Source of the DNA: Aquipluma nitroreducens | GTDB taxonomy: Bacteria > Bacteroidota > Bacteroidia > Bacteroidales > Prolixibacteraceae | Reading direction: 5' to 3' | Length of the DNA: 64,000 nt | Assembly (NCBI RefSeq): GCF_009689585.1 | Contig: NZ_AP018694.1 | Coordinates: 868,001-932,000 of the forward strand | Part shown: positions 1-64,000 of the stretch, in pieces | Position numbering within the stretch: position 1 is the first letter of the stretch | How the letters are laid out: every line of letters begins with the position of its first letter | Made by a program: the position numbers and the translations under genes | The notes under the pieces: model-generated | The model's input: only the letters and a program-made list of their open reading frames with translations | Databases searched by the model: none | Told to the model about the DNA's origin: nothing

Positions 1-2
1 TT

Positions 3-2924
3 TACGGTGACAAACATGACAATATTTTCGTGTTTGGCTCCAACGGAAGCCTCATGAAACTTGATCTTTCATCCAGATCGTTCGGCACATTTCTGGGATT
101 AAATTTCAACTGCAACACTCCGGACGGGAAATATTGGTTTACCACCAATGCCGGCGAAGTTGTTTCGTGCAACCAGTCGATGCAGAATTTTCAGAAATAT
201 TCGGTAACCGATGGTTTGATGTCGATGACGATGACCTTGCACTACTCGCCCAAAAGCGGTTTGTGGGCAGCCGGAAGTAACCAGGGCAAGGCAGCTATTG
301 CCCGATTCGAACACGGACATTGGACAATGACTACATTTCCCGATCTCTACCTCGGAATTGCATACAACGGAATTTGCGAATTGGGCGATTCTGCCGTGGC
401 ATTTCCGGTAAATGGAGTTCTCGAATTGGACAACACCAATTTTAAAGGTGGATTTGTTGCTTACAATTACAAACGATCGGTGTGGCTACATTATTCAAGC
501 GACAAAGTTCCACAGCGAATTCCATCCATTGGGCAAACTTCCAATGGGAATCTTTGGTTTTCAGGAAACAATGTAATCATGTTCGATGGCAAGAAAAACC
601 ACCAAATCGAACTTCCGGCGAAATCGCTCAGCTGGACCGACGATATCGAAGTAACACCCTCGAATCATATTCTCGTAGCTCAGGGAGGCACTGGCTTGTT
701 TTACAACGATGGAAAAAAATGGACGAGATACACCACGCTCAATGGACTGGCAAGCAACATGGTAACCAACCTTTTCGTCGAAAACGACACATTGATATAT
801 GTTGCATCCGACAAGGGTATTTCATTTTTCGACGGCAAGCAGTTTATTCCGCAGATTATAAACCCAGAACTCAACATACAGCGGGAACGCGGTTTCCTGA
901 ACAAATCGGAGGATGGCGCACTTTGGATCAATCAGGCCACGCGCGAATGGTATTTGTACGATTTCAAAAATACAGCCGAAAACCCGGCACTGTTTAAAAC
1001 GACTTTCTACCGGCGCGAAAACAACCCGCCAAAAACAACGATTTCATTCTCTGATCATGAAATTTCTTCCTCCGGAAATGTGATTATTACCTACAATGGC
1101 AACGACTACTGGAATGAAACGCCTTCGGAAAAAATTCAATTCTCGTATCGGCTGAACAAGGAAGAATGGTCGCCATTTTCCGAGAAAAAATCAAGTGTTT
1201 TTCTGGATTTAAACGCAGGCAACTATACCTTCGAAGTTCGTTCGCGCGACCTCGACAATAATATTGAGCCCAAGCCAGCACGAATATCATTCACCGTGTT
1301 GCGACCTGTTTACATGCGGGCATGGTTCATTTTAACGATTCTAACATTCCTCGGAATCATTGTCTGGCTGCTCATCCGGCTGTATGCACGAAACAAGCAA
1401 ATTCACGAGTTGGATCAGCTAAAACTTCGGCTTTTCACCGACATTTCGCACGAATTGAAGACCCCACTCACGCTAATTTCGCTTCCTCTCCAGAAATTGT
1501 TGGACAAAGCCAAAAGGAAAAATGAAAACTTCGATGGTCTGGAACTGATTTATACAAATGTGCAGAGGCTCAACAATCTGGTTAACCAGGTAGTCGATTT
1601 CAGGAGGCTGGAAGCCGGCAAAATTCAGTTGGAATTGAGTCCGGGCGACCTCGTTTTACAACTCCGAAATATATCTGGATACTATGCCCCACTTGCTCAC
1701 GAGAAAAATATCCGGTTCGAATTTTCGTGCAACATTCAGGAATTTTGGGCCAAGTACGACGCCGACAAACTTGAGAAAATCGTGGTCAACCTGCTTTCAA
1801 ATGCCTTCAAGTTTACTCCTGAAAACGAGAAAGTAGAGCTAATTGCTAAAATTGATCCGCAAAACGACAACTTGCAATTGTGGGTCAACGACTCAGGCCC
1901 TGGTATTCCTAAAGAAATGCAGCAAAATGTTTTCGATCGCTTTTATCGTTTGAGGAGCGAAAAATTCAACCGCATTCCCGGCAGTGGTATTGGGCTATCG
2001 TTGGTAAAAGAACTGATTAACCTCCATCATGGCTCAATTGAAGTGATCAGCGACGGAATTCACGGAACCAGCTTTTACGTGACTTTACCATTGATTAAAG
2101 CCGAAAAAGTAACCGAACAAACCGATAAAACCAAAGCCGACATCGATCTCGATAAACTAAACTGGGGCGAAAAAGCATCGGTATTGTTGATTGAAGACGA
2201 GGAACTGATGCTTCGTTTTGTGGCTGATGAACTGAAAAATTATTTCAGGGTAAAAGGTGTTGGCTCGGTTGAAAAAGCTTACGAATTGCTCAATACCGAA
2301 ATGTTTGATTTGATTCTGTCGGACGTGATGCTCCCCGGAATGACCGGTATGGAATTTTGCAAAAAGCTGAAATCTGATCCAAAAACCAGTCATTTGCCGG
2401 TTATTCTGCTCACCGCGCGCGATTCAGAAGAGGATATAGTGGAAGGATTGTGCACCGGCGCCGACGATTACATCACCAAGCCATTCCGGATGAATGAATT
2501 GATTGCGAGAAGCTACAACCTGATTGAAAACCGCCGCCGCATGAAAGACCGGTTTGCCGATCAGGAAGAGATTGAAGCGAACACTTTTGCTCAAAATCCG
2601 GGCGACCTTGATTTTCTGAATAAAGCCATTGCCATTGTTTTCGAAAACATTGACAACTCGGAGTTCGATGTGCCGCAATTCTGCAATTTGATGAACACCA
2701 GCAAAACCTTATTGTATTCGAAACTGAAATCGCTTACAGGCCAGTCGGCAACCGAGTTTGTGCGCAACATCCGCCTGAAAGAAGCAAAGAAATTACTCCT
2801 GAATAACGGACATCAGCATACCATTTCCGAAATCAGTTACATGGTTGGGTTTAACGATCCGCTCTATTTCTCGCGCTGTTTCCGAAAATACTTTGGGGTT
2901 CCGCCTTCGGAGATTGGGAAATAA
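3..2924 (+). CDS. Hybrid two-component system regulator (HTCS), 5' end outside window
   Basis: This is the C-terminal part of a membrane sensor that fuses a periplasmic glycan sensor, a histidine kinase, a receiver and a DNA-binding domain. The frame is open from base 3, so the gene starts upstream of the window; full-length HTCS proteins are usually about 1300-1400 residues and 973 codons are visible. Counting from the GTG at 30, about 330 residues look like beta-propeller (Reg_prop) repeats, followed by a Y_Y_Y domain (about 360-425), a membrane segment (about 429-451), a HisKA domain with phospho-acceptor H474 in ISHELKTPL, an ATPase domain (NLLSNAFKFT, DSGPGIP, GSGIGL), a receiver with D765 in LSDVMLPG and an AraC-type HTH (about 865-964). 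Such proteins normally control a neighbouring polysaccharide-utilisation locus. No such locus lies downstream here, so the target is probably upstream of the window. Confidence 0.95.
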   Translation, partial: YGDKHDNIFVFGSNGSLMKLDLSSRSFGTFLGLNFNCNTPDGKYWFTTNAGEVVSCNQSMQNFQKYSVTDGLMSMTMTLHYSPKSGLWAAGSNQGKAAIARFEHGHWTMTTFPDLYLGIAYNGICELGDSAVAFPVNGVLELDNTNFKGGFVAYNYKRSVWLHYSSDKVPQRIPSIGQTSNGNLWFSGNNVIMFDGKKNHQIELPAKSLSWTDDIEVTPSNHILVAQGGTGLFYNDGKKWTRYTTLNGLASNMVTNLFVENDTLIYVASDKGISFFDGKQFIPQIINPELNIQRERGFLNKSEDGALWINQATREWYLYDFKNTAENPALFKTTFYRRENNPPKTTISFSDHEISSSGNVIITYNGNDYWNETPSEKIQFSYRLNKEEWSPFSEKKSSVFLDLNAGNYTFEVRSRDLDNNIEPKPARISFTVLRPVYMRAWFILTILTFLGIIVWLLIRLYARNKQIHELDQLKLRLFTDISHELKTPLTLISLPLQKLLDKAKRKNENFDGLELIYTNVQRLNNLVNQVVDFRRLEAGKIQLELSPGDLVLQLRNISGYYAPLAHEKNIRFEFSCNIQEFWAKYDADKLEKIVVNLLSNAFKFTPENEKVELIAKIDPQNDNLQLWVNDSGPGIPKEMQQNVFDRFYRLRSEKFNRIPGSGIGLSLVKELINLHHGSIEVISDGIHGTSFYVTLPLIKAEKVTEQTDKTKADIDLDKLNWGEKASVLLIEDEELMLRFVADELKNYFRVKGVGSVEKAYELLNTEMFDLILSDVMLPGMTGMEFCKKLKSDPKTSHLPVILLTARDSEEDIVEGLCTGADDYITKPFRMNELIARSYNLIENRRRMKDRFADQEEIEANTFAQNPGDLDFLNKAIAIVFENIDNSEFDVPQFCNLMNTSKTLLYSKLKSLTGQSATEFVRNIRLKEAKKLLLNNGHQHTISEISYMVGFNDPLYFSRCFRKYFGVPPSEIGK

Positions 2925-2944
2925 AAACTTGAAACATTCTTTTC

Positions 2945-5467
2945 ATGAGATATTTAATTCACATTTTCTTTCTCTCACTCCTTTTTACCAGTTGTTCCAA
3001 GCCTCAACTTCCTGTCAGCTCTGGTGTTTCTCAGGAACTGGCTCAGTATCGAAAATCAACAATATCAAATATTACGTACGATTTAGGTTTTAATATTCCG
3101 GCCAAGATAGATGGTCGGATAGTAGGCAAGGAAACCATCAGGCTTGATTTAAAGAATGCTGAGCAGGACCTTCAACTCGATTTTAAGGGCGAAACTGCTG
3201 TAAATTATATCGTTACGAGCAATGGAAAATCGTCAGATATTGCCATTAGAAACGGACATTTGGTCATCAGTAAAACGGATTTGAAAGTCGGGATAAATGA
3301 GATAAAACTCAATTTTACTTGTCCCGATTGGTCGCTCAACCGGAATCCGGAGTTTTTATACACGCTCTTTGTTCCCGACCGCGCCTCAACTGCTTTTCCG
3401 TGTTTCGACCAACCCGATCTGAAAGCACAGTTCAAACTTCAACTACAGATTCCGCAAGCATGGAAAGCCGTTGCCAATGGACCGGCTGAACAGGAAGAGA
3501 CTTCGAATTCGGTAAAGACAATCAATTTCAAACCGACCAAACCACTTCCAACCTACCTGTTTGCATTCTCTGCCGGAAAATTCGACACCATCAGCCGAAC
3601 CCAAAATGGGAAGACAATCGTAATGTATCATCGTGAAAAGCCAGAAGAATTGCATAACAACCCCGACTCCATTTTTTGGTTGTTGTTTCATTCGATCGCA
3701 TGGATTGAAAAATACACAGGCATGCCCTACCCTTTCGAAAAGTACGATTTGGTGGCTGTTCCATCGTTTCAGTATGGCGGTATGGAGCATCCGGGAGCTA
3801 CGCTTTACCGTGCAACTAGCCTTTTTCTGGATGCCAATCCAACACAGCAGCAGCTAATGAGGCGGGCTAATCTGATTGCGCATGAAACAGCTCACATGTG
3901 GTTTGGCGATTTAGTCACCATGTCGTGGTTCGACGAGGTTTGGCTGAAAGAAGTATTTGCCAATTTCATTGCGGATAAAGTGGGTTCCCCCATGTATCCT
4001 GAATTCAACTTCGATCTGCAATTTCTGCTGGCTCATTACGATGTGGCGTATTCGGTCGATCGCACTTCGGGTGCCAACGCCATCGGGCAAAAGCTGGCGA
4101 ACATGAAAGACGCCGGTAGCTTATACGGACCGATCATTTACCACAAGGCGCCCATTGTTATGCGGATGCTGGAGCAAAAAACGGGAGAAACCGCGCTTCA
4201 AAAAGGACTTCAGCAATACCTTTCGCAGAATGCCTATGGAAATGCCGGATGGACGGATTTGATTGACATCCTGAATACTGCAAAAACAGACGAGTTGCCG
4301 CGTTGGTCGGCAAGTTGGGTTAATGAAGCTGGACGACCACACCTGAAAGCGATAGCGAAAGGGCATGGCCTCGTCATTGAACAATTGGATCCGTTCGCAA
4401 AGAACCGCGTTTGGCCTCAAAAACTGGATTTGGCTTTTTCTGAAAATGGCGATACCAGGTATCAGAAAGTTATCATGAATTCAGCAAAAACAGAGCTTAA
4501 AAATCTGTTTCATGAAGGAAAGCCAGAATGGATTTACCTCAATGCGAAAGGCAATACCTATGGCTTTGTTGAACTGGATTCCACATCGAGAAACTATTTT
4601 CTGAATCATTTCTCAGCTGTAACGGATGATCTTTTGCGGGCGTCCCTACTGACCGACCTGACCGAAAACCTGCACGAAGGAAATCTGAATATTAATGATT
4701 ACCTGAATTTATTAGTCCATCAGCTTCCTCAGGAAACCAATTCGGTTATTTTTGAGCGAATGCTGAATGATCTGGAATCATGCTTCATCTATCAAGCCAC
4801 ACCTGAGCAACAAAAAGCGATTCAGGAAGAAATGGAGGCAGTCCTTTGGAAAGAATATGCAGCGAGAAAAAATCAACAAACTGCGCTAATTAACAGCATC
4901 ATGCGGTTAGCACAAACCGCAAATTCGTTAACCTGGCTTGAAACTTGCCTGAAAAATCCAATGCTCCAAACAGATATCAAACTGAGTGCCGATCAGCAAA
5001 ACGACCTTGCTTTTCAGTTAGCATTGAAGCTGCCCGAAAAAGCCATGGAAATTCTGGATAGTCAGGAAAAGCAGATTACAAATCAGGATAAAAAAGCCCA
5101 GTTTCAGTTTGTACGAAAGAGCCTGAATCCGGATAAAACCGAACGCAACCGCTTCTTTGAATCATTGCTTCAGGAGAAAAACCGCGAACACGAACCCTGG
5201 GTCGAACAGGCGATGGCATTCCTGAACCATCCAATCCGTGAAAAAGAAAGTCTGCAATACATTCGTCCCGCTCTCGATAAGTTGCAGGAAATTAAACGAA
5301 CTGGCGATATTTTCTTCCCAAAATCGTGGCTCGACAGTCTGCTAAAAGGTCACAACAGCAAGGAAGCGGCAAGCATTGTCAGACAGTTTCTGACCGATCA
5401 CCCGGATTATCCTGAAGATTTAAAGATGAAGATTTTGCAGTCGGCCGATCATTTGCTAAGAATGTAG
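2945..5467 (+). CDS. M1 family metallo-aminopeptidase, lipoprotein
   Basis: A predicted zinc aminopeptidase that removes N-terminal residues from peptides in the periplasm or at the outer membrane. A lipoprotein signal with a Cys after LLFTS is visible at the N-terminus. The substrate-anchoring motif appears as GGMEHPG (GxMEN-like). The zinc site is H313-E-T-A-H317 plus E336 in WLKEVFANF, where most M1 enzymes have NEGFA. The length of 840 residues fits M1 enzymes with a C-terminal helical domain. The gene starts 20 bases after the HTCS stop and could be co-transcribed with it, although the two need not share a function. The family assignment is firm; the substrate cannot be inferred. Confidence 0.93.
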   Translation: MRYLIHIFFLSLLFTSCSKPQLPVSSGVSQELAQYRKSTISNITYDLGFNIPAKIDGRIVGKETIRLDLKNAEQDLQLDFKGETAVNYIVTSNGKSSDIAIRNGHLVISKTDLKVGINEIKLNFTCPDWSLNRNPEFLYTLFVPDRASTAFPCFDQPDLKAQFKLQLQIPQAWKAVANGPAEQEETSNSVKTINFKPTKPLPTYLFAFSAGKFDTISRTQNGKTIVMYHREKPEELHNNPDSIFWLLFHSIAWIEKYTGMPYPFEKYDLVAVPSFQYGGMEHPGATLYRATSLFLDANPTQQQLMRRANLIAHETAHMWFGDLVTMSWFDEVWLKEVFANFIADKVGSPMYPEFNFDLQFLLAHYDVAYSVDRTSGANAIGQKLANMKDAGSLYGPIIYHKAPIVMRMLEQKTGETALQKGLQQYLSQNAYGNAGWTDLIDILNTAKTDELPRWSASWVNEAGRPHLKAIAKGHGLVIEQLDPFAKNRVWPQKLDLAFSENGDTRYQKVIMNSAKTELKNLFHEGKPEWIYLNAKGNTYGFVELDSTSRNYFLNHFSAVTDDLLRASLLTDLTENLHEGNLNINDYLNLLVHQLPQETNSVIFERMLNDLESCFIYQATPEQQKAIQEEMEAVLWKEYAARKNQQTALINSIMRLAQTANSLTWLETCLKNPMLQTDIKLSADQQNDLAFQLALKLPEKAMEILDSQEKQITNQDKKAQFQFVRKSLNPDKTERNRFFESLLQEKNREHEPWVEQAMAFLNHPIREKESLQYIRPALDKLQEIKRTGDIFFPKSWLDSLLKGHNSKEAASIVRQFLTDHPDYPEDLKMKILQSADHLLRM

Positions 5468-5538
5468 AAAAAACAAGAGACTATATTTTAATGGGAATAA
5501 AACACAATTCTATCTCTCTATAAATTAGCAATTTCAAT

Positions 5539-6891
5539 TTACTGAATGGGAAACAGCTTTGGATAAATCGTTTTGATGATGGTTTTCATTTCCTCCGGAA
5601 GCTGTTTCAATAGAACCGGTTTATCCTGCGGACGGGTTTGTTTTTGATTGATATCGCCCATCAAACTCCATCGACGGGTCATTTCTGAAGGTTCTTTGGC
5701 TGGCAAATCATATCGGGTAAAATCAATTACAGTTTCTGAATTGTCCTTATTTAAATCACTTAGCAATGCCAAACGAAAAACCTTATTCATAAACCAGCGG
5801 ATTTCCTTATCAGCATCCGAACCGCCAATCCCAGAACCTATTTCTTCAAAGCGGTAATTAAAACTGTTATCGCGATAATGTTTCCGCCAGATCAAACCGA
5901 ACTCTCCCTGAGTGATAAACTTTACATCAGGCCAACGTTTTTTAATTTCACTTAGCCAGTTGGTCAGGCCGGTCACATCAATCGGAAGTGAAACTTCCCA
6001 GCAATTGGTTACCCATGCAAAACCGTTTAGCTCAAAACCTCGGTCAAAATGAATCGCTGTTGTATGCAGCATTTCTTTCAAACCCAAGTCTAATCCGTAT
6101 TTACTCAAAGTTTCAATTGGACCAACTCCCATTCTGCTGTTAAATCCATCTTTGAAACCTTCCCTGCGAGCCGCCAAAAAATCGGTAGTCCACCCATCCA
6201 GATTTACACAATCAACAAAATCATCTTTTCCCTGTGCCGGTTTGCAGAAATGCTCTTTCGACGGATAAAACGGATAGGTAACAGCTCCATCCCCATCCTG
6301 ATTATCGATGGCATACTGGCTCCATATATTTCCCTGGCACACGTGAATTCCTTCATTTTTTGCTAGGTAATCCTGATTTTTTGCTGACAAGAAACCTGCA
6401 ACGACACTCTTTGGACGATAACCATTTCCTACGATTTCAGAAACTTTGGCCAAGCCATCGTGCAAATCTTTATTTACCTGTTCAGTAGGATTGTATGCAT
6501 TGGCAAAATAAGCCCCCGGAATAAATGTAATTTCATCGCCGTACTTCGATTGGTATCCAACAACGAGCTCTCTGATTTTTCTGTAATTTGAAGTTGTGTC
6601 ATGCAGAGCCAGCCAGCTGAAAGCCCAGGTTATTTTAGCCCCGGGAAAACCAGCATTAATAGCTTCCCTGAATTTGATTACCACCGAAGGAGTGTGTAGA
6701 TCTCGTTCATCTTCCCCTACATTTTTATCGCGCGCAACTTCGATCTGGTTCACCCGAATCACTGCATTAAAGGTAAGAAACCGGGTTCCCATCAATGGTA
6801 TCGAATTGCCTTGATTTTGATTGTCTTTGGTTGATGCTCCGGAAAGAATAGTAAAAAGCATGAAACTGAGCATAAAAACGATTGTTCGCAT
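5539..6891 (-). CDS. DUF3863/DUF3864-type secreted protein
   Basis: A protein of about 450 residues with a signal peptide (MRTIVFMLSFMLFTILSG). The ATG at 6891 is preferred because it begins a clean signal peptide; the frame extends upstream to 6942 without a signal. The overall sequence resembles the Bacteroidota DUF3863/DUF3864 families, recognised from motifs such as GFPGAKITWAFSWLAL and WTTDFLAARREGFKDG. No enzymatic activity is established to my knowledge; the fold may be related to polysaccharide deacetylase or GH-type barrels, which is only an inference. It is convergent with the M1 peptidase and lies downstream of the MFS transporter on the same strand, 225 bases away. Confidence 0.7.
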   Translation of the reverse strand: MRTIVFMLSFMLFTILSGASTKDNQNQGNSIPLMGTRFLTFNAVIRVNQIEVARDKNVGEDERDLHTPSVVIKFREAINAGFPGAKITWAFSWLALHDTTSNYRKIRELVVGYQSKYGDEITFIPGAYFANAYNPTEQVNKDLHDGLAKVSEIVGNGYRPKSVVAGFLSAKNQDYLAKNEGIHVCQGNIWSQYAIDNQDGDGAVTYPFYPSKEHFCKPAQGKDDFVDCVNLDGWTTDFLAARREGFKDGFNSRMGVGPIETLSKYGLDLGLKEMLHTTAIHFDRGFELNGFAWVTNCWEVSLPIDVTGLTNWLSEIKKRWPDVKFITQGEFGLIWRKHYRDNSFNYRFEEIGSGIGGSDADKEIRWFMNKVFRLALLSDLNKDNSETVIDFTRYDLPAKEPSEMTRRWSLMGDINQKQTRPQDKPVLLKQLPEEMKTIIKTIYPKLFPIQ

Positions 6892-7116
6892 AAGAATTGG
6901 CTTAGTTAGTTGGTTTCCTTGTTGATTTTTCTCAAGCAACAATTGCCGGTTGTGAGATTCAGGTATAAAGGTGGTAATTATTTCTTATCTGAAGTTATCG
7001 AAAAGGAAATTCTTAAATCACAAATCAATCGGTACAACTTTTTCATTCGAATCATTGCTTGTCAATTCCTGAAAAATTAGGAGATGTGCTTTTACCTGGC
7101 CTTGGAGGTGAACAGA

Positions 7117-8310
7117 CTAATCGTTGTTCAACGCTTTAACCCGGGAGACCATCAAGGTGATTCCAATTCCGAATACTCCAATAACAGCGAATGAATAACG
7201 CAAACCGGCAGCTGCCGAAATATATCCGATTAATGGCGGTCCCATTAAAAATCCGAGAAAACTAACACTCGAAACAGTTGCCAATGCAATTCCTGGTGAA
7301 ACTTTCGAATGTCTTCCGGCAGCACTGTAAACAGTTGGAACAATGCTCGAAACGCCTAAACCAACCAACATAAAAGCCAAAGTGCTTGGAACGAGATACG
7401 GGAAGAATACTGCGGTGAACAACCCGGTTGAAATCATTACTCCGCAAATCTGCAATAAGCGTTTTCGGCCAATCTTTGAGATCAGGTAATCTGCTACAAA
7501 GCGCCCGGTTGCCATCATAATCATAAATGAAGTGTAGCCCAATACAACAAGCGAGGCCGGAGCGTTTACCACATCCTTAAAGTATATTCCACTCCAGTCG
7601 AACATAGCACCTTCGCTGGCCATAGAGCAAAAGCCAATGATTCCCAACTGCAAAAGAATGCTATCTGGTTTATTAAAAAATTTCCTTTTCGGTTCATCTG
7701 ACAATGTCGCCGGATTAGTTCGTACCAAAAATGGGTAATTGATCCAAACAATTGTCCAAACAATCAGGACGATTATTACGAAATGCCAGTAAACGGGTAC
7801 TTTCAGGTTAACCATAGCCAAACCGATTAATGCACCGGTAAAACCAGCTAAGCTCCATCCGCCATGAAAAGAAGCCATGATTGGACGATCATACAAACGT
7901 TCAGCTGCAACGCCCTGAGTGTTAATCGAAATATTACAAAGATTACCCGACAATCCGAATAAAAATAAGGCAATGGCTAATTGCCATCCAACATGAACTA
8001 AACCAACATTGGTCAGACAAATTGTATAAGCAGGTAATGCAAAAAGCAACACTTTATGGCTTCCGAAACGGGTAACCAATTTTCCGGAGAATGGCATCAT
8101 TAGGAACTGCCCAACAGGTAAGGCAAAAAGAATGGTACCAAAAAGGGCATCATTTAAATGAAGTGCCGTTTTGATATCGGGTATACGACTGGCCCACGAT
8201 GAAAAGCACAGTCCCATACTAAAATAAACCAATGCAACGGCAAACCTAACCCGCCTTCTGTCTGGAATTGGATTGACATGAGTTGCAACATTAAGGGCAT
8301 GATCTGGCAT
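7117..8310 (-). CDS. YbjJ-like MFS transporter
   Basis: A twelve-segment inner-membrane transporter of 397 residues. The first helix and loop read SMGLCFSSWASRIPDIK, a hallmark of the YbjJ/MosC branch of the major facilitator superfamily, and the MFS signature loop follows as GKLVTRFGSHK. The glycine-rich helix GLSGNLCNISINTQGV is also typical. The substrate is unknown; relatives are annotated as sugar or drug exporters without firm evidence. It has its own promoter upstream (8396-8429), so it is probably monocistronic or leads the DUF3863 gene downstream. Confidence 0.85.
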   Translation of the reverse strand: MPDHALNVATHVNPIPDRRRVRFAVALVYFSMGLCFSSWASRIPDIKTALHLNDALFGTILFALPVGQFLMMPFSGKLVTRFGSHKVLLFALPAYTICLTNVGLVHVGWQLAIALFLFGLSGNLCNISINTQGVAAERLYDRPIMASFHGGWSLAGFTGALIGLAMVNLKVPVYWHFVIIVLIVWTIVWINYPFLVRTNPATLSDEPKRKFFNKPDSILLQLGIIGFCSMASEGAMFDWSGIYFKDVVNAPASLVVLGYTSFMIMMATGRFVADYLISKIGRKRLLQICGVMISTGLFTAVFFPYLVPSTLAFMLVGLGVSSIVPTVYSAAGRHSKVSPGIALATVSSVSFLGFLMGPPLIGYISAAAGLRYSFAVIGVFGIGITLMVSRVKALNND

Positions 8311-8395
8311 TTATTATCTAATTTTAAGACCCATAAGACATTACATTCGAAATAAAATCTTCACGATTATCTCTGACATTGTATTTTACGGAGTA

Positions 8396-8429
8396 CAAAA
8401 GTACAAAGTTTGAACTCTGCTAAAACAAA
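8396..8429 (-). promoter_or_regulatory. Bacteroidota-type promoter for the MFS gene
   Basis: On the minus strand TACTTTTG (8396-8403) matches the TAnnTTTG -7 box and TTTG (8426-8429) sits 22 bases upstream as a -33 box. Transcription would start about 80 bases before the ATG at 8310. Assigned by consensus only. Confidence 0.5.
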
Positions 8430-8497
8430 CCTGATCGTTTCCGATACCAGATTTATCAATCATTTCAAGTCTGGAATTTTAAATTCAGTTTCGACAT

Positions 8498-8525
8498 AAA
8501 AAAACCCGGTCAAACTGACCGGGTT
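8498..8525 (-). terminator. Intrinsic terminator of the small lipoprotein gene
   Basis: The stem CCCGGTCA (8505-8512) pairs with TGACCGGG (8516-8523) around a three-base loop. On the minus strand it is followed by a run of seven T. It lies 25 bases after the stop at 8550. Confidence 0.85.
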
Positions 8526-8549
8526 ATAGTTTATAAGAAGCATCAAAAT

Positions 8550-9272
8550 CTATTCCCACTTAATGGTTTTCGAATCGGTTGTAATAAACTGCAAATTATT
8601 CGCCTGATCAACTGTAACTCCGGTTTCTACCTTAATAGCAATCAATTCAACTACATAATCTGTATTTGCAACAGGAGATACTCCATAAGCCCAGCCAGAT
8701 GACGATGAACTAAATTGAAAATCAACAGCATCGGCAGAAAGATAGTTACTAGAGTATAAAAGATCAGCTTTGTTAGCAGAATACAATTTTACCACGTAGG
8801 CACTGGCGCCGGTTACCTTATCCCAGGTAGTTTTAAGCGACTGCGAAGACATCGTTGCAGTCATAATAACAATAGGCGTCAATTTTTCATCTCCAACAAC
8901 ATCTTTTCCATTTAGCGTTTCGCCAGCCACGGTGACCATTTCAATCGAATAGTCACCTTTTACAGGCATATCAGTAGTATAATCCGATGCCTGTGGGGTG
9001 TAAACGAATTGCGTTTTGTTTGAAGTTGCAGATAATTGGTAAATTTTGCCAGGAGTGCCTGGTGCTGTTACTTTGACCGAAGCAATATCGTAATTTGCTG
9101 ATGCATAAATTACAATTCCATATTTAATGCCAGCGTCAGTTTTCATATCCTGAATAATAACATCGGCCACCCCCTGAAGAGCAACAGGAGTAGATTTTAT
9201 ACATGACACCAATGCTAAACTACCAAAAGAGAGGCATAAAAAACCTGTAAATAATTTTCTGAAATTTTTCAT
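8550..9272 (-). CDS. Putative lipoprotein with Fn3-like region, unknown function
   Basis: A 240-residue protein with a lipoprotein signal (cleavage before the Cys in SLALVSCIKS). The C-terminal half, around residues 135-230, has the spacing of a fibronectin type III module (LKTTWDKVTGASAYVVKLYS and a later VELIAIKVET strand). I do not recognise a named family for the N-terminal half, which also looks all-beta. It is single, with a strong terminator behind it and a long empty region in front of it. A surface-exposed binding or structural role is plausible but unproven. Confidence 0.7.
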   Translation of the reverse strand: MKNFRKLFTGFLCLSFGSLALVSCIKSTPVALQGVADVIIQDMKTDAGIKYGIVIYASANYDIASVKVTAPGTPGKIYQLSATSNKTQFVYTPQASDYTTDMPVKGDYSIEMVTVAGETLNGKDVVGDEKLTPIVIMTATMSSQSLKTTWDKVTGASAYVVKLYSANKADLLYSSNYLSADAVDFQFSSSSSGWAYGVSPVANTDYVVELIAIKVETGVTVDQANNLQFITTDSKTIKWE

Positions 9273-10042
9273 TCTAAAGTACGTTTTAATTGTTTGTTAA
9301 AAATATCATTTCCGAAGGATTAAACCTAATCCCTTTCCCAATAAGGATTCTATTGACTAATCAAAGATGGGGATTTGTAGCATATGGTTGCGTGGTTTTT
9401 CAAAACTAGCGAAGATTAATTGCTCCAGGTAAATTATTTCAACCCAGAAAATATCCCGGGGCGCTGTCCCTTGAGTCTTATAAAATAAGGTACAATGCAC
9501 CAAAATCTTTATAGAATAAAGTAGAAAAGAAATAAAAGAGGTGCAGAGCATCGACATATACTTTCATTAAATCATCAGTAGTCAACAAAACGGATATTCA
9601 TAATAAAAAATTTCCATCCAGAACTTAATTAACCTGGAGTCCAGCGATCGAACATTGAGCCTTTAAATCCGACAAATCTGGTATTTCGCGTACACAAGAA
9701 TTCATTTTTTCTCCTCATTGAGGTTCCCAATAAATGGAAGCACCCACTAGTAAATTCTTATGCAGTCTTAAGCATCACCCTGATCAATGTACTGTAAGTA
9801 AGTGCATAAAGAACTAAAGTAGATAAAAATATAATATTTATCAAAAAAATATTGTAACTTGAAGCGAATTATGAACAGGAGCTATTCTGAAAAAACAGAT
9901 TACCGATTTTAACGCTTGAAAGCCAACCTTAAAGGAGAATCTATTGAGGCCATCGGTGAGCTCATTTAAACTCATTTCTCTCTTGCATGTACTCAAACGG
10001 ATATTCATATTTTTACCCTTTGACTTTTGAAACAAAAGCCTT
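9273..10042. other. Long intergenic region with no convincing gene
   Basis: About 770 AT-rich bases between the divergently transcribed lipoprotein and PAS kinase genes. A 66-codon minus-strand frame (9357-9557) has no signal, domain or recognisable start context. No clear TAnnTTTG element was found before the kinase ATG at 10043. It may contain decayed sequence, but I see no identifiable relic. Confidence 0.6.
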
Positions 10043-13000
10043 ATGAAAAAAATACATCCATCTACATCGAATTCTTTGCGTGAGCAAGCCGAAGATATCC
10101 TGAAATCGAGACATCCAGTTGCAGTCTTACCTCTCACAGAAGCTGACACTTTAAAACTGATTCACGAATTACAGGTTAACCAAATAGAGCTTGAATTACA
10201 GAATCAAGAGCTCATGCAGAATAAAAGGCAAAATTCGATCATCAAAAACGGGAAGAATAAAATTTTAGATTTAATCGATTTTGAAGAAGTTAATAAATTA
10301 CTCGAAGGATTCAATCAATCAACTGGATTTGTAACAGCTATTTTAGACCTCGAAGGGAACGTATTGTCGAAATCAGGATGGAGACAAATATGTACCGAAT
10401 TTCACCGGAGTAATCCAAAAACATCAAGAAACTGCACCATAAGCGATACCGTGTTGGCTAATAAATTAGGCCAAGGTGAAAAATATCATTTCTACGAGTG
10501 TTTAAATGGATTGGTTGATGTTGCTGTTCCCATCATAATTAATGGCGAACATATTGCCAACCTGTTTTCAGGACAATTCTTTTTTGAGAAGCCCGATCAT
10601 TCCTTCTTTAAAAAACAAGCCGGCACTCATGGTTTTAATGAACAGAAATATTTAAAGGCACTCGAAAATGTACCTATTGTTTCAAAAGAGCAAGTAAAAG
10701 TTGCCATGGATTTTTTGCTGGATATGACTCAACTCATCAGCGAAATCACATTCCAGAAATTAGAACAGATACAGTTGAATGAAGCGCTAATAAAAAGCGA
10801 AGAACGCTCCCGAAATATTCTTGACAATATGCTGGAAGGGTGCCAGATTATTGGATTTGACTGGAAATACATCTACATAAATCGCTGCGCTGAAATTCAC
10901 AACCGCCGTCCTAACAATGAATTATTAGGGCATAGATATCAGGATATGTGGCCGGGAGTTGAACAAACCGAAGTATTTAAAATTATCAACCAGGTGCTCG
11001 AAACAAGAGTTCCCAATCATCTTGAAAACGAATTTCTATTCCCTGATGATAGTATTGGCTGGTTTGATCTGAGCATTCAACCGGTTCCTGAAGGTGTATT
11101 CATTTTATCTATTGACATAACAGAACGTAAACTGAAGGAAAAACTACTGTACGAAAGCGAAGTTAGATTCAGTAAGCTATATGAAGAAGGTCCATTTGGA
11201 ATGACAATGATAGATTCGAAATTCAGGTTTAAAAGTGTAAATCCTGCATTCGAGGAAATGATGGGATATACCGAACAGGAATTCAGGAAAATGACCTTTG
11301 AAGACATTACACATCCGGAAGATTTACCCAAAGACCTTCCCAATGTTCTGAAACTTATCAATAAAGAAATCTCGGTTTTTAAAACCGAAAAACGATACAT
11401 CAGAAAAGATGGTGTAGAAATTTGGGGATCGCTAACTGTAACAGCCAATTATTCCAATGATGGAAGTTTCCTATATAACCTGGCCATTGTAGAAGACATA
11501 ACGAAGCGAAAGCAGGCAGAAGAGGAACTGCGAAAGCGCGAGAACAAACTAAGTACCATCTTAAACCTTTTGCCGGTAGGAATCTCCATTCTGGATCAAG
11601 ATCAGAAAATTATATTTGAAAATCCAGCATTAGAAAATATTTTGAGTATCACCATGGAAGGCTTACGTCGTGGTGACTATCGAAAACGTAAATATCTGAG
11701 AAATGATGGAACGATAAAGCCTCCTGAAGAATTTGCCAGTTCACTCGCATTTAGCAAGAATACAGCCCAGCACAATTTTATAACAGGGATTGTAAAGGAG
11801 GATGGCAATACCGTTTGGACAAACGTAAACGCCGTGCCTGTTGATTTTCCTGACTGGAAAGTTATACTAGTTACAGCAGACATCACCGGCCTTAAGCAGA
11901 CTGAGGACGCGTTGAAAAAGAGCAAACAATTACTCTCTGAAACAGAGTCAATGGGGAAAGTAGGTGGCTGGGAGTTCAATATGGATACCCTGTTAATAAC
12001 ATGGACTGATGAGGTTTACCGCATTCATGAGGTTGATTTTGATTTTGATCCCAATCTAAACAAAGGATTAGAATTTTACACTCCCGAATCCAAACCAATT
12101 ATAGAAAAGGCTGTGCAAAAAGCCATGCAATTCGGCGATTCGTTTGATCTCGAACTGGAAATTATAACTGCAAAAGGAAATCATCGGAAAGTCCATTCAA
12201 TAGGGAAAGCAGATTTTGAAAACAGGAGAGTCTATGGTTTCTTTCAGGATATTACAGAACGCAAAAAGTTGGAAGAAAGGATCAGGCAAAAAGATCAGGA
12301 ATTCAGAAAACTTTCTGCCAATGTTTCAGGCATGATCTATCAATTTACCCGAAAACCTGACGGAACTTATTGTGTCCCCATTGCCTCCGAAGGTATCCGT
12401 AATATATTCGGTTGTGCTCCTGAAGACGTTTTGAATGATCTTACTCCGATAAAAAAGGTTATTTATCCAGATGATGCAGAGCGGGTAATTCAGAGCCTGA
12501 AGGATTCCGCAAAGCATGTGACCCCTTTCACCTGCGAGTTTAGGGTTCAGATTCCGGGGAAGGAACTTCAATGGATATACTCGCAATCAACTCCTGAAAG
12601 ATTATCAGATGGCACCGTTATCTGGTATGGATTTAGCAGTGATATCACTCAACGAAAGTTGGCTGAAGAAGCTTTAAGGTTAAATCAAGAACAATATCGC
12701 AATATATTTGAAAGCGCTGTAATTGGTATTTATCGCACAACTCCTGACGGAAAGATACTGATGGCTAATCCAACCTTAATAAAGATTTTAGGTTTCAGTT
12801 CGTTCGATGATCTGGCTAAACGGAACCTTAAGGAAGAAGGTTTTGAAACGAATTTGCTTAGAGACGATTTTCGTAAACGTATAGAAGAAACCGGGAGCCT
12901 GACTTCCTATGAGTCGGTATGGAAAACTGCGGATGGCAGATCTGTATATGTCAGTGAAAATGCGAAAGTTTTCTACAACAACAATGGCGAAATTGCTTAT

Positions 13001-14941
13001 TACGAAGGCACTATTGAAGATATTACAGAGCGAAAAAGGGTGGAAAGAGCACTTCGGGAAAGTGAAGAGATTTATCGTAAAGCCTTTAAAACAAGCCCTG
13101 ATTCGATTAACATTACACGCATTGAGGATGGAATTTACGTTTCCGTTAACCAGGGTTTTGTTGAAACAATAGAATATACAGAAGAAGAGCTTGTCGGAAA
13201 ATCATCTCTGGAAGTTAACATATGGAAAAACCCGGAAGACCGAAAGAAACTTACTGATGAATTGAAATCGAAAGGTTTTGTATCAAATCTCGAGGCTATA
13301 TTTTGTGCAAAAAGCGGCAGATTGATCAATGGACTCATGTCTGCGGCAATCATTGAAATTGAAGGCACCCCACACATCATTAGTATAACCAGAGACATTA
13401 CCGACCGAAAACGGACTGAGGATGCTCTTCATTACAATGAAGCACTGTTGCAGGAAGTTGGCCGCATTGCTCATGTAGGTGGATGGGATTTTGACCCGGC
13501 TACCGGTCATTCAACCTGGACCGAAGAAGTTGCACGCATTCACGATCTCGATCCCAAAACACCTGCTTCGGTAGCTTTAAGCATCAATTATTACGCCGAA
13601 CGTTCGAAACCCATCATCGAAAAGGCATTTCGCGAGTCGGTAGAACAAGCCATACCATACGATCTGGAGTTAGAGATTATCACTTCAAAAGGGAATCATA
13701 AATGGGTAAGAACAATCGGACGACCAATCGTTGAAAATGGAAAAATAATTAAAGTTCAAGGTTCGTTTCAGGATATCACCGGACTAAAACTTTCTGAAGA
13801 AGCGCTTCGCAAAAGTGAAGAAAAATTCCGAGGTTTAATGGAAAGCATTCCACTACCTGTTACTTATGTAAACAATTCCGGGGAAATCATTTTCAGAAAT
13901 GAACGTTTTCTGGAAGTAATCGGATATACCTTTGAGGAAGTGCCTACGGTCCAAGAATGGTGGTTAAAAGCATACCCATCTGGAAAATACAGGAAATGGG
14001 TGATCAAGAACTGGGAATCAGCACTGGAATATGCAACAGAAACAAATACCGATATTCTACCCAAAGAATACCAAATTACCTGTAAAGATGGAGCAGAACG
14101 TACATTTGTTGTTTCAGGCATAATTGTCAACACCAATTTGCTGATCACATTTATTGACATAACAGATCGCAAGAAAGTGGAAGATGAAATCCGGAAACTC
14201 AATGAAACCCTTGAACAGCGCGTTGAAGATCGGACCGCCCAATTGAAGGAGGCCAACCGGGAACTGGAAGCATTTTCGTATTCGGTATCTCACGATTTGC
14301 GTGCTCCTTTGCGACACATTAACGGATTTGTTGATTTACTGAACCAAAAATATGTCGATCTGCTTCCCGATAACGGGAAACATTACCTGTCTGTCATCAA
14401 TGATGCCTCAACCCAAATGGGCCTTCTTATCGATGATTTACTTCAATTCTCCAGAACCGGAAGGCAGGAAATGCAGCAAGTGAATCTGAATATGAACATG
14501 GTACTTCAGGAAGTGATTCGATTTTTTGATGAAGATACCAAAAAGCGGAATATTGATTGGTCAGTTGCCGCGATGCCCATAATAACCGGAGATGTTTCTC
14601 TCCTTCGGATGGTTTGGGTCAACTTAATAAGCAATGCAGTGAAATTTACCGGGAAAAAAGAAAATGCGAAAATCGTAATTGGGTACACCGAAGAAAAAAC
14701 GGAATTTATTTTTTATATTCGTGACAATGGCGCTGGTTTCGACATGCGCTATGTTAACAAACTATTCGGTGTGTTTCAGCGGCTTCATTCTAAACAGCAA
14801 TTCGAAGGAACCGGCATTGGACTGGCTAATGTACAACGAATTATTAATAAACATGGGGGGCGTACCTGGGCCGAATCTGAAGTCGATCAGGGCGCAACAT
14901 TTTATTTTACCATACCTAAAACCAAGGAGGACCTTCAATGA
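10043..14941 (+). CDS. PocR-domain, nine-PAS cytosolic sensor histidine kinase
   Basis: A 1632-residue soluble histidine kinase with no membrane segment. The N-terminus carries the short helical motif LQVNQIELELQNQEL, then a PocR ligand-binding domain (about residues 70-240, with conserved CTISDTVLA and YECLNGLVDVAVPI segments). Nine PAS/PAC units follow, each ending in a DITxRK-like linker (about 250-1385). The HisKA domain has H1417 in SVSHDLRAPLRH and the ATPase domain shows NLISNAVKFT, DNGAGFD and GTGIGL. PAS 4 and PAS 8 are close paralogues (GGWEFN...TWTDEVYRIHE and GGWDFD...TWTEEVARIHD), which points to internal duplication. The stop overlaps the start of the next gene (ATGA), so the receiver protein is its likely partner. 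Signals are unknown; PocR domains are thought to bind small hydrocarbon derivatives. Confidence 0.93.
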   Translation: MKKIHPSTSNSLREQAEDILKSRHPVAVLPLTEADTLKLIHELQVNQIELELQNQELMQNKRQNSIIKNGKNKILDLIDFEEVNKLLEGFNQSTGFVTAILDLEGNVLSKSGWRQICTEFHRSNPKTSRNCTISDTVLANKLGQGEKYHFYECLNGLVDVAVPIIINGEHIANLFSGQFFFEKPDHSFFKKQAGTHGFNEQKYLKALENVPIVSKEQVKVAMDFLLDMTQLISEITFQKLEQIQLNEALIKSEERSRNILDNMLEGCQIIGFDWKYIYINRCAEIHNRRPNNELLGHRYQDMWPGVEQTEVFKIINQVLETRVPNHLENEFLFPDDSIGWFDLSIQPVPEGVFILSIDITERKLKEKLLYESEVRFSKLYEEGPFGMTMIDSKFRFKSVNPAFEEMMGYTEQEFRKMTFEDITHPEDLPKDLPNVLKLINKEISVFKTEKRYIRKDGVEIWGSLTVTANYSNDGSFLYNLAIVEDITKRKQAEEELRKRENKLSTILNLLPVGISILDQDQKIIFENPALENILSITMEGLRRGDYRKRKYLRNDGTIKPPEEFASSLAFSKNTAQHNFITGIVKEDGNTVWTNVNAVPVDFPDWKVILVTADITGLKQTEDALKKSKQLLSETESMGKVGGWEFNMDTLLITWTDEVYRIHEVDFDFDPNLNKGLEFYTPESKPIIEKAVQKAMQFGDSFDLELEIITAKGNHRKVHSIGKADFENRRVYGFFQDITERKKLEERIRQKDQEFRKLSANVSGMIYQFTRKPDGTYCVPIASEGIRNIFGCAPEDVLNDLTPIKKVIYPDDAERVIQSLKDSAKHVTPFTCEFRVQIPGKELQWIYSQSTPERLSDGTVIWYGFSSDITQRKLAEEALRLNQEQYRNIFESAVIGIYRTTPDGKILMANPTLIKILGFSSFDDLAKRNLKEEGFETNLLRDDFRKRIEETGSLTSYESVWKTADGRSVYVSENAKVFYNNNGEIAYYEGTIEDITERKRVERALRESEEIYRKAFKTSPDSINITRIEDGIYVSVNQGFVETIEYTEEELVGKSSLEVNIWKNPEDRKKLTDELKSKGFVSNLEAIFCAKSGRLINGLMSAAIIEIEGTPHIISITRDITDRKRTEDALHYNEALLQEVGRIAHVGGWDFDPATGHSTWTEEVARIHDLDPKTPASVALSINYYAERSKPIIEKAFRESVEQAIPYDLELEIITSKGNHKWVRTIGRPIVENGKIIKVQGSFQDITGLKLSEEALRKSEEKFRGLMESIPLPVTYVNNSGEIIFRNERFLEVIGYTFEEVPTVQEWWLKAYPSGKYRKWVIKNWESALEYATETNTDILPKEYQITCKDGAERTFVVSGIIVNTNLLITFIDITDRKKVEDEIRKLNETLEQRVEDRTAQLKEANRELEAFSYSVSHDLRAPLRHINGFVDLLNQKYVDLLPDNGKHYLSVINDASTQMGLLIDDLLQFSRTGRQEMQQVNLNMNMVLQEVIRFFDEDTKKRNIDWSVAAMPIITGDVSLLRMVWVNLISNAVKFTGKKENAKIVIGYTEEKTEFIFYIRDNGAGFDMRYVNKLFGVFQRLHSKQQFEGTGIGLANVQRIINKHGGRTWAESEVDQGATFYFTIPKTKEDLQ

Positions 14942-15378
14942 TTGAATTGAAAAAAATACTTTTAGTTGAAGACAATTTACCCGATATTGAATTAACTCTG
15001 GAAGCACTGACCGAAAGCAATCTTGCGAATCGGGTGGTTGTTGCTCATGATGGAGTGGAAGCCATGGAATACCTCCTTTGCGAAGGAGAATTCTCGAACC
15101 GCAAGCCTGAAAATCCGGCAGTCATACTTCTGGATATAAAAATGCCCAGAATGGATGGTATCGAAGTTCTACAGGCTGTAAAAGCCAATTCGAAACTAAA
15201 ATTAATCCCGGTAGTTATGCTTACTTCCTCGCGCGAAGAACCTGATTTAAGAAAATGTTATGACCTTGGAGTGAATGCCTACGTGGTTAAACCGGTAAAT
15301 TTCAGAGATTTTTTTGATGCTGCGCAACGATTGGGTGTATTCTGGGCGGTAATTAACGAACGTCCAAACGAAGAGTAA
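14938..15378 (+). CDS. Single-domain response regulator, Rcp1-like
   Basis: A 146-residue stand-alone receiver without an output domain. The phospho-acceptor is D66 in ILLDIKMPRMDG, with the acidic pocket in LLVEDNLPD and the conserved Lys in YVVKPVNF. The form resembles the Rcp1 group of receivers that pair with phytochrome-like kinases. It overlaps the upstream kinase by four bases and precedes the third signalling gene by 10 bases. As it has no DNA-binding domain, it should pass the phosphoryl group on or act by protein contact. Confidence 0.93.
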   Translation: MIELKKILLVEDNLPDIELTLEALTESNLANRVVVAHDGVEAMEYLLCEGEFSNRKPENPAVILLDIKMPRMDGIEVLQAVKANSKLKLIPVVMLTSSREEPDLRKCYDLGVNAYVVKPVNFRDFFDAAQRLGVFWAVINERPNEE

Positions 15379-15388
15379 CAAATAAACC

Positions 15389-16903
15389 ATGGAAAACGGA
15401 ATACAGCTACCGCGCACGCTTCATGTACTCTCGCTCGAAGACTCTGATATCGACTTCGAATTAGTCACTGAGCAACTGGACCTTACCGGATTTCAGATCG
15501 AAATTTCGCGCGCTGAAACAGAGTTTGAGTTTACATCATCCATCCGGAATAACTATTTCGATATTATTTTGGCAGATTATACGCTGCCTCAATTTGATGC
15601 GTTCGGAGCTCTGGAGCTATGTCAAAAGTATTGTCCGGATGTTCCCTTCATTTGTGTTTCAGGTTCAATTGGTGAAATAAAAGCCATTGAACTCCTGAAG
15701 AACGGAGCAGTTGACTATGTGATTAAGGACAGAATGGAGCGACTGCCATTTGCTATTAAGAGAGCACTTGATGAAGCCAGAATTAAACTTGAACACAAAA
15801 ATGCACAGGAAGCACTTCGAAAAAGTGAAGAAAGGCTCCGCGATATCCTATTCAGTTCTGCTGACTGGGTCTGGGAAGTTGATGAGAATGGCAAATACAC
15901 TTACAGTTCACAACGCGACATCGATCTTTTTAACGTAACTCCTAACGAAATTATTGGAAAAACACCATTCGACTTTATGCCAGCCGAAGAAGCCATACGT
16001 GTATCAATCCTATTTAAAGAGATTACAGCCAATAAACTACCTATAAAAGACCTTGAAAACTGGAATATTGGAAAAAATGGAGAGCCCATTTGTTTGCTTA
16101 CCAATGGATTACCCATTATTGACCAGGATGGCCAACTAAAAGGGTATCGGGGAATCGACAAAAACATTACAGAGCGAAAACTGGCCGAACAGGAATTGAT
16201 AAAAGCCAAAGAAAGAGCAGAGGCAAGCGATAGACTCAAAACTGCCTTTATGAATAATATTTCGCACGAAATACGAACTCCATTAAACGGAATTTTAGGT
16301 TTTAGTCAGATTATAACCGATCCTACCTTTTCAGAATTAGAAAAAGAAGGTCACTACGGAATGCTCAACGAGAGTTGCGATCGCCTGATCAATACAGTTA
16401 CCAACATCATGGATATTTCACTGTTGGCTTCAGGAAATCAGAAAGTAGTAAAAACTGAAGTTATTTTATTTGAGCTAATTAGCCACATTCACGAGAAATT
16501 CAAAGCTTCATGTCAGCAAAAAAAGATTACCATTTCCATGCCTGAGGATACAAAGCTGAAAATACTAACTGACGAAGAACTCTTATCTAAAATATTCTAT
16601 CAGTTAATCGACAATGCGGTGAAATTCACCTCTAACGGGACAATAGCCATTGGTTGCGAAAAGCACAAGCAAGAGTATCACTTCTTCGTGAAAGATTCAG
16701 GCATTGGTATTTCAGAGGAATACAAAAACCGAATATTTGGCAACTTCGAACAAGAAGATTTTGCAAGTACCCGCAAATACGAAGGTACCGGTATTGGACT
16801 TTCGATTGTCAAAGGATTTGTTGAACTTCTTGGTGGAAAAATATGGGTTAATTCGAAAAAAGGAAAAGGTTCAACATTTTACTTCTCGATTCCAATCGAA
16901 TGA
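15389..16903 (+). CDS. Receiver-PAS-histidine kinase hybrid
   Basis: A 504-residue soluble protein with an N-terminal receiver (D63 in ILADYTLPQFD, Lys in DYVIKDRME), one PAS/PAC unit (about 145-270), a HisKA domain with H293 in NNISHEIRTPLNG and an ATPase domain (IDNAVKFT, DSGIGIS, GTGIGL). The receiver precedes the kinase, so the protein can be read as a response regulator whose output is another kinase. It closes a three-gene operon with the PocR-PAS kinase and the single receiver. No dedicated DNA-binding regulator is encoded next to it. Confidence 0.93.
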   Translation: MENGIQLPRTLHVLSLEDSDIDFELVTEQLDLTGFQIEISRAETEFEFTSSIRNNYFDIILADYTLPQFDAFGALELCQKYCPDVPFICVSGSIGEIKAIELLKNGAVDYVIKDRMERLPFAIKRALDEARIKLEHKNAQEALRKSEERLRDILFSSADWVWEVDENGKYTYSSQRDIDLFNVTPNEIIGKTPFDFMPAEEAIRVSILFKEITANKLPIKDLENWNIGKNGEPICLLTNGLPIIDQDGQLKGYRGIDKNITERKLAEQELIKAKERAEASDRLKTAFMNNISHEIRTPLNGILGFSQIITDPTFSELEKEGHYGMLNESCDRLINTVTNIMDISLLASGNQKVVKTEVILFELISHIHEKFKASCQQKKITISMPEDTKLKILTDEELLSKIFYQLIDNAVKFTSNGTIAIGCEKHKQEYHFFVKDSGIGISEEYKNRIFGNFEQEDFASTRKYEGTGIGLSIVKGFVELLGGKIWVNSKKGKGSTFYFSIPIE

Positions 16904-16929
16904 AAAACTGATTCGATATTGGTTGAAAG

Positions 16930-18222
16930 TCAATCCAAATTGGGATTTGTGCTTCCAGCCACAACCGTATAAAAATCTTCAGGATTAAGATACTGTTTCG
17001 CCAAAGCCATTAATTCATCCGAAGTAATGTTGCGAAGCACCTGCAAAGCATCGTCGTAAAATGTATAATCCAAATCAAAATCGTTAATCGCCTTAAAGCT
17101 TCCGGCCAAAGCAAACGGGCCATCGAAATCGCGCAGAAACTCGCCCAGTAAATAGCTTTTTACAGTTTCCAATTCATTTTCAGTTATCGGTTCGGTCTGA
17201 AGTCGGCGCATCTCAACAGCAATTTCAGCAAGTGTTGGCTCAACATATTCGTTGCCTACTTCGGTTGAAATAACCAGGTAACTGGCCTGTTTCAGAGTCA
17301 AAACGAAACTGCCTATTCCGTAGGTATAACCTTTTTCTTCTCTTATATTAGTCATCAGTCGCGAACCAAAATATCCGCCGAAAATGGTTACCAGAATCGA
17401 TAATGCGTGGTAATCGGGATGTGTTTTCGGCACCCAGAATTTCCCGACACGAATGGCCGATTGAATACCACCCACCTTTTCCACATGATGCCTTTTCACC
17501 CGATCGGTGGAAATGCGATATTCAGGCACTGCTGCTTGATTTTGCGACCAATCGCTTCCTCCAAAATACTTATCCAAATGCTCAATTACATTTTCATCTA
17601 TCATTCCGGCAGCAATAATGTGGCAGTTTCCGGAGTGGTAATGAGTGCGGTAAAACTGCATCAAATCATCTCGGGTAATCACATCAAAATCTTCCAATTT
17701 GTTGTTGATGGCATATGGATGCGCATCGCCAAACATCACTTGTGTGAATTTCTTCTGGCAAAGGGTGCGAACTTTCTCGTTTTCGAGCAGCCATTTCTGC
17801 TTGTTTTTGTCAATCAGCACCTGAAGTTCGTACTCCGGAAAAACAGAACGTTTAATCAGATCTTCTGTTACTTCCAATATCGCAGGCAAGTATTTCCCGA
17901 GACTCACTATACTGACGAATCCCTGATTCTGGTCAACTGTTAACTGAATGTAAGCTCCGTAAAAATCAACTTTTTCAGCAATTTCAGCAGCAGTATAATT
18001 TTCACTACCCTCTTCGAGCATCGAATTACAAAGGCTTGCAACCAGATTACCAGATTGAAACCATGTTCCGGCTTCAAAAACAAAATCAATTTTTACCACA
18101 TCCTGAGTTCCGGCACTGACGAAATGTACCGGAATACCGTTTGAAAGGATCCGCTTTTCGGCCTTCACCATGTCGATGTGTTCAATCGGGTTAACTGTAG
18201 GTTGTATCTTGCGATTTAGCAT
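16930..18222 (-). CDS. M16 peptidase-like subunit, catalytically inactive
   Basis: A 430-residue M16-family protein. The place where active members have the zinc motif HxxEH reads SLCNSMLEEGSENYTAAEI, so the metal ligands are absent. The C-terminal half keeps the Arg/Tyr region typical of the partner subunit (RLMTNIREEKGYTYGI). Heterodimeric M16B enzymes pair an HxxEH subunit with such an R/Y subunit, and the active partner lies three bases upstream on the same strand. It most likely helps to form the peptide-binding chamber. No signal peptide is seen. Confidence 0.9.
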   Translation of the reverse strand: MLNRKIQPTVNPIEHIDMVKAEKRILSNGIPVHFVSAGTQDVVKIDFVFEAGTWFQSGNLVASLCNSMLEEGSENYTAAEIAEKVDFYGAYIQLTVDQNQGFVSIVSLGKYLPAILEVTEDLIKRSVFPEYELQVLIDKNKQKWLLENEKVRTLCQKKFTQVMFGDAHPYAINNKLEDFDVITRDDLMQFYRTHYHSGNCHIIAAGMIDENVIEHLDKYFGGSDWSQNQAAVPEYRISTDRVKRHHVEKVGGIQSAIRVGKFWVPKTHPDYHALSILVTIFGGYFGSRLMTNIREEKGYTYGIGSFVLTLKQASYLVISTEVGNEYVEPTLAEIAVEMRRLQTEPITENELETVKSYLLGEFLRDFDGPFALAGSFKAINDFDLDYTFYDDALQVLRNITSDELMALAKQYLNPEDFYTVVAGSTNPNLD

Positions 18223-18225
18223 GTT

Positions 18226-19464
18226 CTATTTTTTAGCAATGTAATTAAGCACAGAGCAGTTTTCGGGTCTAAAAATGTGTTGCGAAACCTCCTGAATTTG
18301 CTCTGAAGTAACCGCACGATAACTTTCAACCTGCGAATTAATGAGGCTGGCATCGTGCAGAATCTCATTGGTAGCCAAATTCATCGCCTTAGTCAGGTAA
18401 TTCATTTCACCGTACACGATGTTGGCTTCTACCTTATTTTTTACTTTTTCAAGTTCATAGTCAGGCACTCGGTCTTGTTTCATTCGGTCGAGTTCGCGCT
18501 CAATGGCCTTGCGGGCAGTTTCCAATGAAACGCCGTCGCTTGGTTTTCCTGAAACAACAAACAAACCCGGTTCATAATCGCCTGAAAGATAAGCGTCCAG
18601 CTCAGTAAAAAGTTTTTCTTTCTGAACCAGGTTCAGGTACATGCGCGACGAATTACCGTTCGAAAGCACATCTGAAACCATATCCGTGGCATAATACATC
18701 GGATCGAGTCTATCAGACATGTGGTAGGCCATGTAAATCGCATCGTTTGGCACACCACGAATAACGGTCTGTTCACGTATTTCAGTCTGGGTAGGCTCTT
18801 GCAGAATATTCCGAGGCTTCACATTCCGGTTCGGGATCGGGCCAAACCAGCGTTCGGCCAGTTTCACTACCTGATCAAAATCCACATCACCGGTAACCAC
18901 CAGCACGGCATTGTCGGGTGCATAATGTGCAAAGAAAAAATCTTTGACCTGCTGCATCGTTGCTTTTTCAATGTGACTGATTTCGCGCCCAATAGTAGGC
19001 CACTGATACGGATGAACCTTGTAGGCCAATTGCCTGAGCAAGGGCCACACATCACCATAAGGCTGATTCAGTTGCCGCTGTTTGAATTCTTCGATAACAA
19101 CGTTTCGCTGCACATCAAGGCTCTTTTTCGAGAAAGCCAATTCGAGCATACGGTCAGATTCGAGCCAGAAACCAGTTTCGATATTGTTTTTGGGTAAAGT
19201 CAGGTAATAATTGGTCAGGTCGTTCGAGGTGTACGCATTGTTGTCGCCACCGGCCTTTTGCAAAGGTTCATCGAACGATGGAATATGCTTCGAACCACCA
19301 AACATCAGGTGCTCAAAAAGATGGGCAAACCCGGTGCGATCGGGATGTTCGTCTCGCGAGCCCACATTGTAGCAAACATCTACAGCAACCATCGGGGTTG
19401 TTTTATCCTGATGGACAATCACGGTCAATCCGTTTGCTAATTTAGTACGTTCAAAATGTATCAT
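18226..19464 (-). CDS. M16 zinc peptidase, active subunit
   Basis: A 412-residue zinc-dependent peptidase subunit of the pitrilysin-like M16 family. The inverted zinc motif is HLFEH (in GFAHLFEHLMFGG), and the third ligand is expected in the later helix around ETGFWLESDRMLE. The ATG at 19464 (MIHFERTKLANGLTVIV) is preferred over the longer frame to 19548, because the extra 28 residues are encoded by an intergenic repeat (19468-19521). It forms an operon with the inactive subunit just downstream. The NPD-family gene ends 74 bases upstream. Cytoplasmic peptide turnover is likely. Confidence 0.92.
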   Translation of the reverse strand: MIHFERTKLANGLTVIVHQDKTTPMVAVDVCYNVGSRDEHPDRTGFAHLFEHLMFGGSKHIPSFDEPLQKAGGDNNAYTSNDLTNYYLTLPKNNIETGFWLESDRMLELAFSKKSLDVQRNVVIEEFKQRQLNQPYGDVWPLLRQLAYKVHPYQWPTIGREISHIEKATMQQVKDFFFAHYAPDNAVLVVTGDVDFDQVVKLAERWFGPIPNRNVKPRNILQEPTQTEIREQTVIRGVPNDAIYMAYHMSDRLDPMYYATDMVSDVLSNGNSSRMYLNLVQKEKLFTELDAYLSGDYEPGLFVVSGKPSDGVSLETARKAIERELDRMKQDRVPDYELEKVKNKVEANIVYGEMNYLTKAMNLATNEILHDASLINSQVESYRAVTSEQIQEVSQHIFRPENCSVLNYIAKK

Positions 19465-19467
19465 AGT

Positions 19468-19521
19468 CGAGTTATGGGTTGCGGGTTGCGGGTTGCTCCG
19501 AAACTCGGAACCCGTAACTCG
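19468..19521. repeat. Intergenic inverted repeat of the GTTAYGGGTT word family
   Basis: The arms CGAGTTATGGGTT (19468-19480) and AACCCGTAACTCG (19509-19521) pair with one G-U wobble. The loop contains three tandem GGGTTGC units. Related words recur near 45040, 45290, 48030 and 52105. Confidence 0.75.
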
Positions 19522-19537
19522 CAATATTTTTCTTTTA

Positions 19538-20491
19538 TTAAAATTCAAACAGATCGCTATTCAAGCGTTCCTTGGCTTTCTGGTATTCCTGAATCAGGTT
19601 ATTCATTATCGTTTCAACCGGTAAAACTTCGTCGATAATTGAAGCCACTTGCCCGATTTCCAATTCACCCAGAACCAGATCGCCTTCAAACATTCCCTTT
19701 TTAGCCCTGCCACGTCCCAACAAAATTCGCAAAGTATCAGGAGTTGCACCTTCCAGTTCGAGTTTGTTTACTTCCTGAAAGAATTCATTTTTAATCAAGC
19801 GAACTGCACCAATCTTTTTCAGCGCCAGTTTGGTATCTCCTTCCGTCAACCCGGTAACCAACTTTTTGAAATCGGGATGAGCTGATGATTCTTCGGAAAT
19901 AGCAAACCGTGAACCGATTTGAACACCGTCGGCACCCAGCGCCATGGCAGCTAAAATAGCTTCACCAGTTCCGATACCTCCGGCAGCCAATAGTGGTAAT
20001 GATGTTACCCGCCGAACCGCCGGAATCAACGTCAGGGTCGTGGTTTCCTCTTTTCCGTTGTGACCGCCTGCTTCAAAACCTTCGGCAACGATAGCGTCAA
20101 CTCCGGCTTCTTCGCATTTCAGCGCAAAAGCAGAACTGGCAATGACATGCGCAACGATTATTCCGCGTTCTTTCAGCCACGGAATATATTTTTTCGGACT
20201 TCCGGCAGAAGTAAAAACAACAGGAACCTTCTCATCGGCAATAATGTTCATGATGGTATCCAGTTCAGGATAAAACAAGGGCACATTTACTCCAAAAGGT
20301 TTTGTTGTAGCAAGTTTCGTTTTCTGAATGTGTTCGCGAAGCACTTCGGGATGCATCGAACCCGCGCCAATCAAACCCAAACCACCATTATTACTAACCG
20401 CTGAAGCCAATTTCCAGCCACTGCACCACACCATTCCTCCCGAAATGATTGGATATTTTATCCCGAAGAGTTTACAAATCCGGTTTTCCAT
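19538..20491 (-). CDS. Nitronate monooxygenase / FabK-like flavoenzyme
   Basis: An FMN-dependent TIM-barrel protein of the NPD (2-nitropropane dioxygenase) superfamily, 317 residues from the ATG at 20491. Visible family motifs are the N-terminal IKYPIISGGMVW, the central VAEGFEAGGHNG and the phosphate-binding stretch AAGGIGTGEAILAAMALGADG. The same superfamily includes nitronate monooxygenase and the enoyl-ACP reductase FabK, and the GGHNG motif is shared by both, so the reaction cannot be assigned. The start at 20491 is chosen because a -7 promoter box lies at 20522-20529, within the longer frame. It runs in the same direction as the M16 pair. Confidence 0.85.
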   Translation of the reverse strand: MENRICKLFGIKYPIISGGMVWCSGWKLASAVSNNGGLGLIGAGSMHPEVLREHIQKTKLATTKPFGVNVPLFYPELDTIMNIIADEKVPVVFTSAGSPKKYIPWLKERGIIVAHVIASSAFALKCEEAGVDAIVAEGFEAGGHNGKEETTTLTLIPAVRRVTSLPLLAAGGIGTGEAILAAMALGADGVQIGSRFAISEESSAHPDFKKLVTGLTEGDTKLALKKIGAVRLIKNEFFQEVNKLELEGATPDTLRILLGRGRAKKGMFEGDLVLGELEIGQVASIIDEVLPVETIMNNLIQEYQKAKERLNSDLFEF

Positions 20492-20521
20492 ATCAAAAAA
20501 TATAAATTCTGAAATTCGGTG

Positions 20522-20529
20522 CAAAGGTA
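20522..20529 (-). promoter_or_regulatory. Promoter -7 box for the NPD-family gene
   Basis: The minus strand reads TACCTTTG, a match to TAnnTTTG about 30 bases before the ATG at 20491. A -33 box is not obvious. Confidence 0.35.
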
Positions 20530-20604
20530 GAAAATTCGATGACGAAGGGACTTATATTAATAAGAACCTGATTGAATAATAAGAAGAGAATCAATGTTTC
20601 AAAG

Positions 20605-22281
20605 CTATTGAAGTATCAACTTACTGGTTTTTACCTTTTCATGATTTCGCAGTTGAATAAAATATATTCCTTTAGGTAAACTGCGTAAATCAATCATACC
20701 GTTTTCAAAAGAACGAACACTTTTCGAATAAACTGAATTGCCATTTAAACCAGAAATGTTGATGAGGCAAGATGAATCTAATTCATTTTCAAATTTCAAA
20801 TTTATAATTCCACTTGAAGGATTTGGGAAAAAAGAAAATACAGAATTGGTTAAATCGATTGTTGTATTTGTGATTTGATCCGAAAAATGAAATGATTTTG
20901 TTGGAAGAGTCAAATCTACATCGACTAAATCTAACAATCTATTTCCTTTGGTTGTTTCATTGAGATTCAGTTCCAAACCCGAATTTGGTGCTGCCAAACT
21001 ATTGGTAAAAAACTTATATTCATACAATCCATACTGACTAATTGGGATGATGGCAGAATAAACTGTACCCGATTCAAGAGTAAGCTGATTCTTTGGATTC
21101 CACCAATTAAAATCGCCCTTAACAAAGACTTTATGGGTTGCCGGGTTAAAATAACCAGCCTGTATCATGGCAGCCATATCGACCGAAAACTTAACATTGA
21201 CCGTTTTCGTCTGATCAAGATAGCTGTCCAGAAAGGTTTCCCAATCAGTTTGCAAGGCATCCAGATTGGCATAGCCTATATCGGCATAGTTCATATTTTC
21301 AACAAATTTGGCCATAGCATCCTCACCCTTTGTTTTAGCGATAAAATACCCTACGATATACGAATAGGGATAGCCGTTACGAGAATCGGTAAAAAGCTTT
21401 TCAATTTTGGGTTTGCCAAATTGTTGCACATCCAGTTTAATCCAATCCTTGGTCGATATTTGTCGTCCATAATAAGTAGCAACGCCTTCGTTGAGCCATG
21501 CTGGTAGGGTAACTTTAGTTTTCCAGGCATTTACACAATGGGTAAATTCATGAACCAATACATCAACGCTACCGGTATAATCCACTTTCGTAGGCGAAAC
21601 AGTGGTAATTAGTGCTTTTCCCCAGGCGCTACCCGTTGCCCAATCTTCCGATTCAGGATAACCGTTGGCCAAGTGCAATGCATCCAGATTTTTATAAATG
21701 TAAATGTTGATTTTTTCGGTAATAATGGCCTGTAAAGCAGAAACGATCCGTTCGTAATTTTGCTCCAGCCGAGAAGAATAGTCATTTATAATATCTATTT
21801 CCTGAGAAGTACAATAAAAATTGAAATGCGCAGTCGATTTGGTTAGTACCATATCCTCATCGTTATAAAATACCACTGGCAGGTTTAGATCATTCGTTCC
21901 TAGCTGAAGCCGGCGATTCCTCTTGGAACCGTAGAAAGTTTGGAATTGAAAATCCTTTTCCATTCCACTATTAGCTGCTCCTGGTGTCGAAATACAATAT
22001 TTATATTCTTGCCAACTATTTTCAGGAATGGAAACGGTTGCTGAGTAAATATTATCGTTGCTGGCCAAAAGAGGGATTGTTTTTTCCCAGTTGTTGAACG
22101 ATCCGCAAACATAAACCTGATCAGCAGCAGGATCAAAAGAATTCCGGCTGATCAGTTTGTTGAGATCAACCGAAAATTTGATATTTAAGTTTGCATAGGT
22201 CATTTTGCCTGTAAAAGAAAAGGTCAAGATTATCAATAGAAAAAGCAGCTTGTTTGGGATGATTGAATTACGTGATTTCAT
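20605..22281 (-). CDS. Type IX-secreted gluzincin metallopeptidase with two beta-sandwich modules
   Basis: A 558-residue secreted protein. A signal peptide (about residues 1-30) is followed by a module carrying VYVCGSFNNWEKTIPLL, the central peptidase with H244-E-F-T-H248 and E265 in WLNEGVATYYG, a second module carrying VFVKGDFNWWNPKNQLTL (about 353-455) and a C-terminal type IX sorting domain (FFPNPSSGIINL to the terminal KLILQ, about 478-558). The two outer modules repeat the pattern FSVDxxxxI...FNxW...YSA and resemble CBM48/AMPK-type starch-binding sandwiches. The enzyme should be exported by the PorQ-type machinery and displayed or released at the cell surface. The substrate is unknown. 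Confidence 0.88.
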   Translation of the reverse strand: MKSRNSIIPNKLLFLLIILTFSFTGKMTYANLNIKFSVDLNKLISRNSFDPAADQVYVCGSFNNWEKTIPLLASNDNIYSATVSIPENSWQEYKYCISTPGAANSGMEKDFQFQTFYGSKRNRRLQLGTNDLNLPVVFYNDEDMVLTKSTAHFNFYCTSQEIDIINDYSSRLEQNYERIVSALQAIITEKINIYIYKNLDALHLANGYPESEDWATGSAWGKALITTVSPTKVDYTGSVDVLVHEFTHCVNAWKTKVTLPAWLNEGVATYYGRQISTKDWIKLDVQQFGKPKIEKLFTDSRNGYPYSYIVGYFIAKTKGEDAMAKFVENMNYADIGYANLDALQTDWETFLDSYLDQTKTVNVKFSVDMAAMIQAGYFNPATHKVFVKGDFNWWNPKNQLTLESGTVYSAIIPISQYGLYEYKFFTNSLAAPNSGLELNLNETTKGNRLLDLVDVDLTLPTKSFHFSDQITNTTIDLTNSVFSFFPNPSSGIINLKFENELDSSCLINISGLNGNSVYSKSVRSFENGMIDLRSLPKGIYFIQLRNHEKVKTSKLILQ

Positions 22282-22622
22282 GTCGGTTTAATTAGGTATT
22301 CACTTTAAAAGGAGGGGTCTCCAACTATTTCATTTAATTTTTTAGGTCTAAGTTTAAAGAACAAATCATTGGAATATTCAAATTTCCGAAAAATTTATTG
22401 ATGATTTGATAACTATATTCTCTTTTTTTTAGACAAACCCATTTTTTTGATCACTACCTTTTGATGTGCGATCTGGATGAAAAGTCAAGGGTAGATTAAT
22501 TAAGGAATGACCCTATAACCTGAAATTACAAAGACATTCTCCGGTAAGCAGATTTTGTAGCAACTAAATCCAGATGAAGTATAGAATTACTTTACAACAA
22601 GAATATGGACGCCCAATAAAAA
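22282..22622. other. Intergenic region without a recognisable gene
   Basis: About 340 AT-rich bases upstream of the secreted peptidase and downstream of cdaA, both on the minus strand. I see no clear promoter consensus, terminator or small gene. An isolated 8-base inverted pair (ATCTGGAT near 22472, ATCCAGAT near 22569) is too weak to call. Confidence 0.5.
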
Positions 22623-23411
22623 TCAGGCTTCCTCAACAATTACTTTCTCCAGTTCGGTGGTGAGCTGTACAATTGAAATCGAGTGCAGCAGTTCGCCTTG
22701 TATGGCCAGCGAGATGGTACCTTTTTCTTCAGAAACTACGATGGCCAGCGCATCGGTAACTTCTGAAATGCCAACAGCAGCGCGATGCCTAAGTCCAAGG
22801 CCAGGATCAAGGTCTTGTCGTTCAGTTAGCGGCAAAATACAGCGGGCAGCCGCGATCCGGGTTCCCACAATAACCACGGCACCATCGTGCAAAGGAGTAT
22901 TTTTAAAGAAAATAGTTTCGAGCAATGCGGAGGAGATTCGGGCATTCATCTTTTCTCCTGAACGAATAATATCTTTTAACTCTGAGTTCTGAGGAATAAC
23001 AATAAGGGCGCCAGTTTTTGACCGGGCCAGATTATCGCAAGCCCTTACAATTTCCTTGATTTGAATGTTCGTAGCTGGCTTAATTTTTTCGGAAGCAAAC
23101 AGTTTGTCGAAACCAAAACTTCGCTTTGTTTGATAATTTGTACCAATCAGGAGCAAAAAACGCCTGATCTCCTGTTGGAAAACCACAATCAGCGCCAGCA
23201 CTCCCACCCCGATAAACTGACCCATTAAAGTGCTCAACAGCTCCAGATTCAGGGCCTTAATGACCAACCAACTCACATAAACCAGAAAAAAACCAATAAA
23301 AATGCTGAATGCAACAGTTCCTTTGATAATCCGGTACATCTGATAAAGCAGAATGGAAACCAGCAGAATATCAACTACATCTAAAGCCCTTATCGTAATA
23401 AATAATGTCAT
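22623..23411 (-). CDS. cdaA: Diadenylate cyclase CdaA
   Basis: Synthesises cyclic di-AMP from two ATP at the inner membrane. Three N-terminal membrane helices occupy about residues 1-85. The DAC domain follows with both catalytic motifs, DGA in NTPLHDGAVVIVG and RHR in GLGLRHRAAVG. The length of 262 residues is normal for the CdaA branch. It lies directly downstream of folP on the same strand, an arrangement often seen in Bacteroidota. Cyclic di-AMP usually controls potassium and osmolyte balance. Confidence 0.96.
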   Translation of the reverse strand: MTLFITIRALDVVDILLVSILLYQMYRIIKGTVAFSIFIGFFLVYVSWLVIKALNLELLSTLMGQFIGVGVLALIVVFQQEIRRFLLLIGTNYQTKRSFGFDKLFASEKIKPATNIQIKEIVRACDNLARSKTGALIVIPQNSELKDIIRSGEKMNARISSALLETIFFKNTPLHDGAVVIVGTRIAAARCILPLTERQDLDPGLGLRHRAAVGISEVTDALAIVVSEEKGTISLAIQGELLHSISIVQLTTELEKVIVEEA

Positions 23412-23500
23412 AAATCAAAGTAAATTGTCATTAGTAAAATGTCAATAGTCATTTTTAAAGTGTGCCTTATTTTCCTGATGACAAATGGCTTTTTCCTGAA

Positions 23501-24379
23501 TCATTCAGAAGTTGAACGAATCTTATTCATGATCTGAACGGCCTCAACAGCTTCACGAACATCATGAACCCGTAAAATATCGGCACCACCCATCAAAGCC
23601 AGCGTATTGATTACCGAAGTGCCATTCAGCGCCTCTTCGGGCTTAGTTTTTAACAACTTATAAATCATCGATTTTCGTGAAACTCCAACCAGCAAAGGCA
23701 ACTGAAATACTTTAAAAGAGTCGAGCCGGTTTAATAGTTCATAGTTATGTTCGAGCGTTTTACCAAAACCAAACCCCGGATCGATAATTACATCTTTAAC
23801 TCCTGCCTTTGTTAGTTTTTTGACCCGATCTGTAAAAAAAAGCGAGATTTCACGAATAATATCTTCGTATTCAGGATTTTCCTGCATTTTAAGCGGGGTT
23901 CCCTGCATGTGCATCAAAACATATGGAACTCCAAGTTTGCCAATGGTGTCGAACATGTGCGCATCAAAATTACCTCCGGAAATATCGTTTACCATACAAG
24001 GACCACAATCTTCGATGACCTTCAGCGCCACCCACGAGCGATAGGTGTCGATGGAAATGAAGGCGTCGGGAAAGTGTTTTCGGACAGCCTTTACAGCTGG
24101 CAAGAGCCGATCAATTTCTTCTTTAGTTGAAATGGGCTCAGCACCTGGCTGGGTAGAAACAGCTCCAATATCAATAACCGAACCTCCCTGTTCCAGAATT
24201 TCTTCGGCACGTTTAACTACTTTCTTTTCTGTTTTATACTTACCACCATCAAAAAATGAATCGGGAGTCACATTCAGAATACCCATTACAACAGGTTGCG
24301 TCAAGTTTAGAATCTGCCCGTTGAGGTTAATTGTGTTCTTGCGTTTCAGGAATTTAGTCGCGGTTGTGGTGATTAACAT
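23501..24379 (-). CDS. folP: Dihydropteroate synthase
   Basis: Condenses 6-hydroxymethyl-dihydropterin diphosphate with p-aminobenzoate in folate synthesis. The first pterin motif is GILNVTPDSFFDGG; further conserved segments are IDIGAVSTQPGAEP, FISIDTYRSWVA, VNDISGG and VIIDPGFGFGKTLEHN. The ATG at 24379 gives about 292 residues; the frame up to 24448 adds residues without family similarity. It precedes cdaA by 89 bases and is divergent from the DUF1599 gene. Confidence 0.96.
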   Translation of the reverse strand: MLITTTATKFLKRKNTINLNGQILNLTQPVVMGILNVTPDSFFDGGKYKTEKKVVKRAEEILEQGGSVIDIGAVSTQPGAEPISTKEEIDRLLPAVKAVRKHFPDAFISIDTYRSWVALKVIEDCGPCMVNDISGGNFDAHMFDTIGKLGVPYVLMHMQGTPLKMQENPEYEDIIREISLFFTDRVKKLTKAGVKDVIIDPGFGFGKTLEHNYELLNRLDSFKVFQLPLLVGVSRKSMIYKLLKTKPEEALNGTSVINTLALMGGADILRVHDVREAVEAVQIMNKIRSTSE

Positions 24380-24491
24380 ACGATGAAGTTTTGAGCCCTT
24401 AAAATCATGTGTTTCACAAAAGTAAAATAAAATGCAATCAAAATACACATTATTTCTACTTTAACTGATTGATTTAAGGAATGACTTTTTA

Positions 24492-24532
24492 GCTTTTTCA
24501 CCTTACCCTTAAAGGGATAATAGTGAAAAAGC
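24492..24532. promoter_or_regulatory. Palindromic element between folP and the DUF1599 gene
   Basis: GCTTTTTCAC (24492-24501) pairs perfectly with GTGAAAAAGC (24523-24532). Between them CCCTT and AAGGG also pair. It lies in the divergent promoter region and could be an operator or an RNA hairpin; the role is unknown. Confidence 0.5.
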
Positions 24533-24610
24533 AACCTTATCCATTCAGGGATTCAGGGTAAAAAGGTTGATTTTTCAAAAGTGTTAAAGTAGAATAAAAT
24601 TAATACTTTT

Positions 24611-25171
24611 ATGGCTTCAAAAATTAAGATAATCATGGATAAAACAAGCCAGCAATACGATCATGTGATTACTGTTTGTCAGGATATTTTCACTAAAAAG
24701 ATGAAAGATTACGGCATCTCCTGGCGAATTCTTCGCCCCAGTTCGATGACCGATCAGATTTACATTAAAGCTCAGCGCATCAGGAGTATTGAACAAAAAG
24801 GAATCAGCAAAATTGACGAAGGAGTACGTTCCGAATACATTGGGATTGTAAATTACTGCATCATGGGTATCATTCAGCTCGAAAAGGGAATTTCGGATTC
24901 GGAAGATCTGACCGAGGACGAGACGTTAGGCTTATACCTGAAATATTTTACTGAAGCCAAAGATTTGATGATGGCCAAAAACCACGATTACGACGAGGCC
25001 TGGCGCAACATGCGAATGAGCTCGTACACCGATTTAATCTTGATGAAACTGAAGCGTACCAAACAAATTGAAGATAATTTAGGCAAGACGATTATCTCCG
25101 AAGGCATTGAAGCAAATTACCTCGACATGATCAATTATGCCGTTTTTGCGTTAATTAAGATTGAATTCTAA
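24611..25171 (+). CDS. DUF1599 domain protein
   Basis: A 186-residue soluble protein made of two similar halves: KKMKDYGISWRILRPSSMTD in the first and AKNHDYDEAWRNMRMSSYTD in the second. This duplicated pattern is the DUF1599 family. Its helical metal-binding-like motifs recall all-alpha NTP pyrophosphatases, but no activity is established. The internal ATG at 24635 (MDKTSQQYDH) fits the usual N-terminus of relatives at least as well as 24611. It is followed after 11 bases by the DoxX-like gene, so the two are probably one operon. Confidence 0.85.
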   Translation: MASKIKIIMDKTSQQYDHVITVCQDIFTKKMKDYGISWRILRPSSMTDQIYIKAQRIRSIEQKGISKIDEGVRSEYIGIVNYCIMGIIQLEKGISDSEDLTEDETLGLYLKYFTEAKDLMMAKNHDYDEAWRNMRMSSYTDLILMKLKRTKQIEDNLGKTIISEGIEANYLDMINYAVFALIKIEF

Positions 25172-25182
25172 AATTTTCGCTC

Positions 25183-26304
25183 ATGTTCAAACACATTGCC
25201 CGCATTCTGGTTGGATTAACATTTGTATTTTCCGGTTTTGTAAAAGGTATCGATCCGTGGGGTTCGGCCTATAAATTCACCGATTATTTCAACGCTTTTC
25301 AAATGCCCTGGCTCACGAGTTTGGCCTTTGCATTGGGCATTTTGCTGGCAGCCGCCGAGTTTTTTCTGGGCGTAGCATTTATCTTCAATTTCTTTATTCG
25401 CATTACGAGCTGGCTTATGCTTGCGTTTATGCTGTTTTTTACGGGTTTAACCTTTGTTTTGGCACTCACCAATCCGGTAACCGACTGCGGCTGTTTTGGC
25501 GACGCGTTGGTTATTACCAACTGGCAAACTTTTTACAAAAATATTGTTTTACTTGCTCTGGCCGTTTTCGTTTTCATACAGCGAAAAAACTTCCAGAGTA
25601 AAAACGGTCCACTCCTCTCCATCGCGTTCTCCGGAATGACAATGGTCGTTTATTTTTACCTCGTCGCTTATTCGTATAACCATTTGCCAATTATCGATTT
25701 CAGCCCTTACAAAGTAGGTGTCAATATCCCAAAGGCGATGAGCATTCCGGAAGGAGCTCCAAAAGCGATCTATGAAAACAACTTCATATACAAAAATCTG
25801 AAAACTGGTGAGGAAAAGAAATTTACTGAAGCCAATTATCCATGGAAAGATACGCTGAACTGGAAGTTTGTAAAAGCTGAAGATGCAGTCCTGATCCAAA
25901 AAGGATATACACCGCCCATTCACGATTTCAGGATTGAAACTCCGGAAGGTGAAGACATTAAAGACTTTTTCTTGTACGACGAGAAATATACGTTTATCGT
26001 GATTGCTTCCAACCTTCAGAAAACAGATAAAGAAGGAATAAAAAAAGCCGCGAGTCTGGCTGTTGCTGCAAAAGCAAAAGGATATAATTTTATTGCATTA
26101 ACCTCAACATCGCCTGACAGTTTCGAAGCATTTAAAGCCGAAACCGGAGCAAACTTCGATTTTTTTAATACCGACGAAATTGTCCTGAAAACCATAGTCC
26201 GATCCAATCCCGGAATGATTGTTCTGAAGAAAGGAACCATCCTTCGGAAATACCATTTCAACGATATTCCAAAACCTGAAGAACTGGACAGCCTTTTTGA
26301 GTAG
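25183..26304 (+). CDS. DoxX/MauE-like membrane protein with C-terminal thioredoxin-like domain
   Basis: A 373-residue protein with four N-terminal membrane helices of the DoxX/MauE type (about residues 1-150). The redox-like motif DCGCFGD sits after the third helix, and another helix lies near 150-170. The C-terminal part (about 240-373, DFRIETPEGEDIKDFF onward) resembles a TlpA/thioredoxin fold but lacks a CxxC motif. A role in periplasmic redox balance is often proposed for such proteins but is not shown here. It directly follows the DUF1599 gene, and this gene order is common in Bacteroidota. Confidence 0.85.
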   Translation: MFKHIARILVGLTFVFSGFVKGIDPWGSAYKFTDYFNAFQMPWLTSLAFALGILLAAAEFFLGVAFIFNFFIRITSWLMLAFMLFFTGLTFVLALTNPVTDCGCFGDALVITNWQTFYKNIVLLALAVFVFIQRKNFQSKNGPLLSIAFSGMTMVVYFYLVAYSYNHLPIIDFSPYKVGVNIPKAMSIPEGAPKAIYENNFIYKNLKTGEEKKFTEANYPWKDTLNWKFVKAEDAVLIQKGYTPPIHDFRIETPEGEDIKDFFLYDEKYTFIVIASNLQKTDKEGIKKAASLAVAAKAKGYNFIALTSTSPDSFEAFKAETGANFDFFNTDEIVLKTIVRSNPGMIVLKKGTILRKYHFNDIPKPEELDSLFE

Positions 26305-26307
26305 AGC

Positions 26308-26350
26308 CAAAGACAAAAGACCGTAGGCCGAAGAAAGGAGGCGGGAAACC
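26308..26350. repeat. Purine-rich AGACCG word repeats
   Basis: The spacer after the DoxX-like gene is made of repeated words (AAAGAC, AAAGACCG, GGCCGAAGAAAGG). The spacer at 28938-28977 uses the same vocabulary. Confidence 0.5.
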
Positions 26351-26442
26351 GAGGAAATCATGACAATGAAACCAATCAACCATTTATCAAATACTAAAAC
26401 CCGAAAATTAGCGTTCGGATAAAAAGCCGAATCAACAGAATT

Positions 26443-27477
26443 ATGCGCAAACTTATTATACTGATTATTCTTCAAGCCCTTGTTTATCCAATGGCGTTCG
26501 GCCAAATCGGAGGCGAAAACACTTACGATTTTATGAGCCTTACCAACTCGGCCCGAATGGCAGCTTTCGGCGGCAATCAGGTTGCCATTAACGACTCGCT
26601 CGACCTGAATGTTTCGTATAACAATCCTTCGCTGCTGAAACCCGACATGAAGAATCAACTCGCCATAAACTATGTTGATTATTTTGCAGGGGTAAATTAT
26701 GGTTACGCAGCTTATTCATTTGGCACTCCACTGCCCGGAAACATTGCCGTAGGGATGCATTACATCAACTACGGAAAATTCGTTGAAGCTCTTGCCACCG
26801 GAGAAAAAACCGGGGCAACATTTAATGCTGCCGAATATGCACTGAATATCATCTGGTCGAATAATTACAAACAATTCACCTACGGAATTAATTTAAAGCC
26901 TATACTTTCATCGTTCGAAAGCTACCAATCGATTGGCTTTGCCGCCGATTTAGGAATTACCCATTTCAGCAAAAACCAAAATACGGTTGTCGCATTGGTT
27001 GCCCGAAATATTGGCACTCAAATCACTACCTATTACGATGGCGCCCAGAAAGAATCAATTCCATTCGATCTTCAGTTCGGAATTTCGCAAAAGCTGGCAC
27101 ATGCCCCAATCCGTTTGGCAGCCACCATGCAGCATCTTCAAAAATGGGATTTAGCCAAACCAACCGAAGACAATACCGGAAGCTCAACTGTATATACCGA
27201 AGATAAGTTTACCAAAAAATTCATGCGCCACTTACTCCTTGGCGTTGAGTTATTACCGTCACCAAATTTCACAATTCGGGCTGGTTATAATTACCAGCTT
27301 CGGCAAGAGATGAAGTTGGATGCAAAAATGTCGACCGTAGGGTTTTCATGGGGATTTGGATTCCGGATTTCGCGCTTTGCGATTAACTATGGATCGGCAC
27401 GTTATCATTTGGCCGGATCGAGCAACCTGATTTCGGTGGCAATCAATTTGAATGACGGTTTCCGTAAGGGCGAATAA
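26443..27477 (+). CDS. porQ: Type IX secretion system protein PorQ
   Basis: An outer-membrane beta-barrel protein of 344 residues with a signal peptide (MRKLIILIILQALVYPMAFG). The N-terminal pattern NTYDFMSLTNSARMAAFGGN and the later PFDLQFGISQKLAHAPIRLA are typical of PorQ. In the known system PorQ works with PorU, PorV and PorZ in the attachment complex that processes cargo at the cell surface. Its presence agrees with the type IX sorting domain of the peptidase at 20605-22281. The other T9SS genes are not in this window, as is usual for this scattered system. Confidence 0.85.
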   Translation: MRKLIILIILQALVYPMAFGQIGGENTYDFMSLTNSARMAAFGGNQVAINDSLDLNVSYNNPSLLKPDMKNQLAINYVDYFAGVNYGYAAYSFGTPLPGNIAVGMHYINYGKFVEALATGEKTGATFNAAEYALNIIWSNNYKQFTYGINLKPILSSFESYQSIGFAADLGITHFSKNQNTVVALVARNIGTQITTYYDGAQKESIPFDLQFGISQKLAHAPIRLAATMQHLQKWDLAKPTEDNTGSSTVYTEDKFTKKFMRHLLLGVELLPSPNFTIRAGYNYQLRQEMKLDAKMSTVGFSWGFGFRISRFAINYGSARYHLAGSSNLISVAINLNDGFRKGE

Positions 27478-27599
27478 ATTGATTTAATGTTAGATTCTAT
27501 ACAATTAAGTGTGAGCCAAATCACCGATCAACAATTAAGAAGTGTCGATAGCAAATCTATATCCAACGTTTTTAAACAAAGAAAAAACCACATTAGAAT

Positions 27600-27842
27600 A
27601 TGTTTGATAAAACACGAATAAAAAAATATATAATCTGGTATATATCGCTCTTACTTTTCTTTATCCTTTGTTTGAAAACTTTGGGAGGTGGATACAGAAA
27701 TCTCATTGGTTCTTCTGACCCTTTAAATTGGCAAGAAGTGATAATTGTATTACCCAAATATGTTATAGGTACTGTCTTTGTGATGGCATTTTTAATTTAT
27801 CTTGATTACTTAGATTATAAGAAAAATAAGAAACAAGAATAA
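27600..27842 (+). CDS. Small membrane protein, unknown
   Basis: An 80-residue protein with two predicted membrane helices (about residues 11-29 and 49-68) and a lysine-rich C-terminus. I do not recognise a family. Composition and codon use look like real coding sequence, but no conserved neighbour supports it. It stands alone between porQ and the YitT-family gene. Confidence 0.5.
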   Translation: MFDKTRIKKYIIWYISLLLFFILCLKTLGGGYRNLIGSSDPLNWQEVIIVLPKYVIGTVFVMAFLIYLDYLDYKKNKKQE

Positions 27843-28012
27843 TTATATTTTACCAACCCCAGGGATTATTCCCCTGCGCCTCCGGAATGTCCAAAACCTT
27901 GCAGGTACATGAATAAATTGATTTACTGTTTGATTCCACCACTTCGTGATAAAAATCAAAGGTTATCCCGATTTTCTTATGTTCCTTTGTGCCTTGAATA
28001 AAAATCCACACT

Positions 28013-28936
28013 ATGACTTTCCTTCCGAACGACAAAATTTTCAGCCTCAAGTGGTTTAAAGATTACAGCATGATTGTAATCGGTGCATTCATTCTGGCCG
28101 TTGGTTTCGTATATTTCATTTCGCCTCACCGGATTGTTCCCGGTGGAGTTTATGGAATTGCCATCGTAGTGCATTACATGACTGTTGGTCTGTTTTCGTT
28201 CGCACCCGATGGGTTCCCGATTGGGCTTTTCGGTTTAATCCTGAATATTCCACTGACCATCGCAGGTATCAAAATATTGGGACCACGCTTCGGTGTAAAA
28301 ACAGTGGTTGGCTTTGTCCTTTCTTCAGTTTTTATGGATGTGATTACTTATATGCGTGTTGATGGCGATGCCCCGCTTGTAGCCGACATTTTGCTCTCAT
28401 GTGTATTTGGCGGTGTACTGGTTGGGTTCGGACTAGGCTTGATTTTCAAAGCCAGGGCAACTTCCGGAGGATCTGACATTATTGCCATGATTATTGCAAA
28501 ATATACCCGCATGCAACTCGGCCAACTGATGATTTATGTGGATTCGACCATCGTTTTACTAAGTTTGGTAGCCTTTAAAGATTGGCAAATTCCGCTGTAT
28601 TCGTGGGTCGTTATTTACATCACGGGTCGTGCCATCGATTTGGTTTTGGAAGGTAGCGACTACAACAAGGCGCTGCTGATCATTTCCGAAAAACATGAAG
28701 AAATCAAGCATAAAATACTTGTCGACTTGGAACGCGGAGGTACTTACCTGAAAGGAAGCGGAATGTTTACCGGAAACGACAAACACATTATTTATACTGT
28801 AGTCAGCCGTCGCGAAGTCGCTATTCTGGAAGAATTTATAAGCACCATCGATCCGGATGCTTTTATTACCGTAATGGATACGCACGAAATTCTGGGTGAA
28901 GGGTTTCAATCACTCAAGCATAAAGTGCAGGATTAG
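28013..28936 (+). CDS. YitT family membrane protein (DUF161 + DUF2179)
   Basis: A 307-residue inner-membrane protein. Five or six membrane helices with the YitT pattern (SPHRIVPGGVYGIAIV, ARATSGGSDIIAMII) occupy about residues 15-205, and the C-terminal DUF2179 domain contains RGGTYLKGSGMFTGNDKHII. The function is unknown; some relatives have been linked to antibiotic or formaldehyde responses without a molecular role. It stands 167 bases upstream of ppnP, which has its own promoter. Confidence 0.9.
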   Translation: MTFLPNDKIFSLKWFKDYSMIVIGAFILAVGFVYFISPHRIVPGGVYGIAIVVHYMTVGLFSFAPDGFPIGLFGLILNIPLTIAGIKILGPRFGVKTVVGFVLSSVFMDVITYMRVDGDAPLVADILLSCVFGGVLVGFGLGLIFKARATSGGSDIIAMIIAKYTRMQLGQLMIYVDSTIVLLSLVAFKDWQIPLYSWVVIYITGRAIDLVLEGSDYNKALLIISEKHEEIKHKILVDLERGGTYLKGSGMFTGNDKHIIYTVVSRREVAILEEFISTIDPDAFITVMDTHEILGEGFQSLKHKVQD

Positions 28937-28937
28937 A

Positions 28938-28977
28938 GAAGGAAGACAGAAGAACGGAGATAGGAGACCGAAGACAT
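28938..28977. repeat. Purine-rich AGACCGAAGAC word repeats
   Basis: The spacer after the YitT gene contains GGAAGACAGAAGAACGG followed by GGAGACCGAAGACA. It matches the vocabulary of the spacer at 26308-26350. Confidence 0.5.
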
Positions 28978-29044
28978 AAATCGGGACAACGTACTTCAAC
29001 TCTAAACTTTACATCAATCCTGAAGAATTTTTAAAGTCAAAAGA

Positions 29045-29073
29045 TTTGAAATCGAACGGAAGGTTTATTTTTG
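29045..29073 (+). promoter_or_regulatory. Promoter of ppnP
   Basis: TTTG (29045-29048), a 17-base spacer, then TATTTTTG (29066-29073), matching the Bacteroidota -33/-7 consensus. The ATG of ppnP lies 30 bases downstream. Confidence 0.6.
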
Positions 29074-29103
29074 TCCACTCTTTAATTCATAAAAAGAACA
29101 ATC

Positions 29104-29385
29104 ATGCTAAAAGTAAACGAATATTTTGGAGGTACAGTAAAATCGATAGCACTCGAAAATGCTGAAGGAGTGGCAACCATTGGTGTAATGGAAGACGGCG
29201 AATATGAATTTGGAACCGGCACAATTGAACACATGACCATCACAAGTGGAATTCTGGATGTTATGCTTCCGGGCGAAACCGTATGGACAACCTACCTGAA
29301 AGGCGAAACTTTTATTGTTGCCAAAGATGTTAAGTTCAAGGTAAAAGCTAACGGTCAGGTTGCCTATTATTGCCTTTACGTTTAG
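29104..29385 (+). CDS. ppnP: Pyrimidine/purine nucleoside phosphorylase PpnP
   Basis: A 93-residue single-cupin enzyme that phosphorolyses ribonucleosides to free bases and ribose 1-phosphate. The sequence from VNEYFGGTVKSI through MTITSGILDVMLPGE to FKVKANGQVAYYCLY covers the whole UPF0345/PpnP family. The length is exactly typical. It has its own promoter (29045-29073) and faces hemH, sharing with it a strong inverted repeat at the 3' ends. Confidence 0.95.
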   Translation: MLKVNEYFGGTVKSIALENAEGVATIGVMEDGEYEFGTGTIEHMTITSGILDVMLPGETVWTTYLKGETFIVAKDVKFKVKANGQVAYYCLYV

Positions 29386-29391
29386 TCATTG

Positions 29392-29453
29392 GGAAAAAGT
29401 CATTAGCCATTAGCAAGCAGCTTCATCTTTTCTAATGACTAATGACTTTTTCC
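29392..29453. terminator. Inverted repeat between ppnP and hemH, overlapping the hemH stop
   Basis: The arms 29392-29413 and 29432-29453 (22 bases each) are complementary with one mismatch, around an 18-base loop. The right arm contains the last codons and the stop of hemH. It can act as a bidirectional terminator. It is built from GTCATTAG words also seen near 23427. Confidence 0.7.
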
Positions 29454-30467
29454 TAAATACGGAGTCAGTATTTCTTGCATCGCGGCAATCCAACGGGGCG
29501 AGTCGTTCAGACTTTCTACCATTTGCAGGTTCTCTCCGCCATTTTCGATAAACATTTCCTTGTATTCCCAACCAATTTCGACGGTTGTTTCCAAACAGTC
29601 GGCTACAAATGCAGGTGCAACAACCAAAACGTTTTTACTACCTTGTTTTGCGCGGGTCAATAAATTCTTATCGGTAAAAGGTGTCATCCAGTTATTCGAC
29701 AATCGAGACTGAAAGGAAACCGAATATTGACCAACTTTTAGTCCAAGCCGGCTGGCCAATTCACGAGTGGTTTGATAACACGTAGCTTTGTAGCAAAACT
29801 TACCAAATTCGGGTAATGCCGTTTCGCAATTACAGGTCGTTATTGATTCTTCCGGATGATTTTTCTCCAGATGCCGGTTGGGCAAACCGTGATACGAAAA
29901 AACTACATGATCAAAATTCTCAGGCTGATACGATTGTATGCGTTCGGCGAAGGCATCAAGAAATGCCGGATGGTCGTAAAACTGATTGACAGCATGTATC
30001 TCCGGAATGGTATTCCATCGACGGATTTGATCGATCACCGCCTGAATGGCTGTTCCATTGGTTGACGAAGCGTATTGCGGAAACATGGGAAAAATCACAA
30101 CGCTGTCGTAATTTCCTTTTTGAATAGCCGAAAGTGCCTTTCCAATCGAAGGATTTCCGTAGCGCATGGCCATAAAGACGTCAGCTTTCGCACCAAGTTT
30201 CTGCTGCAATCCCGATTGAACCCGCTCCGAATAATATAAAAGCGGAGAGCCTTTTTCGGTCCATAACCGCTGATACAACTTGGTCGATTTGGGCGCCCTG
30301 AAAGGCACAATGATCAGGTTAACCAGAATTTTCTGGAGTACCAGCGGAATATCTATCACCCGGCGATCGTTCAGGAATTCGCTCAAATACCGGCGCACCG
30401 CTTTTACTGTTGGTTCATCGGGCGTACCGACATTGATCAGAATTACCGCTGTTTTTTTTGTCTCCAT
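29439..30467 (-). CDS. hemH: Ferrochelatase
   Basis: Inserts ferrous iron into protoporphyrin IX in the last step of heme synthesis. The sequence shows ILINVGTPDEP at the N-terminus, the catalytic histidine segment VVFSYHGLPNRH and the C-terminal APAFVADCLETTVEIGWE with the conserved Glu pair. The ATG at 30467 (METKKTAVILINVG) is preferred; the frame to 30521 adds 18 residues without similarity. The protein has about 342 residues, normal for the family. CxxC-like residues (TTCNCE and later Cys) are present, but an iron-sulfur cluster is not certain. Confidence 0.96.
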   Translation of the reverse strand: METKKTAVILINVGTPDEPTVKAVRRYLSEFLNDRRVIDIPLVLQKILVNLIIVPFRAPKSTKLYQRLWTEKGSPLLYYSERVQSGLQQKLGAKADVFMAMRYGNPSIGKALSAIQKGNYDSVVIFPMFPQYASSTNGTAIQAVIDQIRRWNTIPEIHAVNQFYDHPAFLDAFAERIQSYQPENFDHVVFSYHGLPNRHLEKNHPEESITTCNCETALPEFGKFCYKATCYQTTRELASRLGLKVGQYSVSFQSRLSNNWMTPFTDKNLLTRAKQGSKNVLVVAPAFVADCLETTVEIGWEYKEMFIENGGENLQMVESLNDSPRWIAAMQEILTPYLGKSH

Positions 30468-30567
30468 GCTTCGTTTCAGTTGAGCTAAAATAATGTTTGT
30501 TGATTGAAGATAACAATTCATTCAACAAATTGATCAATTCGGATGCAAATTTGATTCAAATATGTTC

Positions 30568-33207
30568 CTATTTCAAATTCAAACTCACTTTTACGCCTGC
30601 TGAACGAAATTTGCCATTTTCAAACCCAGCAACCGCTTCAACATTCAGGAGTAAAAACAAATTGCTGATTCCGTAACCGGTTTCAACATAGCGCTTCAAT
30701 TCAGGAGTATCCAAATAGTTTATAAATAGCCTTTCTGAAATTGATGAATTCTTTATCACTGGCAACTGTTTCAGTATTAACCGGCGAGTTTGCCAGTTGG
30801 CATGCGCTTCAAGAAACTGGTCGCTGGTAGAAAACTGGTAAAAAGGCAAAAGCCTAAAGCTGTTTTCATACGACGAAAACATAAATCCGGTAGATTGGGT
30901 ATTGAAATGCTGAAAATCGTCAAAATACACCCGGTTACGATTCAGGAACTTACCTCTATTCACCGAATACGAAAAATGATCGTCGATTCCGAAATCGATC
31001 TTTTGCCTGAGACCCAGTTTAAGCAAATCGTATCGGGCATCGCTTCCGAAAATACCGGATAGAGCGCTTTTATAAATCAGCGAATAAGTCGGGAATTTGC
31101 TTTCAACATACGTTTTAGTGTGATTTTGAACGCGATACCGGTGTTGTGGTGTATATTCCAAAACTAAACGGTAGGCAAACGTCTGATGATTTTCGAGTTG
31201 CCACGACTCAAGTGTGTTATTTATAGGGATATTGGGCTGAATCACCTTGTCTTTGTGATCGATAAACGAGTAGCTTGAGTGATTGCTCAACGCACTGTTG
31301 TCGCTGTAATCGAGGGTTGCATTCAAGTTCAGACCGTTAATCAAGTCACGAGAGGCGTTCAACTGCAAAAAATCGCGCCGATAAAATCGTTTGTAGTTTT
31401 CTTCCAGCCAAAGGGTATAAAAATCGTTTGTCAGGCTATTTAATCCTGAAGTCCGGTTAAAATCAACCGTTGTCGTACCGGCCGAAACAGAAATCCAACT
31501 GTTGGTCATGCCATTCGTTCGGCGACTGAACGAAAACGATGCATCCAGCTTCTTGCGTGCAAAAGCATAAGCAAACTGGGGTTCAAGGCGCAACAAGTGC
31601 CCTGTGCTGTCGGATCTCACATAACTGAAAGGCAGTTGGGCGCGCAAACCATCGACCGAATTGAACGACAGCGAAGTTGGGGCTGTCAGGTTTGGAATGG
31701 TAAACCGCTCATATTGACGAATCGAATCGATGGAATAATCGTAGGTTTTCCCAAACAACAAATGCTTAATCTTAAATTTTCGTTTCGAATTGCGTACCGA
31801 GTCCTGAAATTCAGGCTTTGCCGAAACCTGCAAAAAAGAATCTTTGGCTGCAAAACTGCTCTTTTCGCCCGATGTGAGTGGAATTGGCCGCAATGTTTTC
31901 CAATAAGCCGAATCGTTATTCACCTGCTTTTGGCTCACCTGAAAACTCGATTTTATTTCGAGTGGTTCGGGCGGACTGTTACGCTGCGCTTCCGTTTCAA
32001 TCATCCGGTTCAGTTTCAATGTTTCGCGGTTACTGAGTTTTTCTTTCTGCATCAGCGCATCAATCCGCTTTTGTTCTTTCGATTTTGCAATGGCCTGTTG
32101 CTCTTTCTGTTCTTTCGCAACAAAAGCTTCAACCGACCGCTGTTCATTTAGTTGCTGCGTCTTCAGGCGTTCAAGGAAACTGTGATCGAGCTCCGGATTT
32201 AAAGTGGTTTTGTATTCGTTAATCGAAGCAACATATTTGTATTTCATTTTCAGGCCAAACCCCGAAAAATCCATGTCGAAATCAAGACTCACAGGCATCC
32301 AGGTGTTTTTATTCACTTCGCCATAGAACTGGCGCACATTGACGTCTGTCATCGGAATATGCAGATGCAAATCGGCCGAATGGATGTTCCAAAACTCATC
32401 GGCAATAAAAATAAAGCCTGAAAACACATCATTTCCCTTGGTCTTTGGAATCACAGTGATTTTGTTTATTGTCCGACCCTGATCCTGAAAGACACCGGAC
32501 AGAATAAAGTTGTACACCTTCAGCGCATTTTTCCCAACCGGCGAAACAACGCCGTATTTTTCGGCATCGTACAAATTATTGGTAATCATACCCATGGGCG
32601 AAGTATTGTTTTCTTTTCCTGACGAGCGCATTGCCAAAACCTTTTGGTTCAGGCGATCGGGCAATTCAAAATCAATCTGGCTGACGGTTTCCATCACAAA
32701 AGGCTGATTCTCTTTTAAACCTTCCTTTTTCATCTGCTTCTCGAGCAGGAAGGGTATCTTCTCAAAATTGCCCGATCCTTTCAGGTACACTTTGCACGAA
32801 TATTTCGAAACCTGTTTTTGGTAATACGGAGCCATCGCTATCGCCCTTCGCATGATGTAATAAGCCGGATCTTCACCTGAAGCCATCACTTTGATCTCCG
32901 GAATCTGGTATTCCTGCATTTCCAGCCGGATATTGATTTCCTGAAAGCTTTTCCCGACAATCGGCTCAACAGTTTGCGTTTGGTAGCCCAAACACTGAAA
33001 CAACACTTTTCGTTTTCCCTCCGGAAGTTTCAATTCGTAGTTTCCGTCGCTGTTCGAAGTGGTTCCGGTTGATAAATCGGGAACATAAATGGTTGCAAAC
33101 GGAATGGCTTCGCCTTGCAAATTGGTGACGCGGCCAAGAATGCCCTGAGCATGCATCTGTTGAAAAAAGAAAATGGAAATAAGAAAGGGAAGTAGATTTC
33201 TAATCAT
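30568..33207 (-). CDS. DUF5686 outer-membrane protein with carboxypeptidase-like regulatory domain
   Basis: An 879-residue secreted protein. A signal peptide (about 1-20) is followed by a carboxypeptidase-regulatory-like domain (ILGRVTNLQGEAIPFATIYV, about 22-105) and the large DUF5686 region, which ends in many amphipathic strands and the terminal pattern VSLNLK of an outer-membrane barrel. A charged Gln/Lys/Glu-rich segment near 350-390 (EQRSVEAFVAKEQKEQQAIA) interrupts it. Members are widespread in Bacteroidota and have no proven function; TonB-like surface roles have been suggested. It is 100 bases upstream of hemH on the same strand. Confidence 0.85.
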   Translation of the reverse strand: MIRNLLPFLISIFFFQQMHAQGILGRVTNLQGEAIPFATIYVPDLSTGTTSNSDGNYELKLPEGKRKVLFQCLGYQTQTVEPIVGKSFQEINIRLEMQEYQIPEIKVMASGEDPAYYIMRRAIAMAPYYQKQVSKYSCKVYLKGSGNFEKIPFLLEKQMKKEGLKENQPFVMETVSQIDFELPDRLNQKVLAMRSSGKENNTSPMGMITNNLYDAEKYGVVSPVGKNALKVYNFILSGVFQDQGRTINKITVIPKTKGNDVFSGFIFIADEFWNIHSADLHLHIPMTDVNVRQFYGEVNKNTWMPVSLDFDMDFSGFGLKMKYKYVASINEYKTTLNPELDHSFLERLKTQQLNEQRSVEAFVAKEQKEQQAIAKSKEQKRIDALMQKEKLSNRETLKLNRMIETEAQRNSPPEPLEIKSSFQVSQKQVNNDSAYWKTLRPIPLTSGEKSSFAAKDSFLQVSAKPEFQDSVRNSKRKFKIKHLLFGKTYDYSIDSIRQYERFTIPNLTAPTSLSFNSVDGLRAQLPFSYVRSDSTGHLLRLEPQFAYAFARKKLDASFSFSRRTNGMTNSWISVSAGTTTVDFNRTSGLNSLTNDFYTLWLEENYKRFYRRDFLQLNASRDLINGLNLNATLDYSDNSALSNHSSYSFIDHKDKVIQPNIPINNTLESWQLENHQTFAYRLVLEYTPQHRYRVQNHTKTYVESKFPTYSLIYKSALSGIFGSDARYDLLKLGLRQKIDFGIDDHFSYSVNRGKFLNRNRVYFDDFQHFNTQSTGFMFSSYENSFRLLPFYQFSTSDQFLEAHANWQTRRLILKQLPVIKNSSISERLFINYLDTPELKRYVETGYGISNLFLLLNVEAVAGFENGKFRSAGVKVSLNLK

Positions 33208-33237
33208 TGTTCAATCTGGCTTATCGGATGTATTAAA

Positions 33238-33245
33238 CAAAAATA
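33238..33245 (-). promoter_or_regulatory. Promoter -7 box for the DUF5686 gene
   Basis: The minus strand reads TATTTTTG 30 bases before the ATG at 33207. No -33 box is evident at the usual distance. Confidence 0.4.
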
Positions 33246-33319
33246 AAAGAAATTTGCTACGCTTCCTTCTGAATATAAGTTAAGGATGGTTAAGGAAATC
33301 TAAAATAGGTGATCGGGAA

Positions 33320-33652
33320 TTAACCTCTAATATGATGCGGCATGTCCATTGGAATTTCGAATGAGATTTCGACTACTCCTTTGAATTCGCCATTCTCCAT
33401 CCAGGGCGTTTGATGAATCATTTTCCGGATTCCTTTTTTTTCGATGGTGTACGAATTCGAAAATGGTTCAGCCAACATTTTCAGCAGTAAACTACGGGCT
33501 GGTTCGGGGTGACATTCAATCAGGCTTTTGCCCATTAAATCTCCGTCACCCGATTTGGCAAACTGCTGTTTCGACCGTTCATTCATGTAAACCACAATTC
33601 CTTTGCAGTCGCAAACCGTTATTGCGCCTAAAAATCCGTCAGTCCAGTTCAT
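33320..33652 (-). CDS. Small stand-alone PAS domain protein
   Basis: A 110-residue protein that is essentially a single PAS domain (ITVCDCKGIVVYMNERS at the first strands, NGEFKGVVEISFEIP at the last). The ATG at 33652 (MNWTDGFLGA) is preferred because the bases just upstream are a period-7 ATTGATG repeat (33651-33671) that looks intergenic, although the frame continues to 33700. It has no output domain. It may bind a cofactor or a partner kinase. It sits between the GH16-like gene and the DUF5686 gene on the same strand. Confidence 0.8.
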   Translation of the reverse strand: MNWTDGFLGAITVCDCKGIVVYMNERSKQQFAKSGDGDLMGKSLIECHPEPARSLLLKMLAEPFSNSYTIEKKGIRKMIHQTPWMENGEFKGVVEISFEIPMDMPHHIRG

Positions 33653-33723
33653 TGATGATTGATGATTGATTATTTTCATTCTTTTCCAGTCTTCCAACAC
33701 TGGATACTGAGCTCGTCGAAGGA

Positions 33724-35160
33724 TTAAGCTTTGTGGTGGTGCTGGTAAAATCGAACCCAGTCAATCTCGAATCGATGCGGTAAATCGGTCGGCTCCGAAA
33801 CAACGATGGAAGCCATATTCAAGTGCATTTTAAATGCAGGTACGTTGTTCGAAACCGTCAGAATTTCTCTGTCATTAACTTTCCAAACCAGAGAATGGGC
33901 ATTCCACTCGAGTCTGAAAATATAAAATTCACCAGCTTTAAGTCCCGAAATACTCTCGCATTCGGCATGAATTCCATCGGTAGCTTTGGTAAGCATACCC
34001 ATTCGGTTTTGTACTCCCATTTCGAGCAGATTAATCTGCGGAGAAGCTTCTTCGCCCAATAAATAAATAGCATCGACCAAATGATTCGATGGTGCATATT
34101 TAACTTTGGCTTCCAGGATTCCGTGCTTCCACCACTCAACTCCCGCTGTTGAAACGATACCCGAAGAATAATCGAATTCCTGCTCCACAAACCCGTATGG
34201 AACTTGCCACTGCATCCCATGGGTCTTTTCTTTCCGAACCTCAATTTTTAGGGCATCAAAATCAACCGACACATTTCGTCCTTCAGAAAATGCATGTAAA
34301 TCGCCAACCTGCGAGAAATTCCGTCCTAAAGTTTGACTTGCCCAATGCGATTGTGTCATCCATTTTTCACGATCAAGCTTACCCGAATTAAAACGATCTT
34401 CAAAAACCAAGTCCCATTTCCTGAAGAAATCAAATGCATTTGAGCTTTGATATTTCAGATAAGTAGCCAGTTGGGGCAATTTCTTCAATTCAGAAAAGCG
34501 GATTTCCTTTTTATGTTCGTCTGTTTTCTCCCACTTCTGCTTATCTTCCAAATAAGCTACACGCGCAATAAAATCATCCGATTCCGTAATTTGCTTCAAC
34601 TCCTCATAACGCTTGTGCTCCACGGAATCGAGCATTAGCTCGTAGTTCTGATACGCCGACGACTTTCTGAAATTTCTAAAAAAGACCAAATCATCAGAGT
34701 CTCTTAACTTCTCAAATTCAGAATAAAAGATAAACTCTTTCGACTGTTTATCCATATTTTTCAAGGCTGACAACGAATGCTTTTCAACCCCTGTTTTTAA
34801 TTCTTTATACTTTTTCAGCGTTTCTGAATCAGAAATCCGATCAAAACGCTTCAAGTCATCCGATTTTAGCGTGGCATAGAACTTTTGCAAACGACTACTT
34901 CTGCCCAACTTTTTAAATTCGGCCAACTGAGCAGCTTCCTGACTACCTTTAAAAGATAAATGCTGAATTTCCTTTTTTTTCTGCTGAAAAGCTGATGATT
35001 TAATCAATGAATCAAGTTCATTATATTCTGCTAATTCCGCTGACTTCTCAAATTCACAGAATATTTTGTAATCTGTATGAAGAGTTTCATAAGCAGCTTC
35101 TAATCTTGCGGTCGATTTAATCAACCCGAAAGTACTGGCAATAAAAAGTTTAAACGACAT
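33724..35160 (-). CDS. GH16-fold protein with altered catalytic motif and N-terminal helical repeats
   Basis: A 478-residue protein. The C-terminal half (about 245-478) has the GH16 beta-jelly-roll pattern: a DLVFEDRFNSGKLDREKW start, the aromatic WWKHGILEAKVKY strand, and a final HRFEIDWVRFYQ. The catalytic motif ExDxxE appears as Q375-I-N377-L-L-E380, so the nucleophile Glu is Gln and the middle Asp is Asn. The N-terminal half (about 1-240) is alpha-helical, with about six imperfect units of the form [FY]xxLxxSxxLxxY (EFKKLGRSSRLQKFY, EFEKLRDSDDLVFF, RYEELKQITESDDF). No signal peptide is seen from the ATG at 35160. It may be a carbohydrate-binding or scaffold protein rather than a hydrolase. 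Very confident in the GH16 fold, unsure of the role. Confidence 0.8.
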   Translation of the reverse strand: MSFKLFIASTFGLIKSTARLEAAYETLHTDYKIFCEFEKSAELAEYNELDSLIKSSAFQQKKKEIQHLSFKGSQEAAQLAEFKKLGRSSRLQKFYATLKSDDLKRFDRISDSETLKKYKELKTGVEKHSLSALKNMDKQSKEFIFYSEFEKLRDSDDLVFFRNFRKSSAYQNYELMLDSVEHKRYEELKQITESDDFIARVAYLEDKQKWEKTDEHKKEIRFSELKKLPQLATYLKYQSSNAFDFFRKWDLVFEDRFNSGKLDREKWMTQSHWASQTLGRNFSQVGDLHAFSEGRNVSVDFDALKIEVRKEKTHGMQWQVPYGFVEQEFDYSSGIVSTAGVEWWKHGILEAKVKYAPSNHLVDAIYLLGEEASPQINLLEMGVQNRMGMLTKATDGIHAECESISGLKAGEFYIFRLEWNAHSLVWKVNDREILTVSNNVPAFKMHLNMASIVVSEPTDLPHRFEIDWVRFYQHHHKA

Positions 35161-35396
35161 AATCGGTTTTTTTTGATCGGTATTTCGACGTTTTAAAAAT
35201 AGCAAATAAAACAAACATCTCTACTCTTTTCACACTTCGGATGAAAAACGTTAATTTCAGGCAAAAATTATTTTCAAAACAAAATAGGTGTGTCTTGTCT
35301 TTTCAACTGTCTATAGTGCAATTCTGGATTACCAGACAAAAATCGTTTCGTAAAACATAAAACACAAATCAACACTTCAAGTAAAACAAATAAGCT

Positions 35397-36521
35397 ATGA
35401 AAAACTTCAGTAGGCTGCTCATTATATTCGTTTTAACACTATCCTTAAATCCGGTATTTAGCCAGAATTTTTTAGAGAACGAACTGTCGCCAAACAAATC
35501 CTATGTTTTGCTGGCTCATCCAACAGTTGCGAATATTGAGACCATAAATTTCCTGTTAACGAATCGCATCCTTCAGTTACCTGAAGTTGAGTTTATTGGC
35601 ATTTATTCAGTGGCTGAAAACTATGATTACAATCAGTCTGTCGCCCTCTTGAAAAAACCTGAAATGAGTAAATTTCACCTTCAGAAAGTGGATGGTGTTA
35701 TGAGCTTAACACAAATTTTTGAACAAAACGAATGGACTACGACCTTTAAAAAACTGTTCGACCATTCGGTTGGTGTATTTTTCTTCGGAGGTCCTGATAT
35801 TCAGCCTGAAATATACAAACAAAAAAATCTGTACTCAGTTGTAACCGACCCAAACCGGCATTTATTTGAACTGAGCTTTCTGTTTCACTTGTTGGGCGGT
35901 TATCAGAACGAACAATTCACACCTTTTCTAAATGAGAAACCAAGCTATTTTGTTACAGGCTTTTGCCTTGGATTGCAAAGCATGAATGTAGCCACAGGAG
36001 GTTCATTAATTCAGGATATTCCGGCACAAACCTACCATAAAATGAATGCTGAAGAGACACTGAAACTAAATAAAGACCAGCTTCACCGAAATTACTGGCA
36101 GGAAATAACCAAAGAAACGTTGTTGATGGACAATAGTTTCCATCAAATTGTATATACAGCCAACCCATTTTTCCCTGAACGCGTAAAGGCTGACAAAAAC
36201 CTGAAGCCTTTGGTATTAAGCGCTCACCACCAGTCGATTGACGATTTAGGTAAAAATCTGATTGTAACAGCAACATCAATGGACGGACAGGTAATTGAAG
36301 GCATTCGGCACCGACTTTACGAAAATGTTTTTGCAGTACAGTTTCATCCTGAAGTTTCGGCTCTTTATACTGAAGACAAAAAACTAAAATTTGCCCCTAC
36401 CGACTCGCCCAGGTCTTTCTTCGAAATACTTTCGCCCGAGGATCGTGAATTTCACGTCAAATATTGGGAAACGATTTCAAAAGCAATTAAAGCTTCCATC
36501 AAAGCGCAGAAAATAAAATAG
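35397..36521 (+). CDS. Periplasmic class I glutamine amidotransferase-like (C26) protein
   Basis: A 374-residue exported protein with a signal peptide (about 1-22). The C26/GATase1 triad is visible: Cys in VTGFCLGLQSMNVATGG, His in FAVQFHPEVSALY and the following Glu. The loop LVLSAHHQSIDDLGK matches the gamma-glutamyl-GABA hydrolase (PuuD-like) type. Most PuuD-like enzymes are cytoplasmic, so the signal peptide is unusual and suggests hydrolysis of gamma-glutamyl peptides outside the cytoplasm. Monocistronic, as prfC downstream has its own promoter. Confidence 0.85.
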   Translation: MKNFSRLLIIFVLTLSLNPVFSQNFLENELSPNKSYVLLAHPTVANIETINFLLTNRILQLPEVEFIGIYSVAENYDYNQSVALLKKPEMSKFHLQKVDGVMSLTQIFEQNEWTTTFKKLFDHSVGVFFFGGPDIQPEIYKQKNLYSVVTDPNRHLFELSFLFHLLGGYQNEQFTPFLNEKPSYFVTGFCLGLQSMNVATGGSLIQDIPAQTYHKMNAEETLKLNKDQLHRNYWQEITKETLLMDNSFHQIVYTANPFFPERVKADKNLKPLVLSAHHQSIDDLGKNLIVTATSMDGQVIEGIRHRLYENVFAVQFHPEVSALYTEDKKLKFAPTDSPRSFFEILSPEDREFHVKYWETISKAIKASIKAQKIK

Positions 36522-36602
36522 ATTTGAAGATCCGGCAATTTGACAATTCGATAATTAAACCATTCGGTCATTAGATGATAGTCGTTTGTTGTGCAAAAAT
36601 TC

Positions 36603-36610
36603 TATTTTTG
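36603..36610 (+). promoter_or_regulatory. Promoter -7 box of prfC
   Basis: TATTTTTG matches TAnnTTTG, with TTTG at 36585-36588 a little closer (14 bases) than usual. It argues against a start at 36591 and for 36624 or 36633. Confidence 0.45.
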
Positions 36611-36623
36611 CAACTTCAAAAAA

Positions 36624-38207
36624 ATGGAATCGATGAGTAATCAGACAGAAATACGCCGAAGAAGAACCTTTGCCATTGTGAGTCATCCCGATGCGGGAAA
36701 AACAACACTGACCGAGAAACTACTTTTATTCGGGGGGGCCATACATGTTGCCGGTGCCGTAAAAAGCAATAAAATAAAGAAAGGAGCGACTTCCGACTTT
36801 ATGGAAATCGAACGCCAGCGCGGTATTTCGGTGGCCACTTCGGTAATGGGTTTCGAATACGATGGGTATAAAGTGAACATTCTGGATACTCCAGGCCACC
36901 AGGACTTTCAGGAAGATACATTCCGCACGCTAACTGCTGTCGACAGCGTTATCATCGTAATTGATGCTGCCAAAGGGGTTGAGCCGCAAACTGAAAAGCT
37001 GATGAATGTTTGCCGGATGCGCAAAACTCCGGTGATTATTTTCATTAATAAACTCGACCGCCCAACCCAAGATACCTTTGAATTACTCGACGACATCGAA
37101 CGCCAGTTACAAATAAGCCTCAACCCGTTGAGCTGGCCAATAAACAGCGGCCCTGATTTTAAAGGAGTTTATAATATTTTCGACAAAAGTCTGGATTTGT
37201 TTAAAGCGAGTGTCCAGGACATTGAGCCCGGAATTTCGTTTGATGACCTCAACAGTCCAGATCTGGAGAAACACATTGGAAATGATGCAAAAAAACTTCG
37301 CGAAGATTTAGAACTGGTTTACGGTGTTTATCCTCCATTCGATCACAATGAATATTTGGCCGGAAATCTGGCTCCGGTATTCTTCGGAAGTGCCCTTTAC
37401 AATTTTGGTATTCAGGAATTGTTAGATGCGTTTGTAAAAGTAGCGCCATGGCCGCGCGCCGTTCAAACCGAAGAACGTGAAATTGACCCCGAAGACGATA
37501 AATTCAGCGGATTTGTGTTTAAAATTCATGCCAATATCGATCCCAACCACCGCAGTCGCATTGCTTTCGTAAAAGTTTGCTCCGGAAAATTTATCCGGAA
37601 TAATGTGTACAAATTAGTTCGCTCAGGCAAAACATTCAGGGTCTCGAGTCCAACCGCATTCATGGCATCGCAAAAAGAGATCATTGAAGAAGCATTTCCT
37701 GGCGATATTGTTGGCTTCCCCGATAATGGTTCATTTATTATTGGCGACACCATTACCGAAGGCGAAGACATTCATTTCAAAGGATTACCAAGTTTCTCTC
37801 CTGAATTATTCCGGTTTGTGGAAAATGCCGACCCAATGAAGACCAAACAGTTAAATAAAGGTGTCGATCAATTAATGGACGAAGGTGTTGCCCAGTTGTT
37901 TACCAGTCAGTTTAACGGGCGCCGGATCATCGGAACGGTTGGCCAGCTTCAGTTTGAAGTTATTCAATATCGTTTGGAGCACGAGTATAACGCCAAATGC
38001 CGGTTCGAACCCATGCAAATGTACAAAGCCTGCTGGATTCAGAGCGACAACCCGAAAGCCCTTACCGAATTTAAAAACCGCAAGCACCAGAAAATGGCTT
38101 CCGACAAACGTGGCCGCGATGTTTTTATGGCCGATTCGCAGTTTATTCTGGATATGGCACAAAGCGAGTTCAAAGATATTAAATTCCATTTCACTTCGGA
38201 ATTTTAA
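36624..38207 (+). CDS. prfC: Peptide chain release factor 3
   Basis: A translational GTPase that recycles RF1 and RF2 from the ribosome after termination. G motifs are SHPDAGKTT, ILDTPGHQDF and FINKLDRPTQD. The RF3-specific C-terminal segment is also present (QFNGRRIIGTVGQLQFEVIQ). Length about 527 residues, normal for RF3. The ATG at 36624 (MESMSNQTE) or 36633 is chosen because a longer frame from 36591 would start upstream of the promoter -7 box at 36603. Confidence 0.96.
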   Translation: MESMSNQTEIRRRRTFAIVSHPDAGKTTLTEKLLLFGGAIHVAGAVKSNKIKKGATSDFMEIERQRGISVATSVMGFEYDGYKVNILDTPGHQDFQEDTFRTLTAVDSVIIVIDAAKGVEPQTEKLMNVCRMRKTPVIIFINKLDRPTQDTFELLDDIERQLQISLNPLSWPINSGPDFKGVYNIFDKSLDLFKASVQDIEPGISFDDLNSPDLEKHIGNDAKKLREDLELVYGVYPPFDHNEYLAGNLAPVFFGSALYNFGIQELLDAFVKVAPWPRAVQTEEREIDPEDDKFSGFVFKIHANIDPNHRSRIAFVKVCSGKFIRNNVYKLVRSGKTFRVSSPTAFMASQKEIIEEAFPGDIVGFPDNGSFIIGDTITEGEDIHFKGLPSFSPELFRFVENADPMKTKQLNKGVDQLMDEGVAQLFTSQFNGRRIIGTVGQLQFEVIQYRLEHEYNAKCRFEPMQMYKACWIQSDNPKALTEFKNRKHQKMASDKRGRDVFMADSQFILDMAQSEFKDIKFHFTSEF

Positions 38208-38216
38208 AGGTAGATT

Positions 38217-38284
38217 CACCACAGATTACTCTGATAATCACAGATTATTTTGTTGTTTGTCAGCGTATTCTGTGGTGTTTTTTT
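38217..38284 (+). terminator. Terminator-like inverted repeat after prfC, made of CACAGATTA words
   Basis: CACCACAGA (38217-38225) pairs with TCTGTGGTG (38269-38277), followed by seven T. The 43-base loop contains further CACAGATTA words. A related inverted word is at 38368-38387 and another at 46508-46526. Confidence 0.6.
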
Positions 38285-38403
38285 CAATCTCCGCTAAGCT
38301 CCTACTAAAGGAATAAAACAAATCCTTTCAATTTTTTTCTCCATCAATTTCTTTTGTTTTTATCGGTGAAAATCCGTGTAATCTGTGTTTAAATTATTCT
38401 TTT

Positions 38404-38468
38404 TAGTCAAATGACTATGTTTTTAGTCAGAAATCTAACTAAACACTTGCATGACTAAATTTATAGTC
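38404..38468. promoter_or_regulatory. Three TAGTC/GACTA palindromes, candidate BlaI-family operators
   Basis: TAGTCA-AA-TGACTA (38404-38417), TAGT...ACTA (38424-38441) and GACTA-6-TAGTC (38453-38468) lie in front of the BlaI-like gene. The last sits between the -33 and -7 boxes of its promoter. Repeated use of the same half-site supports binding by a dimeric repressor. Confidence 0.65.
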
Positions 38469-38477
38469 GTATGTTTG
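38447..38477 (+). promoter_or_regulatory. Promoter of the BlaI/M56 operon
   Basis: TTG (38447-38449), a 20-base spacer and TATGTTTG (38470-38477). One operator palindrome (38453-38468) fills the spacer. The predicted start of transcription is about 30 bases before the ATG at 38511. Confidence 0.65.
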
Positions 38478-38510
38478 TTTCGAAGGATTGACAAATTAAA
38501 AACGATAGCT

Positions 38511-38876
38511 ATGCAACTGACAAAAGCTGAAGAACAGGTGATGCAACATTTATGGGAAATGGGCGAAGGATTGGTTAAAGACATCCGCGACCGGTTCGAC
38601 GAACCAAAACCCGTTCGCAACACCGTTTCAACCGTACTTCGGATTCTGGAAAAGAAAGATTTTGTATCGCATAAAACCTACGGAAACGTGCATGTTTATT
38701 ATCCTTTGGTATCGAAGGACGAATATTCAAAATCACAGCTTTTCGGCTTGATGAAAAGTTACTTTAACAATTCGTTCCCCGCGATGGCATCGTTTTTTGC
38801 CCGCGAAAAAGACCTGACCATTCAGGATTTGGAACAATTGATGGAAGAAACCAAACGCGAACTTTCGAAAGAATAA
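38511..38876 (+). CDS. BlaI/MecI/CopY family transcriptional repressor
   Basis: A 121-residue winged-helix repressor. The helix-turn-helix is around LVKDIRDRFDEPKPVRNTVSTVLRIL (quoted in part: PVRNTVSTVLRILEKK) and the C-terminal part is the dimerisation region that the partner peptidase cuts in BlaI/MecI. The ATG at 38511 (MQLTKAEEQVMQHLWEMG) is preferred; the longer frame begins at 38451, inside the promoter. It is 12 bases upstream of the M56 gene. Regulation is most likely autorepression through the palindromes at 38404-38468. Confidence 0.93.
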   Translation: MQLTKAEEQVMQHLWEMGEGLVKDIRDRFDEPKPVRNTVSTVLRILEKKDFVSHKTYGNVHVYYPLVSKDEYSKSQLFGLMKSYFNNSFPAMASFFAREKDLTIQDLEQLMEETKRELSKE

Positions 38877-38888
38877 AAACCGACAATC

Positions 38889-41279
38889 ATGGAAACATTT
38901 GCCCTTTATCTGATCAAATCAACCGTCTGGCTGACGGGCTTCTTCCTGATTTACATTGCTTTTCTTCGGAACGAGCGCTTTTTTGTCCTGAACCGGATTT
39001 ATCTGGTTTCCGGAATACTCGTCTCCATCATTTTTCCGCTTTTCACCTGGCATTACACGGTCATCTTTCCAGTTACACCAACAGCTGAAGTTCTCGAACC
39101 ACAAGTCGTTGGAGTAACGCCGGTCAGCGATTCATTTCCGATACAGAACCTGCTGTTGTATTTCTATCTGACAGGCGCTTTATACCTGATCTTCCGGTTG
39201 ATCAAACAAACCATTGCAGTTTGGAAGGTTATCCGAAATTCAGAAACCCATCATTTCAACTCCATAAAACTCATCCGCACCGACCGATATCCTGCCTCGT
39301 TTTCATTTTTCTCGTTCGTATTTGTCAATCCTTCAATCGACGAACCCGAAACCAGCGAGATTGTGAACCACGAACAGGAACACATCCGTCAGCAGCACTG
39401 GATGGATTTACTGCTTTTTGAAATCCTTCGTACGATGCACTGGTTTAACCCGGTAAGCTGGCTCTATGGCCACCTGATCAGGCAGAACCACGAATATCTG
39501 GCCGATGAGCGGGCGCTGCAGCGCAGCTCAAATCCGGCTATTTACCGTGCGGCATTGCTCAATCAAATGTTTGGCGGGCCAGTAATTTCACTGGCCAATT
39601 CGTTCAATTATTCACTCAACAAAAAACGATTTAACATGATGAAACAGATCACATATTCACCTTTCAGAAAACTAAAACTTTTACTGGTTTTGCCTTTAAT
39701 CGCGGGAGTTTTCTATGCTTTTGCCACTCCTGAATACAAACTTATAGAGGCACCGCAAAGTTCAACAATTCAGGAGAATGCAACACAATCATCCTTTAAA
39801 ACAGTCAAAGGAAAAGTTATCAACGAGAATGGAAAACCTCTGAAAAGCACATCAATCGTGGTTTCTGGCTCAACTTTTGGTACCATGCCCGACGAAAATG
39901 GAAATTTTGAACTTCAAATGCTCGAGCGTTCCTCCTTAGTTTTTTCATTTGTCGGCTTCGAAACACAAGTAGTTAAACCCGATTTTACAAAGGAAATGGT
40001 CATTACGATGAAACCTGCTATTATAAGTATTGATGCTGTTGGGAATGCCGCCTCTAAATCAGAAAAAGCGCCAAACCCGTCGTTGGTTTTTATCGATGGA
40101 AAGAAATCCACGATGGCAAAAATGAATCAAATCGACCCGGCAAAAATCGAAAATGTTAATGTTCTGAAAGATAAAAAGGCGATTGAGAAATACGGCAAAA
40201 AGGGCAAAAACGGAGTCATTTTAATCACCTTGAAAAATGACGACCCAACTAAAACTATAAAACTCCAATCCAATTCGCCTTTGAATTTCGGAGATGCAAA
40301 TATTTTTGGTATGCAGCCACTAATCATTGTTGATGGAGTTGTTTCTAAAACCCAGAATGCAAACAACATACCTCCTGAAACAATAGAATCTATCAGTGTC
40401 TTGAAAGATGAATCTGCCACCAAAGTTTATGGAGACAAAGGTAAAAACGGAGTGATTTTGATTACTACAAAAAAAGGTGCATCCGCATCTCAAAATACAC
40501 CAATTGATGTTAAGGTGACCGGATATGCCAATGATCAGAATGAAAATACATCCACAAACAATGGAGTCAAAATCAGGAGTGCCGGAACTTCTGGAACTGG
40601 AAACACCCCAATAATCTATAAAGATGGCCTCCTTCTGGAAAATACTAAACTGGAAGATATCGATCCAAAGACCATTGAATCAATGAGTGTTTTGAAAGAT
40701 GAAATGGCAATCAAGAAGTATGGAGAAAAAGGAAAAAACGGCGTGATTGAAATTACAACGACCGAAAAACCACTTTATGTAGTTGATGGCACTATTATGA
40801 AGGGTAATAACCTTGAAGATATTGATCCCAATACGATTGGATCGATTGATGTTCTAAAAGGAGAAACTGCAACAAAACTATATGGTGATCAAGGTAAAAA
40901 TGGAGTTGTTTCAATCCATCTAAAAAAGGAAAAGGAAGTATTTGTTATAGTTGAAGAACTTCCTTCGTTTCCGGGTGGAATTGATGAATTGAAAGCGTTT
41001 GTAACTGCAAATTTAAAGTATCCAGCTTACGCACTCGAAAAAGGAATTCAGGGACCGGTTACTGTTGGTTTTACTGTTGCAGAAGATGGCTCGGTTACCG
41101 ATGCAAAAATCAAGAGTGGTGTCGACCTTTCGCTTTGTCAGGAGGCTTTACGGATAGTTAACAGCATGCCCAAATGGAACCCAGGAACACAAAGAGGTAT
41201 GCCGGTAAGTGTAAAATACGAAATGCCTATTAATTTTACTTATCCAGCCGATTACCATCCTAAAGCTGGGAAAAACTAA
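38889..41279 (+). CDS. BlaR1-like M56 peptidase fused to four plug-like repeats and a TonB C-terminal domain
   Basis: A 796-residue inner-membrane sensor peptidase. Four N-terminal membrane helices surround the zinc motif H161-E-Q-E-H165 (M56 family); another helix lies near 258-280. Then comes a carboxypeptidase-regulatory-like module (GKVINENGKPLKSTSIVVSG, about 303-385). Four repeats follow (starting near residues 396, 476, 573 and 627), each with an [IV]xDG start, a VLKxxxAxxxYGxxGKNGV core and a short beta tail; they resemble the plug segment of SusC proteins. A TonB-type C-terminal domain (PSFPGGIDELKAFV to YEMPINF, about 690-785) ends the protein. It should cleave its BlaI partner when the outer part senses a signal. 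The multiple plug-like repeats are unusual. Confidence 0.9.
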   Translation: METFALYLIKSTVWLTGFFLIYIAFLRNERFFVLNRIYLVSGILVSIIFPLFTWHYTVIFPVTPTAEVLEPQVVGVTPVSDSFPIQNLLLYFYLTGALYLIFRLIKQTIAVWKVIRNSETHHFNSIKLIRTDRYPASFSFFSFVFVNPSIDEPETSEIVNHEQEHIRQQHWMDLLLFEILRTMHWFNPVSWLYGHLIRQNHEYLADERALQRSSNPAIYRAALLNQMFGGPVISLANSFNYSLNKKRFNMMKQITYSPFRKLKLLLVLPLIAGVFYAFATPEYKLIEAPQSSTIQENATQSSFKTVKGKVINENGKPLKSTSIVVSGSTFGTMPDENGNFELQMLERSSLVFSFVGFETQVVKPDFTKEMVITMKPAIISIDAVGNAASKSEKAPNPSLVFIDGKKSTMAKMNQIDPAKIENVNVLKDKKAIEKYGKKGKNGVILITLKNDDPTKTIKLQSNSPLNFGDANIFGMQPLIIVDGVVSKTQNANNIPPETIESISVLKDESATKVYGDKGKNGVILITTKKGASASQNTPIDVKVTGYANDQNENTSTNNGVKIRSAGTSGTGNTPIIYKDGLLLENTKLEDIDPKTIESMSVLKDEMAIKKYGEKGKNGVIEITTTEKPLYVVDGTIMKGNNLEDIDPNTIGSIDVLKGETATKLYGDQGKNGVVSIHLKKEKEVFVIVEELPSFPGGIDELKAFVTANLKYPAYALEKGIQGPVTVGFTVAEDGSVTDAKIKSGVDLSLCQEALRIVNSMPKWNPGTQRGMPVSVKYEMPINFTYPADYHPKAGKN

Positions 41280-41302
41280 AAGAAAAGGAATAAATTGAAA
41301 AA

Positions 41303-41336
41303 CAAAGGCGATCAGAAACGACCGCCTTTGTTTTTT
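41303..41336 (+). terminator. Intrinsic terminator of the BlaI/M56 operon
   Basis: CAAAGGCG (41303-41310) pairs with CGCCTTTG (41323-41330) around a 12-base loop, followed by six T. It shares its stem sequence with the terminator at 42067-42104. Confidence 0.85.
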
Positions 41337-41497
41337 GGGATAAAAACCATCATAAAAGCAACAAAATTTAGGAGGCAATCCTTTAAATATCTTAATCTTA
41401 GTTAAAAAATCTTACATAATAAATAGCATTACAAATTGTTGCTTTACCTTTAGTGATACTTGATAATATTTAAAGGTTAAACTAAATCGTAAACAAA

Positions 41498-42049
41498 ATG
41501 AAAAAAGTATTCCTCACAATCGCGGTACTGACTTTTACTACAGTTGCATTTGCTCAAGCAACTCTAAAAATTGGGCATATCAATTCTCAGGATTTAATAC
41601 AGGCTATGCCTGAAAACGACAGCGCTCAAGTAAAAATAGAGAAAGTTGCCAAAGATTTGCAAGATCAATTTCAGACCATGCAAAATGAATATGGCAATAA
41701 GTACAAAGACTTTATGAGTAAGCGTGATTCTTATTCGGAGTTGATCAGACAGACAAAAACTTCCGAATTACAGGAAATTGAGCAGCGAATTCAACAATTT
41801 CAACAAACAGCAGAACAAGAGTTGCAATCGCAAAGAGTTAGCCTTTACAAGCCAGTTATCGACAAAGCAAACAAAGCCATTGCCGAAGTCGCCAAATCGA
41901 ACGGATTTACCTATATTCTTGATCTGGCGCAAGGCGGTGTTATTTATTATGACGAGGCAAGCACTGACATTTCACCATTGGTTAAACAAAAGTTAGGATT
42001 GCCGGACCGACCCAAATCGGCAGGAACAAATCCTTCAATCAAAAAGTAA
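41498..42049 (+). CDS. OmpH/Skp family periplasmic chaperone
   Basis: A 183-residue protein with a signal peptide (MKKVFLTIAVLTFTTVAFAQ). The core is a long coiled-coil pair (about residues 45-115, KVAKDLQDQFQTMQNE and LQEIEQRIQQFQQTAEQEL) preceded by the small beta domain (KIGHINSQDLIQAMPE) and followed by VAKSNGFTYILDLAQGG, all typical of Skp/OmpH. Such chaperones hold unfolded outer-membrane proteins in the periplasm. It stands alone, bordered on both sides by nearly identical terminators. Confidence 0.92.
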   Translation: MKKVFLTIAVLTFTTVAFAQATLKIGHINSQDLIQAMPENDSAQVKIEKVAKDLQDQFQTMQNEYGNKYKDFMSKRDSYSELIRQTKTSELQEIEQRIQQFQQTAEQELQSQRVSLYKPVIDKANKAIAEVAKSNGFTYILDLAQGGVIYYDEASTDISPLVKQKLGLPDRPKSAGTNPSIKK

Positions 42050-42066
42050 AGCAGAATTCTCAGCAA

Positions 42067-42104
42067 ACAAAGGCGATCACTCCAAACGATCGCCTTTGTT
42101 TTTT
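42067..42104 (+). terminator. Intrinsic terminator after the Skp-like gene
   Basis: ACAAAGGCGATC (42067-42078) pairs perfectly with GATCGCCTTTGT (42088-42099) around a nine-base loop, followed by a T run. Confidence 0.9.
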
Positions 42105-42193
42105 ATGACAAATTTTCGTTTCTCCCTTAATGGTAAAACCCGCTTCGGCTGTTTTATAGATAGCTATTGCTATTTTAACAGCAAATCAAACAT

Positions 42194-42201
42194 TATCTTT
42201 G
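42194..42201 (+). promoter_or_regulatory. Promoter -7 box of the S9 peptidase gene
   Basis: TATCTTTG matches TAnnTTTG, 23 bases before the ATG at 42225. The nearest TTG (42167-42169) is 24 bases upstream, slightly far. Confidence 0.45.
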
Positions 42202-42224
42202 AAAACAATAATGATATCCTCCAT

Positions 42225-45032
42225 ATGAAACGAGCCTGCTCTTTGCTTTTGATTTTTTCATTAAGCTTTCTGCCAATCCTGAATGCCCAGGTAACCAACA
42301 AAAAACCGCTTACTACCAACGATTTTGCGGCATGGAAAGTGATTAACAACCCTATTATTTCAAGCGATGGCAAGTATACGGCCTTCGAAATCAACCCACA
42401 AAAAGGCGATGGTAATTTAGTTTTGAAGACAATTGATTCGAAAAAAGAGGATCTGCTGGCAAGAGGCTATTCCGCTAGTTTTTCTCCTGAATCGGATTTT
42501 ATCGTGTATAAAATCAAGCAACCGGCTGATTCGACAAGGAATGCCAAAAAGAAAAAAGTAAAGAAAGAGCTCATGCCAAAGGATAGTATTGGCATTTTGG
42601 TCTTTAAACATCATAAGGTTTATGCATTCCCGAATTTGAAGCAGTTTTCTCTCCCAAAAGAAAATGCCCAATGGGTTGCTTTTACTACTGACATGAAGAA
42701 GCCCAAAAAGGAAGGGGAAAAGAAGGGAAATGAGCCGAAAACAAAGAAAAATGATGATCAGGCTGATCAAAAAAGCCAGTTAGTTTTGTTTAATGCCGAA
42801 ACGGGCGACACGGTTTGTTTCCAAAACATTAGCGAATATTATTATGCGCCGCTGGGACACAGCATAATGTTTATCCGCCAAACCAAAGACTCGCTCGACC
42901 GCGCTGAAGTTCTGACTTTTGATACCAAAACCCGCAAAACGAATGTGATTTTCGATCGTCTGGGAACAGCGAAAAAAATTGCTTCCGATCAACAAGGCGG
43001 AAAGCTGGGGTTCGTATTTTCTGCCGACACAACCAGAGAGAAAGCATATAGTTTGTACTACGGAACACTGACAACCGGCGAACCAAAAGCAGTTGTTTCA
43101 CCCGATCAGTCGGGGCTTCCCCTGGGATGGTCTCCTAGCGAATTTGGCGATGTGTCGTTTTCGGATAATGGTCAACTGCTTTATTTTGGGACTAATCGCA
43201 AACCTAAGGCTGAGCCCAAAGATACGCTTCTGGAAGACGAAAAGCCTGTGCTTGACATCTGGAACTGGCAAGACAAAGAATTGCAGCCTGAACAAAAAAT
43301 CAACCTCGAAAAAGAAAAAAAACGGAGCTACAAGGCGGTTTATCTGATCGATAAGGACAAATTTGTACAATTGGCTGATCCTGCAATACGAGATATTCGG
43401 ACCATTCAAAAAGGAAACGGACATGTTGCTCTCGGAATCGACCAGTCGCCCTATAAACTGGCTTCATCATGGACTGGCAAGTCGAATGCAGATTATTACC
43501 TGGTGGATGTCGAAACAGGTACTAAACGGTTGATTGTTCAGGATAAATCGGTGGTTTCGCTCTCGCCGGGTGGCAACTTTATCGCCTGGTACGATCCTTC
43601 CGACTCGTGTTATTATTCACGTTCAACCAACATCAGTTCAGAGGAAGTCAACAAACTGACTAAACAAGTTCATGTTTCGTTTTGCGACGAACGCTGGGAT
43701 ATGCCAGGCGACCCCAATCCATATGGAATAGCTGGCTGGTCGGAAAACGATAAATCTGTTTTCATCTACGACCGATATGACATCTGGCGGATCGATCTGG
43801 AAGGAAGTAAAGTTCCGGTAAGTGCAACACACAACTATGGAAGAAAAAATTCGCTCCGGTTGAGGTACGAAAAACTTGATCCTGAAGAAGAATTTATTGA
43901 TACCAGCAAACCAATTATCGTCAGTGCATTTGACGAACGCAATAAATCGGATGGTTTCTTTAATGCTGATTTGCGAAACTATACGGATCCGCGATTACTG
44001 ATCATGGAAGATTTTCGTTTTGAAAACCTAAAAAAAGCAAAAAAGGCCGATGCCCTGATTTGGACCCGTGAAGATGTAAACGAATCACCGGCAGTATGGA
44101 CTGCGCCTATGACTTTCGAGCGCAAGCATCAACTTTCGGATGCAAACCCACAGCAAAAGCAATTTGTTTGGCCTGGAGTAAGGTTAGTCCACTGGACTTC
44201 ATTCTCCGGAAAGCAACTTGAAGGGCTTTTGTATTTTCCTGAAACCATCGATCCGGAGAAAAAATACCCGATGATCGTGTACTTTTACGAGCGGAATGCT
44301 GATAATCTGCACGTTTACACAGCACCGGCGCCAACTCGTTCAACCGTTAACCGCACCTATTTCACCAGCAACGATTACATCGTTTTTATTCCAGACATTA
44401 CTTACGAGGAAGGGTATCCGGGACAGTCGGCATTTGATGCGATCGTAAGCGGAACTCAGTTTGTCAGCGACATGTTTCCGTTTATCGACCGCAAAAAAAT
44501 TGGAATTCAGGGACAAAGCTGGGGTGGCTATCAAACGGCATGGCTAATTACACAAACCAACATGTTTGCTGCTGCAATGGCTGGCGCTCCGGTTAGCAAC
44601 ATGACCAGTGCTTATGGTGGAATCCGATGGGAATCAGGAATATCGCGAATGCATCAATACGAAAACTCTCAAAGCCGCATAGGTGGAACGTTATGGGACA
44701 AACCGTTGCAATACATCGAAAACTCGCCATTGTTTTATGTGCCAAAGATAAATACTCCGTTGCTGATTATGCATAATGATAACGACGGAGCTGTGCCTTG
44801 GTACCAAGGAATTGAGTTATTCACTGCCATGCGCCGCCTCAACAAACCTGTGTGGATGCTTACCTACAACAACGAAGAGCACAACCTGAAAGCGGAAAGC
44901 TGGGCCAACCGGATGGATTTAACAATCCGCATGAAACAGTTTTTTGATCATTACCTGAAAGATGAAACCATGCCTTCATGGATGCAATTTGGGATACCAG
45001 CCATCCAAAAAGGAAAAGAGTTGGGATACTAA
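42225..45032 (+). CDS. S9 family prolyl oligopeptidase-type serine peptidase
   Basis: A 935-residue exported peptidase with a signal peptide (MKRACSLLLIFSLSFLPILN). A beta-propeller covers about residues 50-640, interrupted by a lysine-rich loop (about 150-185 of this reading). The alpha/beta-hydrolase domain holds S765 in GIQGQSWGGYQTAW, Asp in MHNDNDGAVPW and His in NNEEHNLK. The ATG at 42225 is chosen because it starts the signal peptide and follows the -7 box at 42194; the frame to 42096 overlaps the preceding terminator. Peptide degradation in the periplasm is the likely role. Confidence 0.93.
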   Translation: MKRACSLLLIFSLSFLPILNAQVTNKKPLTTNDFAAWKVINNPIISSDGKYTAFEINPQKGDGNLVLKTIDSKKEDLLARGYSASFSPESDFIVYKIKQPADSTRNAKKKKVKKELMPKDSIGILVFKHHKVYAFPNLKQFSLPKENAQWVAFTTDMKKPKKEGEKKGNEPKTKKNDDQADQKSQLVLFNAETGDTVCFQNISEYYYAPLGHSIMFIRQTKDSLDRAEVLTFDTKTRKTNVIFDRLGTAKKIASDQQGGKLGFVFSADTTREKAYSLYYGTLTTGEPKAVVSPDQSGLPLGWSPSEFGDVSFSDNGQLLYFGTNRKPKAEPKDTLLEDEKPVLDIWNWQDKELQPEQKINLEKEKKRSYKAVYLIDKDKFVQLADPAIRDIRTIQKGNGHVALGIDQSPYKLASSWTGKSNADYYLVDVETGTKRLIVQDKSVVSLSPGGNFIAWYDPSDSCYYSRSTNISSEEVNKLTKQVHVSFCDERWDMPGDPNPYGIAGWSENDKSVFIYDRYDIWRIDLEGSKVPVSATHNYGRKNSLRLRYEKLDPEEEFIDTSKPIIVSAFDERNKSDGFFNADLRNYTDPRLLIMEDFRFENLKKAKKADALIWTREDVNESPAVWTAPMTFERKHQLSDANPQQKQFVWPGVRLVHWTSFSGKQLEGLLYFPETIDPEKKYPMIVYFYERNADNLHVYTAPAPTRSTVNRTYFTSNDYIVFIPDITYEEGYPGQSAFDAIVSGTQFVSDMFPFIDRKKIGIQGQSWGGYQTAWLITQTNMFAAAMAGAPVSNMTSAYGGIRWESGISRMHQYENSQSRIGGTLWDKPLQYIENSPLFYVPKINTPLLIMHNDNDGAVPWYQGIELFTAMRRLNKPVWMLTYNNEEHNLKAESWANRMDLTIRMKQFFDHYLKDETMPSWMQFGIPAIQKGKELGY

Positions 45033-45035
45033 AAG

Positions 45036-45296
45036 AGTTATGAGTTATAAATTATCATTGGTGTCCGGTTAAAAATCCGAGATTCTTCGCTTCGCTCAGA
45101 ATGACAGCTATTTATAAGTGTATTGAGGAGGGTAGTGTAGGTTTGCGGCTTCGCCGCAAACCTACACTACCCTCCTCACACAACTCGTTGATTGTCATTT
45201 CGAACGAAGTGAGAAATCTCAGCTTAACATGTATTGAGAAGATTTTGCCATACAATAGTGAGAAATCAGTAGTGAGAAAACTTATAACTCGTAACT
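45036..45296. repeat. Nested triple inverted repeat between convergent genes
   Basis: Outer arms 45036-45050 and 45282-45296 pair with one mismatch (AGTTATGAGTTATAA type). Middle arms 45079-45106 and 45193-45220 are inverted copies of a 28-base word of the TGTCATTTCGAACGAAGTGA type. The inner arms 45124-45149 and 45153-45178 form a perfect 26-bp hairpin with a three-base loop. The outer right arm covers the stop of the epimerase gene. Confidence 0.85.
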
Positions 45297-46479
45297 ATCG
45301 TGACATTACTTCGAGGCACATACGGCTGTTGTGATAGGGACATTTCCAGAAACCAGCCTTATCGCCGTTACGGTTTGGTATTCCATCTTCTGAAATGCTC
45401 CAAAACCACTCCCCTCCTGCCCGATCAACCAGATTTTCAGAAATATACTTCCAGCATTTTTCTGCCTTTGCGAGCCATTCCGGATTACCTGTCAATTCAT
45501 AAGCATTCAGAAAACCGACGACCGCTTCAGACTGCACCCACCAGTGCCGGTCGGTTTCCAAATGACCCTTATCCAGTTCGTACACCATACTTCCATCGGC
45601 ACGCAATCCATCTTTACAGGCAGCCTCTGCCACTTTAATGCAAATTGGCTGAACTCTGGCCAGTAATACGGCGTCACCCAAAACCCTCGTGGCTTCATCA
45701 ATCAACCACGAAGCTTCAATATCGTGACCATACGACACAATGGTAGATTTCGCATTCAGGTTTTCATCGAAAAACAAATCCAGGTGGTAAGTCTTTCCAT
45801 TCACAATCTTTTCAATAAAAATCAGGATCAGGTTGCGCAATTGTTTCGCTAATTCTTCGTCTTTCCAAACCCTGTACAGATTTGTGTAGGCTTCCAGAAT
45901 GTGCAAATGCGTGTTCATGGTTTTCTTCTCGTTCTCGTCTTTTTCGCTTAACCGCAAGTCTTCGAGCAAAACCCAGTCGCGGCTGTAAGCTTCAAAATAA
46001 CCGTTTAACTCCGGATCGAAACTGCGCTTTTCAATGATCCGGAAAAGATCAATGGCCGTCTGAAGGCTCGATTCGTCACCAGAAGCGCGGTAATGTTCGG
46101 TAAACGCGTAGGTGAAAAATGCCTGCGAATAAATCTGCTTTTTGGTATCGACAGGCTTTCCATCATAGGAAACCATCCAATAGGTTCCGCCAAATTCCTG
46201 ATCGAAAAAATGGTTCAGAATATAATCTTTCGCGCGGTTCGCCATTTCAAGATAAAGCGGGTTTTTCTCCTGAAGGTATGCCGATGAAAACGACCAAAGA
46301 ATGCGTGCATTCAGGATTCCGCCTTTATCGGCTTCCGGAACAAGCTGCCCATTTCCTTTAATTTGCCCATAAAAGCCGCCATTTTTAGTATCGATCATTT
46401 TTTCGGACCAAAAAGGCAGGATATTTTGCGTCAACTCATCTCTAGCTTGCTGTTTGAGTTCTATAAATTTGTCTTTCAT
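45295..46479 (-). CDS. Mannobiose/cellobiose 2-epimerase (AGE family)
   Basis: Converts the reducing-end sugar of beta-1,4-mannobiose to glucose, giving mannosylglucose; the family also acts on cellobiose. The (alpha/alpha)6 barrel of 394 residues shows the conserved NARILWSFSSAY, MNTHLHILEAYTNLYR, SYGHDIEASWLIDEA and DRHWWVQSEAVVGF segments with the catalytic histidines. It is the last gene of the operon behind the GPH transporter and GH130 phosphorylase. That context makes mannobiose the more probable substrate. Cytoplasmic; no signal peptide. Confidence 0.93.
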   Translation of the reverse strand: MKDKFIELKQQARDELTQNILPFWSEKMIDTKNGGFYGQIKGNGQLVPEADKGGILNARILWSFSSAYLQEKNPLYLEMANRAKDYILNHFFDQEFGGTYWMVSYDGKPVDTKKQIYSQAFFTYAFTEHYRASGDESSLQTAIDLFRIIEKRSFDPELNGYFEAYSRDWVLLEDLRLSEKDENEKKTMNTHLHILEAYTNLYRVWKDEELAKQLRNLILIFIEKIVNGKTYHLDLFFDENLNAKSTIVSYGHDIEASWLIDEATRVLGDAVLLARVQPICIKVAEAACKDGLRADGSMVYELDKGHLETDRHWWVQSEAVVGFLNAYELTGNPEWLAKAEKCWKYISENLVDRAGGEWFWSISEDGIPNRNGDKAGFWKCPYHNSRMCLEVMSR

Positions 46480-46504
46480 ACTATTCTGATTTGCATTATG
46501 TTAC

Positions 46505-46526
46505 CACCACAGATTATGCGGATTTC
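46505..46526. repeat. CACAGATTA word in the epimerase/transporter spacer
   Basis: CACAGATTATGCGGATTTC (46508-46526) matches, in the inverse sense, GAAAATCCGTGTAATCTGTG at 38368-38387. Both lie in intergenic spacers. Confidence 0.55.
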
Positions 46527-46555
46527 GACCGATTGAAATACGACATATAAAGTCC

Positions 46556-47983
46556 TCACTGTTTATTTCTTTTTAGATTAAGTTGTTCCGAATTTTCCTT
46601 TACTTTTTTATCTGAAAGTGGGTAGAACATCATACCAACAAAGGCAAGTACGCAACATGCCGCAGGCATTAAACTGATCATGATATGCTCTCCGAAAATG
46701 GTTTCTGAACTTTGTTGAATCGCATCAGGCATATAATGGAATACGGCCAGAATCCATCCACTCATGGCTGAGCCAAAAGCCCATCCCAATTTTTGCGACA
46801 TCGACGAGGATGAGAAAATTAATCCTGTTGCACGGCGCCCGGTAAGTAATTCCTGATGATCAACAATATCGGCAAACATCGACCACAACAATGGCAAAAC
46901 GTATCCGGCGAAAATGGAAATCAGAAACTGAAAAATCAGAATCCAGGTGATACTATTCGGAATGAAATAAAAGCCTGTACTTAATACTCCTGCAATTAAC
47001 ATCGCGATCATATAAGTTTTCCTCTTACCGTATTTTGCTGAAATTGAAGGGGCTGCCATTACTCCTATTAAGTTTGCCGCCTGACCAACAAGAAAATAAA
47101 TTGTAGTCATATCCCAACCGGTTCCAGTCATCCGATAGTTCACTTTCACGTAATCTCTGAAAAAATAAATCGCAACACTGTCGCGGACAGCATTAAAAAG
47201 CAAGGCAGACAGGCCGGTTGCAACCAAAATCCACCAAGGTGCATTTTGAAATAAATCTTTCAAATCCTTCTTGATCGAAACATTTTCCTCGCTCTCAATT
47301 TGTACGACCCGTTCTTTTGTCCAACTGAAACACAACAGAAACAAGATCACGCAAATCATGCCTATTACTCCTACACCCATCACCCATCCTACCGGTGAAG
47401 TGCTTATTGAAGATTCAGCAGTCTGAGTGGCTTTGGAAAGATCTACCGTGCCAAATGTTTTGGAAAAAAAGTCGATGAGCGGTTGCAACAACATGAAGGT
47501 TACAAAACTGCCAATGAAAGCAAATGACATTCGGTAAGAAGAAAGTGAATTTCGTTCAGTAGGATCGGAAGAAATAGCTCCAAGTAATGATGCATATGGC
47601 ACATTGATCATTGAATACACGATCATCATCAAAGAGTAAGTCACATAGGCGTAGATTAACTTTCCTGTTTGACCAAAATCAGGGGCGAAGAAAGTAAAAG
47701 CTCCCATTACGGCAAATGGAAGGGCGAACCATAATAGGTATGGGCGATATTTTCCATAGCGGCTTTTAGTGCGGTCGCTGATAATTCCAACAAAAACATC
47801 AAAGAACGAATTCCACAAACGTGCAACAAGGAACATCGTTCCAGCCGCGGCTGCCGTAATACCAAGGACATCGGTATAAAAAAACAAGGAATACATTCCG
47901 AAAATTTTCCAGAACATCGACGAAGCAGCGTCGCCAAATCCGTAACCAATTTTCTCTTTCAGACTGATTTTTTCAGTAGCCAT
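46556..47983 (-). CDS. GPH-family sugar:cation symporter
   Basis: A 475-residue inner-membrane transporter of the glycoside-pentoside-hexuronide (MelB-like) family, with about twelve helices. The N-terminal KIGYGFGDAASSMFWKI and the RTKSRYGKYRPYLLW loop are hallmarks. It sits between the GH130 phosphorylase and the 2-epimerase, so it most likely brings beta-1,4-mannobiose or a related disaccharide into the cytoplasm with sodium or protons. The same gene trio is known from Bacteroides fragilis mannan metabolism. Confidence 0.93.
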   Translation of the reverse strand: MATEKISLKEKIGYGFGDAASSMFWKIFGMYSLFFYTDVLGITAAAAGTMFLVARLWNSFFDVFVGIISDRTKSRYGKYRPYLLWFALPFAVMGAFTFFAPDFGQTGKLIYAYVTYSLMMIVYSMINVPYASLLGAISSDPTERNSLSSYRMSFAFIGSFVTFMLLQPLIDFFSKTFGTVDLSKATQTAESSISTSPVGWVMGVGVIGMICVILFLLCFSWTKERVVQIESEENVSIKKDLKDLFQNAPWWILVATGLSALLFNAVRDSVAIYFFRDYVKVNYRMTGTGWDMTTIYFLVGQAANLIGVMAAPSISAKYGKRKTYMIAMLIAGVLSTGFYFIPNSITWILIFQFLISIFAGYVLPLLWSMFADIVDHQELLTGRRATGLIFSSSSMSQKLGWAFGSAMSGWILAVFHYMPDAIQQSSETIFGEHIMISLMPAACCVLAFVGMMFYPLSDKKVKENSEQLNLKRNKQ

Positions 47984-48020
47984 TATATAAGTTTGTTTTT
48001 AGTTAGGTTTTCATTTACAA

Positions 48021-48084
48021 CGTTACGAGTTTCGGGATACAAGTTATGAGTTAATTTACCCGAAACCGCATCTCGCATCCCGGA
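48021..48084. repeat. GTTACGAGTT-family inverted repeat between GH130 and transporter genes
   Basis: GTTTCGGG (48029-48036) pairs with CCCGAAAC (48059-48066), and the loop contains AAGTTATGAGTTAA. GTTACGAGTT begins at 48022. It could modulate the transcript between the two genes. Confidence 0.6.
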
Positions 48085-48085
48085 A

Positions 48086-49267
48086 CTATTTCATTCTGAG
48101 TATCTCCAGATTTCTGGCAATCTGCACTTTCAGGGTTTCTACCGAAGCCGCAGAACGATAGCCATCGGCTGGAGAATTCAGGCAATAATCGACCAGCTTA
48201 TCAACTGTTGATGTTGCCACATGCATGCGGGTATCCGAAGAGGCATAATAAAGAAATACCTTCCCGTCCTCATCGGCAATCCAACCATTGGTGAAAAGTA
48301 CATTCGATACATCACCGATGCGTTCTTCGCCAATCGGCCCCATCAAATGACCTGCGGGTTCAGCAATCAGTTTTGACGGATCTTCAAGGGCAGTCATATA
48401 AAGGTAAATCACGTAACGCAATCCGGCAGCACAACCACGCACACCATGTGCCAGATGCAACCAGCCTTTATCGGTTTTAATCGGGTGCGGGCCTTCGCCG
48501 TTCTTCACCTCTTTTATGGTATGGTAGTAGCGAAAATTGATGATTTTTTCTTCCTTGATTTCAGCATTGGTCATGTCGTCAACCAGCGCCCAGCCAATGC
48601 CACCACCACTTCCGGCATCAATAAAACCATCTTGTGGGCGGGTGTATAAAGCATATTTCCCATCAACAAATTCGTTATGAAGCACCACATTGCGCTGCTG
48701 ACTTTTGGTTTTCAGATCAGGTAGGCGCTCCCAGGTCAGCAAATCTTTGGTTCGTACAATTCCGGCAGCAGCAACTGCTGATGACAAATCGCCCGGCGCA
48801 GCATTCGGGTCTTTGCGTTCTGAGCAGAAAACGCCATAGATCCAACCGTCTTCATGAGCCGTTAAACGCATGTCGTAAACATTGGTGTCCGGAATGTCGG
48901 TTTCAGGAATAGTTACCGGATAATCCCAAAATCGGAAATTATCGATTCCATTGGGGCTTTCGGCAATCGCAAAAAACGATTTACGGTCGACACCTTCCAC
49001 GCGAACCACCAGAATGTATTTGCCGTTCCATTTGATTGCTCCTGAATTCATGGTCGCATTCATGCCGATGCGCTCCATCAGGAAAGGATTGGTCTGCTTG
49101 TCCAAATCGTACCGCCAGATTACCGGAGTATGGGCAGCTGTTAGAATCGGATTTTTATATCGATCGAAAACACCATTGCCATTTTTAACCTTTTTGTTTT
49201 TAGCCGACAATAATTCTTCGTGCTTGTCGAGCAGCTTATGAACCTTCTTTTTAAAATTCGATGCCAT
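48086..49267 (-). CDS. GH130 4-O-beta-D-mannosyl-D-glucose phosphorylase
   Basis: Phosphorolyses mannosylglucose to mannose 1-phosphate and glucose in the cytoplasm. The five-bladed propeller of 393 residues shows [36 protein letters not shown] (D132 corresponds to the proposed proton donor), the phosphate-site segment [20 protein letters not shown] and [12 protein letters not shown] near the end. These features match the GH130_1 subfamily. First gene of the operon with the GPH transporter and the 2-epimerase. No mannanase or SusC/D pair is beside it, so polysaccharide cleavage must be encoded elsewhere. Confidence 0.94.
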
Positions 49268-49627
49268 GATTTAACTATTTTGAGTTTTGTCTAATCCATT
49301 CAACTGACAATTAGCATTACAAAATAAAAATAAATCGGATCGATAGGTTAATACTATTCGGATAAAATATGATACTATTCTGGCATTCCACTAAGTGTTG
49401 AGCTCGTTTATTCTTGGCTTAAGTTCAACAAATTCCACAAATACAACCAACACACAAATCAATTTAATGCTGATTTACAGAAACTTAAATAACCAAGCAT
49501 GAGCAAACAGATAGGAATATCGGAAATTTGCCTCAAAAATTTCGCCATATACTATTCAAACTAAAACTCAATAATTCTGACAAAAGGAAAAGGATATAAA
49601 AACAGAAAAAGTATCCATTCCTGAACA

Positions 49628-49730
49628 CTTTTTGAGCCGGGGACGAGACTTTCGGCCGGACAAGCCTTCTGGCGGGCAGAAAACCCTCACCCTTAGCGTT
49701 GAAGACTAATACCCGATTTCAATTAGTTGA
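49628..49730 (-). pseudogene. Degenerate tRNA-Gly copy
   Basis: Two blocks resemble the intact tRNA-Gly at 49799-49870 and its flank: 49628-49651 (TTTTTGAGC, GGG, ACGAGA) and 49688-49710 (ACCCTTAGC, GAAG, CTAAT). About 30 unrelated GC-rich bases separate them where the T arm should be. It cannot fold into a full tRNA. The remaining 49268-49627 holds no gene that I can recognise. Confidence 0.45.
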
Positions 49731-49764
49731 ATGGAGGAATCAATTGCAATGAGCCTGAAAACAA

Positions 49765-49795
49765 AAAAGCATCAGTAAACTGATGCTTTTTCTTT
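49765..49795 (-). terminator. Terminator of the tRNA/ffs cluster
   Basis: AAAAGCATCAG (49765-49775) pairs perfectly with CTGATGCTTTT (49780-49790) around a four-base loop, with T on the minus strand after it. It directly follows tRNA-Gly. Confidence 0.8.
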
Positions 49796-49798
49796 TGA

Positions 49799-49870
49799 GC
49801 GGGAGACGAGATTCAAACTCGCGACCCTTAGCTTGGAAGGCTAATGCTCTATCAGCTGAGCTACTCCCGC
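49799..49870 (-). tRNA. tRNA-Gly (TCC)
   Basis: A 72-base cloverleaf with acceptor GCGGGAG/CTCCCGC, anticodon loop CTTCCAA and T loop TTTGAAT. The 3' CCA is not encoded. Confidence 0.95.
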
Positions 49871-49952
49871 GATTGTGAAGATTAGAATTTTGAATCTTGA
49901 AGTTAGAATAATTCTAAAATTCGCGATTCTGCCATTCCAATATTCCTGATTG

Positions 49953-50035
49953 TGGGGAGAGCAGGATTCGAACCTACGAAGACGTACGTCATCTGAGTTA
50001 CAGTCAGACCCAGTTGGCCACTTTGGTATCTCCCC
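49953..50035 (-). tRNA. tRNA-Tyr (GTA)
   Basis: An 83-base class II tRNA with acceptor GGGGAGA, anticodon loop CTGTAAC and a long variable arm around GACGTACGTC. The discriminator base is A. Confidence 0.95.
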
Positions 50036-50047
50036 AATACAATATTT

Positions 50048-50122
50048 GAATCTTGAATGTCAGAATATTAGAATATACTAACCGGTAGATTGGAACCCAT
50101 TTCATTCTAATATTCAAGATTC
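50048..50122. repeat. Inverted word repeat in the Tyr-Thr tRNA spacer
   Basis: GAATATTAGAAT (50063-50074) pairs with ATTCTAATATTC (50104-50115), and GAATCTTGAAT (50048-50058) with ATTCAAGATTC (50112-50122). The Gly-Tyr spacer (49871-49952) uses the same words (TTGAATCTTGAAG, TAGAATAATTCTA). Confidence 0.6.
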
Positions 50123-50145
50123 TAACACTCCAACCTTCATTAATG

Positions 50146-50219
50146 AGCCGAATCACAGATTCGAACTGTGGACCCCGAGATTACAAATCACGTGCTCTGG
50201 CCAACTGAGCTAATTCGGC
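50146..50219 (-). tRNA. tRNA-Thr (TGT)
   Basis: A 74-base cloverleaf with acceptor GCCGAAT/ATTCGGC, T arm CACAG/CTGTG and anticodon loop TTTGTAA. The anticodon stem has one U-U mismatch at positions 29/41. Confidence 0.93.
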
Positions 50220-50225
50220 ATAAAA

Positions 50226-50328
50226 GTGGGTAAGCTACCTGCATCGCACCGCTCAACCGTTTACCCTTGCTGCCTTCCGACCCTGGGGGAATTCAACAGG
50301 AGCTAGTCGTACAGGACTTACCCGGCGC
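50226..50328 (-). ncRNA. ffs: Bacterial small SRP RNA (4.5S RNA)
   Basis: The minus strand carries the conserved apical motif GGGTCGGAAGGCAGCAAGGG, matching the SRP RNA GGAAG...AGCA signature. The ends GGGTAAG and CTTACCC pair to close the hairpin. It binds Ffh in signal-recognition-particle targeting. It leads the tRNA-Thr, -Tyr, -Gly cluster. The ends are approximate. Confidence 0.88.
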
Positions 50329-50503
50329 AAAAGTATGAAAAAAAGCCTTGCCTCCAAATGAAATCAAGAGCTGCCTGTAATTTTTTTTTAATCGAACAAA
50401 CTAATCCTTTAACGCTCAATCCGGTATTGATTCAAAAAAAATTAAACTTTTGTTTTTAAACTTTAAATTAGTCGCAAATAACAGTGCTATCGATAAAATC
50501 AAA

Positions 50504-50511
50504 TATATTTG
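50504..50511 (+). promoter_or_regulatory. Promoter -7 box of the DUF4199/GT2 operon
   Basis: TATATTTG matches TAnnTTTG, 24 bases before the ATG at 50536. A -33 box is not obvious. It overlaps a TTG at 50509, arguing against that codon as the start. Confidence 0.45.
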
Positions 50512-50535
50512 TTAATCACTAATCAAAAACGCACA

Positions 50536-51132
50536 ATGGAAGAACAACAAACAACCAGGATGAAATTAACCATGACTTATGGGATTTATCTTGCCGGAAT
50601 TAGTATCGTTACGTCACTGTTTATTTGGGCAACAAGTCTCATCGAACATATGGGACTATTTGGTTCTGCTCTTATCGGAGTGTTTCAATTTGTCCTTTTA
50701 GCCTTTCTTTTAGTTTATTTCACTAAAAAATATCGAGATACGCTGTTTGATGGGAAAATTACATTTGGGCAAGCATTCACATTTGGTGTATTACTTGTTG
50801 TTTTTAGTTCTGTTATAAGTGCCCTCTATAGTTATATTCTTAATAAATACATCGACCCTGATTATATGCACCGGGTAATGACGATGATTCAGGATAAAAC
50901 CTACCAGATGTTATCCAATCAAGGTTTATCTCAGGAGCAGATTGATTCGGCTATGGTAAAATTTGAGCAAAAAGGGATTCCATCTCCAATGGAAACTTTG
51001 GTTTCAAGCCTTCAGGGTGGAATTATTGGTGGAGCGATTATGTCGTTGATTAGTTCGGCCATTGTTAAAAAGAATGTGAAAGGTGAAGATGCTTTTGACG
51101 AAGCAATGGAAGACGTAAAAACAGAAGAATAG
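50536..51132 (+). CDS. DUF4199 membrane protein
   Basis: A 198-residue membrane protein with four predicted helices (about residues 10-30, 38-57, 75-98 and 155-175) and an acidic C-terminus. The pattern GKITFGQAFTFGVLLVVFSSVISALYSYI, here quoted only by its first part GKITFGQAFTFG, identifies DUF4199. The function is unknown. It ends six bases before the GT2 gene, and the pair is frequent in Bacteroidota, suggesting that it supports the glycosyltransferase or its lipid substrate. Confidence 0.85.
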   Translation: MEEQQTTRMKLTMTYGIYLAGISIVTSLFIWATSLIEHMGLFGSALIGVFQFVLLAFLLVYFTKKYRDTLFDGKITFGQAFTFGVLLVVFSSVISALYSYILNKYIDPDYMHRVMTMIQDKTYQMLSNQGLSQEQIDSAMVKFEQKGIPSPMETLVSSLQGGIIGGAIMSLISSAIVKKNVKGEDAFDEAMEDVKTEE

Positions 51133-51138
51133 AAAATA

Positions 51139-52095
51139 ATGGATATTTCCGTAGTTGTACCACTTTTTAATGAAGTAGAATCACTTCCTGAATTAACGTC
51201 GTGGATTGACCGCGTGATGGAAGCCAACCGCTTTTCGTACGAGATTATTTTAATTGACGATGGCAGTACCGACGGTTCATGGGAACTTATTGAACAGCTT
51301 TGCTTGCAAAACACATGCATCAAAGGAATAAAATTCAGGAGAAACTACGGAAAATCAGCCGGTTTGTATTGCGGATTTGAACAAGCTGAAGGCCATGTAG
51401 TGATTACCATGGACGCCGACCTTCAGGACAGTCCGGAAGAGATTCCGGAACTTTACCGCATGATTACTGAAGAAAAGTACGACATGGTATCGGGGTGGAA
51501 GAAAAAACGCTACGACCCCATTTTTTCGAAAAATCTTCCGAGTAAATTCTACAATTGGACGGCACGCCGGATGACCGGTATCAAACTTCACGATTTCAAT
51601 TGCGGACTAAAAGCCTACCGTAAACAAGTGGTTAAAAGCATTGAAGTGTACGGCGACATGCACAGGTATATCCCTGTATTGGCTAAATGGGCCGGCTTTA
51701 AACGAATTGGTGAAAAGGTTGTTCAACATCAGGAACGCAAATTTGGAGTCACCAAATTTGGTATGGAGCGCTTTATTCGCGGCCCGCTCGATTTACTTTC
51801 GGTCATTTTTATTTCGAAGTTCAGCAAACGCCCGATGCACTTTTTTGGTGTATTTGGCACATTGATGTTTATCCTTGGTTTGGCCGCTGCTATTTGGGAA
51901 GGTTCACAAAAAATTATCCTTACCCTACATAACCAACGGGCTCCAAGGATTACCGAAAGCCCCTATTTTTATCTGGCGCTAACCGCCATGATAATCGGGA
52001 CACAACTATTTCTGGCCGGATTTTTAGCCGAACTGAATGTTCGGAATTCTACTGATCGGAATTCGTACCTCATTGATAAAAGGACAAACGTCTGA
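51139..52095 (+). CDS. GT2 glycosyltransferase, DPM1/GtrB-like
   Basis: A 318-residue inner-membrane glycosyltransferase. The GT-A domain shows ISVVVPLFNEVESLPEL, ILIDDGSTDGSW and the metal-binding ITMDADLQDSPEEIP, and HDFNCGLKAYRKQV later. Two C-terminal helices (about 228-255 and 270-300) anchor it, as in polyprenyl-phosphate glycosyltransferases such as GtrB. It likely makes an undecaprenyl-phosphate-linked sugar for envelope glycans. Co-transcribed with the DUF4199 gene. Confidence 0.92.
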   Translation: MDISVVVPLFNEVESLPELTSWIDRVMEANRFSYEIILIDDGSTDGSWELIEQLCLQNTCIKGIKFRRNYGKSAGLYCGFEQAEGHVVITMDADLQDSPEEIPELYRMITEEKYDMVSGWKKKRYDPIFSKNLPSKFYNWTARRMTGIKLHDFNCGLKAYRKQVVKSIEVYGDMHRYIPVLAKWAGFKRIGEKVVQHQERKFGVTKFGMERFIRGPLDLLSVIFISKFSKRPMHFFGVFGTLMFILGLAAAIWEGSQKIILTLHNQRAPRITESPYFYLALTAMIIGTQLFLAGFLAELNVRNSTDRNSYLIDKRTNV

Positions 52096-52243
52096 TAAAA
52101 GTTATGAGTTGTTGATAACGTAAAATGACTAACAATTACGTCATCCATTTTCAAATGAACAAATTTCCAATTAACCATTTGGTAACAGCTTTTTCGGAAC
52201 AAAACAGTTGGCTTGTCGTTTATCTTGAACAACAATCTTTAAA

Positions 52244-52900
52244 ATGAATACACAGTCAACAGAACCATATAGGCGGCAGCTCAGCACAGGCGAAGAAATC
52301 GTAAACAGCATCACCCACGGAATCGGGGCATTACTAAGCATTGTAGCATTAATTATATTAATTATTGTTGCAGGAAGATCGGGTGATATCTGGCATTTGG
52401 TTAGTTTTTCGATTTATGGGAGCACGCTTATCCTACTTTATTTATCATCAACGCTTTACCACAGTTTTTCGAGCCCGAAATTAAAGAACCTCTTTGCACG
52501 ATTCGATCACATTTCTATCTTTTTACTAATTGCAGGAACCTATACCCCCATCTTACTCACTTCGCTGCGAGGTGTCTGGGGATGGACTTTATTCGGGATA
52601 ATATGGACTGTTGCATTGGTTGGCGCCATAATCCGATCGATTTACGTTCACCGCTTCCGGAAATTGATGGTAGCCATTTACCTGATCATGGGTTGGATGT
52701 TTGTTCTGGCTGGCAATCAAATCTATCAGAAGTTGCCATCGATTAGTTTAACCTTCCTGATTTTGGGCGGTATCGCTTATTCGATTGGAGTCGTTTTCTA
52801 TATGTGGAGAAAATTTCCGTACAGTCATGGAATCTGGCATTTATTTGTTTTAGCCGGCAGTATATTGCACTTTTTTGCGATCTATTTCATCATTCAATAG
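52244..52900 (+). CDS. Hemolysin III / PAQR-like membrane protein
   Basis: A 218-residue protein with seven membrane helices. The first conserved segment is EEIVNSITHGIGALLSI, the second LSSTLYHSF, and the last has FPYSHGIWHLFVLAGS with the conserved histidines; these His/Ser residues define the CREST superfamily metal site. Despite the name, haemolytic action is not implied. A membrane hydrolase or homeostasis role is possible. Convergent with the MerR-type gene, eight bases away. Confidence 0.9.
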   Translation: MNTQSTEPYRRQLSTGEEIVNSITHGIGALLSIVALIILIIVAGRSGDIWHLVSFSIYGSTLILLYLSSTLYHSFSSPKLKNLFARFDHISIFLLIAGTYTPILLTSLRGVWGWTLFGIIWTVALVGAIIRSIYVHRFRKLMVAIYLIMGWMFVLAGNQIYQKLPSISLTFLILGGIAYSIGVVFYMWRKFPYSHGIWHLFVLAGSILHFFAIYFIIQ

Positions 52901-52908
52901 TCGAAAAG

Positions 52909-53781
52909 CTATCCAGAGATTCTCTTGATAAAATCGTTACTATTTTTAACAACCAACACATTTGAAGGAAGTTTCGGTTTATGAATAGCGATTTGACGGC
53001 CAGCTATTAAAATTTTATCCTGATTAAATACCAGCGATAAATTAGCCAGATACAACTCCAATTCGGGCTTTTCAATAGCATGAACAAATGAAGTACAGAC
53101 AAAATCATATTTATTCGCTGTCAGCAGGTTTGCTAAGTCTTCGAATGGCAGGCTTTGTCCGAGGTAAACACACCGGAATCCTGCTTGCGCTGCCAGAAAA
53201 TTGAAGTACAATAATCCAAGCTCATGCCATTCATTTTCCCGAAGAAAGAACAATGCTGATTTCGATGCTTCCTTGTTTACTAATTTGGCAGTTTCACCAA
53301 TCAGGCGGTTACGTATTAGATTTGAAACGAAATGTTCGTGTGCGGTAAATATCGAACCAGCTTGCCACAAAATTCCAATCCTTTCAAAAAAAGGAAAAAT
53401 TACTTGCTGAATCGTCTTTGAAAAACCAAACTCCCCAATTATTTTATCAACCATCGCCTCAAAGCCAAAGGTATCGAGATTAACCGTATGAAACAGTAAC
53501 TGGTCGATGTCTTTATCCGGGTCGTTTGCATTCCGGTTTATTCGAATAACCTCATCCTGAAGCTTCTGCTCATCAAATGTGGCAACACTCGAGATTTTAT
53601 ATCCGTTCTTCACCAACATAGCCACATTCAAAATCCGCCTGACATCATTGTCCGAATACGACCTGATATTGGTATCTGTCCGGTTGGGATCGAGCAACGC
53701 ATATCGCTTTTCCCAAATACGAATGGTGTGAGCTTTTATTCCAGATAAATGTTCCAAATCTTTTATTGAATAAACTGTCAT
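52909..53781 (-). CDS. CarH/LitR-like MerR regulator with B12-binding domain
   Basis: A 290-residue regulator. The N-terminal MerR winged helix (SIKDLEHLSGIKAHTIRIWE, residues 5-24) is followed by a helical cap and a cobalamin-binding domain. The cap contains W139, nine residues and E149-H150 (Wx9EH), and the Rossmann part contains E184-W-H186-E-L-G189 (ExHxxG). Both motifs define adenosylcobalamin binding in CarH photoreceptors. In that family the tetramer represses DNA in the dark and releases it in light. No carotenoid or photolyase gene lies beside it, so the targets are elsewhere. A light-sensing role is inferred from the motifs only. Confidence 0.88.
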   Translation of the reverse strand: MTVYSIKDLEHLSGIKAHTIRIWEKRYALLDPNRTDTNIRSYSDNDVRRILNVAMLVKNGYKISSVATFDEQKLQDEVIRINRNANDPDKDIDQLLFHTVNLDTFGFEAMVDKIIGEFGFSKTIQQVIFPFFERIGILWQAGSIFTAHEHFVSNLIRNRLIGETAKLVNKEASKSALFFLRENEWHELGLLYFNFLAAQAGFRCVYLGQSLPFEDLANLLTANKYDFVCTSFVHAIEKPELELYLANLSLVFNQDKILIAGRQIAIHKPKLPSNVLVVKNSNDFIKRISG

Positions 53782-53871
53782 AATTCAAATTTAATAAGCC
53801 TTCCTTAAAATCATCTTCACATAAAACAGGCAATCCACCATTTTGTTTTAAGTTTTAATTGAATTCATAAA

Positions 53872-53879
53872 CAAAAGTA
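53872..53879 (-). promoter_or_regulatory. Possible promoter -7 box of the CarH-like gene
   Basis: The minus strand reads TACTTTTG about 90 bases before the ATG at 53781. No -33 box is found at the expected distance. Confidence 0.3.
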
Positions 53880-54021
53880 TTAACAAAGCCAGTTAATCGC
53901 TAATTTCAACTTAGCTGAGCGTCATCCCAAGAGGAAACCCATTATTCTATCGCAATGGGGTAAGGACAGGAATGATGAAACTACTAACTTAAAGCAGCAA
54001 TCCAATTTCAGCGATTTTGTT

Positions 54022-54029
54022 TAGCTTTG
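54022..54029 (+). promoter_or_regulatory. Promoter -7 box of the isoaspartyl peptidase gene
   Basis: TAGCTTTG matches TAnnTTTG, 39 bases before the ATG at 54069. No clear -33 box. Confidence 0.35.
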
Positions 54030-54068
54030 AAACAGCATAAAATAAATGGATCCTAAACAGTTTGAAAC

Positions 54069-55043
54069 ATGAAATATCTGACTATTTGCTTCATCTTATT
54101 CTTTTCAACATCAATCATTTGGGCTCAGACTACTACAAAATACGCCATGGTCATTCATGGAGGAGCAGGTGTAATGGATCAGAAAAGCATGACTCCTGAA
54201 ATTCAGTCCATGTATCTCAACGTATTAAATCGGGTTCTTTCGGTTGGTGATTCGGTACTTTCGCATGGAGGAACGAGCATGGATGCAGTTGAAAAAGCGA
54301 TTGTAATCATGGAAGACTCGCCACTTTTTAATGCAGGCAAAGGAGCTGTCTTCACGCATGATAGTCTGGTTGAACTGGACGCCTCTGTGATGGAAGGCCA
54401 ATCGCTAAAAGCCGGTGCAATTGCGGCTGTTCGGGACATAAAAAATCCGATCAGCGTGGCTCGTGCCGTGATGGAAAAGTCGGAACACGTGCTGCTCAAT
54501 GGATTGGGAGCATCGCAATTCGCCAAAGAGCAGGGTTTTGAGCCGGTTGACAACAGCTATTTCTACACAGAAAAACGGCGGAAATCGCTTCAGGAGTTAT
54601 TGAAACAGGAACGGAAAGCAACAACAAACGATAAACACGGAACGGTTGGTTGCGTGGCACTCGACAGCTATGGAAACATTGCCGCCGGAACCTCGACAGG
54701 TGGGATGACGAATAAAAAATACGGCCGCATCGGCGACTCGCCCATCATTGGCGCCGGAACATACGCCAACAATGAAACCGGTGGCTTTTCGTGTACCGGC
54801 CATGGCGAATATTACATCAGGCTGGGATTTTCCAGGGATATTTCAGCGTTGATGGAGTACAAAAAATTGTCGGTTCAGGAAGCTTGCCGGGAAGAAGTAG
54901 GCAAACTAACCAAGCTTGGAGGCACTGGCGGTGTGATTGGACTCGACAAAAATGGAAACATTGCCATGGAATTTAACACCGAAGGAATGTTTCGTGGTTA
55001 TATTAAATCGGGCGGGGAAAAGGGAGTGGCCATTTTTAAATAG
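54069..55043 (+). CDS. Isoaspartyl peptidase / L-asparaginase (T2 family)
   Basis: A 324-residue Ntn-hydrolase precursor with a signal peptide (about 1-19), so it acts in the periplasm. It is expected to cleave itself before T192 in KHGTVGCVALDSYGN, which then becomes the catalytic nucleophile. Other hallmarks are VIHGGAGV at the N-terminus, FNAGKGAVFT, AGTSTGGMTNK and the substrate loop GDSPIIGAGTYANN. It hydrolyses isoaspartyl peptides and asparagine. Single gene followed by a separate promoter for the sigma factor. Confidence 0.94.
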   Translation: MKYLTICFILFFSTSIIWAQTTTKYAMVIHGGAGVMDQKSMTPEIQSMYLNVLNRVLSVGDSVLSHGGTSMDAVEKAIVIMEDSPLFNAGKGAVFTHDSLVELDASVMEGQSLKAGAIAAVRDIKNPISVARAVMEKSEHVLLNGLGASQFAKEQGFEPVDNSYFYTEKRRKSLQELLKQERKATTNDKHGTVGCVALDSYGNIAAGTSTGGMTNKKYGRIGDSPIIGAGTYANNETGGFSCTGHGEYYIRLGFSRDISALMEYKKLSVQEACREEVGKLTKLGGTGGVIGLDKNGNIAMEFNTEGMFRGYIKSGGEKGVAIFK

Positions 55044-55063
55044 TGATAAAGCAGAACTTTATT

Positions 55064-55071
55064 TACTTTTG
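55064..55071 (+). promoter_or_regulatory. Promoter -7 box of the ECF sigma gene
   Basis: TACTTTTG matches TAnnTTTG. Both candidate sigma starts (55098 TTG, 55131 ATG) lie downstream. No -33 box was found. Confidence 0.4.
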
Positions 55072-55130
55072 CCCAACCTAATTTAACTGCTGCCTACTTG
55101 AAAACGGACAACCTAAAAACGGAACAAGAG

Positions 55131-55688
55131 ATGATAGCCTTATTACAAAAAGGCTCCATTGTTGCTTTTGAAGGTTTGTTTGAGCAATACAGTCAGAAAT
55201 TATATCACTTTTCGTTTTCATACCTGAAATCTGAATCAGAATCGGAGGATGTAGTCCAGGAGGTTTTCCTTAAAATATGGGAAAACCGCGCGGGCCTGAA
55301 AACAGGAACATCGTTTCAATCCTACCTGTTTACCATCGCATTTAATTCGATCCGTAAAAACTTCAACAAAAAAGCCCGACAGAATCAGTTTCGGGTCGAT
55401 TTGTTCGATTTTCTTTCGATCGACAACTCATCGATAGAGAATCATCCTGATTATGAGACTCTTTTATCGAAATTAGACTTGCTGATTGATCAAATGCCTG
55501 CCCGAAGAAAAGAGATTTTTCTATATCGTAAAAAAGAAGGAAAATCGGTGAGAGACATTGCCAGCAACATGAGCATCTCTCCAAAAACAGTTGAAAATCA
55601 AATCACTGAAGCGATGAATTACCTAAAGAAAGAATTCGACAAAGACCGCATTTCGGAAATGTTGTTTTTTTACATCTTTTTGGAGTAA
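55131..55688 (+). CDS. ECF RNA polymerase sigma factor, FecI-like
   Basis: A 185-residue extracytoplasmic-function sigma factor. Region 2 is visible as FEQYSQKLYHFSFSYLKSES and VVQEVFLKIWENR, and region 4 as IRDIASNMSISPKTVE-like sequence (here KSVRDIASNMSISPKTVENQ). The ATG at 55131 is preferred over the TTG at 55098 because purine-rich bases (GGAACAAGAG) precede it. The FecR gene follows, so the sigma is probably held inactive until the outer-membrane receptor signals. It should drive the SusC/SusD genes downstream. Confidence 0.93.
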   Translation: MIALLQKGSIVAFEGLFEQYSQKLYHFSFSYLKSESESEDVVQEVFLKIWENRAGLKTGTSFQSYLFTIAFNSIRKNFNKKARQNQFRVDLFDFLSIDNSSIENHPDYETLLSKLDLLIDQMPARRKEIFLYRKKEGKSVRDIASNMSISPKTVENQITEAMNYLKKEFDKDRISEMLFFYIFLE

Positions 55689-55772
55689 AAAGATTCATTT
55701 CCGGATGGGGGTTTTTCTCATTTCAGGATATAACGGTTACACAATACCAATCAATGTGTGCGACCGACTGAT

Positions 55773-56807
55773 ATGAATGAAAAAATCGATTATAAAATTC
55801 TGAAAAAATTTGCCTTAGGGAAATACTCTTTAAACGATTTCAAGCAGGTAACCAACTGGTTTGAGGAACCAAACAATGAAACTGAATTAAAAAACGCTAT
55901 CCAACAACATTGGGATGAGTTTTCCGAAGAAACTTCAGAAAACAAGAAAGATCTCAATTCAGTTCTTGACCAACTCAAACAAAAAATTATCGAACAAAAA
56001 ACGGTAGTAAATTTCCGGATAAGAATACAACGTGTTTACACCCGGGCAGCTGCAATCCTGCTTCTTCCGCTCCTGCTTTATTCCATCTATTCCGCATTCT
56101 TTAATACCCAGGCAACCGAAATGGCCGCCTCTATCGAAATTGTTTCACCGCACGGAGCCCGCACAAAATTTCAGCTTCCCGATGGAACTCAAGGTTGGCT
56201 TAACAGTGGATCGAAATTAAAATACACCAATACTTTTCTGACCAAACGAAATATCGATCTGGTTGGTGAAGCCTGGTTTGAAGTGACACACAATACAAGT
56301 AAGCCATTTGTTGTGCACACCAAGGTACTCGATGTTCAGGTTTTGGGTACCAAATTTAATGTAACTGCATATCCTGAAGAAAATGTGACTGAAGTCGTTT
56401 TACAGGAAGGCAAAGTAAACGTGAATGGTTTTAAAGATTTATACAAGGTTGCCATGAAGCCCGACGAAAAGTTCACGTACGACAAAAACTCACAATCAGG
56501 ATCAATTCAGGAAGTTAAAGCCAGTCAGTTTAGCGCATGGAAAGATGGACTTTTGGTTTTCAGAAACGAACCTTTGTCAGAAGTATTAAAGCGGGTCAGC
56601 CGATGGTACAATGTTGATATTTTGCTGAACGATCCGGACTTGGAGAATTTAAAATACAGGGCAACCTTTCAGGAAGAACAGGTAGAAGAAGTGATCCGAC
56701 TTATATCACTCACTGTACCAATCGAGTATTCGTTCACCAACAGGGAGATTGATAACGATGGTGTTTTCAAGAAAAGAACGATAACCATACGCAAAAAACA
56801 TAGCTAA
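55773..56807 (+). CDS. FecR-family anti-sigma factor
   Basis: A 344-residue inner-membrane regulator. A cytoplasmic N-terminus (about 1-90) that would bind the sigma factor precedes one membrane helix (AAAILLLPLLLYSIYSAFF) and the periplasmic FecR domain (FQLPDGTQGWLNSGSKLKY, IDLVGEAWFEV, VLGTKFNVTAYPEE). The C-terminal STN-like part (ILLNDPDLENLKYRATFQEE) is typical of Bacteroidota FecR proteins. The ATG at 55773 is preferred to a GTG at 55758. It links the SusC signal to the sigma factor. Confidence 0.93.
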   Translation: MNEKIDYKILKKFALGKYSLNDFKQVTNWFEEPNNETELKNAIQQHWDEFSEETSENKKDLNSVLDQLKQKIIEQKTVVNFRIRIQRVYTRAAAILLLPLLLYSIYSAFFNTQATEMAASIEIVSPHGARTKFQLPDGTQGWLNSGSKLKYTNTFLTKRNIDLVGEAWFEVTHNTSKPFVVHTKVLDVQVLGTKFNVTAYPEENVTEVVLQEGKVNVNGFKDLYKVAMKPDEKFTYDKNSQSGSIQEVKASQFSAWKDGLLVFRNEPLSEVLKRVSRWYNVDILLNDPDLENLKYRATFQEEQVEEVIRLISLTVPIEYSFTNREIDNDGVFKKRTITIRKKHS

Positions 56808-56837
56808 TTTGGGATAAAAACGAACTAAACAATAAGC

Positions 56838-56911
56838 AAAAAAAATCAGGAAAGTATTGCGAGTACTTTCCTGACAAAGATGCAGCGAATAAAACCGTTA
56901 AATTTTAATTA
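56838..56911 (-). ncRNA. Candidate cis-antisense sRNA to the susC leader
   Basis: On the minus strand TCAGGAAAGTA and TACTTTCCTGA (arms 56864-56874 and 56846-56856) form a perfect 11-bp hairpin followed by T7, an intrinsic terminator with no minus-strand gene in front of it. A minus-strand TACATTTG (-7 box, 56918-56925) lies just upstream and would give an RNA of about 70 bases. Antisense RNAs in this position are known for other susC genes. The -33 box is unclear, so the transcript is inferred. Confidence 0.45.
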
Positions 56912-56930
56912 ACACTACAAATGTAAAACT

Positions 56931-59900
56931 ATGAAAAAAATTCGAGAACCATGGGTATGGGACAGCTATACCCTCAAAAAATGCCTGACCATTATGAAAT
57001 TAAGTGTATTTCTATTTTTCCTAAGTATCATTCAGGTTTTAGCAATCGACAGCTACTCTCAACAAACCCGATTGTCACTAAAATTCAATAAAGCTAGCCT
57101 GGAACGTGTTCTGGATGAGATTGAGAACAAAAGTGAATTCTATTTCCTTTACAATCAAGACATTGTCAACACAAAAAAAGTGGTTGATCTGGATGTAAAA
57201 GAAGAAAAAATTGAAGAGGTATTAAATACCCTATTTGTTGGAACAAACATTAAATACACCATTAGCGACCGCCAGATTGTTTTAACTAACTCTGAAAATC
57301 AATCAGGTTTGAACCGTACATCGGTACAGCAAAAATCAGTCACTGGTAAAGTAACTGATTCGACTGGTGCACCTCTTCCCGGCGTCTCGGTGGTCGTAAA
57401 AGGCACAACCACCGGAACGATTACCGATTCCGATGGAAATTTCACATTAAGCAATCTTTCTGGAAACGCGACCTTGCAGTTCTCATTTGTGGGAATGAAA
57501 ATGCAGGAAATTTCAATTGGGAATAAGACTTCGCTATCTGTAGTATTGGAAGATGAGACAGTTGGAATTGATGAAGTTGTTGCCATTGGCTATGGAACCG
57601 TTCGAAAAAAAGACTTGACAGGTGCTGTTTCTTCAATTGGCACAAAAACAATTAAAGATCTTCCAATATCACATCCAAGTCAAGCCTTGCAAGGACAAAT
57701 TGCAGGAGTTGATGTTAAGCAATCGTCAGCAACTCCCGGAGGTGGAACAGTAATCCGGGTTCGTGGTGCAGGCTCTATTTCGGCATCAAGCTCACCACTA
57801 TATGTAGTCGATGGGTATCCGCTCGGCGACCAAAATTTAAATGCAGTAAACCCAAATGACATTGAATCTATTGAGATATTGAAAGACGCATCAGCTGCCG
57901 CAATTTACGGTTCAAGAGGGGCTAACGGAGTGGTACTTATCACTACAAAATCCGGAAAATCAGGGAAACTAAATATCAACCTTGATACGTACGCCGGTAT
58001 TCAGCAAGTGAGTAAGAAAATGGACGTGCTTAACCGCGATCAATTTATTGAATACTCGAAAGAGGCTTTTAATACGAACTATATCAGCAAAGTTGCCGGT
58101 GCAAAAGCTAGCGACCCATTAAGCGTAAGGCCAAGTGCAAACCGTTATAAATATCCTGAAGTTTTTGACACCAATCCTTCAGGGCTACCCGATACTGATT
58201 GGCAAGATGAAATATTCAGAAGTGCACCGGTTCAGAACTATCAGCTTTCTCTTTCTGGAGGCGATGCAAAAACTCAATACATGTTCTCTGGCGGATATTA
58301 CAGCCAAGATGGAATTGTGATTAATACCGACTATGAACGGTATAATGCTAGAGCAAAAGTTGATTCAAAACTAACTGATTTTCTGAAGATTGGAATTAAC
58401 CTCACCTCCTATTACAGCCAGGAAAACAGGCTTAATGAAGGACATTGGGCCAGCGATGGTGTCGTTCTTGCGGCATTAGCTACATCTCCTTTAGTTCCTG
58501 TATATAACTCTGATGGAACTTATGGGTCACAGGCTGCTTATGCAGTTCAAAGCGACGGATTAACAGGTGTCACTAATGCTGTTGCCAACTCAACCATCAA
58601 GAATTACTACACAACGGCACGCGTTCTGGCAAATATGTATGCAGAAATCGACCTTTACAAAGGGTTGAAATTTAAAACTACAATTGGTGGCGACATTGTA
58701 AATGTACGCAGATCCAATTTCAGACCATCAACCGTTCCTGCCAATGGTGTAGTTGCTCCTCTGCCATCGACATACAGAAGCGGAATTGCCAGCACCAACC
58801 AAAATTTCAACTGGCTGAATGAAAACACATTAAACTACAGCACCAAGTTTGGCAGCAAACATGCGCTTGATGCAGTAGCTGGCTTTACTGTGCAGAAAAA
58901 CATTTGGGATTCGAATGAAGCATCGGGGTCGGACTTCCCTGATGACATCATTCAAACCATCGGAGTTGCGAAAGTAAAAACAGGAACATCCGACAGAAGC
59001 GAATGGTCGATGGTATCTTATTTGGGTAGGGTAAACTATCGCTATATGGATAAATATTATTTAACCGCGTCTATTCGTTCTGACGGCTCTTCCCGTTTTG
59101 GCAAGAACAAAAAATATGGTTACTTCCCTTCTGCTTCAATTGCATGGCGTGCTTCTGAAGAAGAATTTATGAAAAACATCAGGTGGATCAAAAACCTGAA
59201 AGTACGCTCAAGCTACGGGTTAACCGGGAACAATTCAATGTCGGGAGGAAACTATGCTTCCATTGGATTAGTCTCTACCGATAACTATGTATTTGGTAGT
59301 GGAGTCGGCACTGTTGTAAGTGGATCTTCTCAATCGACCATTCAAAATGATAATTTAAGTTGGGAAAAAACGAAACAATTTGACTTTGGGCTTGAATTTA
59401 ACATTCTGAGCGACAAGATTTTCTTTACTGCCGATTATTATAACCGACTCACTACCGATTTGCTCCTTCAGGTTGATGTACCAGCAATTACCGGTTATAC
59501 TACAGCATGGCAAAACATTGGGGAAATGAGGAATACTGGGTTAGAGTTCAGTGTTAACGCAAGAGTTATTTCAGGAGCTAAATTTAAATGGAATTCTAAT
59601 TTCAATATCTCATTTAATAAAAATAAAGTTTTGGCGTTGGGGCCACAGGGCGACCCAATCCGCAGCAACGGTGGTGTTGGTGACACACACATTACCATGA
59701 TTGGCGAACCAATCGGTAATTTTTATGGATACAAGCAAATTGGAGTTTACATGAATGCGGACGACCTGGCAAATAATCCCAAAGAGGGAACATCAAAAAT
59801 GGGCGATGTTAAATACCTCGATGTTTCTGGCAATGGAGTGATTGATGCCAACGACCGTACGATAATTGGCAATAACAATCCTGATTTTACTTACGGATTC

Positions 59901-60386
59901 AACAACACCTTCACCTGTAAGAATTTTGATCTGGCGATTATGGTTTACGGATCGCAAGGCGCGGAAATTTTACATCTGGCCAAACGATTCTATGAAAACA
60001 TGGAAGGCAACCAACAGCAATTAACTACAGTGCTTAACAGGTGGAGATCAGAGGCTGATCCCGGAAACGGAATAATTCCCCGTGCAAACTCGTTAACAAC
60101 CGGATTAAATAATGCTGTATCGTCACGATGGGTTGAAGATGGTTCATTCCTGAAAATATCGAACATAACCTTAGGTTATAACCTTCCCGAAAATTTCGCA
60201 AAACGGATAAAAATGCAAGCTGCCAGAATTTATCTGTCGGGACAAAATCTCTATACTTTCACAAAATATAGCGGGTATAATCCTGAAGTTAGTTTTACAG
60301 GCGACAATGTATTGGCTCCGGGAAGCGATTACGGTGGTTATCCAACAGCAAGAATTGTAAGTGTTGGATTTAACCTGACTTTCTAA
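56931..60386 (+). CDS. SusC/RagA TonB-dependent receptor with STN domain
   Basis: A 1151-residue outer-membrane importer. After a signal region (MKLSVFLFFLSIIQVLA near residue 22) there is an STN signalling domain (about 45-120), a carboxypeptidase-regulatory-like domain (SVTGKVTDSTGAPLPGVSVV), the plug (IESIEILKDASAAAIYGSRG) and a 22-strand barrel ending in an aromatic residue (GFNLTF). The STN domain is the mark of receptors that signal to a FecR/ECF sigma pair, both encoded just upstream. With SusD it imports a glycan or oligosaccharide. The substrate cannot be read from the sequence. Confidence 0.96.
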   Translation: MKKIREPWVWDSYTLKKCLTIMKLSVFLFFLSIIQVLAIDSYSQQTRLSLKFNKASLERVLDEIENKSEFYFLYNQDIVNTKKVVDLDVKEEKIEEVLNTLFVGTNIKYTISDRQIVLTNSENQSGLNRTSVQQKSVTGKVTDSTGAPLPGVSVVVKGTTTGTITDSDGNFTLSNLSGNATLQFSFVGMKMQEISIGNKTSLSVVLEDETVGIDEVVAIGYGTVRKKDLTGAVSSIGTKTIKDLPISHPSQALQGQIAGVDVKQSSATPGGGTVIRVRGAGSISASSSPLYVVDGYPLGDQNLNAVNPNDIESIEILKDASAAAIYGSRGANGVVLITTKSGKSGKLNINLDTYAGIQQVSKKMDVLNRDQFIEYSKEAFNTNYISKVAGAKASDPLSVRPSANRYKYPEVFDTNPSGLPDTDWQDEIFRSAPVQNYQLSLSGGDAKTQYMFSGGYYSQDGIVINTDYERYNARAKVDSKLTDFLKIGINLTSYYSQENRLNEGHWASDGVVLAALATSPLVPVYNSDGTYGSQAAYAVQSDGLTGVTNAVANSTIKNYYTTARVLANMYAEIDLYKGLKFKTTIGGDIVNVRRSNFRPSTVPANGVVAPLPSTYRSGIASTNQNFNWLNENTLNYSTKFGSKHALDAVAGFTVQKNIWDSNEASGSDFPDDIIQTIGVAKVKTGTSDRSEWSMVSYLGRVNYRYMDKYYLTASIRSDGSSRFGKNKKYGYFPSASIAWRASEEEFMKNIRWIKNLKVRSSYGLTGNNSMSGGNYASIGLVSTDNYVFGSGVGTVVSGSSQSTIQNDNLSWEKTKQFDFGLEFNILSDKIFFTADYYNRLTTDLLLQVDVPAITGYTTAWQNIGEMRNTGLEFSVNARVISGAKFKWNSNFNISFNKNKVLALGPQGDPIRSNGGVGDTHITMIGEPIGNFYGYKQIGVYMNADDLANNPKEGTSKMGDVKYLDVSGNGVIDANDRTIIGNNNPDFTYGFNNTFTCKNFDLAIMVYGSQGAEILHLAKRFYENMEGNQQQLTTVLNRWRSEADPGNGIIPRANSLTTGLNNAVSSRWVEDGSFLKISNITLGYNLPENFAKRIKMQAARIYLSGQNLYTFTKYSGYNPEVSFTGDNVLAPGSDYGGYPTARIVSVGFNLTF

Positions 60387-60410
60387 TAACCGATATAAAA
60401 AACACATAAA

Positions 60411-61895
60411 ATGAAAACATACAACTCAATATTTTTTATACTGACCTTCGCAACCGGAATATTTCTTTCCGGATGTAAAAATGAATTTCTTGAATTAGCT
60501 CCTCAATCTCAACTCAGCGTCGAATCCTATTACAAAACTGCTGAGCAAATAGAGTTTGCTGTTAATGGAGCATATTCAACACTCCAATCTAACAATATGT
60601 ATCAGAACTGGTATGTACTTTCTGAAATACCTTCAGATAATACAACCAATAATCTTTCCGGATCGGTTACTGATCAGGACGAATTTGACAAGTTTTACAT
60701 ACGTACGACCAACCCATTTACGGCAAATTTCTGGAATGAGAGCTACAAAGGCATTAACAAATGCAACATGGTTCTCTCTAAAATCGACGGTGTGACGATG
60801 GATGCCAGCCGAAAAGATCAACTAACGAAAGAAGTAAAGTTTCTTCGTGGGTTAATGTACTTCAATCTGGTAAGAATATTTGGCGGAGTTCCTTTGGTGA
60901 CATCAACCGTTCAAATCACAGATGCATATACAATTGCCCGAAGCACTCAAGACGAAACATACGCCCAGATTATTAAAGACCTGACTGACGCCGAAACATT
61001 GCCCGCTTCTTATACCGGAAATGATGTAGGCCGCGCCACCAGCGGTACCGTAAAAGCTCTTCTTGGAACGGTTTACATGACAATGAAAGATTATGCAAAA
61101 GGAGAAACAAAACTGGCTGAAGTTGTATCATCCGGGAAATATTCATTGTTGGAAAACACCGCCGGAAGCCTCAACATTACAGGTTACGAAAAGGTATTCG
61201 ATCCAACGAACCATAACAATAAAGAATCAATATTTGATGTGCAATTTAAGAAAGGTGGTTTTGGTGAAGGAAGCGGTTTCGCCAATAATTTCGCGCCTGA
61301 AAATTCAGGAACATCAGTAGTTGCCGTTGGAAGTACTGGTGGAAATAACATCCCTACTGAAGACATGAATAATGCCTATGAAGCAGGTGATTTACGAAAA
61401 GACTATTCTATGGCTTCATCGTACATCGATAATAAAACAGGAAAAACCATATCCATCAGACACGTAAAAAAATACAGGGATGTGCCTTATCAGAGCGGTG
61501 ATGCAAACATTGATTACCCTGTAATTCGCTATGCCGATGTATTGTTAATGTATGCCGAAGCTTTAAATGAAAACGGTAAAACTGCTGAAGCATGCACCAT
61601 GCTAAATAAAGTCCGGCGCAGGGGATTTGGTTATCAGTCAACAGAAACATCACCTGTTGATATCAGCACAGCAGACAAGGTCGTGTTTCGCGATAAAGTA
61701 TTTCAGGAACGTAGAGTTGAGCTCGCATTCGAAGGTCAGCGCTGGTTCGACTTAATCCGCACAGGTCGCGCTGTAGAGGTAATGAAATCCAAAGGTTTTA
61801 AAATAAACGAGACTCAGTTGATTTGCCCAATTCCACAAAAACAGATTGACATTAATCCTGAAGTAATGATACAAAACACCTATCGTATCGACTAA
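60411..61895 (+). CDS. SusD/RagB glycan-binding lipoprotein
   Basis: A 494-residue outer-membrane lipoprotein with the acylation Cys in FLSGCKNEFLEL. The TPR-like helical fold shows EIPSDNTTNN, FLRGLMYFNLVRIFGGVPLV, YADVLLMYAEALNENGK and RRVELAFEGQRWFDLIRTG, all standard for SusD. It caps the SusC barrel and binds the substrate. Ends at a strong terminator (61931-61970). Confidence 0.96.
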   Translation: MKTYNSIFFILTFATGIFLSGCKNEFLELAPQSQLSVESYYKTAEQIEFAVNGAYSTLQSNNMYQNWYVLSEIPSDNTTNNLSGSVTDQDEFDKFYIRTTNPFTANFWNESYKGINKCNMVLSKIDGVTMDASRKDQLTKEVKFLRGLMYFNLVRIFGGVPLVTSTVQITDAYTIARSTQDETYAQIIKDLTDAETLPASYTGNDVGRATSGTVKALLGTVYMTMKDYAKGETKLAEVVSSGKYSLLENTAGSLNITGYEKVFDPTNHNNKESIFDVQFKKGGFGEGSGFANNFAPENSGTSVVAVGSTGGNNIPTEDMNNAYEAGDLRKDYSMASSYIDNKTGKTISIRHVKKYRDVPYQSGDANIDYPVIRYADVLLMYAEALNENGKTAEACTMLNKVRRRGFGYQSTETSPVDISTADKVVFRDKVFQERRVELAFEGQRWFDLIRTGRAVEVMKSKGFKINETQLICPIPQKQIDINPEVMIQNTYRID

Positions 61896-61930
61896 ATTAT
61901 TGGATATCGATTCTGACAAATAATTTCAAC

Positions 61931-61970
61931 AAAGGAGAGGTAGTTAAATCTACTTCTCCTTTGCTATTTT
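61931..61970 (+). terminator. Terminator after susD
   Basis: AAAGGAGAGGTAG (61931-61943) pairs with CTACTTCTCCTTT (61950-61962), one G-U pair, six-base loop, then a T-rich tail. Confidence 0.85.
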
Positions 61971-62053
61971 TAAATAAGGAGTTCTGCTTAACTAATTTCA
62001 CTTTTCTTAACAAGCAATTGAAGCGATTTACTAGGATTGCCATTGCAAATCCT

Positions 62054-62061
62054 TATTTTTG
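62054..62061 (+). promoter_or_regulatory. Promoter -7 box of the DUF1080 gene
   Basis: TATTTTTG matches TAnnTTTG, 62 bases before the ATG at 62124. The TTG at 62037 is only 14 bases upstream, so the -33 box is unsure. Confidence 0.4.
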
Positions 62062-62123
62062 CCATATAATTCTAAACACTAAATCAACTTGGCTCACTTG
62101 TGGGTCATTCAAAAATTCAAATC

Positions 62124-62861
62124 ATGAAGAGAAACATTTTTATGACTTTATCATTAGCCATTGCGCTTTTGATAGCACTTCCCGGATTATCACAAACAGT
62201 GAACAGTCTTTCGAAAAAAGAACAAAAAGAAGGCTGGAAGCTATTGTTTAACGGTAAAAATTTCGATGGATGGCGGCAATGTAACGGAACCGCAATGCCT
62301 GCGAACTGGGTGCTTGAAGAAGATGCCATGAAAGTATTTACCGGCGTTGGTAAAAAACCCGGACAAGGCGCTGATGGCGATGTGCTTTATTCGGTTAAAA
62401 AATTTAAAAACTTCGAACTTTCGATCGACTGGAAAGCCAGCAAAATGGCCAATTCAGGAATTTTTTACAATGTGCGCGAAGTTCCGGGCAAGCCTATTTA
62501 TTATGCGGCTCCTGAAATTCAGGTACTCGATAATGTGGATGCTACCGACAACAAAATCGACAGCCACCTGGCAGGCTCGTTGTACGACATACTTCCTGCC
62601 GATGCAAAAACAGTTCATCCGGCTGGCGAGTGGAACACCATCGTAATCAAGGTGAAAGACGGCCAGGTTACACACACGCAAAACGGCGTTAAAGTAGTTT
62701 CATATACCTTGTGGACTCCGGAATGGGATGCCATGGTTGCCAAAAGTAAATTTAAAGACTTTCCGGGCTGGACTGAAGGAATTTCGAAAGACGGCTATAT
62801 CGGTCTTCAGGATCACGGCTACCCTGTTTGGTTCCGAAACATTAAGATCCGCGAACTTTAA
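62124..62861 (+). CDS. DUF1080 family protein (3-keto-disaccharide hydrolase-like)
   Basis: A 245-residue exported protein with a signal peptide (MKRNIFMTLSLAIALLIALP). The concanavalin-like fold begins with WKLLFNGKNFDGWRQCNG and contains FELSIDWKASKMANSGIF, PEIQVLDN and WNTIVIKVKDGQVTHTQNG, the DUF1080 hallmarks. Some members cleave 3-keto-glycosides or 3-keto-disaccharides. Its place after the SusC/SusD genes, with its own promoter, suggests action on the sugar taken up there. The reaction is inferred from the family only. The ATG at 62124 begins the signal peptide. Confidence 0.9.
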   Translation: MKRNIFMTLSLAIALLIALPGLSQTVNSLSKKEQKEGWKLLFNGKNFDGWRQCNGTAMPANWVLEEDAMKVFTGVGKKPGQGADGDVLYSVKKFKNFELSIDWKASKMANSGIFYNVREVPGKPIYYAAPEIQVLDNVDATDNKIDSHLAGSLYDILPADAKTVHPAGEWNTIVIKVKDGQVTHTQNGVKVVSYTLWTPEWDAMVAKSKFKDFPGWTEGISKDGYIGLQDHGYPVWFRNIKIREL

Positions 62862-62912
62862 TACCCGACTCAGCAAGTTTAACATGCTGAGTTGCCATTA
62901 AAAATTCTATAG

Positions 62913-62945
62913 AAGGGAATTATCCGAAAGGGTAGTTCCCTTTTT
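62913..62945 (+). terminator. Terminator after the DUF1080 gene
   Basis: AAGGGAATTATCC (62913-62925) pairs with GGGTAGTTCCCTT (62930-62942) with two G-U pairs and a GAAA loop, then T5. A second hairpin, ACTCAGCA/TGCTGAGT (62868-62892), precedes it. Confidence 0.85.
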
Positions 62946-63204
62946 GCTTGGGTTATATCGGAAGAAAGTGATTCTAAGAAAAACTTCATCAAACGAAGAA
63001 ATTCTTAGAATAGAGGAAGCAATTTTAAATGACAGGAGAAAGAAAACCACTAGAATTCGTATTGGACTTAAAAACATGTTGGACACTTAAAATCACCCAA
63101 GTTTATAGGAATATTGGTTTTTATGACAATATAAAATCGTTGAAAATATTTTTTTGCTCCATCCTTAATACGATAAATAATTTTTGAATATGAATGCATA
63201 TTTA
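62946..63204. other. Intergenic region with a symmetrical hairpin, no gene seen
   Basis: Between the DUF1080 terminator and the next promoter I see no gene. It contains a two-layer inverted repeat: ATTCTAAGAA (62971-62980) with TTCTTAGAAT (63002-63011), and inside it CTTC with GAAG. The purpose is unknown. Confidence 0.45.
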
Positions 63205-63234
63205 TTGTTATTCAATAATTATTTATTATTTTTG
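63205..63234 (+). promoter_or_regulatory. Promoter of the DUF2975/XRE operon
   Basis: TTG (63205-63207), 19 bases, then TATTTTTG (63227-63234), an excellent Bacteroidota -33/-7 match 26 bases before the ATG at 63260. Confidence 0.65.
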
Positions 63235-63259
63235 CGTCATAACTTTAACTTTAAACACC

Positions 63260-63796
63260 ATGTCAAAAACAAACAACTTCGTATTTTGGAGCTTATATAT
63301 TGTGGCTTGGGTCATTTTTGTTGGCTTGAGCATTGAAGCCGGAGGTTTAGTCGTAAATTTCTTTTTCAGTCTGTATAAGCCTGAATTTGTCCAAAATCTT
63401 TACCAAAAGTTGGACTTAACTGAAATGTATAAAGCCAGTAGATTAGCTTTTTTCGGCATTTATAGCTTTATTCTAATCGTTTCAATTTTAAAAGCTTGTT
63501 TATTCTACATCGTTATCAGACTAATGCACAAAATGGATTTATTAAAACCGTTCAGCACTTTTGTTGCCAAACAATTTTCACAAATTAGTTATTATACCCT
63601 TTCAATTGGACTGTTAAGTTACATTGCCAGAGAGTTAGCCAAAAATTTAACGCATTACGGTTTTGTTACCGACAACTTGAACCAATTTTGGGCAGACAGT
63701 CAAGCATTTATTTTAATGGGAGCTGTAATCTATATTATTGCGACTATTTTTAAAAAAGGAGTAGATATTCAAAACGAAAACGATTTAACTGTATAA
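63260..63796 (+). CDS. DUF2975 membrane protein
   Basis: A 178-residue membrane protein with four predicted helices (about 8-35, 60-85, 110-130 and 145-165). The arrangement, and the following XRE regulator three bases downstream, are typical of the DUF2975 family. The function is unknown; these pairs are thought to form small membrane-protein/regulator units. The ATG at 63260 (MSKTNNFVFW) lies after the promoter; the longer frame from 63194 would start before it. Confidence 0.88.
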   Translation: MSKTNNFVFWSLYIVAWVIFVGLSIEAGGLVVNFFFSLYKPEFVQNLYQKLDLTEMYKASRLAFFGIYSFILIVSILKACLFYIVIRLMHKMDLLKPFSTFVAKQFSQISYYTLSIGLLSYIARELAKNLTHYGFVTDNLNQFWADSQAFILMGAVIYIIATIFKKGVDIQNENDLTV

Positions 63797-63799
63797 GCT

Positions 63800-64000
63800 A
63801 TGCCAATTGTAGTAAACTTAGATGTAATGATGGCAAAGCGAAAGATGTCATTGAATGAGCTATCCGAAAAAGTTGAATTAACTTTGTCTAATCTTTCGAT
63901 TTTAAAAACAGGAAAAGCAAAAGCAATCAGGTTTAGCACCCTGGAGTCTATTTGTAATGCATTAGACTGTCAGCCGGGCGATATCTTGGAATACGCTAAT
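63800..64000 (+). CDS. XRE/Cro-type helix-turn-helix regulator, cut by window end
   Basis: The first 67 codons of a small DNA-binding protein; no stop is reached. The helix-turn-helix is visible in KMSLNELSEKVELTLSNLSI, and the conserved end of the domain as ICNALDCQPGDILEY. Relatives of about 70 residues are common next to DUF2975, so nearly the entire protein is visible. It probably regulates the operon it belongs to. Confidence 0.9.
   Translation, partial: MPIVVNLDVMMAKRKMSLNELSEKVELTLSNLSILKTGKAKAIRFSTLESICNALDCQPGDILEYAN

Follow-up and report, generated by a model that had tools for sequence, protein, structure and literature searches.

REPs carrying a CGTC or TGTC tag have been found in five phyla, including Bacteroidetes; in the available part of that survey, no dedicated transposase is known for them and their tag-inward (TT) arrangement is called rare (PMC3733652). 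The repeat described here recalls these units, as that part of the survey presents them, in that its arms start with TGTC-AT and are paired, as dissimilar partners, around a structured spacer; unlike them, its arms have tags that face inwards, a CTC tail and a weak stem, and ride inside IS4-type ends (PMC3733652). MITEs provide another point of comparison. BrickBuilt and other MITEs of Porphyromonas gingivalis have terminal inverted repeats (TIRs) in common with a full-length IS, the parent being IS5 in the accessible portion of the report (PMC4596501), and a parental IS982 element is named for a MITE of Cardinium, again in the portion accessible (PMC9769881). Like such IS-derived MITEs of the Bacteroidota, the element considered here is short, lacks a transposase gene and can be tied to a full-length IS; unlike those derived from IS5 or IS982, it would have an IS4 (DUF4372) parent, and it is associated with 9-bp duplications and a nested-palindrome interior with a covarying core.

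Template switching within quasipalindromes has reportedly been studied in yeast genes and in an E. coli mutation assay. It has also been described for rRNA and microRNA; according to the part of this work that is available, a matched change found together with a loop inversion is expected to support it most strongly, and it is actively debated whether long hairpins owe their perfect pairing to selection or to mutation that copies (PMC8794818). The core of the present element resembles quasipalindromes in its matched changes on both arms and in its loop inversions, but differs from the known cases in that template switching would act here on a dispersed bacterial mini-element. Selection and copying should be separable in this family, because it offers many copies, recognisable ends, at least one in situ orthologous set and orientable loops.

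The locus lies in a 64,000-nucleotide stretch of the Aquipluma nitroreducens genome (hereafter the window). Judging from sequence comparison, it very probably holds a 206-bp non-autonomous element (MITE) of a group of IS4-family transposons (DUF4372 + DDE transposase), inserted between two convergent genes. A spectacular nested repeat can thus be composite, made of a host hairpin and a single insertion, and the element family provides a carrier, open to testing, of REP-like units for which no transposase is known. Titles and abstract starts of the open-access literature (MITE/IS4/Bacteroidetes, palindromic repeats, DUF4372, REPs) yielded no account of this family, and the arm sequence strings were absent from the open-access papers searched.

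Layers of the nested repeat

Three concentric inverted pairs between convergent genes had been described in a sequence-only reading of the window, and all three are present (table 1). The outer arms measure 15 nt with one mismatch, or 21 nt at 86% when extended; the middle arms measure 28 nt and are complementary at 22/28 positions by hand count, the repeat search having left them unreported as a pair; the inner hairpin is a perfect 26-bp stem with a 3-nt loop. Among perfect stems of the 64-kb window with loops of 3–10 nt, the runner-up to this core reaches 14 bp, and the longest stem in each of five simulated 64-kb windows was 9–11 bp. Simulation under two models, with 150 stretches of 331 bp for each model, never produced a pair resembling the outer arms (15 nt, no more than one mismatch, at least 100 bp apart). 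The strand spanning 45033–45298 (266 nt) is predicted to fold into a single nested hairpin at −114.3 kcal/mol (z −12.6), and an Rfam scan of 44900–45400 returned 15 matches with E ≤ 1, all below the gathering cut-off and 12 of them to microRNA models. From their sequences, we take the left and right convergent neighbours to be an S9 peptidase-like and an AGE-family epimerase-like gene, respectively; beyond the latter, 46556–49267 presumably holds transporter-like and glycoside phosphorylase-like genes, probably of a mannan-type sugar cluster.

Table 1. Features of the nested repeat and its neighbours, in window coordinates.
Feature	Position	Strand	Remarks
S9 peptidase-like ORF (presumed)	42096..45032	+	mechanical ORF from a TTG; true start probably internal
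Outer left arm AGTTATGAGTTATAA, probably host spacer hairpin	45036..45050	.	absent from L002 and L003; other hairpins in G018 and G003
Putative left copy of decayed 9-bp target duplication ATAAATTAT	45047..45055	.	6/9 versus 45262–45270; register from family
Whole 206-bp MITE-like element	45056..45261	+	boundaries from L002, L003, L046 and L056 plus duplication register
Left terminal inverted repeat CATTGGTGTCCGGTTAAAA	45056..45074	+	IS4-family transposons have the same ends or close variants
Left middle arm, TGTC-tagged REP-like unit, tag inward	45079..45106	.	
Core, perfect 26-bp hairpin	45124..45178	.	arms 45124–45149 and 45153–45178; loop TTC 45150–45152
Right middle arm, TGTC-tagged REP-like unit, tag inward	45193..45220	.	
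Right terminal inverted repeat ATTTTGCCATACAATAGTG, damaged	45243..45261	-	CCATACA, CCGGACA in many other copies; from copy comparison
Putative right copy of decayed target duplication AGAAATCAG	45262..45270	.	6/9 match only
Outer right arm TTATAACTCGTAACT, probably host spacer hairpin	45282..45296	.	
AGE-family epimerase-like ORF (presumed), right convergent neighbour	45295..46479	-	ORF call

The genome search that the sequence-only reading had proposed (5.71 Mb, one contig) recovered two more full copies, nested in the same way, L002 (83% over 217 query bases) and L003 (79% over 209), together with partial copies, namely a left half (L005) and a degenerate one (L009). Sequence agreement among the full copies begins at (C)ATTGGTGTCC..., stops near ...AC(A/T)A(T/C)AG and is lost on either side, which places the ends of the element between the outer and the middle layers. 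The TIRs, overlooked by the earlier reading, are located there. Outer arms were ruled out as element ends: neither L002 nor L003 has them, and different hairpins occupy this spot in relatives. Elsewhere in the genome, about a dozen partial matches to AGTTATGAGTTATAA exist; they are weak, with E values from 0.008 to 4.6 for the 11 that were read.

The same reading had suggested comparing the syntenic spacer among relatives. Across 22 relatives of the same genus, the two flanking genes are adjacent only in G017 and G018, being apart, on different contigs or represented by a single match elsewhere; in both of these readable relatives the orthologous spacer is devoid of the element. At the same place, the G018 spacer has a different hairpin, GTTAAGAGTTTCGGGTT...AACCCGAAACTCTTAAC, and G003 displays yet another one 3' of the same peptidase gene. 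Given their absence from L002 and L003 and the different hairpins of the relatives, the outer arms probably represent a host spacer hairpin lying outside the mobile element, and the most likely scenario is an insertion into the loop of this hairpin, between the two convergent genes.

Within the genome, the arm pattern (up to three mismatches) occurs seven times, six of them in the three full copies and one in the degenerate fourth; at this sensitivity, middle and inner layers always travel together. The suggestion that the structure had been inserted in layers is accordingly right only in part: the outer layer is probably separate, whereas the middle and inner layers belong to one element. Overall, the nested repeat is probably a composite whose layers have two origins, a host hairpin and one insertion.

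Element ends, target duplications and IS4-family transposons

Many elements share the conserved TIRs CATTGGTGTCCGGTTAAAA / ...CCGGACAATAGTG, and the interior follows a common plan in which two inward-facing, TGTC-tagged arms surround a near-perfect hairpin and move with it as a unit. A scripted pairing of TIRs (up to three mismatches) delineated 43 elements with differing flanks; this set replaces a looser first survey of 67 entries, some of them overlapping. Read in the register (9 bp)C...G(9 bp), the flanking duplication is perfect in 15/43 elements, L002 included (9/9), and reaches at least 7/9 in 24/43, versus approximately 1.6 with permuted flanks, the signal being mostly at background in shifted registers. 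Among the 19/43 that fall below 7/9 are five elements (L101, L112, L160, L168 and L171) with a false-looking right end, none of which is found among the 24. The flanks of the window copy match at 6/9 positions only; because of this and of its damaged right TIR (table 1), this copy is probably old and would now be immobile.

At 206 bp, the window element has room for at most 68 codons and contains no transposase gene, the IS4 transposases considered here being encoded by frames of the 378–416 aa class. A link with a complete transposase gene is seen at L145, where the exact 18-base TIR stands at one end of a gene for a 394-aa protein with DUF4372 and DDE_Tnp_1 domains (Pfam), assigned to the IS4 family by NCBIfam at 260 bits versus a cut-off of 115. 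The ends of L145 read ATTGGTGTCCGGTTAAAA and TTAACCGGACAGCAGT, and no flanking duplication was recognisable. At L169, the exact TIR lies beside a transposase fragment scoring just under the DDE_Tnp_1 cut-off (21.7 versus 23). Within the genus, L264 of G020 is a 395-aa open frame bounded by CATTAGTGTCCGGTTAA...TTAACCGGACACTAGTG and by the duplication ATTTTTTTT, with a TIR that departs from that of the element by one mismatch in the first 17 positions and three in 19. Six uninterrupted IS4 frames, falling into three types, were counted in the own genome, the nearest in its ends being L194, whose TIR differs at 3/18 positions and whose duplication is 9/9. We examined 35 IS4 loci, comprising three of these six, 29 from the family list, L353, L354 and L145; paired ends with a 9/9 duplication were observed at 18/35, L283 reached 8/9 and several others are truncated by a contig end. 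The script chose the end positions freely, and the 18 resulting pairs share one form (CA or TA ... TG or TA). We file the element with the MITEs of IS4-family transposons because of its ends, its register and the length of its duplication; an IS4 transposase would cut and paste it in trans.

Against this parentage weigh the 6/9 flanks and damaged right TIR of the window copy, the TIR differences of L194 and L264 and the missing duplication of L145, and carriers do not always harbour such a transposase. A search with the L264 transposase (1e-20) gave no match in 5/8 element-carrying genomes, Marinilabilia salmonicolor MSL42 among them, and G017 returned none to the L145 transposase at 1e-30. 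On the basis of these searches, the elements look orphaned in those carriers. Sunxiuqinia indica (G153 and G168, taken as one genome) has an IS4 element, L354, with CAATAGTGTCCGGTAAAAA ends, along with 13 TIR matches, 10 of which read ATTAGTGTCCGGTTAAAA. TIR halves adjoining other genes were considered as autonomous candidates and dropped (L140, and L125 solely on the position and size of its ORF).

Matches of some kind (E ≤ 0.001) were obtained in 11/61 genomes, the own genome included, and a family search at 1e-6, with few candidates scored per genome, detected matches in 25/140; since arm-only matches are included in both, several of the former being single arms, these figures are no counts of full elements. 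Within the genus, matches that span both arms and the core are confined to the own genome, G003 and G017. TIRs with at most one mismatch were detected in 30/140 family genomes, versus one match overall for a backward-read control, and the exact TIR is present in 91 stretches of named genomes, mostly Bacteroidota as judged by record title, including Marinilabilia, Alkaliflexus, Sunxiuqinia, Balneolia and Paludibacteraceae. In M. salmonicolor MSL42, the element query produced 67 BLAST matches, with self-matches on both strands included and 40 of 92 candidates scored. Plasmid and phage records gave no match to the element at E 1e-3 (blastn, distant mode). Several related forms were encountered in passing: copies bearing arms, some of them incomplete, and no core (G003:C8, L124 and L127), where, by eye, a short repeat at the L127 junction suggests a deletion; Marinilabilia copies of 44–114 bp reduced to their ends or to core-less arms (L156, L158, L124, L127 and L173), which could be a deletion series or precursors; and a shorter MITE-like copy in the own genome (L014 1501–1600, C1:1606941–1607040) that has different ends, CATTACTGACCGACTAAA...TAGTCGGTCAGCAAT, and contains part of a REP-like arm. 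A separate repeat family (L101, L111, L112, L126, L143, L160, L168 and L171), seen in Balneolia and Cryomorphaceae MAGs, combines the same TIR with a CCAGCGA-type interior.

Middle arms as REP-like units

The kinship of the middle arms with a dispersed bacterial repeat type, also proposed by the sequence-only reading, holds for the tag but not for stem, tail and dimer orientation. Both arms contain TGTCATT, and therefore the CGTC/TGTC tag followed by AT. The left arm forms at best a stem of 5+2 bp of its own with a 3-nt loop and the right arm has no such stable fold (z 0.19 and 0.50), versus stems of 8–9 bp with loops of 4–5 nt in CGTC-type REPs; the tail is CTC instead of mostly CCA, and the tags point inwards, versus predominantly tag-outside (HH) dimers. 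As stem, tail and dimer orientation all fail, we call the arms REP-like only. Free TGTC-tagged dimers built from units of this kind, with tags outside and no IS4-type ends, were noticed in g11 genomes (L216, L220 and L222).

Two other accounts of the whole structure have to be weighed here. In one, REP units would have been assembled and moved by a RAYT-type tyrosine transposase, the IS4-like ends being incidental. The TGTC tag that the middle arms share with CGTC-type REPs, as characterized in the available part of PMC3733652, points in this direction, as do the free dimers of like units; we nevertheless consider this account quite unlikely, because 9-bp duplications and TIRs occur in fixed register, the arm pattern is found in the own genome only inside the element, and many elements have the common TIR but no arms. 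In the other, the structure would be an ordinary, if elaborate, non-mobile terminator, as its convergent position and very stable predicted fold could suggest. This is hardly credible in view of the dispersed copies with the same ends, the two orthologous spacers without the element, and the location of both L002 and L003 between same-strand ORFs. The arms were expected to occur nowhere else in the genome, and relatives to show a simple terminator only, if the idea of a mobile element was wrong; that idea therefore survives, and the initial notion of a non-autonomous palindromic element is supported by the two full copies, the two empty spacers and the TIRs with 9-bp duplications seen familywide.

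Matched changes and loop inversion in the core

To compare cores, we retained hairpins with at least 16/20 pairs and a 3-nt loop; 19 of the 54 so obtained were dropped by eye as foreign to the elements, and 35 cores remained, those fetched later being left out of the counts. Changes were scored against the commonest pair at each position. Picking hairpins for good pairing cannot by itself give rise to matched double changes, although it does hide decayed cores. Over all 35 cores, 150 matched versus 25 unmatched cells were counted, a value reached by 0/2000 shuffles; because related copies share changes, cells are not separate events and these counts are inflated. Subfamilies A, B and C were tested apart, D and E only in the total. 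Subfamily A (seven Prolixibacteraceae copies) has 18 matched double changes versus two unmatched cells (0/2000 shuffles), or 11 versus two (again 0/2000) once the divergent L065, the source of seven of the 18, is removed. The figures are 18 versus 10 for the 12 Marinilabilia copies of subfamily B (0/2000) and three versus five for the four elements of subfamily C, a value that 62/2000 shuffles reach. A second count over all 26 pairs gave 22 both-side cells in A and 14 in B (11/12 cores, without L307), with 0/500 shuffles reaching them; one other measure was reached by two shuffles in B, and the signal collapses when the partner is slid.

Changes of transversion type make up 12/18 matched doubles in A, 9/18 in B and 90/150 overall (sorted by hand). 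Among the 25 unmatched cells, 22 are of transition type, with 9 G.T/T.G and 13 A.C/C.A, and give no sign of a preferred RNA strand. Loops can be oriented by the TIR. In the six well-oriented A copies, the loop reads TTC in four, AAA in L003 and GAA in L047; in the eight well-oriented B copies, it reads AAA in five, TTT in L146 and L294, and AAT in L295. Three copies in all thus display an inverted loop.

Matched changes and inverted loops fit template-switch copying: DNA synthesis would switch template between the core arms, so that either arm takes over changes arising in its partner and the loop is occasionally turned round. That the core stays perfect in this way seems to us nearly an even call. 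The earlier idea of a structure generated by replication or recombination was in this sense a good lead for the core, though not for the whole structure. Somewhat more tentatively, the system could be viewed as a self-mirroring core, in which template switching keeps a hairpin of approximately 20–26 bp near-perfect amid drift and sometimes flips its loop, combined with IS4-type ends that serve as a vehicle for TGTC REP-like units.

Selection for pairing is also compatible with the matched changes. The core may be kept perfect by selection, for instance on an RNA acting as a bidirectional terminator or as an mRNA 3'-end structure, a possibility that we place on the improbable side. Its position between convergent genes and the strongly folded strand speak for it. 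Yet the transversion-type doubles are impossible via G.U intermediates, the unmatched cells show no bias of G.U over A.C (9 versus 13 of 25), some loops are present as reverse complements, and no T-run follows the core. A nested copy situated at the same place, between two genes, in three g11 genomes (L325, L326 and L334, about 1500–1660) bears on both sides of the question: pairwise, the arms differ at 0–1/70 nt and the inner spacers by 10–29%, a near-invariance of the arms that favours selection, whereas the core itself differs by 4–10%, no less than the flanking coding side (3–12%). Since the arms are so nearly identical compared with spacers and core, it is the arms, and not the core, that appear constrained at this one locus, from small counts. 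No TIRs were recognisable at this copy. The start of the adjoining gene resembles a ferredoxin oxidoreductase, a name that we assume.

Judged by eye, G076 and G105 are separated at this locus by two matched stem changes, and G072 has unmatched ones. Three further G105 loci (L327, L339 and L352) contain the same nested interior within a third end type, CACTACTGTCCGACTAA, L339 with a 9-bp duplication as judged by eye.
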